DNA of 36,340 nucleotides from Candidatus Poribacteria bacterium (GTDB lineage: Bacteria; Poribacteria; WGA-4E; WGA-3G). This document shows, one piece after another, positions 1 to 36,340 of the stretch. Both the position numbers and the translations under genes were made by a program. Numbering within the stretch: position 1 is the stretch's first letter; each line of letters opens with the position of its first letter. Location of the stretch: NCBI GenBank assembly GCA_022828145.1, contig JAJEJA010000011.1:1-36340 (forward strand), written 5' to 3'. The notes under the pieces are model-generated. The model did not search any database. It saw only the letters and a program-made list of their open reading frames with translations, and was not told the DNA's origin.

Positions 1-222
1 ATGAGGGATGAATGGGTTGGAGGAAGATAGCACAATCAAGGATGTATTTGGCAGAATACGCGTTTGGTATTCTGCATTAAGTTTATCAATAGGGTTGGGT
101 GGGAAGATGGGTAATGATGGATGAAATGGGTTGGAGGAAGATAGCACAATCTAACAGAATGTGCTACAAAGAAGCACAATCTAACAGAATGTGCTACAAA
201 GAAGCACAATCTAACAGAATGT
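1..222. repeat. Dispersed 27-bp repeat plus 30-bp tandem repeats
   Basis: A 27-bp string (containing GGTTGGAGGAAGATAGCAC) occurs identically at 11-37 and 125-151. From 143 a 30-bp unit starting AGCACAATCTAACAGAATGT is repeated at 143-172 and 173-202 and partly at 203-222. Each full unit holds a short inverted repeat, AGCACA and TGTGCT, separated by 11 nt. A relative of this unit lies at 19827-19858. The rest of 223-298 shows nothing recognisable. No gene was found in 1-384. Confidence 0.8.
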
Positions 223-298
223 CTATTATTGGTGAAGGTATTGAAGATTAAGTTACAAAAAGTTTACACACCCGTCAAAATCCAATGTAGTATTAATA

Positions 299-327
299 TT
301 GACTTTTTTGGATAATTTGTGTACACT
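299..327 (+). promoter_or_regulatory. Sigma70-type promoter for the 385-1137 gene
   Basis: TTGACT at 299-304 and TACACT at 322-327 are separated by 17 nt, about 58 nt upstream of the ATG at 385. This is a prediction from consensus match only. Confidence 0.5.
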
Positions 328-384
328 TATTTTGGTTAACTGTTGTATTTCGTATATCGCAAGTTAAAATGAAAGGAGTTGTAA

Positions 385-1137
385 ATGTTCCGTTTTATAC
401 TTACTGGAAAAATTCTTATAGGCAGTATAATCTTCTTAATATTTATCTGTATTGGTTGTGTAATTTGGTATCAATACAATACCAAAACTTATCAACAAGA
501 GTTAACCGAGTCCTTTGAACTTCAAGACCAAACCGGGAACACAACACAGCAAACGGTGGATGAATCTGCGGAAGGCAATGCCACAAGCTCAGAAGGATCC
601 TTAACCGTAAAAACCGATGATATATCTGATAAGTTTTCCTCTGATGCAACATTGCAGGAGGAAGATGATTCAGATGAAACAATTACCGTAGCTGGCAGAG
701 TCATACGCCTTTCAGATATACCTGATGTTCCTAAGGTTTCGCCTCACGGGTTTGGACCATTTCCAGAAGTACCTAAGGATTATAATGGTATGGTTGTTTG
801 GAGAAATATAGATTACTACGATCTCTCTCATTCAGATCAGAGAGCTTTTGAACTTCTTCATCGGGTGTTAATCAAACTCTGGTCTGAGGGTAAAAGAAAT
901 TTCAAAGGTGGCAAAATTGATGGGAATAATGGCAAAGTTTATCCAAATTTCTCTGACACAGTTTATATTACCGTGAAAGACCTTGAATACCCAAATGGGG
1001 TTGTTGTGCCGCGTATAACCCGACAATTAGGAATTGCTCCCTTTGGTGTTGACCTGTTAAATCCACCTCCCCACATAAAGGTTTTAGACTATGAATCTTC
1101 AGGTATTGATCCGTTTCAATATCTTGATTTACCATAA
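385..1137 (+). CDS. Membrane-anchored protein of unknown function
   Basis: This 250-residue protein is not recognised. Residues about 9-29 form one hydrophobic segment after a short basic N-terminus, so it is probably a signal anchor or uncleaved signal peptide with the rest outside the cytoplasm. Residues about 30-100 are low-complexity and rich in Ser, Thr, Asp and Glu, as in a flexible linker. The C-terminal part (about 105-250) looks like a compact domain rich in aromatic and proline residues; it contains the string GKVYPNFSDTVYITVKDLEY. The start is supported by AAAGGAG at 371-377, 7 nt before the ATG, and by a promoter at 299-327. It is convergent with the minus-strand operon ending at 1258. 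The coding frame is convincing; the function is open. Confidence 0.75.
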   Translation: MFRFILTGKILIGSIIFLIFICIGCVIWYQYNTKTYQQELTESFELQDQTGNTTQQTVDESAEGNATSSEGSLTVKTDDISDKFSSDATLQEEDDSDETITVAGRVIRLSDIPDVPKVSPHGFGPFPEVPKDYNGMVVWRNIDYYDLSHSDQRAFELLHRVLIKLWSEGKRNFKGGKIDGNNGKVYPNFSDTVYITVKDLEYPNGVVVPRITRQLGIAPFGVDLLNPPPHIKVLDYESSGIDPFQYLDLP

Positions 1138-1257
1138 TACATGAGAGAAAATGCTAAGCAAAATAGATGTGCTTTACACCCCAGAAGCGTTCTGAAATAA
1201 GATTTCTAATAGATTCTTGCATCCGATCGTGATTTCTTCTGTTCGGGTTACATCAAT

Positions 1258-1965
1258 TCATAGTTTATGCACATTGTCCAATCTTCTTTTTGAAATCCTT
1301 ACATAATTCTCATCAATATCACATCCGGTAAAGTATCGAAAATTTCTCAAGGCTGCAACCCCAGTAGTACCAGCTCCGAGGAATGGATCTACAACAAGGT
1401 CGCCTTTGTTACTATGTTTACGGACTAATTCCTCAAACAGTGGCAATGGTTTTTGTGTGGGATGTTGTCTTTTACCTTTGTGTCGTGGGATCGGGTACTC
1501 ATAGATACCAGAATCATACTCACTATTGAAGGTAGGTTTGCCAATTTTGACTCCCACAACAGCCATTTCTCTACTATTAGAGAGATAGGTTGCACGCATG
1601 TTCAATGGCACAGGATTGGTTTTCTGCCAAATTATCTGACGTATCATTTTGAAACCGGTTGATTCCATTGAAGTCTTCACTTTACCTATTTTCCAAAGGT
1701 CGTACCATACAATAGCAGTGCCGCCACGGCGTAAGGATTTGTAAAACAGTTTTGTCATAGCGCCCAGATTTATCTCGACATGATCCCAGGGACCGAAATC
1801 CATGCTAACTGCAAATCGCTTTACACCGTTCACGACATCTGAAAATCCAGTTTTTTTACTAATACAGTAGGGTGGGTCCGTTAAGATGAGATCCACAGAA
1901 CCAGCGGGTAACGAATCCATAAAATCTTGATAATCAGCCACTTCAACGGTGAAATCAGTGAACAT
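1258..1965 (-). CDS. Solitary DNA methyltransferase (N6-adenine/N4-cytosine class)
   Basis: A 235-residue SAM-dependent DNA methylase of the N6_N4_Mtase family. The catalytic motif DPPY is at residues 30-33 and the SAM-binding motif DPFLGAGTTG at 193-202; catalytic motif before SAM motif is the beta-class order. The region between them holds RHKGKRQHPTQKP, typical of these enzymes just before the SAM motif. No restriction endonuclease or specificity gene is next to it, so it is probably an orphan modification enzyme with a regulatory or protective role, or a phage-type survivor. It is the last gene of the minus-strand run, 26 bp after the glycosyltransferase. The target base and recognition sequence cannot be read from the sequence. 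Confidence 0.9.
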   Translation of the reverse strand: MFTDFTVEVADYQDFMDSLPAGSVDLILTDPPYCISKKTGFSDVVNGVKRFAVSMDFGPWDHVEINLGAMTKLFYKSLRRGGTAIVWYDLWKIGKVKTSMESTGFKMIRQIIWQKTNPVPLNMRATYLSNSREMAVVGVKIGKPTFNSEYDSGIYEYPIPRHKGKRQHPTQKPLPLFEELVRKHSNKGDLVVDPFLGAGTTGVAALRNFRYFTGCDIDENYVRISKRRLDNVHKL

Positions 1966-1991
1966 GATAGTTGTACCTTTTAGTTTGTAAT

Positions 1992-2666
1992 TCAGCGTAG
2001 AATTGTATGTTTAAAGAGTGTTGTTATTATCTTAACACCCGCTTTAATGCTACCTATGAATGTCCCACTTATTTTTGATGTGCCGATACGTTTACGATAT
2101 GTGACCGGTACTTCTTTGACGTTCATCCCTGCTTTTGCCGCTTTGAGTTGCATCTCAATTGTCCATCCAAAGTCTTTATCCTGCATATCCAGTGCTAATA
2201 GTTTCGTGTAAAGGATAGCGCGAAACGGACCTAAATCTGTATATTTTACACCGAGCAGGAACCGCATGAGAAGGGTTGCAAGTCTGTTTCCAAATTTTGC
2301 CTGTGGTAGCAATGCTCCTTTTTCAGTGGGGATACGTGCACCGATGACAAGTTCTGCAAGTCCGTCCTGTATTGGCTTCACAAGTGAAGACATCTCTTTC
2401 GGATCATCACTATAATCTCCATCCAAAAACACAACGATGTCTGCTTTATTAACGTTTACGATTCCAGTGAGGCACGCGCGACCGTATCCCTTTTTCGGTT
2501 CTGTTACGACTTTTGCACCATGTTTTCGTGCAATGTCCGCTGTTCGGTCAGTACATCCGTTGTCTACAACGATGATTTCTTTCACTAACTTCTTTGGAAT
2601 ATCGTTGATGACGTTAGCAATTGCACCCTCTTCGTTCAAGACGGGTATGATAACCGAAACATTCAC
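1992..2666 (-). CDS. Family 2 glycosyltransferase (DPM1/polyprenyl-phosphate type)
   Basis: A 224-residue GT-A fold glycosyltransferase. The N-terminus MNVSVIIPVLNEE is typical of GT2 enzymes, VDNGCTDRT (about 34-42) belongs to the nucleotide-sugar binding part, and DGDYSD at 82-87 carries the metal-binding DXD-like motif. LGPFRAI and the basic segment VTYRKRIGTSKISG resemble dolichyl/polyprenyl-phosphate sugar transferases. No C-terminal membrane domain is present, so it is the short soluble or peripheral form. Likely role: transfer of a sugar from NDP-sugar to a lipid carrier or glycan for cell-surface polysaccharide. It lies between MoxR (71-bp gap) and the DNA methylase (26-bp gap). The exact donor and acceptor are unknown. 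Confidence 0.88.
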   Translation of the reverse strand: MNVSVIIPVLNEEGAIANVINDIPKKLVKEIIVVDNGCTDRTADIARKHGAKVVTEPKKGYGRACLTGIVNVNKADIVVFLDGDYSDDPKEMSSLVKPIQDGLAELVIGARIPTEKGALLPQAKFGNRLATLLMRFLLGVKYTDLGPFRAILYTKLLALDMQDKDFGWTIEMQLKAAKAGMNVKEVPVTYRKRIGTSKISGTFIGSIKAGVKIITTLFKHTILR

Positions 2667-2737
2667 GACTGTCTCCAGTGTGTCGTGTCAATAGCATTGA
2701 TGGATTGAAATGTATCTGTAGTATCTGATCTACACAT

Positions 2738-3745
2738 TTACATTTTGACAGCTGGTTCTTGTACTGTTTCTAAGAGTTGTTCTATAACAGCGTCTGTATC
2801 AATACCTTCAGCTTCAGCGTGGAAGTTTGTCAAGATGCGGTGTCTTAATACTGCGGGTGCGACTGTTTTGACGTCTTCACAGGATGCGTTGTACCGTCCT
2901 TTAAGAATTGCTCTTGCTTTCGCGCCTAATATTAGGTATTGTCCTGCTCTTGGTCCTGCTCCCCATCTGACCCACTGTTGTACGAACTCTGGTGCATCTT
3001 TCTCTTTTGGTCGTGTTGCTCGTGCAAGTTTTACTGCATATTGTACAACGTTATCTGCTGCAGGCACTCTTCGGACTATTTGATGCAGGGATACAATCGC
3101 TTCACCTGAGAGAGCCGTTTCTAATTCAGGTTCATCAGCACCTGTTGTTGCTGCGATGATGTCAACTTCCTCGTCTTCTGAGGGGTAATCAATAACGATT
3201 TTGAACATGAATCTATCAAGTTGCGCTTCTGGTAACGGATATGTCCCTTCCTGTTCAATAGGGTTCTGCGTTGCGAGTACAAAGAAGGGTTCTGTCAGAT
3301 TATATTCTGTTCCACCAGCGGTGACATGATGCTCTTGCATCGCCTCAAGAAGAGCAGCCTGTGTTTTCGGTGGTGTACGGTTAATTTCATCAGCGAGTAG
3401 GATATTTGCAAAGATCGGTCCCTGAATAAACCGAAGTGTCCGATGACCTGTTGTCCGGTCCTCCTCAAGTACATCCGTTCCGATAATATCCGCAGGCATT
3501 AAATCTGGTGTAAACTGAATTCTCTTAAATTTGAGATTGAGGATATCTGAGAGGGTCTTAATCATCAAGGTTTTCGCTAACCCTGGTACACCTTCTACTA
3601 AACAGTGTCCACCTGCGAAGAGTGCCATCAACATCTGATTGATAACCTCTTCTTGCCCGATGATAACTTTTTTGAGTTGCGTCACGATTAAATCTTGACT
3701 TTCCATCAACTCTTCAATAGCTTTGACTTCTTCTGTTGCTGCCAT
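2738..3745 (-). CDS. MoxR-family AAA+ ATPase
   Basis: A 335-residue AAA+ ATPase of the MoxR family, which act as chaperones for maturation or assembly of enzyme complexes and envelope proteins. Walker A is GVPGLAKT at 52-59, Walker B ILLADE at 115-120, followed by [18 protein letters not shown] and the sensor region [25 protein letters not shown], all signature MoxR strings. MoxR genes are usually followed by DUF58, von Willebrand A and transglutaminase-type genes. Here DUF58 and vWA partners are missing, but the gene directly upstream (38-bp gap) encodes a transglutaminase-core protein, so part of the usual association is kept. Its client is not shown by the sequence; the neighbour is the best guess. 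Confidence 0.95.
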
Positions 3746-3783
3746 CTACTAACTCCTTTTTTATGACTGCACACGATGTGTGC

Positions 3784-6690
3784 TTAATCAGGGTTCTGGG
3801 TTAATATAATTCGTTTCGTACTTCGGTTGGAAGCGAGTCTGACAATATCTGTGAGTTGTGTGACGTGTTCCGCCTTTACCGATGGTGCATGGAAACGTAT
3901 CGTCTGTTTCATTTCTGCTTTCTGTTTTGACTTATTAAAGTTCAATTCGATTTCAGCGACACCTGTCTTCTGTTTCTTAGCCTCTGGCACCGCATCTATT
4001 TTAAAGGGTGCATCCACATCAACAGTGATATTGTCTTCTAATGTGAGAGATTTTCCAATTAGAACAGGATGTTCACGTTCCTCCTCCGACAGGAGTATTG
4101 CATAAGGGTGTTTGACTACAGGCAATTCCAGAATATATTTACCGCCAATTTCGTAGACATATTCCCGACATAACCAAGTGAGTTCAACTTTTAGGTCTTT
4201 ATTCAGTTGTTCAATTTCTGAGATTTTCAGATCATCAACTATTGCGCGTTCATCCAATTCCAATGCTGCCCGTAGCAGTTGAACGCGTTCATCCCGATTA
4301 CTTGCGTGTAGGATACGCGCACGTAATCTGGCATTGAAATCACCTGAGACCCACAGTTCTTGTGTCACTTCTACACTCAGATCCTTTTTGACTCTGACAT
4401 GCGTAGATGTGCTTTTTCTGTTTGTATCTGCGGGGAGTGCCGGACTTTTTTGAAATACAAAAAGCCGTTCTTTTACTTGCTCACCATCAATTTTTTGAAT
4501 GTCCGCTACCTGAGTTTCGGTGGCATTTGACTTTGGTGCATCTGTGTTGATAATCACTGTCCAACGATTTTGGTCACCTATAGGAAAGTCACCGAAAGGC
4601 GTTGTGTGAGCGGTGGGATCAAGCCAAATTAGGTCTTTATTTTTTCCTCCATCTACAGCGAGTATCATGTGATTGAAGTATGAGAGCGAAGGCACTTCCT
4701 GTATGACTCTGCTTTCTTTACCTGCTGAAATCAGTACTGGATAAGAATCAATGCCTGCGATTCGAAGCATCGTTGAGAGTAAAGTTGATTTACCCTTACA
4801 GTCTCCCCATTCTTTCTTTAAAACTTCAGCAGCGGGATAAGGTTTAATCGCCCATATTCCTTTTTCATCTCCAGCGTATTGTATTTTTGTTGCGACAAAT
4901 TCATATAGTCTTTTGATTTTTTCATTACGCGTTAATGCGCCTTTTAGCAACGCATTTGTCTTCTGTTCAATCTCCTTAGTGCTTCTGTCTTGCTCACGAA
5001 TTAGTGTTGCGTACCAAGTGATTAATCTATTCCATGAATCGATGGTAGACAAACTAATACTATATGCCAAATCTGAAACCGCCGGCATCAAGGGTTCGCG
5101 TCTTAAAGCGGGGACATCAGTTGCTTCAAAAGTATATGTGCGCGTGTAATTATTTTCAGAAATGGTTGGTGTTATCGTCCGCCCATCAACTCTGAAGAGA
5201 AGATTGAGTTTTTTTGGTAAATGTGTAGCAAGTCGGTAGTATTGAACGGGATTATCTATCTGAAAATGTACAATTCTCCAAAATTCACCCTTCATAACAC
5301 TGGGAGGATTCTTGGCGGAGTAGGCGTAGTCAATGATACAACCATCCGTCATTTTTGGTAACTCAAAATACATGAGCCGCGTGGAAACGCTCAAACCTGC
5401 TTCAGCTGCCGATGCGGGCGTAATACCACGGACGATCTTTTCCTGATCCAATTCAACTTGAGAACCATCTGGCAGTAAAGTTCTTGCATGGTGTATGGTA
5501 ACATCATCTGCCCCCAATGTATACGGTATCTTTATTTCACCGAGATGGAACCCATCTTTATTGAAGATTTTTACCACTCGTCGTGTGGAGTAAACATGGC
5601 TGCTATTTTCGTCTACGTCATAGTCCTCTGATTCCCATAGCACAATAGCACCATCATCTAAATGTGATGGTTCATTTGGTGCGTTTGCGATCCTTGCTTG
5701 AATTGCTTGTTCGTCTTCATCACTAATAAAGTTATACGGAAGCGATGATTTTCCTTTCATTCCGGTCTGTTCGTTTTCTTCACTATGTTCCTCACCTTCT
5801 TCATGCACAGGTGCCAGTTTTTCTGAATGGGTTGGATCGGCTTGTTCGTCACCTACATTCTGTACCGTATTTTCTTCTGGTGGCGGTAGTGGTGTCAGTC
5901 GTCTGCCTAAAAAGGCTTTATCCGCCACTGCCCCTTCACCGCTCGTTTCCAGATCCTTTCGAACTGCCCTCCCATCACCGTTATCATCCAAATGTGGATG
6001 TTCTGCCTGAATTACACCCTCTTGTTCGTACCATTCGTCTGTACGTTTTTGCATCCAGAGAAATGCTTCAAAAATTGATATAGCACCGTCGCTGTTAGCA
6101 TCTGCAGTGGACTCTGAGAATGCATCAACGAACAAGTCTCCGAAACTGACTTGAGAGGAATATCCCTCTCTTGCAGAACTGGATGTAAGGATAATCCGTC
6201 CAGTCTTGCTAATGTCTTTAACAACTCTTGCACTGTATTGGAATCCGAAAATGAGTAGTTGCTGTTCAGCATTGATTTTATTGATACTGTCTGTGTATTC
6301 CTGCTGTGAGATGTCGCGTCCGAGCAAATTAAATTTCACACCGTCCGATGCACGTGAAGCGTGTCCAATCATGAAAAGGATGAATCTATCTGTCGGTTTA
6401 ACTTTCTCAGCGAGTTGTGTGAAAGCATCTAAGATAGGTTGCCGTTTCGCTTCTCCTGTTACCAGTCCTGGGAGATTTCCTTGGTCTTCGAAAAGGAAAG
6501 TTATCTGTTCTGGCGAATAACCGTATTGTTGCGTGAGTAATTGATGGAATCTTGAGGTGGCACTCCAAAACTTGTCATAGTATGATTTTTCACCGCCAAC
6601 ACCTCCAATAATAAGTACATAATCAGTGGCATAAGCTATTGTGGTAATCATTAAGAAAATAGTAAGTATTATTAAAGTAAACCTTCGCAT
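3784..6690 (-). CDS. Secreted caspase-like + DUF3857 + transglutaminase fusion
   Basis: The ORF is open from 6729, but I start at the ATG at 6690 (968 residues): AGGAG lies 7 nt upstream and a signal peptide (MRRFTLIILTIFLMITTIAYA) follows directly. Residues about 22-240 resemble a caspase/legumain-like (C13/C14) domain: VLIIGGVGG near the start and the His of FMIGHAS at 110. The place where the nucleophile is expected reads LLIFGFQYSA, with Gln151 instead of Cys, so this domain is probably inactive. A Glu/Pro-rich linker (about 260-320) follows, then DUF3857 (from about 340) and a transglutaminase core with an apparently complete triad: Cys631 in WGDCKG, His674 in YFNHM, Asp691 in WLDPTA. 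The C-terminal ~230 residues are a beta-rich tail often found after DUF3857/transglutaminase. It sits upstream of MoxR and downstream of moaC. Likely a periplasmic or surface protein; its substrate is unknown. Confidence 0.88.
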   Translation of the reverse strand: MRRFTLIILTIFLMITTIAYATDYVLIIGGVGGEKSYYDKFWSATSRFHQLLTQQYGYSPEQITFLFEDQGNLPGLVTGEAKRQPILDAFTQLAEKVKPTDRFILFMIGHASRASDGVKFNLLGRDISQQEYTDSINKINAEQQLLIFGFQYSARVVKDISKTGRIILTSSSAREGYSSQVSFGDLFVDAFSESTADANSDGAISIFEAFLWMQKRTDEWYEQEGVIQAEHPHLDDNGDGRAVRKDLETSGEGAVADKAFLGRRLTPLPPPEENTVQNVGDEQADPTHSEKLAPVHEEGEEHSEENEQTGMKGKSSLPYNFISDEDEQAIQARIANAPNEPSHLDDGAIVLWESEDYDVDENSSHVYSTRRVVKIFNKDGFHLGEIKIPYTLGADDVTIHHARTLLPDGSQVELDQEKIVRGITPASAAEAGLSVSTRLMYFELPKMTDGCIIDYAYSAKNPPSVMKGEFWRIVHFQIDNPVQYYRLATHLPKKLNLLFRVDGRTITPTISENNYTRTYTFEATDVPALRREPLMPAVSDLAYSISLSTIDSWNRLITWYATLIREQDRSTKEIEQKTNALLKGALTRNEKIKRLYEFVATKIQYAGDEKGIWAIKPYPAAEVLKKEWGDCKGKSTLLSTMLRIAGIDSYPVLISAGKESRVIQEVPSLSYFNHMILAVDGGKNKDLIWLDPTAHTTPFGDFPIGDQNRWTVIINTDAPKSNATETQVADIQKIDGEQVKERLFVFQKSPALPADTNRKSTSTHVRVKKDLSVEVTQELWVSGDFNARLRARILHASNRDERVQLLRAALELDERAIVDDLKISEIEQLNKDLKVELTWLCREYVYEIGGKYILELPVVKHPYAILLSEEEREHPVLIGKSLTLEDNITVDVDAPFKIDAVPEAKKQKTGVAEIELNFNKSKQKAEMKQTIRFHAPSVKAEHVTQLTDIVRLASNRSTKRIILTQNPD

Positions 6691-6735
6691 TATTTTTCTC
6701 CTACTACAGCAAATTATGTTTGCTGGCATTAAATT

Positions 6736-7239
6736 TCATTTTGCCAAAATAGATAACTGGTCCTTATCTTCAGTTGTTTTAAAGTCACCACTTGTACCGC
6801 CAGTTTTCTTAATTAGTTTTATTTCTGAAATGCACATTTCTCTGTCAACTGCTTTACACATATCATATACAGTCAGAGCTGTTACCGATACAGCAGTAAG
6901 TGCTTCCATCTCCACACCTGTGCGTCCAACAGTTTGCACTTCTGCTTCAATCTCTATTTTTTGTTCAACAATCGTCACATCTACTCGGATCGAGGTAAGA
7001 TTTAGCGGGTGGCACAAAGGTATGAGATCACTTGTGCGTTTTGCTGCCATATATCCAGCAAGTCTGGCAACTTCCAAAACATTACCTTTTTTCATCTGTT
7101 GTTCCGAAATGAGTCTGAGTGTTTCTGGTTGAGCCGTTACATGTCCTCTTGCAATAGCTGTGCGCAGAGACTGAGGTTTTCCTCCGACATCAACCATCTG
7201 GATGTCTCCTTCAGTGTCAATGTGTGTTAGTTTGTTCAT
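6736..7239 (-). CDS. moaC: Cyclic pyranopterin monophosphate synthase MoaC
   Basis: A 167-residue MoaC, which together with MoaA converts GTP to cyclic pyranopterin monophosphate in the first stage of molybdenum cofactor synthesis, in the cytoplasm. Family strings are plain: MVDVGGK, ARLAGYMAAKRTSDLIPLCHPL (61-79), GVEMEALTAVS (108-118) and YDMCKAVD with Asp126 and Lys129 matching the catalytic Asp/Lys pair of the family. The length is normal. It starts 3 bp after the stop of the sugar kinase, so it is translationally close to it. No other moa, moe or mob gene is in the window, so the cofactor pathway must be completed elsewhere. The C-terminal end (TGGTSGDFKTTEDKDQLSILAK) is a little longer than in many homologues. 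Confidence 0.96.
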   Translation of the reverse strand: MNKLTHIDTEGDIQMVDVGGKPQSLRTAIARGHVTAQPETLRLISEQQMKKGNVLEVARLAGYMAAKRTSDLIPLCHPLNLTSIRVDVTIVEQKIEIEAEVQTVGRTGVEMEALTAVSVTALTVYDMCKAVDREMCISEIKLIKKTGGTSGDFKTTEDKDQLSILAK

Positions 7240-7242
7240 CGT

Positions 7243-8925
7243 TCAATTTTCTGCTTGCTGATATAACAGGTTCTTCTTAATTTCCTTCATTTCCATCATG
7301 ATTTCTTCGTAGGTTTGTCGGAATCGTTGGAGATAGTTTCCGCTTCCGTGATACGCCTCAACATCAGTCGGATTAGGTTGAATAAGTTCACCGCGTTTTA
7401 GGATAGTAGCACTAAACGACTCAACGTCAAACTGTTCGTCTGTATGATCACAATATGCTTTTACACCTGCGACAGCAGCGCCGAGTGCAGCACCTCCTTT
7501 TTGGACAGATACGACAGGTCTATTCCAAATTCCTGCAACGCGCCGCATAATTTGCGGACTTCCTGTTGCCCCTCCTGTAACATATAGCGGGTCTTGTGAA
7601 GGTTTTGTAAATACCTCTGAATAGACATAAACTGCAGCAAGACTTGTCTCAATTATGCCGGTATAATCCTTCGCTAAATTTGGCGTTCCTGATTCTGCTA
7701 AGCGGACAAAGTCAAAGACATCAGAAACCGGAAAAGATTCAGCTTTCGGTTGCCAGAATGTCATGTATTGTCCCGGTGCAACATCTTGTAATGCTTTCTC
7801 TGCTGGTTCGTATTCCTCTTTGGTTAATCCGTAGTTACTTCTGACAGAATCCCAGACCATAGCACCATTGGTACGGCATCCAAACATGAATGGACGTCCA
7901 ATTCCATCGTACATAGCATTTGCGTAACCTTCTGGGTCAAGTGTATCGCCATCTGTAGATACCATATTGACGAAGCTTGTGCCGAGACTCAGTAAGTCTC
8001 CAGCAACTGGCACTTTCGCCTGCGGATTATCACCTGATCCAGCAATGATTGTGCAATTATCGGAAAACCCGTATTTTTCCACGAAATACTGTGCAATATT
8101 TCCCACAACGGTATCCGGTGGTGCAAGTTCTGGTAGTTTTCGCTGTAATTCTTCTGGACCGCCTTGTATTCCAGCAGCAGTGGCAGCAATCAACGTGCTG
8201 TCCCATTGCTTTTTTCGATAGTTCATGAGTGACATACCGCACGCATTTCCCGTGTCAATCGGTACTAATGGATTTGCTGTTAGGACTGCTGGTATAAAAC
8301 TACTGATAAGTTGTATTTTTTCTGTTGCTGCATACGCGTCAGGAGATTGTTCAGCGACGCGTCGGATAACCGCACCCGTAAAGCGCAGGGGTGCATCCGA
8401 CCCGGACAGTTCAATCATGTCTGTTTTTCCACCGACTGCTTCTCGCACATGAACAGTCTGTGTTAAGGTATTCGCTGTCATCCAGATCGGTGCAGTGAAA
8501 TAGGAGAAGACACCGGCTAATAGCGTTTTTAATTCTAATGTACTACTTTCTGCTCTAAGCAGGTTAGAGAAAATGATCGAGAGATTCTTGTTCAGATACA
8601 CATGACCGTGTTGCTGTCCTGATGTATTAATAGCAACTATGTTCTCTAACGCAACGTCTGCCTTTTTCATATCAGCAAACATTGCATCAAGCGATGCCAG
8701 ATACATCAAGGGTGGTTGTTCAGCTTCACCTTCAGTCGTTGAATGACGGGGTGGTAAGATGTAGTCTTCTCCGATACCGAAGCAATTGGTGCGTTCATCT
8801 GCGCGGTAATCAATTGTGTGTTCAAAGCATTTTTCTGCCGTATCAATATCTATGACGATTGCTGATAGGCTTTGTGTGCTTGAATCTAAGCCGAGGGAAA
8901 GCCGTCTGTTATTACGTTTATTCAT
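7243..8925 (-). CDS. FGGY-family carbohydrate kinase (xylulokinase-like)
   Basis: The ORF is open to 9093, but the first 56 residues would overlap thioredoxin reductase and have no family similarity. The ATG at 8925 begins MNKRNNRRLSLGLDSSTQS, the standard FGGY ATP-binding start, with AGGGA upstream in the end of trxB, leaving 1 bp between trxB and this gene. That gives 560 residues. Other family features are GQQHGHVYLN, the GTSFVNM region, and the second-domain phosphate motif VTGGATGSPQIMRRVAGIWNRPV followed by GAALGAAVAG. The enzyme phosphorylates a sugar or polyol using ATP; the closest resemblance is to xylulokinase, but FGGY specificity cannot be assigned safely by eye. There is no isomerase or sugar transporter next to it. 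It lies in the minus-strand run between trxB and moaC. Confidence 0.9.
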   Translation of the reverse strand: MNKRNNRRLSLGLDSSTQSLSAIVIDIDTAEKCFEHTIDYRADERTNCFGIGEDYILPPRHSTTEGEAEQPPLMYLASLDAMFADMKKADVALENIVAINTSGQQHGHVYLNKNLSIIFSNLLRAESSTLELKTLLAGVFSYFTAPIWMTANTLTQTVHVREAVGGKTDMIELSGSDAPLRFTGAVIRRVAEQSPDAYAATEKIQLISSFIPAVLTANPLVPIDTGNACGMSLMNYRKKQWDSTLIAATAAGIQGGPEELQRKLPELAPPDTVVGNIAQYFVEKYGFSDNCTIIAGSGDNPQAKVPVAGDLLSLGTSFVNMVSTDGDTLDPEGYANAMYDGIGRPFMFGCRTNGAMVWDSVRSNYGLTKEEYEPAEKALQDVAPGQYMTFWQPKAESFPVSDVFDFVRLAESGTPNLAKDYTGIIETSLAAVYVYSEVFTKPSQDPLYVTGGATGSPQIMRRVAGIWNRPVVSVQKGGAALGAAVAGVKAYCDHTDEQFDVESFSATILKRGELIQPNPTDVEAYHGSGNYLQRFRQTYEEIMMEMKEIKKNLLYQQAEN

Positions 8926-8926
8926 A

Positions 8927-9883
8927 TCAATTCCCTGGATATGCTCGGTTCTCCATTTCAGCGATGAACTTCTCTGATGCGATTGCTGCTGCTGCACCTG
9001 CGCCTGCAGCTGTAATCGCTTGACGGAAAACATGGTCATGCACATCACCCGCTGCGAAGACACCATCAATGTTAGTCCGTTGCATATCGTCAACTATGAT
9101 ATATCCTTGATCATCCATGTCAATCACATCGGTAAAGAGTTCCGTATTCGGAATATGTCCTATAAAGATAAACACACCGTCAATTGGGAATAGTTCAGTG
9201 TTACCGGTCTTAACATTTTTGAGTTTTGCACCTGTTACCTTATCCGCATCTCCAGAGATTTCTTCAACGATTGTATCCCATATAAACTTGATTTTATCGT
9301 TTTTGAAAGCGCGTTCCTGCATTATCTGACTTGCTCGGAGTTGGTCTCGTCGGTGAACGATGTATACCTCAGACGCATATTTCGTTAGGAAGATTCCCTC
9401 TTCAAGCGCGGCATCACCACCACCAACGACGATAAGCCGTTGGTCTTGAAAGAAAAAACCATCACAGGTAGCACAGTAAGAGACTCCGCGTCCACCATAA
9501 CCCTCTTCACCGGGTATGTTGAGTGTTCGTGGTGAAGCACCTGTGCAGATTATCACAGATTTGGCGTGATATTCCTTACCATAAGTTTTCACGACGAAGG
9601 GATGTGCTGCAAAATCAACTTCAGTTACTGTGTCAAATTTTACCTCAGTGCCAAATTTTTCGGCTTGTTCCTGCATGCCTTGGATAAAGACTGATGCCTC
9701 ATGCCCAAAAAAACCTGGATAATTCTCAAGGTCAAGGGTTAGGGATAGCTGACCCCCGAGTGCGTCCCCTGTAATAAGCACAGGTTCAAGCATTGCCCGC
9801 GATGTATAGACTCCGGCAGCAAAGCCAGCAGTCCCGCCTCCAATTATAACGATGTTTCGTTCTTCAGTGTTGTTTGTGTTCAT
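8927..9883 (-). CDS. trxB: Thioredoxin-disulfide reductase
   Basis: A 318-residue FAD/NADPH enzyme that reduces thioredoxin in the cytoplasm. The N-terminal FAD motif IVIIGGGTAG (11-20), the redox-active CATC at 137-140 followed by DGFFF, the NADPH motif VVGGGDAALEEG (152-163) and the C-terminal FAGDVHD and QAITAAGAGAAAA strings are all present, and the length matches the low-molecular-weight bacterial family. It begins 17 bp after the stop of the upstream methyltransferase and is followed after 1 bp by the sugar kinase. Nothing is missing from the active site. Thioredoxin itself is not in the window. Confidence 0.97.
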   Translation of the reverse strand: MNTNNTEERNIVIIGGGTAGFAAGVYTSRAMLEPVLITGDALGGQLSLTLDLENYPGFFGHEASVFIQGMQEQAEKFGTEVKFDTVTEVDFAAHPFVVKTYGKEYHAKSVIICTGASPRTLNIPGEEGYGGRGVSYCATCDGFFFQDQRLIVVGGGDAALEEGIFLTKYASEVYIVHRRDQLRASQIMQERAFKNDKIKFIWDTIVEEISGDADKVTGAKLKNVKTGNTELFPIDGVFIFIGHIPNTELFTDVIDMDDQGYIIVDDMQRTNIDGVFAAGDVHDHVFRQAITAAGAGAAAAIASEKFIAEMENRAYPGN

Positions 9884-9900
9884 AGTTTTGTATTCAACTT

Positions 9901-10746
9901 CTAAGTAAATCTCGGTATTCCATCAACAATGGGATACCGTTGTTTACATGCTATGCAGTGTATATTCTGTTCATTAAAGGTTACTTCACCTTTACATTTG
10001 GGACAAACGAGAATTTTATACAATGATTTGGCATTCAATGTTTTCGTGTGTTTTTTTTTGGTTCTTACTAAAAAAGACTTGATATAAGAAACGAAACTGC
10101 GCGGTACTATACTTTTCAGTGTGAGCAGTAACCTGTTCCGATTCTGCTTTGCGTTTTTTGATGTTAGAAGTTTTACAATAGTCTCTGGACACTTCAGGTC
10201 TAAAAAAGTACCTGGCAGCTGTGATTTATCCGCGTCTACTATCTGGTACTCAATTTTCCCATCCCATTCATATTGAACGAGGAAGAGATGATGGTGTAAG
10301 ATATGAAAACGTCGCCAGTGTGTATCTGTTTCTGCTAATGTATGGAATAGCAATCCAAATTCTGCGCGTTTATCGTTCTTTTTTAGTACCAAACGTCCAT
10401 CAATTAAATTGACGATCCAGTTGTGATATTGCCAACCGTAAATCCGTTCACCGACCTCTGAAGGTGTTTCAATATAACCGCGTTGTGCTACACGCATCAA
10501 TTCGGAGATAAGCAGTTCTGGGTCTTCAACGTGTTCCAATACGTGAGAACAGATTACATAGTCAAATGCGTTTTCAGCAAAAGGCAGATATTGTCCATCA
10601 GCTTCTACGATAGGACGGTCTATAACTAACTTCCCACCCCGTTCTTCGTCATCATCAATGAACTTATCACATAAGACATCCGATCTTGTTTTTGGATTGT
10701 GGCCGCTCCCGATCTCTAAAACAAAGTCGTTTGGACGAATGTTCAT
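9901..10746 (-). CDS. Class I SAM methyltransferase with C-terminal Trm112-like zinc ribbon
   Basis: A 281-residue type-11 methyltransferase. The SAM motif is FVLEIGSGHNP (8-18), the second acidic strand VIDRPIVEADGQYLPF and the catalytic-strand string FDYVICSHVLEHVEDP are clear. The last ~40 residues form a separate Trm112/UPF0434-like zinc ribbon: LVCPKCKGEV, then CIACKQRYPIVDGIPRF, with two Cys pairs. Such ribbons occur in activator subunits and at the ends of some sugar or lipid methyltransferases. Its start codon overlaps the stop of the upstream methyltransferase by 4 nt (10743-10746), so the two are translationally coupled and may modify the same compound. The substrate is unknown; cell-surface glycan or secondary-metabolite methylation is possible given the nearby glycosyltransferase. 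Confidence 0.85.
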   Translation of the reverse strand: MNIRPNDFVLEIGSGHNPKTRSDVLCDKFIDDDEERGGKLVIDRPIVEADGQYLPFAENAFDYVICSHVLEHVEDPELLISELMRVAQRGYIETPSEVGERIYGWQYHNWIVNLIDGRLVLKKNDKRAEFGLLFHTLAETDTHWRRFHILHHHLFLVQYEWDGKIEYQIVDADKSQLPGTFLDLKCPETIVKLLTSKNAKQNRNRLLLTLKSIVPRSFVSYIKSFLVRTKKKHTKTLNAKSLYKILVCPKCKGEVTFNEQNIHCIACKQRYPIVDGIPRFT

Positions 10747-11609
10747 TTTTGTACAACCATCGTGATGTAAGGGCTGAGATAGGGAAACAGGTTTGCTACT
10801 ATTCTACCTTTTATGCCGAAACCGAATGCCTTTTTGACGATACGGAATCCATTCTGTTTGAAGAACTGAGCAAGATCAATCGGATTAGCCAAATATGCAC
10901 TGTCCGCATCCCCACCGATAGCATTATCTTGTAAATCTGGATTGCGATAGATAAAGTTAATAGACTGTTTGGACTGTTTTTTTGAGAAGAATCTTTTTCT
11001 CAAATATAGGTTGCAGTTCCGATTAAACTGTTGCCATGCTTGCTGTTTTGTTTCCCCCCAAACAGGTCTTCCAGGTTTACCACACATAAGACGCGTCCAA
11101 TCCAATAGTGATGTGAATGGTGAACAGAGGTTCGGTCCCGATAGCAGAACTCTACCATCCTGTCGCACTACACGTACCATCTCCTTCAATGCTGTTGCTA
11201 CGTCTGGCAAGTGTTCTATCAATTCATTTGAACAGATAACATCATAAGATTCGTCCTCAAAAGGCAATTCTAAAACATCACAGACTTGATATCGTAGTTT
11301 TGGTCCGTCGTGTAAACTTTCCCAATTCCGTGCATCTTGAAGAAATAGCGGTGAAATATCAGTCCCGACAACATCAAAGTTTGCTTGGTGTAATAGTCGA
11401 GAAGATATGCCGTTTCCACAGCCGAGGTCCAAGATTTTAGCATCTTTTGGCGCAAAACGGATTACGAAATCCACATAATGGCGGAGATAATTCTCATCAT
11501 GTGCATCTAATAGATGTTTATATGCCTGTGATGTTTCGTAGAACTTTTGCATTCGCTGCCGTAGCTGTAGCGAAGTTTCAGATGCCGACGTTTCAAGCAT
11601 TTTTTCCAA
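10743..11609 (-). CDS. Class I SAM methyltransferase
   Basis: A 288-residue methyltransferase of the type-11 group. The SAM-binding GxGxG motif appears in ILDLGCGNGISSRLL (about 58-72), followed by VVGTDISPLFL, the CDVLELPFEDESYDVICSNELIEHLPD segment and a C-terminal extension of about 110 residues rich in basic and aromatic residues that probably binds substrate. It is the first gene of the long minus-strand run: a promoter with a perfect TATAAT lies at 11630-11658, and the next gene overlaps by 4 nt. The start ATG at 11609 follows AGAGTTGGAAAAA, a weak ribosome site. The substrate is unknown; pairing with the downstream Trm112-ribbon methyltransferase suggests a joint pathway. Confidence 0.85.
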   Translation of the reverse strand: MEKMLETSASETSLQLRQRMQKFYETSQAYKHLLDAHDENYLRHYVDFVIRFAPKDAKILDLGCGNGISSRLLHQANFDVVGTDISPLFLQDARNWESLHDGPKLRYQVCDVLELPFEDESYDVICSNELIEHLPDVATALKEMVRVVRQDGRVLLSGPNLCSPFTSLLDWTRLMCGKPGRPVWGETKQQAWQQFNRNCNLYLRKRFFSKKQSKQSINFIYRNPDLQDNAIGGDADSAYLANPIDLAQFFKQNGFRIVKKAFGFGIKGRIVANLFPYLSPYITMVVQK

Positions 11610-11629
11610 CTCTCAAAAGACTGTAGTAT

Positions 11630-11658
11630 ATTATATCTGTTTGCTTGTAGGTTTACAA
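11630..11658 (-). promoter_or_regulatory. Promoter of the minus-strand methyltransferase-trxB-moaC-moxR run
   Basis: Read on the minus strand: TTGTAA (11658-11653), a 17-nt spacer, then a perfect TATAAT (11635-11630), about 20 nt before the ATG at 11609. Gene spacing downstream (4-nt overlap, then gaps of 17, 1, 3, 45, 38, 71 and 26 bp) fits one long transcript to 1258, though internal promoters are possible. Confidence 0.6.
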
Positions 11659-11696
11659 GGAAAAGTATAGATCAATAGACTATGTTGTTGTTAAGG

Positions 11697-12122
11697 TTAT
11701 TTTCGCAGCGTGTTCCAGGGAGCTTCTTCATAGACATCAACGAGTTGATACCCTTCATCACCTTTGCTAGGACTGAGTGTCACGAACAGTTTTGCCGGTT
11801 CTGATGAGACGTTAAAAGATGCATGGACAACATCTGCTGCGATGAAGACAGAGTCTCCAGCATTGAGTGTCTGCTTTTTGTCTTCAAGCCACTGTTCTAC
11901 GCTCCCTTCAATAACGTAGATGACTTCTTCCTGTTCAGGGTGTTTATGAAAATCGTGTCCGTATCCTGGGGAAAGACTGACTTCCATTGCGACTATATCT
12001 TTCCCACCTGTCGTTTCTGGACGACTCAGCCATCCGATAACACCCCAGTCCAGGTGGTCTCGTTCTACTTCCTGAGATTGTATGAATTTTCCTTTCACGT
12101 TGCTATATACACTCCTTATCAT
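11697..12122 (-). CDS. Cupin-domain protein
   Basis: A 141-residue single-domain cupin. Motif 1 is GYGHDFHKHPEQEEVIYVIEG, giving a His-X3-His-X-His/Glu metal site, and motif 2 is NAGDSVFIAADVVHASFN with the last His. Such proteins bind a divalent metal and act as dioxygenases, isomerases or small-molecule binders; the specific role is not visible. The start is uncertain: the ATG at 12122 lacks a ribosome site, while AAGGAG occurs just inside the ORF and could serve a GTG start at 12098. It lies between the operon starting at 11609 and the LamG array, with a perfect hairpin (12138-12165) separating it from the LamG gene upstream. Confidence 0.82.
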   Translation of the reverse strand: MIRSVYSNVKGKFIQSQEVERDHLDWGVIGWLSRPETTGGKDIVAMEVSLSPGYGHDFHKHPEQEEVIYVIEGSVEQWLEDKKQTLNAGDSVFIAADVVHASFNVSSEPAKLFVTLSPSKGDEGYQLVDVYEEAPWNTLRK

Positions 12123-12137
12123 GAAATATTAAATATG

Positions 12138-12165
12138 GCAGGTGAGCGTGTTATTGCTCACCTGC
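12138..12165. terminator. Perfect hairpin after the LamG array
   Basis: GCAGGTGAGC (12138-12147) pairs perfectly with GCTCACCTGC (12156-12165) across an 8-nt loop, about 45 bp beyond the stop of the minus-strand LamG gene. On that strand the hairpin is followed by an AT-rich stretch but not a strict T run, so it may be a weak terminator or a processing site rather than a classic intrinsic terminator. Confidence 0.5.
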
Positions 12166-12209
12166 AAGAAGAAGTACGTTGCAAATGTAATCTGTTATTT
12201 ACTTGCCCG

Positions 12210-12998
12210 TTACTTACTTGACTTTATTGTACCCCATGTGGTTGATAGTTTTTGACGTGGATCAACAGCTGTTGCCGATTGATAACCGGTTTCCATTTCA
12301 GCAAGGATTTCATCTTCACTGAGTGCCCGGTTCCATATACGCACTTCGTCAATTAGACCGAGGAAACGACGGTTTGCGCCTTCCCCAGTAGTGCCGACAT
12401 AGACAACAGAAGTATCAGCCGTCCCGGGTAATGCATTCATACCACCAAATTCACCGACAGGTTCACCGTTCAGCCAGTATCTATGTGTTCCACTATCAAC
12501 CTGACCGACAACGTGTTGCCATTCGTTGAGAGCGATTTTTCCTGTGCATACACTACCGCTTCCACCTGCACTAAGGTGTAAGCATTCACTTGGTGATTCA
12601 GTGTAGAAACTGTAAGAACGGGGATTATTTCCTTTTGCGAGGATACCTTGCCAACGTTGTTCATTAGGTCCCATGTGTCGTTCTGCATTTATCCATGCCA
12701 TCACCGTTACACTTTCTGTAACAGTCAGGATGTCGTCGTGTGGAACTTCGATCCAATCACTTTCGCCATTAAATTTTAGTGCATTTCCGAACTTACCATC
12801 TACCAACTCAGGTGCCCCAAGAATATTCCCATTATTGCCATATTGTGAATGGTCAATCGTCATATCTCCATCTAACTCATCAAATGAGAAATAGAGGACA
12901 AGCGATTTATCTGCTGATACCTCAGCGTTAGCGAATGGTGTTATGCCAAATGTTATGAACAATGGCATTAGGATTAACACTATAAAAATATACCTCAT
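12210..12998 (-). CDS. Secreted LamG-domain protein, paralogue 1
   Basis: A 262-residue exported protein with a signal peptide (about 1-25, ending NANA-like) and one LamG/concanavalin A-like beta-sandwich (about 30-235). Typical strings are LVLYFSFDELDGD, VTVMAWINAERH, YSFYTESPSECLHLSAGGSGSVCTG, HRYWLNGEPVGE and GLIDEVRIWNRALSEDEI. Such domains bind carbohydrates or proteins outside the cell. The C-terminus VDPRQKLSTTWGTIKSSK is shared with the three tandem paralogues upstream. There is no visible catalytic motif. The upstream region has GGAGGAAAATAAAT before the ATG and is nearly the same as that of paralogue 2. This is the last gene of the array and has diverged from paralogue 2 mainly near the C-terminus (EMETGYQSATA in place of QMDKGHFELFP). 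Confidence 0.88.
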   Translation of the reverse strand: MRYIFIVLILMPLFITFGITPFANAEVSADKSLVLYFSFDELDGDMTIDHSQYGNNGNILGAPELVDGKFGNALKFNGESDWIEVPHDDILTVTESVTVMAWINAERHMGPNEQRWQGILAKGNNPRSYSFYTESPSECLHLSAGGSGSVCTGKIALNEWQHVVGQVDSGTHRYWLNGEPVGEFGGMNALPGTADTSVVYVGTTGEGANRRFLGLIDEVRIWNRALSEDEILAEMETGYQSATAVDPRQKLSTTWGTIKSSK

Positions 12999-13104
12999 AA
13001 TTTATTTTCCTCCAATCATACCGTCTTTGCCATACCAACTATGGCATGCCAAAGTGATACTATTGATTATTAATAGCGATAGATATAAACCTACCGATTT
13101 AGAC
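12999..13104 (-). repeat. Duplicated upstream region of LamG paralogue 1
   Basis: These 106 bp closely match 13891-13998. Shared strings include the ribosome-site stretch (TTTATTTTCCTCCAATCATA on the plus strand), TGCCAAAGTGATACTATTGA, AGCGATAGATATAAA and the CCTATCGTTTTTTAG tail that encodes the C-terminal stop of the next gene. The gene and its leader were therefore duplicated together. Confidence 0.85.
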
Positions 13105-13890
13105 CTATCGTTTTTTAGTTTTTATAATACCCCACGTTGTTGCTAATTTTTGACGTGGGTCAACAGGAAAGAGTTCAAAGTGCCCCTTATCCATCTGATC
13201 AACAATTTCATCTTCTGAGAGTGCCCGGTTCCAAATTCTGACTTCGTCAATTAGACCGAGGAATTCACGATTTCCTTCATGTGTTTTTCCCACTAAAACA
13301 TTTGAAGTATCCGCGTTACCTGGGGGCGGGTTCATTCCAGCGAATTCACCAACATTTTCACCATTTATCCAATACCGGTGAGTTCCATTGTCTACCTGTG
13401 CAGCGACATGTTGCCACTCATTCAACGCAATTTTCCCGGTACAGACGCTTCCGCTTCCCCCAACGCTTAGGTGCATACATTCGCTTGGAGATTCAGTGTA
13501 GAAACTATAAGAACGGGGACTATTACCTTTCGCTACAATCCCTTGCCAACGTTGGTTGTTAGGTCCCATATGTCTTTCTGTATTAATCCAAGCCATGACA
13601 GTTACATCTTTATTAACAGTGAGGATGTCGTCATGTGGTACTTCAACCCAGTCGGTTGAACCGTTAAGTTTGAGTGCTTTACCAAATTTACCATTAGCAA
13701 GTTCGGCGTCACCAACTAATTCACCATTGTTTCCATACTTTGAATGGTCAATCGCTTGATCTCCATCAAGTGAATCAAACGAAAAATAGAGGATCATTGA
13801 CTCCTCTGGTTCAGTTGCCGCCTGCGCGAAAGATGCTACAAACGTTATGAACAATGACGTTAGGATTAACACTATAAAAATATACCTCAT
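13105..13890 (-). CDS. Secreted LamG-domain protein, paralogue 2
   Basis: A 261-residue exported LamG protein with a signal peptide (MRYIFIVLILTSLFITFVASFAQA) whose first ten residues are the same as in paralogue 1. The LamG domain spans about 30-232, with MILYFSFDSLDGDQAIDHSKY, VTVMAWINTERH, CMHLSVGGSGSVCTG and GLIDEVRIWNRALSEDEI. The two Cys around the SGGSGS loop may form a disulfide. The C-terminal stretch from RIWNRALSEDEI through FELFPVDPRQKL to WG and KTKKR is nearly the same as in paralogue 3, while the N-terminus is closer to paralogue 1. That mosaic suggests gene conversion among array members. The start is supported by GGAGG 10 nt upstream. Confidence 0.88.
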   Translation of the reverse strand: MRYIFIVLILTSLFITFVASFAQAATEPEESMILYFSFDSLDGDQAIDHSKYGNNGELVGDAELANGKFGKALKLNGSTDWVEVPHDDILTVNKDVTVMAWINTERHMGPNNQRWQGIVAKGNSPRSYSFYTESPSECMHLSVGGSGSVCTGKIALNEWQHVAAQVDNGTHRYWINGENVGEFAGMNPPPGNADTSNVLVGKTHEGNREFLGLIDEVRIWNRALSEDEIVDQMDKGHFELFPVDPRQKLATTWGIIKTKKR

Positions 13891-13998
13891 AATTTATTTT
13901 CCTCCAATCATACCATCTTTGCCATACTAACAATGGAATGCCAAAGTGATACTATTGATTATTTAATAGCGATAGATATAAATCTACCAATATTAGAC
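13891..13998 (-). repeat. Duplicated upstream region of LamG paralogue 2
   Basis: The partner of the 12999-13104 repeat. It holds the ribosome-binding site of paralogue 2 and joins the 3' end of paralogue 3. No clear promoter with good -35 and -10 spacing was found, so readthrough from paralogue 3 or 4 is possible. Confidence 0.8.
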
Positions 13999-14790
13999 CT
14001 ATCGTTTTTTAGTTTTTATCGTACCCCACGTGGTTGTTAGCTTTTGACGTGGGTCAACAGGAAAGAGCTCGAAATGTCCCTTATCCATCTGATCAGCAAT
14101 TTCATCTTCTGAGAGTGCCCGGTTCCAAATTCTGACTTCGTCAATCATACCGAGTAACCTTCTGCCTGCTCCTTCCGCTGTTGTTCCTATGAATACATTA
14201 GATGTATCAGCTGCACCAGGAAGATTTGTTTTGCCTCCACTCTCACTAACATTTTCACCATTAATAAAATATCGGTGGACACCATCCTCTTGTTGTGCAG
14301 CAACATGAACCCACTCGTTTAAAGGGATTGGCGTGTTACATGTACTGCCTGAGAAACCCCCTGAAGGGCCAACGGAGAAGTGTAAACACTGCGTTGGTAA
14401 ATGTGTATAGAAACTGTAAGAACGTTGACTATTTCCTTTGGCAACGATTCCTTGCCAATTTACACCACCAGGACCGGAATGTCTTTCAACATTTATCCAA
14501 GCCATGACGGTGACATCCTTGTCAACTGTGAGTGATTCGTGATGTGGGATTTCAACCCAATCGGATTCTCCATCAAATTGCAGTGCTTTGCCGTGTTTGC
14601 CATTAACATGATCTGGATCTCCCATCAAATCACCCGTGTTTCCGTATCTTGAATGGTCAATTGTTTGATCTCCATCAAGGGAATCAAAAGAGACATAAAG
14701 GATCATTGATTCCTCTGGTTCCGTTACCGCCTGAGCAAAACAGGCTCCAAGCGTTAAAAGTATTGTTGCTAATATTATATGTTGTTTCAT
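13999..14790 (-). CDS. Secreted LamG-domain protein, paralogue 3
   Basis: A 263-residue exported LamG protein. The signal peptide is MKQHIILATILLTLGACFAQA; the Cys near its end could allow lipoprotein processing, but GACF is not a strong lipobox. The LamG domain (about 27-235) contains MILYVSFDSLDGDQTIDHSRY, VTVMAWINVERH, CLHFSVGPSGGFSGSTC, HRYFINGENV and GMIDEVRIWNRALSEDEI. It ends VDPRQKLTTTWGTIKTKKR like its neighbours. Its N-terminus differs from paralogues 1 and 2, while its 3' end and the following spacer match paralogue 2. A GGGGGAAGAAGT stretch precedes the ATG. Likely an extracellular carbohydrate- or protein-binding protein without a catalytic domain. Confidence 0.88.
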   Translation of the reverse strand: MKQHIILATILLTLGACFAQAVTEPEESMILYVSFDSLDGDQTIDHSRYGNTGDLMGDPDHVNGKHGKALQFDGESDWVEIPHHESLTVDKDVTVMAWINVERHSGPGGVNWQGIVAKGNSQRSYSFYTHLPTQCLHFSVGPSGGFSGSTCNTPIPLNEWVHVAAQQEDGVHRYFINGENVSESGGKTNLPGAADTSNVFIGTTAEGAGRRLLGMIDEVRIWNRALSEDEIADQMDKGHFELFPVDPRQKLTTTWGTIKTKKR

Positions 14791-14896
14791 ACTTCTTCCC
14801 CCAATAATTTGGTATTAATTTCTCTGCATGTTTATACAAATAGCATTGCTAAAATACAGGAATCTATGTATTGACGAATTGATTTACTCGTCAGTA

Positions 14897-15682
14897 TTAT
14901 CTGAATTTAGACTTTAGGCTACCCCATGTGGTAGATAATTTCTGGTCTGGATCAACAGCGAAAATCTCAAAGTGTCCTTTATTCATCTGTTGATTAACCT
15001 CTTCTTCCGAGAGTGCTCGGTTCCAGATACGGACTTCATCAATCATTCCAAGGAAATATCGGATATTCCCTCCGCCTGCTGTGCCTATGACAACTGGATT
15101 GGTATCCTCTAACCCAGGCGGGTTCGGTTTGTTGCCGATTTCTCCAACCTTCTGTCCGTTTAACCAATAACGGTGCGTGCCATCATTAAACTGTGCAGCA
15201 ACATGTTGCCATGCGTTTAGCGCAACTTCACCATTGCAAACACTGCCGCCACCAGCTGGTGGACCTACACTTAGATGTAGACATTTACTGTTTGACTCTG
15301 TCCAGAGACTATAGGAACGAGGATTGTTTCCTTTTGCCATGATACCTTGCCATCTGGCATTATCAGGACCTTCATGCCTAACTGCATGAATCCAAGCCAT
15401 GATGGTGAAATCCTCATCCACCGTGAGGGATTCATGGTGTGGTATTTCCACATAAGTATCCTGACCGTTGAATTTGAGAGCTTTGCCAAATTTACCATCA
15501 ACGTGTTCTGGGTCTCCCTTCAATTCGCCATGATTTTCATATTTTGAATGGTCGTTCATCTGTTCTCCATTGACCGTATCAAAAGACATGTAAAGGATGA
15601 GTGTATCCTCTGGTTCATTTGCTGCAAATGCGACAGGTAACCCAAACATGATAAGGACACATATCATAGAAAAATGTTTCAT
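14897..15682 (-). CDS. Secreted LamG-domain protein, paralogue 4
   Basis: A 261-residue exported LamG protein and the most diverged of the four. The signal peptide is MKHFSMICVLIMFGLPVAFA. The domain (about 25-232) holds LILYMSFDTVNGEQMNDHSKY, FTIMAWIHAVRH, CLHLSVGPPAGGGSVCNG, HRYWLNGQKVGE and GMIDEVRIWNRALSEEEV. The C-terminus VDPDQKLSTTWGSLKSKFR keeps the array's common ending. It begins 14 bp after the stop of the FG-GAP/ASPIC gene, so it is probably cotranscribed with the tatA-CMD-TPR-ASPIC run. No strong ribosome site is visible. It may be the oldest copy, from which the others arose, though that is inference. Confidence 0.88.
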   Translation of the reverse strand: MKHFSMICVLIMFGLPVAFAANEPEDTLILYMSFDTVNGEQMNDHSKYENHGELKGDPEHVDGKFGKALKFNGQDTYVEIPHHESLTVDEDFTIMAWIHAVRHEGPDNARWQGIMAKGNNPRSYSLWTESNSKCLHLSVGPPAGGGSVCNGEVALNAWQHVAAQFNDGTHRYWLNGQKVGEIGNKPNPPGLEDTNPVVIGTAGGGNIRYFLGMIDEVRIWNRALSEEEVNQQMNKGHFEIFAVDPDQKLSTTWGSLKSKFR

Positions 15683-15696
15683 ATTTTCAGGTTATG

Positions 15697-17427
15697 TTAT
15701 TTTAAAGTCAATTCGTCTATTGTAACGATCTTTTCACCCTCCACGGCTAATAATCTCTGATTCACAGAAAGATTTACGGATTTGTCTATTTGACCTGATG
15801 TCCACTGTATCTCAAGTAGATCTATCTGTTCTGCCTTTCCAACACCGAAATGAGCCCGTAGATCGTGAAATGAGAGATAACTCCCTCCACTCTGAACTTC
15901 GCGAAATTGCAAGAGATTGCCGGTAACAACCTTTATTTTTGTGCCAATACCGGAACGGTTACTCTTTTTTCCGATGACCTGTATCTGTATCCAATTATTT
16001 CTATTTCCAACAACGTTCTCTAACAGATCTGGACGTTGATTGCAGTTCGTAACAAGGATATCAATGTCGCCATCATTGTCATAATCACCGAAAGCAGCCC
16101 CACGACTAACCTTCTTCAAACTTAAGCCGTCTGCATCCGAGATTACATTGGCATAAGTTCCATCACCTAAATTCCGAAACAGGAGGTTTCTTTGCGGATA
16201 ACTGACATGCTTTTCAAGCATCGCTATGTTATCCATCAGATGTCCATTAGCAACAAAGATGTCTTGGTAACCGTCATTGTCGTAATCAAAAAACTTGATA
16301 CCCCAACCGAGATATCCGTGTGTCATCTCTGCTATTCCTGATGCAATGGTATTGTCAACAAAAAAATCCTTATCGTGATTTTGGTAAACCGTGTTCGTTT
16401 CAGTCTGGTAGTTACTGACAGTTAGGTCAAGTTGTGCATCGTTATTATAGTCACCGAAATCGGTTCCCATACCTGCTTCTTCTTTTCCCATATCATTATA
16501 GCAAACTCCCGAAATTAATGCAATCTCTAAAAAACTTTTTTTTGCATCGTTCTGAAACAGAAAATTTGGGTCTTGATCGTTCGCGACATATAAATCTATA
16601 TCACCGTCTCCATCGTAATCCCCGAATGTTACACCTAATCCGTGCATTGGCATCAAGTCTGAAGGACGATACAATTCTGAAACGTCGGTAAACGTACCGT
16701 CACCACTGTTCTTAAAAAACGTATCATGCACTGCGGGGTATGCGTGAGGTCCACAATAGATATGAACGCCGCGTTCTTCACACTTTATATCTTTTTTCGG
16801 ATCGTAATCTGCATAGTTCGCTACATAGATGTCTAAGAAACCGTCGTTATCAACATCAGCAAAAGCAGCACTGGTACCCCATTTCTGATTACCAACTTTT
16901 GCTTTTTTCGTTACATCTGTAAAAGTACCATCTCCATTATTCTGATAGAGTTGGTCTTCACCGAAATTGGTAACATATAGATCGATGTCTCCGTCGTTAT
17001 CATAGTCACCGACTGCTGCACCTGTACCATATTCGGTGCTACCTACACCTGCAATTTCCGTCACATCAGTAAAAGTGCTGTCTCCGTTATTCCGGTATAG
17101 GACGTTATGCGGAGTAATTTCATTCTGATTGTCGGTTTGAATTGCACCGTTGACAAGGTATATATCAAGGTCTCCATCGCCGTCATAATCAAAGAACCCC
17201 CCACCAGAGCCGAGGAATTCATTGAACAGTCTTAGGCCGCTGCGTCCATCCGTATGTTCAAATGTAATCCCTGCCGATTCAGTAGCATCAATAAATAGTT
17301 GTTCTGCAAAAACGACATTGCTGCATTGACAGTATAGAATACTAACTATAATGAGTGGATAGAAAAACAAACGTTGAAGGCTGTCAGTGTTGATCTTTTG
17401 CATAAAAGGTAATGTCAGATAAAGCAT
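15697..17427 (-). CDS. Secreted FG-GAP/VCBS repeat protein with ASPIC/UnbV domain (CRTAC1-like)
   Basis: A 576-residue exported protein. A hydrophobic signal peptide lies in about 10-42; starts at 17427 or at the second Met (17403) are both possible, neither with a clear ribosome site. The body is a beta-propeller of FG-GAP/VCBS repeats with seven calcium-type loops such as DYDGDGDLDIY, DYDNDGDIDLY, DVDNDGFLDIY and DYDNDGDIDIL. The C-terminal ~100 residues match the ASPIC/UnbV domain (SGIGTKIKV, REVQSGGSYLSFHDLRAHFGVG, LLEIQWTSG). In bacteria this pairing is common in surface proteins, often with TPR partners, and a TPR gene is directly upstream here (23-bp gap). The biochemical role is not established; calcium-dependent adhesion or binding is likely. 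Confidence 0.92.
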   Translation of the reverse strand: MLYLTLPFMQKINTDSLQRLFFYPLIIVSILYCQCSNVVFAEQLFIDATESAGITFEHTDGRSGLRLFNEFLGSGGGFFDYDGDGDLDIYLVNGAIQTDNQNEITPHNVLYRNNGDSTFTDVTEIAGVGSTEYGTGAAVGDYDNDGDIDLYVTNFGEDQLYQNNGDGTFTDVTKKAKVGNQKWGTSAAFADVDNDGFLDIYVANYADYDPKKDIKCEERGVHIYCGPHAYPAVHDTFFKNSGDGTFTDVSELYRPSDLMPMHGLGVTFGDYDGDGDIDLYVANDQDPNFLFQNDAKKSFLEIALISGVCYNDMGKEEAGMGTDFGDYNNDAQLDLTVSNYQTETNTVYQNHDKDFFVDNTIASGIAEMTHGYLGWGIKFFDYDNDGYQDIFVANGHLMDNIAMLEKHVSYPQRNLLFRNLGDGTYANVISDADGLSLKKVSRGAAFGDYDNDGDIDILVTNCNQRPDLLENVVGNRNNWIQIQVIGKKSNRSGIGTKIKVVTGNLLQFREVQSGGSYLSFHDLRAHFGVGKAEQIDLLEIQWTSGQIDKSVNLSVNQRLLAVEGEKIVTIDELTLK

Positions 17428-17450
17428 TTACCGTTTCGTCTATTTTCCCT

Positions 17451-18707
17451 TTACTTACGTTCTAAGTTTCTCAATGCGGTTCGTGCATCTTCGTCGTCTG
17501 GATCAAGCTGTGTGATATGCTGATAGACACTTACTGCTTTTTCAATGTTCTGTTGCTTTACATAGACTTCTGCTAAACCGTGATATGCCAATGTGTGTTT
17601 TGGCATCTTTTCTATTACTTTTTTTAGATGGAATTCCGCTTTATCATAGACTTGCTGGTTTGAATAGAGCCACCCCAACCGGACATGTGCCTCTATGGTG
17701 TCTGGGTTCAATTCTATCACCTTTTGAAACATCGGAATTGCTCGGTTGGATATGTTTAGTTCCATGTATAGTCTTCCGAGTTTGTCATATCCCTTAACAT
17801 ATTCAGGATTGAACCGAAGCAGTATTTGGTAAGTTGTAACTGCTGCCGGTATGTTTTTGTGTTCTAAATGTATCTCAGCTAATTTCAATCTTAGAGCAGT
17901 ATTCTTTGGGTCTTCAGCTAAAGTACCTTCAATGGTGTATGTCTGATCATAGTATGCCTTCATCTTCTGGAATAATTTAAGGTGTGTTTTGGCAGATTCC
18001 ATATCACCAAGAAGTCGGTATGCCTTTGCCAAATTATAATATGCACTCTGAACAAAAGGCTTCTTCTGAATAGCAATTTTATAGTTGCTTATCGCTTCCT
18101 GAGGTTTCTGTTGCATTAGCGCGATTAACCCGAGCCATTCATATACCTCAGCGAAATCAGGTTTGCGTGCTACTGTCTTATTAAAAGCTGCGAGTGCTTT
18201 ATCAAACCTTGCCTGATGGGTGTAAATGTAGCCGAGTCGGTATTGTGTTTCCGCAGCGTTTGATAAGGTCTGATCTGCTTCTATTGCATGTTGTTCTGCG
18301 ACCTTCAATTGACTCTGTTTGCAGTATATCTCTGCCAGCGCAAGGTGTGTATGTCCGTATAATTGGGTGTTTACGGTTCTATGCTTCGTAGCAGCATTTA
18401 AGAGTATTTTCTTATACGTCTCTATCGCTAATTCCAATTCATCTTGTAATTTGTAGACATTTCCCAGATGATAGAGGGCATTTACATCAGTAGGATTCCG
18501 TGACAGAACCGATTTGAAGGAATCGACTGCTTGTGGATAAAGACGAAGTTTTACATATTCAACACCTTGTTGCATCTCTGATGCTGCATCAGTTTTTCCA
18601 ACAGAAGGCATTAACAATAGAGTAGAGATGATCATAAAGAAGACAGCAATTTCTGCAAGCGTAATGTGCCAACGTTTTTGATCAACTTCCATGTTTAATG
18701 TACTCAA
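17451..18707 (-). CDS. Membrane-anchored or exported TPR protein
   Basis: A 418-residue protein with an N-terminal hydrophobic segment (about 18-36; signal anchor or signal peptide) followed by roughly ten tetratricopeptide repeats that fill about 45-415. Clear units include NALYHLGNVYKLQDELELAIETYKK, AETQYRLGYIYTHQARFDKALAAFNK, AEVYEWLGLIALMQQKPQEAISNYK and IEAHVRLGWLYSNQQVYDKAEFHLKK. TPR arrays are protein-protein interaction scaffolds. Its start overlaps the stop of the CMD gene by 4 nt, so the two are coupled, and the FG-GAP/ASPIC gene follows after 23 bp. The partner is probably encoded in this run, but the sequence does not say which one. Confidence 0.92.
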   Translation of the reverse strand: MSTLNMEVDQKRWHITLAEIAVFFMIISTLLLMPSVGKTDAASEMQQGVEYVKLRLYPQAVDSFKSVLSRNPTDVNALYHLGNVYKLQDELELAIETYKKILLNAATKHRTVNTQLYGHTHLALAEIYCKQSQLKVAEQHAIEADQTLSNAAETQYRLGYIYTHQARFDKALAAFNKTVARKPDFAEVYEWLGLIALMQQKPQEAISNYKIAIQKKPFVQSAYYNLAKAYRLLGDMESAKTHLKLFQKMKAYYDQTYTIEGTLAEDPKNTALRLKLAEIHLEHKNIPAAVTTYQILLRFNPEYVKGYDKLGRLYMELNISNRAIPMFQKVIELNPDTIEAHVRLGWLYSNQQVYDKAEFHLKKVIEKMPKHTLAYHGLAEVYVKQQNIEKAVSVYQHITQLDPDDEDARTALRNLERK

Positions 18708-19033
18708 TCTGTTTTTGGTTGTTTATCTAGGATATCCTTAATCCACGACAATGCAGCCATACTTGATGACCACCCGATTGAAGTGATCGCAAGCAAGGGT
18801 ACCTGTTGTATCTCCTCTCTCGAAATACCTTCTCGTAGTGCGCGTCGGGTGTGGGAATGCACTGCCCCTTCAGACTTCGCGCCGATAGCCAATGCAAGTT
18901 TAACCAGACGAATAGTCTTAGAGTCAAGGGATCCTGCGTTACCACATGCTTCACCCAAAGACTGATATGCCTTCCAGACGTCAGGATACTCATCTATAAC
19001 GTCTTGAAGAAAATCGGGTAATTTCTCTTTCAT
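18704..19033 (-). CDS. Carboxymuconolactone decarboxylase-like (AhpD-fold) protein
   Basis: A 109-residue all-alpha protein of the CMD/AhpD family. The family core is LVKLALAIGAKSEGAVHSHTRRALREGISREEIQQVPLLAI. The position where AhpD-type members have CxxC reads EGAVHSH, so there is no redox-active Cys pair; this fits the non-peroxidase subgroup typified by gamma-carboxymuconolactone decarboxylase. Whether it acts as a decarboxylase, isomerase or something else cannot be told. It lies 12 bp after the tatA stop and overlaps the TPR gene start by 4 nt, so it is well inside a four- or five-gene operon. Confidence 0.85.
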   Translation of the reverse strand: MKEKLPDFLQDVIDEYPDVWKAYQSLGEACGNAGSLDSKTIRLVKLALAIGAKSEGAVHSHTRRALREGISREEIQQVPLLAITSIGWSSSMAALSWIKDILDKQPKTD

Positions 19034-19045
19034 TGTCAGTTAGGA

Positions 19046-19246
19046 TCAACCTGTTTCCTTTTTCTGTGTCGTTTCTTTTTCCTGTTGCGCGGCAACTTCA
19101 GGTTCCTCATCGACCCCTTCACTGAGTCCGGACTTGAAACTTGTAACACTTTTGCCTATCCCGCGTGCTAATTCAGGTAACTTTTTTGCCCCAAATAGGA
19201 CTAATACAATCGCTAATAGAACCAGCAATTCTGTGTGGCCTAACAT
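19046..19246 (-). CDS. tatA: Sec-independent translocase subunit TatA/E
   Basis: A 66-residue TatA-type protein, starting at the ATG at 19246, where GGAGGT lies just upstream; an in-frame ATG at 19270 would place that ribosome site inside the gene and is rejected. Residues about 5-20 form the short membrane helix ([14 protein letters not shown]), followed by the hinge [17 protein letters not shown] and the amphipathic helix, then an acidic/Lys tail. TatA oligomers form the pore for folded, twin-arginine exported proteins in the inner membrane. TatC and TatB are not in the window. It heads the operon with CMD, TPR and FG-GAP/ASPIC genes. Not all TatA-like proteins can be told from TatE by sequence. 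Confidence 0.93.
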
Positions 19247-19440
19247 CTTTCTACCTCCAATTATATTCATGATTTAGGTATTGAACGGATACACCGTATA
19301 CTTGAAACGTTATAATACCACATTAAGATGATGATTTCACATGAATTTTTATAATATTATGCTATATATATTCTGCGAAGCATTTGACTGCGAATTCTTT
19401 GTGATGATCCTGTAATGTTATAGCGTTTCTCCTTTCAAAA

Positions 19441-19488
19441 GTGTACCATATGGTACAAAATAGTGTACCGTGGTACACTTTGGTACAT
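19441..19488. promoter_or_regulatory. Cluster of GTACC/GGTAC palindromes, candidate operator
   Basis: TGTACCATATGGTACA (19442-19457) is a perfect 16-bp palindrome. AGTGTACCGTGGTACACT (19462-19479) has 8-bp arms around a 2-nt centre. A further half site GGTACA is at 19482-19487, and another GGTACAC at 19563. The two palindrome centres are 21 bp apart, two helical turns. They lie about 200 bp upstream of tatA in a gene-free stretch, so a dimeric regulator controlling the minus-strand tatA operon is the likely reader. Confidence 0.5.
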
Positions 19489-19779
19489 TGGTTATGGCGT
19501 TAGTTACAGTAAGGTTTTGTAGCGGTTTTTCTGACAGGTTCAAATTTTTTAAATCTCTCAATGGTACACAATTCTCTGTATGTTGAAATATGCATGAAAA
19601 AGTTGGTTTTTTTTTTGAGATTATGATCAGTTCTGGACATTCTGTAAAATAGCATGGTAAACACCTTTTTACATCAACTTTTGGTATAACATCATTTAAC
19701 ATACATCAATTTTAACATATTAGAATTATATCTGTCAAGTTAAATTTGACCAGGATTTTAGGATTTTCAGGATAAGAGA

Positions 19780-19920
19780 GGCAGGATGAATGCTTGGAAG
19801 GGTGGAAGGTTGGATGTGTATGTATAAAGAAGCACAATCAAGGATGAATGTGCTACAACCCTATCAAGATTTTGCTGTTTGGAGAGGGGTAATGAAGGAT
19901 GAATGTGCTACAGCACTATC
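19780..19920. repeat. Dispersed short repeat related to 1-222
   Basis: At 19827-19858 AGCACA and TGTGCT flank 12 nt, as in the tandem units at 143-222. The segment AAGGATGAATGTGCTACA recurs at 19894-19911 with small differences. The gene-free span 19247-20035 therefore holds this repeat, the GTACC cluster and the promoter at 19961; nothing else was recognised in it. Confidence 0.65.
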
Positions 19921-19960
19921 ATGGGTTTACTTTTCCCTTTGACAAACGTTTCTAATTTGG

Positions 19961-19989
19961 TTGACGTTACATAATAATTCTGCTATATT
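19961..19989 (+). promoter_or_regulatory. Promoter of the aspartoacylase-family gene
   Basis: TTGACG (19961-19966) and TATATT (19984-19989) are 17 nt apart, 46 nt before the ATG at 20036. The -35 box covers a TTG that could otherwise be read as the gene's start, which is why the later ATG is preferred. Confidence 0.55.
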
Positions 19990-20035
19990 TATAGAGAAAA
20001 CTCTGACAAGACGAAGGAAATCTAAATTCAAGCTG

Positions 20036-21019
20036 ATGTCCAAAACGAAAACAAGAGACCTTGTCGTCAACTCACTGGTCTGTGAACCCGGTACACGAGT
20101 TGAAGGCCATTTATCTGTTGGCAATATGTCTGATGGAACCCCTATTCGTGTACCAATTGTCCTTATCAACGGAAAACAACCTGGAAAAACGCTATATCTC
20201 CAAGCGATTAGCGATGGAAACGAACTCAACGGTATTGCAGTTGTACATAAAATACTACAGACGATTACACCAGCAAAATTAAGGGGTCGTCTAATTGTAG
20301 TACCGATTGTTAACGTTCTTGCATTTCATGCAAAACAGGCATATAATCCTGTTGATAATGTTAAAATGAACCGTTGTTTTCCGGGACGCGCTGAGGGGAC
20401 ATCAAGTCAAAGAATTGCGTATCATTTATTTCAGAAAGCTATTCAACACGCAGACTACTGTATTGATCTCCATCAAGGAGGCGTGCAACCGATGATAAAT
20501 GAAGTGCGTGTGCGTGTCGGAGAAAAACACCAACTTCATAATGCCTGCCTTGAATTAGCACGTGTATTCGGTATCGGTTATATTTTGGACCAAAAAGGGC
20601 CGAAAGGACAGCTTGCTCAAGCGGCTCCTGATATCGGAATTCCAACAATTGACCCCGAACTCGGTGGCACACATGGGTGGGATAACAATAGTATTAAGAA
20701 AGGTATTCGTGGTGTACTTAATGTGCTAAAATATTACGGTTTTATTGAAGGAAAACCTGATATTCCTGCACAACAGACTGTCGTAAACCGATTCGTTACT
20801 GTGCTTAGTGATAAAGGTGGATTTGTTTATTACAAAGTAAAATTAAATGATCATCTTAAGACAGGTGATCCGATTGCCGAAATACGTGATGTGTACGGTA
20901 ATGTGTGTGAAGTGGTGAATAGTCCTGAAGAGGGAATTTTCTGGTCTCACCCAGTCTATCCGATGGTCGCAAGTGGCGGTATTATCGGTAAGATTGGTAC
21001 ACCTATTAACTTTATCTGA
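20036..21019 (+). CDS. Succinylglutamate desuccinylase/aspartoacylase-family zinc hydrolase
   Basis: I start this gene at the ATG at 20036 (327 residues, MSKTKTRDLVVN), because an upstream TTG at 19961 lies in the promoter. It matches the AstE/AspA family of zinc carboxypeptidase-like hydrolases, although the usual GxHG zinc string is changed to ISDGNELNG, with Asp replacing His. The Glu of DGNE and the later His of DYCIDLHQGG are present, as is the NPVDNVKMNRCFPG substrate-binding string. The C-terminal ~80 residues (VLSDKGGFVYYKVKLNDHLKTGDPIAEIRD) form the usual beta-barrel extension. The enzymes remove acyl groups from amino acids or related amides. The Asp-for-His change also occurs in some uncharacterised members, so the true substrate is open. 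A MITE-like element follows directly. Confidence 0.85.
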   Translation: MSKTKTRDLVVNSLVCEPGTRVEGHLSVGNMSDGTPIRVPIVLINGKQPGKTLYLQAISDGNELNGIAVVHKILQTITPAKLRGRLIVVPIVNVLAFHAKQAYNPVDNVKMNRCFPGRAEGTSSQRIAYHLFQKAIQHADYCIDLHQGGVQPMINEVRVRVGEKHQLHNACLELARVFGIGYILDQKGPKGQLAQAAPDIGIPTIDPELGGTHGWDNNSIKKGIRGVLNVLKYYGFIEGKPDIPAQQTVVNRFVTVLSDKGGFVYYKVKLNDHLKTGDPIAEIRDVYGNVCEVVNSPEEGIFWSHPVYPMVASGGIIGKIGTPINFI

Positions 21020-21035
21020 TGAGGGTTTATGAGTA

Positions 21036-21186
21036 ACGTGAGTTTGATAAATCAGAACAAATAACTACGTAGGTTGGGTTGAGGAACGAAACCCAACATT
21101 TTGACCCATTATAGAGCAATACATGTCGGGTTTCGTTCCTCTACCCGACCTACAACGCATATTGCATTTAATTATCAAACTCACGT
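21036..21186. mobile_element. MITE-like element, family A copy 1, nested palindrome
   Basis: 151 bp with terminal inverted repeats ACGTGAGTTTGATAA (left) and TTATCAAACTCACGT (right). TATGAGTA stands immediately on both sides, an apparent 8-bp target duplication. Inside is a second inverted repeat: GTAGGTTGGGTTGAGGAACG near the left and CGTTCCTCTACCCGACCTAC near the right. No coding capacity, so it would be non-autonomous. Confidence 0.7.
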
Positions 21187-21203
21187 TATGAGTAGGAAAA
21201 AAC

Positions 21204-22505
21204 ATGCATAAAGAGATACGAGAGAAGTTTATTGAACAGATGGAATCTGGCAGCGTTGCGATCTTTACTAACGCACCTACTGCTATGCGGAATCATGATA
21301 CGGAACACATCTATAATCCTGATCCAAATTTTTTCTATCTAACAGGTTTTGAGGAGCAGGAATCAATCTGTGTGATCGCACCCGATCATCCGAAACATAA
21401 ATATGTCTTGTTTGTACTACCGAAAGACAAAAGGTCGGAGATTTGGGATGGTAAAAGAGTCGGTGTTAAAGATGCATGCAAGAAATATGGTGCGGATAAA
21501 GCATATCCGATTGACAAATTTAAAAAACATATTGGGCAATTCCTCAAAGATGCTGAAAAGTTGTATTACACCCTCGGTTCGAATTCTCATATTGATGCTG
21601 AAATCCTTTCACGTTTTAAGCAAGCAGTCAGATCGCGCGTTCGAACCGGACAGGGAATTCATATACTCGTTGATCCGAGTCCAATTCTCAGTGAAATGCG
21701 ATTAATTAAAAATGGAGAGGAATTGCAAAGAATTAGAAAAGCGTGTGATATTACAGTAGATGGTCATATCGCTGCAATGACCGCAGCAAAACCTGGCATG
21801 TATGAGTATGCGTTAGAGGCATACATTGATGCGACTTTCCGTAGCAGTGGCGCAAACGGTACAGCTTTTCCAACTATTGTCGCAAGCGGTGGGAATGCAA
21901 CGACACTCCATTATCGGACTAACGACTGTCAGATAAAGGATGATACGCTTGTTCTGATTGATGCAGGGGCAGAATATCAACGGTACTGTGGAGACGTCAC
22001 TCGGACTTTTCCTGTCAACGGTAGATTCACTGAAGCACAGAAAGAGATATATCAACTTGTGCTTGATGCGCATTATGAGATTATCAATACAATTCGTCCG
22101 GGTGTATCTATTGATGAACCCCATCAGAAATCTATTGAGTTACTAACTGAGGGGATGCTCAGTCTGGGTTTACTAAAAGGTAAAGCGAAAAAAATTATAG
22201 AGAAAGAGAAATACAAACAGTTCTATATGTATCGTGTGGGACACATGCTTGGATTGGATGTCCATGATGTCAACTGTGTTAGGAAGTCAGAGGAGGAGTA
22301 CAAGACGTTTGAACCGGGGATGGTAATGACAATTGAACCGGGATTGTATGTTGCAGAAGGCACGAAGAAAGTTCCCAAAAAATACCTCGGAATCGGTGTG
22401 CGTATTGAAGATGATATCCTCGTAACTGAATCCGGTTATGAAGTGTTGACTGATGCTGTGCCAAAAGAGATTGATGCTATCGAGGAGCTCATGAACCCTT
22501 CATAG
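21204..22505 (+). CDS. pepP: Xaa-Pro aminopeptidase (M24B)
   Basis: A 433-residue aminopeptidase P that removes an N-terminal residue preceding proline, in the cytoplasm. Residues 1-165 form the N-terminal creatinase-like domain (NPDPNFFYLTGF), and 170-430 the pita-bread catalytic domain. All five metal ligands of the M24 family can be placed: Asp253 (LIDAGAEY), Asp264 (CGDVTRTFP), His347 (RVGHMLGLDVHD), Glu378 (MTIEPGLY) and Glu402 (GVRIEDDILVT). The length is normal. It starts 17 bp after MITE copy 1, so the element lies in its 5' leader, and TAGGAA precedes the ATG. The gene symbol is given by resemblance to E. coli pepP. Confidence 0.95.
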   Translation: MHKEIREKFIEQMESGSVAIFTNAPTAMRNHDTEHIYNPDPNFFYLTGFEEQESICVIAPDHPKHKYVLFVLPKDKRSEIWDGKRVGVKDACKKYGADKAYPIDKFKKHIGQFLKDAEKLYYTLGSNSHIDAEILSRFKQAVRSRVRTGQGIHILVDPSPILSEMRLIKNGEELQRIRKACDITVDGHIAAMTAAKPGMYEYALEAYIDATFRSSGANGTAFPTIVASGGNATTLHYRTNDCQIKDDTLVLIDAGAEYQRYCGDVTRTFPVNGRFTEAQKEIYQLVLDAHYEIINTIRPGVSIDEPHQKSIELLTEGMLSLGLLKGKAKKIIEKEKYKQFYMYRVGHMLGLDVHDVNCVRKSEEEYKTFEPGMVMTIEPGLYVAEGTKKVPKKYLGIGVRIEDDILVTESGYEVLTDAVPKEIDAIEELMNPS

Positions 22506-22514
22506 CAGTTAAAC

Positions 22515-22690
22515 TTGTAGGTCGGGTAGATTGTAGGTCGGGTAGAGCGAAGCGCCAATAAAATATTAACTGGCGACAAATGCCAAAAGTGCATTTGGCG
22601 TTGATTTGGACATGATAGACACAATCCTTACGTGTCGGGTTTCGTTCCTCTACCCGACCTACATATTTAGTCTGGATTATCCAATAGTCG
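22515..22690. repeat. Palindromic repeat block before the ECF sigma gene
   Basis: A 16-bp unit, TTGTAGGTCGGGTAGA, is doubled at 22515-22546. Its inverse TCTACCCGACCTAC is at 22649-22662, closing a hairpin of about 130 nt. A smaller stem, TGCCAAA/TTTGGCG, lies inside. The right arm matches the inner palindrome of family A copy 1. The next bases TACATATTTAGTCTGGA (22660-22676) recur at 23513-23529. No gene is present in 22506-22802. Confidence 0.7.
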
Positions 22691-22750
22691 TAGCAGAAAT
22701 CCTTGAAGATAGAATAACGAAATTGAAGTTGAAGAAAAAACAGTGAAGAA

Positions 22751-22779
22751 TTCACAATTCTAATGCAACAGAATATATA
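22751..22779 (+). promoter_or_regulatory. Promoter of the ECF sigma gene
   Basis: TTCACA (22751-22756), 17 nt, TATATA (22774-22779), 23 nt before the ATG at 22803. This resembles a sigma70 promoter; an ECF-type GAACTT-like -35 was not seen, so autoregulation is not evident. Confidence 0.45.
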
Positions 22780-22802
22780 ACATCTGCACCAGGTGGAACT
22801 AT

Positions 22803-23360
22803 ATGATACCAGATGATGTCTATGTGCATAAAACTGTAGAGGGTGATGTTGAGGCATTTAACGAGTTGGTCAATCGTCACCACAGCAAAATATACGGTCT
22901 TGCTTATCGCATGCTTGGGAATTCCGAAGATGCTCAAGATGCTACGCAGGAGACGTTTTTGGAAGCTTACAAGTCAATTAAGTCGTTTCGCTTTCAATCA
23001 CAGTTTGGCACGTGGTTGTATAAAGTTGGTTTGAACACTTGCAATCAGATTATTAGGAAAGCGAAATCACGCAACCGAATGATGGATGCCTATACCGAAG
23101 AGAAGTCTGTACGCGGTATGACAGAGACACGCGAGATTCCTGAACGGTTGGCGATTAAAGCTGAACAGCGTGAATTGGTGCAAGCCGCTATCGACCGACT
23201 ACCACCGAAGCAGAAAGAAGTTGTAACCCTTTTTTATATGCAACATCTTAAATATAAGGAGATCGCTGAAATACTTGACTGCTCTATCGGTACAGTTGCC
23301 TCACGATTAAATAAAGCGATGCAGAATCTCAAAGTGAAGTTAGAAAAACACTACTATTGA
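22803..23360 (+). CDS. ECF RNA polymerase sigma factor
   Basis: A 185-residue sigma70-family ECF factor. Region 2 (about 20-90) shows FNELVNRHHSKIYGLAYRMLGNSEDAQDATQETFLEAYKSI and FRFQSQFGTWLYKVGLNTCNQIIRKAK; region 4 (about 122-182) shows LPPKQKEVVTLFYMQHLKYKEIAEILDCSIGTVASRLNKAMQNLK, the helix-turn-helix that reads the -35 element. No region 3 is present, as expected. It directs core RNA polymerase to a small regulon, probably of envelope stress or surface genes. A zinc-binding anti-sigma gene follows, but 196 bp of palindromic repeat separate the two, unusually far for such a pair. An AGGTGG stretch precedes the ATG. Confidence 0.96.
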   Translation: MIPDDVYVHKTVEGDVEAFNELVNRHHSKIYGLAYRMLGNSEDAQDATQETFLEAYKSIKSFRFQSQFGTWLYKVGLNTCNQIIRKAKSRNRMMDAYTEEKSVRGMTETREIPERLAIKAEQRELVQAAIDRLPPKQKEVVTLFYMQHLKYKEIAEILDCSIGTVASRLNKAMQNLKVKLEKHYY

Positions 23361-23390
23361 AGATTTGCCGTACTATCGTGGGCGTAATGT

Positions 23391-23541
23391 AACTATTGGA
23401 TTGTCAATTCTAATATTGTGTGTATCATCAATAGTCGAGAATCGGCCAGAAATATGTTAATTGGCCTCCTACAGAACTGAGTATTGGTAGGAGCGATCTC
23501 CGAATCGCGACTTACATATTTAGTCTGGACTGTCCACTATT
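23391..23541. mobile_element. MITE-like element, family B, between sigma and anti-sigma genes
   Basis: The ends are imperfect inverted repeats: ACTATTGGATTGTCAATTCT on the left; on the right AGTCTGGACTGTCCACTATT. Inside are three hairpins: GGCCA/TGGCC, CTCCTAC/GTAGGAG and GCGAT/ATCGC. The segment TACATATTTAGTCTGGA is shared with 22660-22676. It ends a few bases before the ribosome site of the anti-sigma gene. Boundaries are approximate. Confidence 0.55.
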
Positions 23542-23556
23542 ATAGCGAGGAGTGTT

Positions 23557-24240
23557 ATGATGAATTGTGAACAAGCTCGTGAGTATTTGGTCCTACACCA
23601 ACCAGATTCTGAGTTGAAAGGGACGAAACGGAGCGAATTTTTTAAACACTTGCGGGTGTGCCATAGTTGCCAAATAGAATATGAAGGTTTATTGCATACT
23701 GCTGAAGTCATTGGAAACCTTGAAACACCGGAACCTCCACCCGAATTACTGACTAATATTCAGGCTCAAATACGCGAAATAGATAAGCGGAGTCGGACCG
23801 CAATGTTTGCCAGTCCATTCTCATGGGTGTTCGGCAAGTTTAAGTTAGAACTATCTCCGCAGATCGTTAATTGTACTGCCCTGGTCTGCTATGTACTTGC
23901 CTCAGCATTCTTGTTGAAATTTGCGTTTTTTACTGAGGTAAAGGAGGATAGTCTCGGTTTGACTGCTTTTCAAGAAGCTCGGTTGCGAAATGTCCGGGTT
24001 TCACCTTCACCCTGGGCAACGTTGAAACACCAAGATGTACGAGATGAAAGCGAATCGTCCACGAATGTAACCACCGAGGGTTTTTTTACTCCTTCAGATC
24101 AATCTATTGGAATTAAGATGGAGGAAATATGGTACTCCAATACAGTAAATGACGGTACAGACACAGGTGATGGTCGTTTTATTAACGATGCAAATGTTAA
24201 ACTCACACTATTTTGGAGCGACATCAAGACAGAACTGTAA
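23557..24240 (+). CDS. Zinc-binding transmembrane anti-sigma factor
   Basis: A 227-residue membrane protein with an N-terminal zinc-binding anti-sigma (ZAS) domain: Cys4, then His31, Cys35 and Cys38 in HLRVCHSC give the HX3CX2C signature. A single membrane segment spans about 107-127 (NCTALVCYVLASAFLLKFAFF), so the N-terminal domain is cytoplasmic and holds the sigma factor while about 100 residues lie outside and may sense the signal. The outer part is not recognised. The start ATG at 23557 is followed by a second ATG, with GAGGAG just upstream. It is placed after the ECF gene and ends before a strong terminator at 24306-24339, closing this unit. Confidence 0.9.
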   Translation: MMNCEQAREYLVLHQPDSELKGTKRSEFFKHLRVCHSCQIEYEGLLHTAEVIGNLETPEPPPELLTNIQAQIREIDKRSRTAMFASPFSWVFGKFKLELSPQIVNCTALVCYVLASAFLLKFAFFTEVKEDSLGLTAFQEARLRNVRVSPSPWATLKHQDVRDESESSTNVTTEGFFTPSDQSIGIKMEEIWYSNTVNDGTDTGDGRFINDANVKLTLFWSDIKTEL

Positions 24241-24305
24241 GGAGGAGAATAAAGAAGTTTATATCTCAACTTGGTCATATTATCCTACATATCTTATTAA
24301 CCTAT

Positions 24306-24339
24306 AAAAAAGAGGTGCAATGTTTTGCACCTCTTTTTT
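24306..24339. terminator. Strong intrinsic terminator after the sigma/anti-sigma unit
   Basis: A 15-bp perfect stem (AAAAAAGAGGTGCAA with TTGCACCTCTTTTTT) around a 4-nt loop, ending in a T run. The A-rich left arm makes it usable in both directions. It lies 65 bp after the anti-sigma stop. Confidence 0.9.
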
Positions 24340-24383
24340 ATGGTCTATCGTAGGCTTGTATGGGTCACCATAGAGTCGTTATT

Positions 24384-24452
24384 TTAAATTCATTGCGGAC
24401 ATTGTATATTTACGCTAAAATAGATGCACATACTCCCAGATTTAACATGACA
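24384..24452 (+). promoter_or_regulatory. Duplicated promoter/leader, copy 1, before the WD40-dockerin gene
   Basis: TTGCGG (24393-24398), 17 nt, TAAAAT (24416-24421). The whole 69-bp stretch, through GATGCACATACTCCCAGATT, recurs at 25861-25929 with few differences, before the ABC transporter genes. Both copies end shortly before a start region. Confidence 0.65.
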
Positions 24453-24531
24453 ACAAAGAGACAATACATTCAAAAATTGTGAAGGTATTGAAATGCCCAA
24501 ATTAATATACTTTAAAAAAGGAGATTATCTG

Positions 24532-25734
24532 ATGATAACGAAACTATCTATGTTTGTATCGCTTCTGTTAGCGACATTTATTTTTACGTCCACAACATTT
24601 GCACAACAAGTCTCGGACTGGGCTCAACCGAACGAAATATACAGCAGCACCATCCCAGAAAATGAAAATGACTTAGATAGACATCAATCACCTATTCATA
24701 GCGTAGTGTTTAGTCCGGATGGAAAAACCATTGCAAGTGGAAGTAGTGACAGAAACATCCGTCTATGGAATGCAAACGATGGTAAACATATAAGAACACT
24801 TTATCAACCTGAGTCTGGGGCCGGAGCAGTCTACTCCGTAGCGTTTAGTCCTGATAGTACAATTGTGGCAGGTGGAAGTGTGGACAGAGCCATACGTCTA
24901 TGGAACGTAAACGATGGTATACTCATACATGGTTTAATAGGAGATACGACGGGAGAAGTACTGACTATAGTATTTAGTCCTGATGGAAAAACCATTGCAA
25001 GTGGAAGTACCGACACAAACATACGCTTGTGGAATGTAAACGATGGAACACACATACGTACCATTTCTGGACACACAAGAAGAATCCAAGAGATTGTTTT
25101 TAGTCCAGATGGTTCAATCCTTGTGAGCGCAGGTGATGACAGAACCATACGTCTATGGTACGCAAACGATGGTTCACATTTACTGACAATTGCAGATGAC
25201 AGAATAGGTTTTCCTTACTCTGTTGCAATTAGTCCTGATGGAAGCACCATTGCATGTGGGAATGCCGAATCTACCATCAGTCTGTGGAACATATTTGACG
25301 GGTCACACATACGAACGCTTCACGGACATACGATGGCTGTTAACAGTGTAACATTTAGTCCAGATGGAACGGTCATTGCCAGTGGGGGAGACGACACTAC
25401 CATCCGCTTGTGGAATAGCGGTGATGGCATGCACATACGAACTCTTGAAGGACATAAAGATAAGGTATTTAGTATTGCGTTTAGTCCGAATGGAAAAACT
25501 ATTGTAAGTGGAAGTGAAACTACAATTCGGCATTGGTCAGTCGCGCCACCACCAGAACCCCCACAACTTAAAGAAGACATCAACGGTGATGGTAGAGTCA
25601 ACGTGCTTGATTTAGTCTTAGTTGGTAGGAACTTCGGTGCGACAGGTGAAAATCCAGCGGATGTGAATGGTGATGGTACGGTTAATGTGTTGGATTTAGT
25701 GTTAGTCGGCGGTGCTATTGGTAAAACCGTATAA
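24532..25734 (+). CDS. Exported WD40 beta-propeller with C-terminal dockerin
   Basis: The ATG at 24532 is chosen (400 residues): AAAGGAG lies 8 nt upstream and a signal peptide follows (MITKLSMFVSLLLATFIFTSTTFAQQ); an ATG at 24493 has no good ribosome site. Seven WD40 repeats (about 48-342) form one complete seven-bladed propeller, with repeated FSPDGKTIASGS and TIRLWN strings. After a PPPEPPQ linker the last ~58 residues form a type I dockerin: DINGDGRVNVLDLVLVGRNF and DVNGDGTVNVLDLVLVGGAI, two F-hand calcium loops. A dockerin binds cohesin modules, and a cohesin protein is encoded at 31097-33400. There is no catalytic domain. Likely an extracellular interaction protein held on a scaffold. 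Confidence 0.95.
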   Translation: MITKLSMFVSLLLATFIFTSTTFAQQVSDWAQPNEIYSSTIPENENDLDRHQSPIHSVVFSPDGKTIASGSSDRNIRLWNANDGKHIRTLYQPESGAGAVYSVAFSPDSTIVAGGSVDRAIRLWNVNDGILIHGLIGDTTGEVLTIVFSPDGKTIASGSTDTNIRLWNVNDGTHIRTISGHTRRIQEIVFSPDGSILVSAGDDRTIRLWYANDGSHLLTIADDRIGFPYSVAISPDGSTIACGNAESTISLWNIFDGSHIRTLHGHTMAVNSVTFSPDGTVIASGGDDTTIRLWNSGDGMHIRTLEGHKDKVFSIAFSPNGKTIVSGSETTIRHWSVAPPPEPPQLKEDINGDGRVNVLDLVLVGRNFGATGENPADVNGDGTVNVLDLVLVGGAIGKTV

Positions 25735-25742
25735 TCTAAATA

Positions 25743-25861
25743 ACGTGAGTTTGATAAATCAAATTTTCGTATTTGAGAGGCGTGAATTGTAGCACAAACT
25801 TTCAGTTTGTGGCACATCTTCGCAAACTGGAAAGTTTGCGCTACATTTATCAAACTCACGT
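25743..25861. mobile_element. MITE-like element, family A copy 2, different cargo
   Basis: 119 bp with the same terminal repeats as copy 1 (ACGTGAGTTTGATAAAT and its inverse). TAAATA stands on both sides, an apparent 6-bp target duplication. The inner palindrome is unlike copy 1: GTAGCACAAACTTTCAGTTT on the left and AAACTGGAAAGTTTGCGCTA on the right. It ends only 8 bp before the -35 box of the promoter copy at 25870. Confidence 0.7.
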
Positions 25862-25929
25862 TAAATACATTTCGGACATTGTACATTTACGCTAAAATAG
25901 ATGCACATACTCCCAGATTCAAGATGACA
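25861..25929 (+). promoter_or_regulatory. Duplicated promoter/leader, copy 2, before the OppD-type gene
   Basis: TTTCGG (25870-25875), 17 nt, TAAAAT (25893-25898), within a 69-bp stretch that matches 24384-24452. A GGGGGAGAG ribosome site follows at about 25930-25938. Confidence 0.6.
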
Positions 25930-25942
25930 GGGGGAGAGAATA

Positions 25943-27019
25943 TTGGCACAACCTCTGCTTGAAGTATCCAACTTAAAAACTGTATTTCCTACGGAAAACG
26001 GTGTGGTTAATGCTGTGAACGATGTTAGTTTTTCCATTGAACGTGGTAAAACTGTCGGCATCGTTGGAGAAAGTGGTTGCGGCAAGAGTATTACAGGTCT
26101 ATCACTGTTACAACTGGTGCCTCACCCTGGAAGGATTGTAGATGGTGAAATTCTGTTCTATCGAGATGAAACTGACGAACCGTTAGATATAGCAAACGTT
26201 TCCCAATGGAGTAAGTTGATGCGGGACATCAGAGGAAACGAAATTGCGATTATCTTTCAGGAACCGATGACCTCGCTAAATCCCGTCTATACTGTAGGAG
26301 ATCAAATTGCTGAGGCAATTGTATTGCATCAAGAACAGAATCGTTCACTTTTGCAGCAGTTCGGTTTACAAACAACACCGAAATGGGCGCGTGAACTTGC
26401 TATTGAGATGCTTGTGCGTGTCGGTATTCCAGCACCTGAGCAACGATTCGATGAATATCCACACCAACTTTCTGGCGGTATGCGACAGCGCGTGATGATT
26501 GCAATCGCACTCTGTTGTGCCCCCGCGTTACTTATTGCAGATGAACCAACGACTGCACTGGATGTAACGATACAAGCACAAGTTTTGGCACTGATGCATG
26601 AATTGCAGACAGAGTTCGGTATGGCTATTATGTTAATTACACATGATTTAGGGGTTATTGCGGATATGGCGGATGAAGTCGTTGTTATGTATGCTGGACG
26701 GGTCGTTGAGAAAGGTACTGTTGATGATATATTCTACAATCCTTTACACCCTTACACGCGCGGGTTGCTAAACTCTATTCCATCACTCGGAGGAAGTCAA
26801 CAAGATACCTTACCATCAATCTCCGGCACAGTTCCCCATCCATTGGATCTCCCTGTCGGCTGTTCGTTTCAACCGAGATGTACTGAACGCATGCAGATTT
26901 GTGAACAGATGCCTGAACTCAACGTTATTGATACGGCAGCCGATACGGACCTCAGAAATGGAAAGCATGCCGTAAGGTGTTGGTTATGTGAGGAAGATGT
27001 TAATGCAGAAACTGCTTGA
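25943..27019 (+). CDS. Oligopeptide/dipeptide ABC transporter ATPase, OppD/DppD type
   Basis: A 358-residue ABC ATPase starting at TTG 25943, supported by GGGGGAGAG 5-8 nt upstream. Walker A is GESGCGKS (42-49), the signature LSGGMRQR is at about 176-183, Walker B is ALLIADEP, and MLITHDLGV gives the switch His. The C-terminal oligopeptide-family extension, with [14 protein letters not shown] and the Cys-containing [23 protein letters not shown], marks it as the D-type subunit, which energises uptake of peptides or related solutes together with an F-type subunit. The gene downstream overlaps it and encodes that partner. No permease or binding-protein gene is present in the window. Confidence 0.95.
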
Positions 27020-28001
27020 AGTGAATGATTTGCGTAAACACTTTCCCATAAGAAAGGGAATATTCCGTAGAACCGTCGGACATGTGAAGGCGGTGGATGG
27101 TATTAACTTTGATGTGCAACGCGGTGAGACGCTTGGGCTTGTTGGAGAAAGCGGGTGTGGGAAAACGACTACAAGCAGATGTCTATTAAGATTAATAACG
27201 CCAACTGCTGGCAGTTTCATTTTCGGTGATGAACAGATAGACCTTGCCACATTAACACCGAAACAGATGCGTCCTTACCGAAGAAGGATTCAGATGATTT
27301 TTCAAGACCCGCAATCTTCGCTGAATCCGAGAAAAACTGTGGGAGATATTGTTGGTGAACCGATACGTGTTAACCGAACAGTTAAGAAAGCCAATGTCAA
27401 AGACAAGATTGTTGAACTCTTAGAATCTGTCGGTTTGAAACCACAGGATATGCAACGGTATCCCCATGCGTTCAGTGGGGGACAGCGGCAACGTATCGGA
27501 ATTGCACGTGCTTTAGCACTTAACCCTGAACTTATCGTTGCAGATGAACCGGTTTCTGCGCTTGATGTATCGGTACAAGCACAGATCCTTAACCTTCTAA
27601 CTGAACTTCGTGAAAAATACGACCTATCTTATATCTTTATCGCTCATGATCTAAGTGTTGTTAGACATATCAGTGACCGTGTCGCAGTGATGTATCTGGG
27701 TAAGATTGTTGAAATTAGTGATGCTAATACACTGTATCGTTCCCCGCAGCATCCCTACACAGAAGCTCTAATATCAGCTGTACCGTTACCGGATCCAAAG
27801 ATTCAACGTGAACGGGAACTCATACACCTTGAGGGAGATGTGCCGGATCCGTCTAAACCGCCTTCAGGGTGTCATTTTCATTCACGGTGCCGATATGCAA
27901 CAGATATTTGTAAAGAGGAGACACCTGAGCTACGTGAAACAGAACCGGGGGTCAGAGTCGCTTGTCATCTGAGTGAAACTTTGGAATTACATGGAGTATA
28001 G
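27003..28001 (+). CDS. Oligopeptide/dipeptide ABC transporter ATPase, OppF/DppF type
   Basis: A 332-residue partner ATPase. I choose the ATG at 27003 ([15 protein letters not shown]), since GAGGAAG lies 6 nt upstream; a GTG at 26988 and an ATG at 26997 are alternatives. The gene overlaps the end of the D-type gene by 17 bp, so the two are coupled. Features are [19 protein letters not shown], Walker [26 protein letters not shown], the signature [15 protein letters not shown], Walker B LIVADEP and the C-terminal [13 protein letters not shown], followed by [15 protein letters not shown]. The length is normal. A heterodimer with the D-type protein would drive a peptide, nickel or similar importer whose membrane parts must lie elsewhere. 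Confidence 0.95.
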
Positions 28002-28098
28002 TTGTGTAACAATCACATCAGAAAATGGATTTGCGCGGATAACGCGGATTAGGGAGACTTGGCATGTGTTGCGGTTTCTCTCTGATTCTATAGACATA

Positions 28099-28232
28099 GC
28101 ACTCCGCATGAAGTTAAAAAAATACTTTGGGTAATTCGTAGAGATACCCAGTGCGGTTAGGAAACCGCACCTACCGGGTCTGGGGAAAATAAAATATTAT
28201 CCGATTTAATACTTTAACTTCATCTGGAGTGC
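28099..28232. mobile_element. MITE-like element, third family
   Basis: 134 bp bounded by GCACTCCGCATGAAGTTAAA (left) and TTTAACTTCATCTGGAGTGC (right), inverted with two mismatches. Inside, AGTGCGGTTAGGAAACCGCACC is a compact hairpin. TTCTATAGACATA occurs just before the element and again about 18 bp after it. The rest of 28002-28305 holds a GCGCGGATAACGCGGATTAG repeat-like string (from about 28033) and no gene. Confidence 0.65.
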
Positions 28233-28305
28233 AAGAAGGTCCGCAACCTATTTCTATAGACATATCACGCCTCTGGCGTTAGGATGAATAGAGGGAAATA
28301 ACAAC

Positions 28306-29130
28306 ATGTCAACAAACATTGACCAAGGCTTTTTTGCAACTGACGTTTCATACAAAGATAGTGCAGCAATTGTAACCGGTGCAAGTCGGGGTATCGGACG
28401 TGCTATCGCTATTGAATTGGCACGTCAAGGTGCCGATGTACTCATCAATTACAATCAGAACCGTGCTGCTGCAGAAGCAGTTAAACAGGAAATTGAAGAT
28501 ATCGGTAGAAATGCAGCGATTATACAAGCGGACATCAGCAACCTGGAATCACATCAGAAGTTACTTGACACCGCACACGAGACTTTCGGTAAAGTTAATA
28601 TCCTGATTAACAATGCGGGTATTACGAGAATAGCTGACATCCTTGATGAAACGCCTGAACAGTTTGATCTGCTGCTTAATACGAACCTAAAAGCACCACA
28701 TTTTTTAACACAACGCGTTGCCAATTACATGATAGAGAACAAGATTCCCGGGTGCATCATTTATACACTCTCCATTTCTGATACGATGGCTTCCGACAAC
28801 CGAACTGCATACTGTATATCGAAAGCAGGTTTGGAGATGAGTATGCGGTCTTATGCTGGTAGGTTAGCGATGCACGGTATTAAGGTAAATGGCATTGCTG
28901 CTGGCGTCATCAACACTGACCTGTCACGTGTCCGCATTCCAGATTACGAAGAAGCAGCAGAGAAAGGATATATCTTCATGGTGCGTCCTGGTACACCCGA
29001 AGACGTTGCACATGCAACCGTTGCAGCAATGCGCCTATATGATACAGGTGTTGTTATACCCGCTTCTGGTGGCGTAATGACACCGCTGCTGAATCTTCGG
29101 TCTATGTCAGCATTAGACATGAATAGGTAG
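28306..29130 (+). CDS. Short-chain dehydrogenase/reductase (FabG-like)
   Basis: A 274-residue classical SDR. The NAD(P)-binding motif is TGASRGIG at 24-31, NNAG is at 102-105, and the catalytic residues Ser156, Tyr169 and Lys173 are placed in YTLSISDTMASDNRTAYCISK. The C-terminal part (GIAAGVINTDLSRVR, RPGTPEDVAHATVAAMRL) is normal for 3-oxoacyl-ACP reductase or sugar-alcohol dehydrogenase-like members; substrate cannot be fixed by eye. It starts with GAGGGAAATAACAAC before the ATG and stands alone, convergent with the PorV-like gene, 6 bp away from its stop. There is no obvious terminator between the two genes. Confidence 0.92.
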   Translation: MSTNIDQGFFATDVSYKDSAAIVTGASRGIGRAIAIELARQGADVLINYNQNRAAAEAVKQEIEDIGRNAAIIQADISNLESHQKLLDTAHETFGKVNILINNAGITRIADILDETPEQFDLLLNTNLKAPHFLTQRVANYMIENKIPGCIIYTLSISDTMASDNRTAYCISKAGLEMSMRSYAGRLAMHGIKVNGIAAGVINTDLSRVRIPDYEEAAEKGYIFMVRPGTPEDVAHATVAAMRLYDTGVVIPASGGVMTPLLNLRSMSALDMNR

Positions 29131-29136
29131 TACCAT

Positions 29137-29967
29137 TTAGAATTGGATTTCGGCAGAAATAAAATCTGATGTGGATTGTGTTTCATATATGCGTGCATAG
29201 TACAGATAAACATCAATGATTCGCAATCCCAGACCCCCCGTAATAGAGCCGTTTGAACTGCCAACCCGAACAGAAAAATACGAAGTAGGTATCCATTCCG
29301 CACCGATATAGTATTCATAAGTTTCTCCTTCAGTGGATATCGCTAAATCCACAGAGAGTTGGTAAGATTCATAACGGTAGGCTGTTCCAAACGTGACCCA
29401 TTGGATGCGACTACCATCAAGATTCTGTAACAAACACCCGAATTTGAGATTAGGTCGTGGTTTGAAAAGCAGACCGATATCATACGAGGTATGATAACCG
29501 AAGAATTGGTAGTAATCGGAGGGATGTTCCCGTTTGAATTTAAGACTTAGACCCGCTGAGAAATAAGCACCGAGTTGTCGTGCTATGCAATAGTAGTTGA
29601 AATCGGGTGTGCCACTTACGACATCAAGTGCTATCTTATTTCCCCAGTAAAGACCATAACCACGCCAACTAAAGCCGACACCTTTCGGATCAAACCTATA
29701 GGTTTGTCTATCCTGAAACTTGGTGACACCGAAGAGTTTTACACCTTGCCACTGTATGAGTCCCGCGGGATTCCAAAAGCCTCCGGTAGCATCATCAGCG
29801 ACAGCAGTAAATGCATTTCCCATAGCCAATGCCCGTGCCCCGACATAATGGGGACGGGCAATTTCAAATGGATATCTTGTTTGTGCAGCCGCAGTCATCG
29901 AACACAAAGCGAAAACACCTATACAGAGATTTTGAATATATCGTCTAAAGAGTTTGTTTGTATTCAT
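29137..29967 (-). CDS. PorV/UPF0164-like outer-membrane beta-barrel protein
   Basis: A 276-residue protein with a signal peptide (about 1-28, ending MTAAAQ) and a family start ARALAMGNAFTAVADDATGGFWNPAGL, the signature of the PorV/PorQ/FadL-like outer-membrane barrels. The rest is made of alternating aromatic/hydrophobic strands and ends in Phe (FISAEIQF), typical for barrels inserted by the BAM machinery. PorV proteins are partners of type 9 secretion, and the cohesin protein at 31097 has a T9SS/FlgD-like tail, so a link is possible but not shown; no other Por gene is here. It could also be a general porin-like protein. GGTAGGTG lies about 14 nt before the ATG, a weak ribosome site. Confidence 0.8.
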   Translation of the reverse strand: MNTNKLFRRYIQNLCIGVFALCSMTAAAQTRYPFEIARPHYVGARALAMGNAFTAVADDATGGFWNPAGLIQWQGVKLFGVTKFQDRQTYRFDPKGVGFSWRGYGLYWGNKIALDVVSGTPDFNYYCIARQLGAYFSAGLSLKFKREHPSDYYQFFGYHTSYDIGLLFKPRPNLKFGCLLQNLDGSRIQWVTFGTAYRYESYQLSVDLAISTEGETYEYYIGAEWIPTSYFSVRVGSSNGSITGGLGLRIIDVYLYYARIYETQSTSDFISAEIQF

Positions 29968-30079
29968 CTATCGATTTTCAGCACCTACCAGGGATGTAAA
30001 AGTAATTATAGATTTCACTATATTATAGAAATTGTGAGAGGTTGTCAAGTATATGCCCTTAAATATATGTATTTTAAAC

Positions 30080-30108
30080 TTGACACTATACGCAAAAATT
30101 GCTATGCT
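30080..30108 (+). promoter_or_regulatory. Promoter of the second cupin gene
   Basis: A perfect TTGACA (30080-30085), 17 nt, then TATGCT (30103-30108), 46 nt before the ATG at 30155. It lies in the 187-bp spacer between the divergent PorV-like gene and the cupin gene. Confidence 0.65.
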
Positions 30109-30154
30109 AATAGAGGAAACACGAATTTGAGAAACAGAATGGGAGAGAAACGTA

Positions 30155-30787
30155 ATGGGTTTTACTGTATACGATTACCGTAAAGATGTGCGTAATGTTC
30201 TGGTTACACCGCAGATACGCTCGCGTTTTCTAAAGATGGAACCTGATCAGCGTGCAGAACTACATAGTCATGATCTGGGTCATGAGATATTTCTGATTTT
30301 AGAGGGGCGCGTGGAGTTTGAAATTGATGGGGAGAAGCAGGAGTTGGGACCTGGACAGATGTGTATTGCATTGGCAGACCAACCGCATCGTGTAAGGGTG
30401 CTTGGGGATGAACCGATGACGATGTATCTATCCGTCACACCGCATATCCATCCGACACACACGCTTCGCGCAGAAGATGGTAGCCGTTTACCACACAACT
30501 TTATGCCCCAACGTGTTTATAATGTGGAACCTGATTTGGATGCGTCCATATCGGATCTGGTTTCGCGTCAGATAGATGTAACGCGCCGTCTTGCAGAACT
30601 CACACAAACGTGTGTAACCGTTCAAGAGGAGATTGCACATCAGTTTCAAGATGCTGTTGATGGTGCTGATGAAGAAGCCTTAATCTCGGCGCGTAAAGCG
30701 ATGTGGGAAGCACTCTATCCTGTTTTCAAAGTTGTTTCAGAATTAGGAGAAGTTTGGAATGAACTTGCTCCCCGCGTTACAGAATAG
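30155..30787 (+). CDS. Cupin-domain protein with C-terminal helical extension
   Basis: A 210-residue protein. The N-terminal ~110 residues form a cupin: motif 1 AELHSHDLGHEIFLILEGRVEFEIDGEK carries the His-X-His and Glu ligands, and motif 2 GPGQMCIALADQPHRVRVLG the last His. From about 130 the chain is helical and predicted to be coiled (DLDASISDLVSRQIDVTRRLAELTQTCVTVQEEIAHQFQDA), unlike the small cupin at 11697. The role is not visible; metal-dependent small-molecule binding is likely. ATGGGAGAGAAACGTA before the ATG contains GGGAGA, a fair ribosome site. It is a single-gene unit with its own promoter. Confidence 0.85.
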   Translation: MGFTVYDYRKDVRNVLVTPQIRSRFLKMEPDQRAELHSHDLGHEIFLILEGRVEFEIDGEKQELGPGQMCIALADQPHRVRVLGDEPMTMYLSVTPHIHPTHTLRAEDGSRLPHNFMPQRVYNVEPDLDASISDLVSRQIDVTRRLAELTQTCVTVQEEIAHQFQDAVDGADEEALISARKAMWEALYPVFKVVSELGEVWNELAPRVTE

Positions 30788-30887
30788 GTCAACCGTTTTA
30801 ATTTGCGTTGTTTCTGTTATTTGTGTATAATTAAAAAGAGGATTTTTTGATTAACAAATATTATTCCATATTGAAATCAAATTTTAC

Positions 30888-30916
30888 TTGACAACGTATT
30901 TACAATTAGGATAAAT
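30888..30916 (+). promoter_or_regulatory. Possible promoter of the cohesin gene
   Basis: TTGACA (30888-30893), 17 nt, ATAAAT (30911-30916), leaving a leader of about 170 nt before the ATG at 31097. The -10 box is weak. Apart from an AT-rich imperfect hairpin at about 30828-30853, the stretch 30788-31096 shows no other feature. Confidence 0.4.
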
Positions 30917-31096
30917 TAACGTCTTAAGCACGAAGTCACGTTTGAACGATTCCCTTTGTGTATTTAGTGACAGCACATCGGTATGGATAGTGTCCCAAGT
31001 TTTTCTGATGAAACTTAAACTCAAACGTAAGATCAAATCATTACCGAAAGGTAGAAAATCGTCACAAAGTTAATGAATTTATTTAAGGAGTGTTAT

Positions 31097-33400
31097 ATGA
31101 AAACTCAGCTTTTTAATAGGAGAGTGTTATTTTCCCTATTAGCTGTTGCAATGTGTTTTGGACTGACAGGATTGAGTTATGGTGCAGCTACCGTTTCTGT
31201 AGACCCTGCTACGATGGATTCTCCTGCTGTTGGTGAACAATTCACAGTAAATATAAATGTTGCTGGTGGTGCAGGTGTTGCTGGATACCAATTTGATGTG
31301 GGTTTTGATTCGTCTGCACTCAAATATATCTCAAGTGCAAATTCGGACTACTTACCCGCAGGTGCATTTGCTGTTCCAGCTAAAGTTTCTGAAGGAAGCG
31401 TGCAGCTTGCAGCTACTTCTCTTGCTGGCACTTCAGATGGAGATGGAACGCTTGCAACAGTAACATTTGAAGTGGTAGAGGTTAAAGCATCATCTATTAC
31501 ACTATCAGGTGTTATCATTTCTGATGCTGCTGCTACCGCTCTAGATGTCACGACTGCAGACGGAGCGATTACTGTCGCTGCACCAGATCCAGAGCCTGAG
31601 CCAGATCCCGAACCTGAGCCAGATCCCGAACCCGAACCGGATCCCGAACCTGAGCCAGATCCTGAACCTGAGCCAGATCCTGAACCTGAGCCGGATCCCG
31701 AACCTGAGCCAGATCCTGAACCGGAACCGGATCCCGAACCTGAGCCGGATCCCGAACCCGAACCAGACCCGGAACCTGAGCCGGATCCCGAACCTGAGCC
31801 AGATCCTGAACCGGAACCCATTGTTCCTGATCCCCAGATATTCAAAGTTACACTCACGAACCTGACGACTGGTGAACCGGGCATGGGTGGACAAATATTC
31901 TCACCCCCAATCTTTGCAGCACATCCTGCTGGTGCAAAACTCTTTGAACTGGGTATGCCAGCAAATGCAGCATTAGTGGCACTCGCTGAGGGTGGTGATA
32001 CATCAGGTCTTGCAGCCATCGCGGCAGCAGTGAATGCAAGTACAGTTCAACCTGAGGGTGCATATGTTCATCCAGGGGCATCTATTACTGTTATGGTGCC
32101 AGGAAATGCAATCAATTCCGCGCTCACTTTTGCGACTATGTTAGTGTCTACAAACGATGCGTTTATTGGTAGAACTGATGTTTCCCTGTATGATGAAGCA
32201 GGAATGCCAATATCCGTTACAATTCCGTTACAAGCTTACGATGCAGGTAGTGAACAGAACACCGAACGTGGATCCGATATTCCAGGACCTATCGGTCTAT
32301 CTCCTGAAGAGGATCCTGCAGGGACTAACAATCGTGTTCCCACAGAAGGTGGCGTCATCACACCCCACACGGGTATCCTCGGTGTCGGTCAAGTTGCTGA
32401 ATCATTTGCTTGGACAGAACCCACAGCAACGATTACAATTGAACCTTATGTGCCAGCACCAGAGCCGCCACCGGAACCTGTTTATCCAACGTATGATGTA
32501 ACACTTGCTTCTGGTTTGAACATGGTTTCACTTCCCTTAATGCCTCTTGAACCTGTCAACGCAAAATCATTTGGACAGATGTTAGGTGCGACAGTCGTCA
32601 TTAAATTAGATGCATATTCACAGAAGTATGTCGGTTATGTTGTCAGTGAAGATGACGATGGATTCGCTATTGAGGGTGGAAAAGGTTATATTGTCAACAC
32701 ACCTGATGGTGGAACGGTAACATTTACCGGTACTGCTTGGTCAAATGCTCCTGCTGAAGAAGCAGCTGCAGCACCTGCACTTGTAAATGCTAATAATGCT
32801 TGGGCATTTGTGGTTGCAAGTCGTTTGCAGGATAAGGTAAGTGGTGCTTCCTATACGATGGTAGCCAAAAACCTACGCACAGGTGAAATTACAACCCAGA
32901 AGGTAACCAACGAAGATGGACAGAATACTGCTGTTTGGGCAGACTTGAGCTATAAGAGTGTCATACAAGCGGGGGACAAAGTTGAAATCGCGCTTGTTGA
33001 TGATCAGGGCACAGTCGTTTCAGGTCCGTTTGAACGTACAGTCCAAACAAGCGATATCCACAACGCTTTTATGAGCGTTGAAATGCGAGTCGGTGACGTG
33101 CGTCCTAAGGAAACTGTACTCGGACAGAACTTCCCAAATCCGTTCAACCCAGAAACTTGGATTCCGTATCAGTTGAATCAAGACTCCAGTGTGTTGATTC
33201 AGATTTATAATGTTTCCGGTCATACGGTTCGAACGTTGAACTTGGGACATCAGTCTACTGGTTCTTACATGACGAACGCAACAGCGGCTTATTGGGATGG
33301 TAAAAACGACACAGGTGAAGCTGTATCAAGTGGTATCTATTTCTATTCACTGAAAACAGCGAACTTCACTGCAACACGTCGGATGGTCATCCTGAAGTAG
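31097..33400 (+). CDS. Exported cohesin - (DPEPEP)13 - spondin_N - FlgD/T9SS-tail surface protein
   Basis: The ATG at 31097 (767 residues) is preceded by AAGGAG at 6 nt spacing; an ATG at 31073 has none. A signal peptide covers about 1-29. Residues about 31-162 match a cohesin domain ([49 protein letters not shown]). Then 13 DPEPEP units (164-241) make a stiff acidic spacer. About 245-440 resembles the spondin_N domain ([42 protein letters not shown]). [11 protein letters not shown] hinge leads to a beta-rich region, and the last ~90 residues ([47 protein letters not shown]) are a FlgD-like/T9SS type A sorting tail. A long-loop terminator follows. It is probably exposed at the cell surface and able to dock dockerin proteins such as that at 24532. 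Confidence 0.92.
31586..31819 (+). repeat. 13 x 18-bp repeat encoding DPEPEP
   Basis: Thirteen in-frame 18-bp units (GAYCCNGARCCNGARCCN) with synonymous third-base changes but no amino-acid change. The tract encodes the spacer between the cohesin and spondin_N parts. Its length is likely to vary between strains by replication slippage. Confidence 0.95.
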
Positions 33401-33423
33401 GTTAGTAATTATCGCACTCTAAC

Positions 33424-33497
33424 AAAAAACGCCCCGACTGCCGGTTTATCCGACTGCGAATCAACACCGATTGGCATCGGCGGTGGGGCGTTTTTTT
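33424..33497 (+). terminator. Long-loop intrinsic terminator after the cohesin gene
   Basis: AAAAAACGCCCC (33424-33435) pairs with GGGGCGTTTTTTT (33485-33497), with a T run at the end. The roughly 50-nt loop has its own hairpin, CCGAT/ATCGG (33468-33481). It separates this gene from the next start at 33521. Confidence 0.75.
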
Positions 33498-33520
33498 ACG
33501 TATATGGTTAAGGAGACGTT

Positions 33521-36340
33521 TTGAACAAACTCAAGTACATCACACCTATCTGTTTTGTGTTATTCCTTTGCATTGTCAGTAGTGGCACTGTTTTTGCTTT
33601 TTCATTTAATCCACCGGATGGGAAGACGGGGGCTCCTAATGAAAGCACTTGTGCCGAATGCCATAGCGGTAACAGCTTGAACGCTGCCGGAGGTTCTCTA
33701 CTGTTGACAGTGCCTAAAACTTATGAACCCGGAGAGGTATATGATATAGTCGTTAAGTTATCCCGAAATAGTCAAAGACGATGGGGATTTCAGATGACAG
33801 CTCTAAATGCAAATAACGTAAGCGCAGGTTCTTTTACCACTATAGATGCAAATACACAATTGAGTCCTGACAACAAATACATTGAACATACTGCTACGGG
33901 AACTGCTCAAGGTACACCTAACATGCACAGTTGGATGTTTAAATGGACTGCACCAGCTAACGATGTAGGTGCTATTACCTTTTATGCTGCAGGGAACGCT
34001 GCAAACAGTGCTGATGGAGCAAGTGGTGATTATATCTATACCCAATCAGCGACATCCGAAGTTCCTTATCACGGTGTTGCGCTACAAGGTGTCGGTAATT
34101 TGACAAGACAAACGGCTGATGCAAGTAGCGGAATAAGGTATACAGTTCAGGTAAGGAACACTGGGAACATTTCCGATACGATTGGTCTAACGACATCAGG
34201 CGATGTAAGTGCTACATTAAGCCGAAACACAGTATCTCTTGCTGCGGGTGCTGCCACTAATGTGACAGTTTCTATTCCAGGTTCAGCACTTACGGCTGCA
34301 GGTGAATACGATGTTAGTGTCAATGCAACTTCACAAGGGGATTCCACAAAAACCGCTGCGATAACGACAACTACAACAATCCTTCCTGTATATAGCATTT
34401 CGTTAGCAGGTGTCGGAGCTTTAACAACGGAAACATCGGATGCAAGTGCTGGGGTCAGTTATCGGGTGCGCGTCACTAACAATGGTAACACGCGCGATAC
34501 AATTCGTTTGACAACATCTGGTGATGTTAATGCTACTGTAAGTTCAAGCTCTATAACCTTAAATCGAGGTTCTTCTCGCACAGTAACCTTGAGGATATCA
34601 GGTACTGCTCTTACTGCAGCGGGTGAATATGAAGTAAAATTTAAGGCTACTTCACAGGGGGATGATACAATAACGTCTGAGATTTCAACGACTACGACTA
34701 TCCTACCTGTCTACGATATTTCGTTAGCGGGTGTAGGAGCTTTAGCGAGTGAAACCTCTGATGGCAGTGATGGTGTTGTTTATACACTAAGTATCACGAA
34801 CAATGGTAATACGGCTGATGTGATTGACCTATCGGCTTCAGGTGATGCTGATGCTACACTGAGTGCTGAGTCTGTATCCCTTGCCTCTGGTGCTTCTGAG
34901 GAAGTGACATTGACAATCTCTGCTGATGGTCTGATGCTTGCGGATGTGTATGAAGTAAAAGTTTCTGGTATTTCGCAAGGTGATAACACAAAGACTGTTG
35001 AAATATCAACGACCACGACTATCCTACCTGTTTACGGATTTTCAATAGTGGGTGTAGGATCTTTAGAGAGTGAGACCTCTGATGGCAGTGATGGTGTTGC
35101 CTATATGTTCACGATTACGAATGAGGGTAATACGAATGATGTGATTGATCTATCAACATCTGGTGATGCTGATGCGACACTGAGTGCGGAATCTGTATCG
35201 CTTGCCTCTGGTGCTTCCGAGGAAGTGACATTAACAATTTCTGCTGATGGTCTGATGCTTGCGGGTGCTTATGAAGTAAAAGTTACAGCAACCTCACAAG
35301 GTGATGATACAATAGCCCCTGTGTTGACAACGACCACGACTATTCTGCCTGTCTATGATATTTCGTTGGCAGGTGTAGGATCTTTAGCGAGTGAAATATC
35401 TGATGCCGGTGATGGTGTTGTCTATAAGCTGAGTATCACGAATAATGGTAATACGACTGATGTGATTGCTTTATCAACATTGGGTGATGCTGATGCGACA
35501 CTGAGTGCGGAATCTGTATCTCTTACCTCTGGTGCTTCAGAGGAAGTGACACTGACAGTCTCTGGTGCTGGTCTTATGCTTGCGGGTGTGTATGAAGTAA
35601 AAGTTACGGCAACCTCACAAGGTGACGCTACAAAAACATCTGAGATTTCAACGATCACGACTATCCTACCTGTCTACGGATTTTCAATAGAGGGTGTGGG
35701 AGATTTGGAGCGTGAGACCTCTGATGGCAGTGCTGGCGTTGTTTATACACTAAGTATCACGAACAATGGTAATACGGCTGATGTGATTGACTTATCGGCT
35801 TCAGGTGGTGCTGATGCTACACTGAGTACAGAATCTGTCTCGCTTGCCTCTGGTGCTTCAGAGGAAGTGACATTGACAATCTCTGGTGATGGTCTAATGC
35901 TTGCGGGTGCTTATGAAGTAAAAGTTTCTGGTATATCGCAAAATGATGACTCAAAGACTGCTGAGATTACAACGACTACGACTATCCTGCCTGTCTACGG
36001 ATTTTCAATAGAGGGTGTGGGAGATTTGGAGCGTGAGACCTCTGATGGCAGTGCTGGCGTTGTTTATACACTAAGTATCACGAACAATGGTAATACGGCT
36101 GATGTGATTGCTTTATCAACATCAGGTGATGCTGATGCTACACTGAGTGCGGAATCTGTATCTCTTGCCTCTGGTGCTTCAGAGGAAGTGACATTGACAA
36201 TCTCTGCTGATGGTCTGATGCTTGCGGGTGCTTATGAAGTAAAAGTTTCTGGTATTTCGCAAGGTGATAACACAAAGACTGTTGAAATATCAACGACTAC
36301 GACTATCCTACCTGTTTACGGATTTTCAATAGCGGGTATA
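33521..36340 (+). CDS. Large repeat surface protein with CxxCH-containing N-terminal domain (3' end beyond window)
   Basis: The frame is open from TTG 33521 to the window end (940 codons, no stop); AAGGAG is 5 nt before the TTG, and a signal peptide follows (LNKLKYITPICFVLFLCIVSSGTVFA). Residues about 28-180 match the choice-of-anchor V/reelin-like domain, beginning PPDGKTGAPNESTCAECHSG; the CAECH could bind heme, though in this family it is a conserved opening motif. From about 182 the protein is a chain of 107-residue Ig-like units of the NEW3/CARDB type, each with NGNTADVI, LASGASEEVTLTIS and TTTTILPVY. Seven whole units and part of an eighth are visible. Probably a long adhesin or S-layer-like fibre. 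Anchoring and full length are unknown. Confidence 0.88.
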   Translation, partial: MNKLKYITPICFVLFLCIVSSGTVFAFSFNPPDGKTGAPNESTCAECHSGNSLNAAGGSLLLTVPKTYEPGEVYDIVVKLSRNSQRRWGFQMTALNANNVSAGSFTTIDANTQLSPDNKYIEHTATGTAQGTPNMHSWMFKWTAPANDVGAITFYAAGNAANSADGASGDYIYTQSATSEVPYHGVALQGVGNLTRQTADASSGIRYTVQVRNTGNISDTIGLTTSGDVSATLSRNTVSLAAGAATNVTVSIPGSALTAAGEYDVSVNATSQGDSTKTAAITTTTTILPVYSISLAGVGALTTETSDASAGVSYRVRVTNNGNTRDTIRLTTSGDVNATVSSSSITLNRGSSRTVTLRISGTALTAAGEYEVKFKATSQGDDTITSEISTTTTILPVYDISLAGVGALASETSDGSDGVVYTLSITNNGNTADVIDLSASGDADATLSAESVSLASGASEEVTLTISADGLMLADVYEVKVSGISQGDNTKTVEISTTTTILPVYGFSIVGVGSLESETSDGSDGVAYMFTITNEGNTNDVIDLSTSGDADATLSAESVSLASGASEEVTLTISADGLMLAGAYEVKVTATSQGDDTIAPVLTTTTTILPVYDISLAGVGSLASEISDAGDGVVYKLSITNNGNTTDVIALSTLGDADATLSAESVSLTSGASEEVTLTVSGAGLMLAGVYEVKVTATSQGDATKTSEISTITTILPVYGFSIEGVGDLERETSDGSAGVVYTLSITNNGNTADVIDLSASGGADATLSTESVSLASGASEEVTLTISGDGLMLAGAYEVKVSGISQNDDSKTAEITTTTTILPVYGFSIEGVGDLERETSDGSAGVVYTLSITNNGNTADVIALSTSGDADATLSAESVSLASGASEEVTLTISADGLMLAGAYEVKVSGISQGDNTKTVEISTTTTILPVYGFSIAGI
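34067..36340 (+). repeat. Exact 321-bp tandem repeats (7+ units)
   Basis: Unit boundaries taken at the V of ILPVY fall at 34388, 34709, 35030, 35351, 35672, 35993 and 36314, each 321 bp apart; an earlier diverged unit begins at about 34067. Units 3-7 are the most alike, with shared blocks such as GSDGVVYTLSITNNG and SGASEEVTLTIS. The window ends inside unit 8. Confidence 0.97.

What the first reader, a model, noticed from the sequence alone, without database searches (positions are those of the whole stretch)
21036..25861. Same terminal repeats enclosing different palindromic cargos
Elements at 21036-21186 and 25743-25861 share ACGTGAGTTTGATAA ends, yet their interiors are unrelated palindromes. 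The first interior (GTAGGTCGGG-like arms with GAGGAACGAAACCC) also occurs alone at 22515-22662 without those ends. Each element is flanked by a direct repeat (TATGAGTA, 8 bp; TAAATA, 6 bp). This suggests layered non-autonomous elements, where one palindrome inserts into another or where end-sequences capture new cargo. I do not know a described family with this structure.
Basis: partly seen in the sequence, partly recalled or inferred. Interest (0 to 1): 0.7.

Follow-up and report, generated by a model that had tools for sequence, protein, structure and literature searches.

The report
REPIN hairpins riding inside IS982 MITEs
In a bacterium of the Poribacteria group (judged by its named relatives), the ends of one family of jumping genes enclose several unrelated families of hairpin repeats that are also found beside a second kind of jumping gene, giving short two-layer elements that are likely moved around the genome by enzymes supplied from elsewhere.

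Summary
The ends ACGTGAGTTTGATAA occur 376 times (up to 2 mismatches; reversed control 17) in the window's genome and are the ends of ~1.0-kb IS982-family insertion sequences in relatives. In an unselected 0.69-Mb sample, all 20 complete elements carry GTAG-tagged hairpins of three REP families (18 of 20 with a tag at each side, the REPIN layout); 15 of 20 have 6-8 bp target duplications; 11 of 14 tested sites are uninterrupted in at least one relative. The REP families also lie beside three groups of RAYT or RAYT-like transposase genes, so the two layers belong to different machineries. One 65-bp copy has both ends and its duplication but lacks the GTAG..CTAC unit. The palindrome seen 'alone' at 22515-22662 sits in a second, TA-flanked end family, which carries two REP families. 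Ends and cargo thus combine modularly. Precedents: QMITE2 of Coxiella and Anabaena REP dimers inside longer palindromes. New here: both kinds of cognate transposase, several cargos per end family, two end families per cargo, a cargo-less copy. Mobility in trans and the capture route are inferred; no intact IS982 transposase was found in the window's own assembly. New variant of a known kind.

The parts
21036..21186 (.). Element 1: IS982-type MITE, 151 bp, class A REPIN inside
   Evidence: 15-bp ends exact; precise empty site in G013
21028..21035 (.). target duplication TATGAGTA, left copy (right copy 21187-21194)
   Evidence: sequence; single copy in G013
21069..21153 (.). class A REPIN: GTAGGTTGGGTT.. 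and ..CCCGACCTAC inverted pair
   Evidence: sequence; same REPs beside RAYT genes
25743..25861 (.). Element 2: IS982-type MITE, 119 bp, class B REPIN inside
   Evidence: ends exact; the same 119-bp type at L126 9159 has uninterrupted counterparts in G013 and G006
25737..25742 (.). target duplication TAAATA, left copy (right copy 25862-25867)
   Evidence: sequence
25789..25844 (.). class B REPIN: GTAGCACAAACTTTCAGTTTGTG.. / ..CGCTAC
   Evidence: sequence; same motif beside Y1 transposase genes in relatives
22508..22686 (.). Element 3: class A REPIN in the second (TA-flanked) end family; left end truncated
   Evidence: right end TTTAGTCTGGATTATCCAA then TA; absent from G006 and G013, where the intergenic region is diverged
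23394..23539 (.). Element 4: class E REPs (GTAGGAG..) in the TA-flanked end family, TA at both borders
   Evidence: precise empty site with one TA in G006 and G013

Best explanation
Each element is bounded by the 15-bp ends of IS982-family insertion sequences and carries inside it an inverted pair of GTAG hairpins of the kind found beside RAYT genes, so it is likely moved as a miniature transposon by an IS982 transposase acting in trans, while its inner hairpin pair (a REPIN) was likely first mobilised by a RAYT. Shown: same ends as coding IS982 elements of relatives, target duplications, empty sites, several REP families per end family, the same REPs beside RAYT or RAYT-like genes, and one copy without the REPIN. 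Inferred: a REPIN came to lie between two IS982 ends on a few occasions (at least four sets of inner arms: A, B-long/short, D, C), and each capture was then amplified as a unit through the outer ends, landing at AT-rich TA...TA sites, mostly between genes. A second, TA-duplicating end family (IS630-like by its target; transposase not found) has done the same with REP families A and E. Recombination between REPs then occasionally shuffles arms (hybrid L045).
For: Copy number 376 vs 17 control. IS982 elements: L052 331-1342, 1012 bp, 301-aa transposase, NF033520 232.9 bits (cut-off 130) and PF13612; relatives at E 1e-20 or better in 28 of 58 family genomes; 13 of the 18 loci examined have an end within 3 mismatches of the 15-mer on both sides, 1006-1027 bp apart, TSD of 6 bp or more in 8 of 13. 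Unselected sample of 688,821 bp: 20 real elements, TSD 6-8 bp in 15, cargo A 5, B 14, C 1; GTAG and CTAC both present in 18 of 20. Duplication termini read TA in 88 of 100. Empty sites: element 1 exact in G013; 11 of 14 sample sites spanned by one match in at least one genus relative, gap-free or within 1 bp at the joint in six (L113, L118, L121, L124, L125, L139). RAYT link: own C83 gene is NF047646 203 bits (cut-off 80) and matches 4er8 TnpArep at 1.7e-40, with class A REPs on both sides; 11 of 11 loci of that RAYT group carry class A motifs, against 2 of the other 19 loci; class C or C-like motifs beside L107, L276, L278, L280, L281, L285; class B motifs three or more times in 4 of 40 further Y1 loci. 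REPIN-less 65-bp copy with TSD TACCATA at C59:24776-24840. Second end family: 13 elements, 7 with A and 6 with E; TA duplication shown by one empty site.
Against: No intact IS982 transposase in the window's assembly (94.3% complete): only a truncated copy and a degenerate gene without these ends; 0 matches with the L052 protein at 1e-20. REPINs are not required: 8 elements read in G004 and G008 (141-541 bp) have other interiors, 5 without any GTAG or CTAC and 3 with one isolated tetranucleotide. The cargo-less element is one copy in 57 genomes searched with exact ends; it also lacks 2 bp of the right arm, and TAC repeats at the REPIN borders make slippage possible. The Y1 genes beside class B REPs score 52-63 bits, below the RAYT cut-off of 80, and 29 of 40 such loci have no class B motif. 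Class B and C REPs have no partner near the three Y1 genes seen in the own genome. Class C is mostly not in these ends: 1 of 19 motifs lies near an IS982-type end. 5 of 20 sample elements lack a long TSD; 3 of 14 sites (L122 7155, L135, L145) gave no spanning match, and in G006 the L113 site holds about 160 bp with class E REPs and no IS982-type end.
Confidence: 0.8

Rival explanations
1. The hairpins are simply the MITE's own interior, and free-standing REPs are truncated MITEs, as proposed for QMITE2 of Coxiella.
For: Unpaired or truncated copies exist here too: 15 unpaired ends in the sample, 6 of them within 140 bp of a contig end. PMC5896051 (passages) reads small QMITE2 copies as REPs.
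Against: The same REPs flank RAYT genes in genomes of two genera; class A REPs also sit in an unrelated TA-type end family, and 16 of 56 are near neither end type; class E never lies near an IS982-type end (0 of 35).
Confidence: 0.1
2. Cargo exchange is driven by homologous recombination between REPs or between ends, not by RAYT insertion or by capture during transposition.
For: Hybrid L045 (class C left arm + class A REPIN and right arm); one of 7 class C elements with a class B-short arm motif; RAYT-side REPIN joined to a class A right arm and end at L101/L258.
Against: Both arms are the usual ones in 33 of 36 class A elements, so exchange looks rare; it does not by itself explain the missing GTAG..CTAC unit at C59.
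Confidence: 0.25
3. The elements are kept because the hairpins act as terminators or mRNA stabilisers between genes; the repeated ends are incidental.
For: 2 of 22 elements lie mostly inside an ORF of 100 aa or more, at 85.7% ORF coverage by a crude ORF call; 8 of the 18 with a neighbour on each side start within 17 bp after a forward ORF; strong folding of elements 1 and 2 (-38.5 and -33.5 vs -11.7 and -11.4 kcal/mol for shuffles).
Against: Insertion at AT-rich sites plus selection against gene hits gives the same pattern; most of the orthologous sites tested are empty in a relative (11 of 14).
Confidence: 0.1

Closest known systems
QMITE2 of Coxiella burnetii (PMC5896051; passages read, and PMC10969869 passages)
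   Same: 150-190 bp MITE with TIRs and 7-11 bp variable direct repeats, containing a GTAG REP
   Different: one cargo; no parent IS named in the passages read and the word RAYT absent from the text; REPs read as truncated MITEs. Here one end family carries three REP families and both kinds of transposase are found
Anabaena variabilis GTAG-15 dimers inside long palindromes (PMC3733652; abstract, sections 5, 7 and 16 read)
   Same: REP dimers enclosed in a longer inverted repeat (TATAGGA..TCCTATA)
   Different: no TSD, IS or second cargo reported in that section; target palindromes without REPs were not found there, whereas one cargo-less copy exists here
MITE of Cardinium likely derived from the IS982-family ISCca4 (PMC9769881; passages read)
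   Same: MITE with IS982-family ends
   Different: about 240 bp and likely derived from its parent IS; no REPIN mentioned in the passages read
REPINs of Pseudomonas fluorescens SBW25 (PMC3116915; passages read)
   Same: inverted REP doublets linked to RAYTs; excised REPINs seen in reads
   Different: not described as enclosed in IS ends in the passages read

Membership tests
IS982-family MITE (outer layer) | terminal inverted repeats shared with a coding IS982 element | tested here: met
   15-bp ends identical to those of L052/L070
IS982-family MITE (outer layer) | direct target duplication (size range of the IS982 family recalled, not from a call) | tested here: met
   5-9 bp in 50 of 69 end pairs; 6-8 bp in 8 of 13 coding IS
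IS982-family MITE (outer layer) | no transposase gene inside | tested here: met
   65-191 bp, apart from L008 with a chance end at 287 bp
IS982-family MITE (outer layer) | moved in trans by the IS982 transposase | not testable with these tools
   no intact source gene found in the own assembly
REPIN (inner layer) | inverted pair of GTAG-tagged hairpins | tested here: met
   GTAG and CTAC both present in 60 of 69 elements and 18 of 20 in the sample; class C often has a single hairpin
REPIN (inner layer) | same REP beside a RAYT gene | tested here: met
   A in the own genome and relatives; C in relatives only; B only beside Y1 genes of relatives that score below the RAYT cut-off, so for B inconclusive
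REPIN (inner layer) | RAYT-dependent excision or insertion | not testable with these tools
   one REPIN-less copy is compatible
IS630-type MITE (second end family) | TA target duplication (recalled as the IS630 hallmark) | tested here: met
   element 4 empty site; TA at both borders in 10 of 13 elements, found with a pattern that itself contains TA
IS630-type MITE (second end family) | shares ends with a coding IS630 element | tested here: inconclusive

The most novel reading that the evidence does not exclude
Poribacteria run a modular, two-transposase system: REPINs are exchangeable cargo that hop in and out of MITE frames by RAYT, while the frames (IS982-type and TA-type) give each REPIN family a DDE-transposase mobility that RAYTs alone do not, so REPIN spread becomes independent of the cognate RAYT.
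Probability: 0.3. Interest if true: 0.75.

Novelty: new variant of a known kind. Interest (0 to 1): 0.52.

Why it matters
REPINs are generally thought to depend on a cognate RAYT, often single-copy (recalled). If unrelated DDE transposases also carry them inside MITE frames, REPIN abundance, spread and loss can be uncoupled from the RAYT, which is testable in these genomes. It also offers a concrete reading for REP dimers noted inside longer palindromes in cyanobacteria (PMC3733652) and for the REP inside QMITE2 of Coxiella (PMC5896051).

Tried and rejected
A coding source IS in the window's own genome: not found. Quoting class proportions from all 69 end pairs was rejected: 7 loci (L291-L297) were fetched because they match element 1, and others come from the first 100 listed places, so proportions are quoted from the unselected sample only. 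The 502-bp pair at L145 16273 (next to the RAYT) was dropped as a chance pair; L008 (287 bp) stayed among the 69 although its left end is a chance match. Two TA-type pairs of the 15 (L130 19283, spurious; L138 6, composite) were dropped before the count of 13. The 138-bp element L145 3560, unclassified by the first motif, was counted as B after reading it. An empty site for element 2 could not be tested: the WD40 gene that it adjoins is missing in G006 and G013. The script stopped at L088, so 18 of 30 loci (L070-L087) were examined for IS ends. Element 4 folds weakly (z -2.3), so folding was not used for all elements. REPIN-less class A in relatives: 25 hits, all at 2 mismatches, against 49 for the reversed control; I read six of them (L232, L238, L242, L245, L246, L251) and saw no IS982-type end in the stretches printed. 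The own genome had 2 hits (0 and 1 mismatch) and 2 control hits.
Full report
Observation. Their 15-bp ends are exact; the direct repeats are TATGAGTA and TAAATA. In the 5.06-Mb genome (123 contigs, 94.3% complete; the window is contig C116) the end pattern occurs 376 times with up to 2 mismatches against 17 for the reversed pattern, and 314 against 0 with up to 1. All 18 genomes of the genus have hits, 11 to 314; the sister genus g2 has hits; g3 and other families of the order have 0-4 and the ten class-level genomes 0. Most record titles of the IS relatives name Candidatus Poribacteria; that Poribacteria live in sponges is from an abstract listed (PMC3909097), not from these records.

Outer layer. 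In relative G011 the same ends, 1012 bp apart, enclose an intact 301-aa transposase that is IS982 family by NF033520 (232.9 bits, cut-off 130) and PF13612. Relatives of it occur in 28 of 58 family genomes at E 1e-20 or better. Of 18 such loci examined, 13 have an end within 3 mismatches of the 15-mer on both sides, 1006-1027 bp apart; 8 of these 13 have duplications of 6-8 bp. The window's genome shows only a truncated copy (about its first 125 bp, at C1) and a degenerate IS982 gene without these ends. Six of 15 unpaired ends in the sample lie within 140 bp of a contig end, so collapsed repeats may hide IS copies; this is inference.

In an unselected sample (first 20 kb or less of contigs C49-C88; 688,821 bp) there are 20 real complete elements; 15 have duplications of 6-8 bp, 4 share 2 bp and 1 none; 1.9% of mismatched flank pairs reach 5 bp. 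Over the 69 end pairs held, 50 have 5-9 bp, with TA at 88 of 100 duplication termini. Element 1 is absent from G013 with one TATGAGTA left and flanks 91-93% identical, and absent from G006. For 14 sample elements, joined flanks were searched in the genus: 11 of 14 have a single match across the joint in at least one relative (L113, L118, L121, L122 14758, L124, L125, L126, L128, L132, L139, L142), 3 do not (L122 7155, L135, L145). At the joint six are gap-free or within 1 bp, the other five have small gaps. In G006 the L113 site holds about 160 bp with class E REPs and no IS982-type end.

Inner layer. Each of the 20 sample elements carries GTAG-tagged hairpins: A (GTAGGT[C/T]GGG) 5, B (GTAGC.CAAACT and variants) 14, C (GGTAGGT[T/G]CGG) 1; 18 of 20 have both GTAG and CTAC, two only CTAC. 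This is the layout of GTAG REPs and REPINs (PMC3733652 sections 5, 7, 16; PMC3116915 passages). The own genome has a RAYT at C83 (NF047646 203 bits; PDB 4er8 TnpArep) with class A REPs on both sides. In 30 RAYT loci of the family, 11 of 11 of that RAYT group carry class A motifs and 2 of the 19 others carry one. Class C or C-like motifs lie beside other RAYTs (L107; L276, L278, L280, L281, L285). Class B motifs lie beside further Y1 genes: 11 of 40 loci have one, 4 (L307, L310, L315, L331) have three or more; those four genes score 52-63 bits against the RAYT cut-off of 80, so they are RAYT-like only. A 230-aa Y1 gene at own C27 is flanked by yet another GTAG family. So inner cargo and outer ends appear to belong to different transposases.

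Separability. A 65-bp copy at C59:24776-24840 has both exact ends and the duplication TACCATA; it equals class A without the GTAG..CTAC unit, apart from 2 bp missing in the right arm. It is the only element with exact ends and a 20-50 bp interior in 57 genomes. A second left half without REPIN is at C87:18231. Either a REPIN inserted into such a frame, or it left; TAC repeats at its borders leave slippage possible.

Modularity. Both usual arms are found in 33 of 36 class A elements; two have one recognised arm, and one (L045) has a class C left arm; one of 7 class C elements has a B-short arm motif. Class B REPINs occur in three arm sets (17, 4 and 4 elements). In G004 and G008 the same ends hold other interiors, some without REPs. 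Element 4 of the window (23394-23539) has an exact empty site with one TA in G006 and G013, the target hallmark of IS630-type elements (recalled). No coding partner was found in the loci held. Of 56 class A motifs in the sample, 18 lie within 170 bp of an IS982-type end, 22 of a TA-type end and 16 of neither; of 37 class B, 35 near an IS982-type end (one also near a TA-type end) and 2 near neither; of 19 class C, 1, 3 and 15; of 35 class E, 22 near a TA-type end, 13 near neither and none near an IS982-type end; of 64 of a further family F, 1, 4 and 59; random positions 3.6% and 11%. So the enclosure holds for A, B and E, not for C and F.

Mechanism. Most likely a REPIN came to lie between two IS982 ends a few times, and each cassette was then amplified through the outer ends by an IS982 transposase in trans; recombination between REPs occasionally reshuffles arms. 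Sites are AT-rich and mostly outside ORFs. Element 1 folds strongly as a single strand (-38.5 against a shuffle mean of -11.7 kcal/mol), so an effect on transcripts is possible but untested.

What is known. No paper of the library holds both REPIN and IS982. Searches gave these nearest cases: QMITE2, Anabaena GTAG-15 dimers in palindromes, the Cardinium IS982 MITE. Subscription journals are largely missing from that library. The system is therefore a new variant of known kinds, with a cross-phylum hint that REPINs in MITE frames recur.

Noticed in passing
window 24384-24452 and 25861-25929: 69-bp direct repeats (93%) enclose the WD40-repeat gene 24493-25734 and element 2; the gene is missing in G006 and G013, which have one diverged copy of the repeat start.
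   Followed up: partly
window 3-232 and 19805-19930: Another repeat family (GCACAATC..GAATGTGCTAC) like the GTAG repeats that flank the 230-aa Y1 transposase gene at own contig C27.
   Followed up: partly
L101 / L258 (own C83) and L265 (G028 C84): RAYT genes with class A REPs have an IS982-type end next to the neighbouring REPIN, without the other end: a possible capture site or a recombination scar.
   Followed up: partly
L132 2058, L143 18042 and 18351: Free class C REPs are followed by a recurring ATAGGCGTCAATTTA-like arm, perhaps a third enclosing family.
   Followed up: no
L359 (G006 C151) near 200-350: At the orthologue of the L113 8388 insertion site, G006 has a class E REP pair instead of the IS982-type element.
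   Followed up: partly
L145 near 3700 and many places in G016, G010, G014, G004: A ~133-bp inverted-repeat element (CAGGACTTACGCA..TGCGTAAGTCCTGA) at high copy in several genus genomes.
   Followed up: no
window 12201-15682: Four tandem paralogous genes on the minus strand, 895-909 bp apart.
   Followed up: no
window 34175-36340: 321-bp tandem repeat, at least six copies, reaching the contig end.
   Followed up: no
G004 L054-L056: Same IS982-type ends around 376-541 bp elements with a run of G or C, not REP-like.
   Followed up: no
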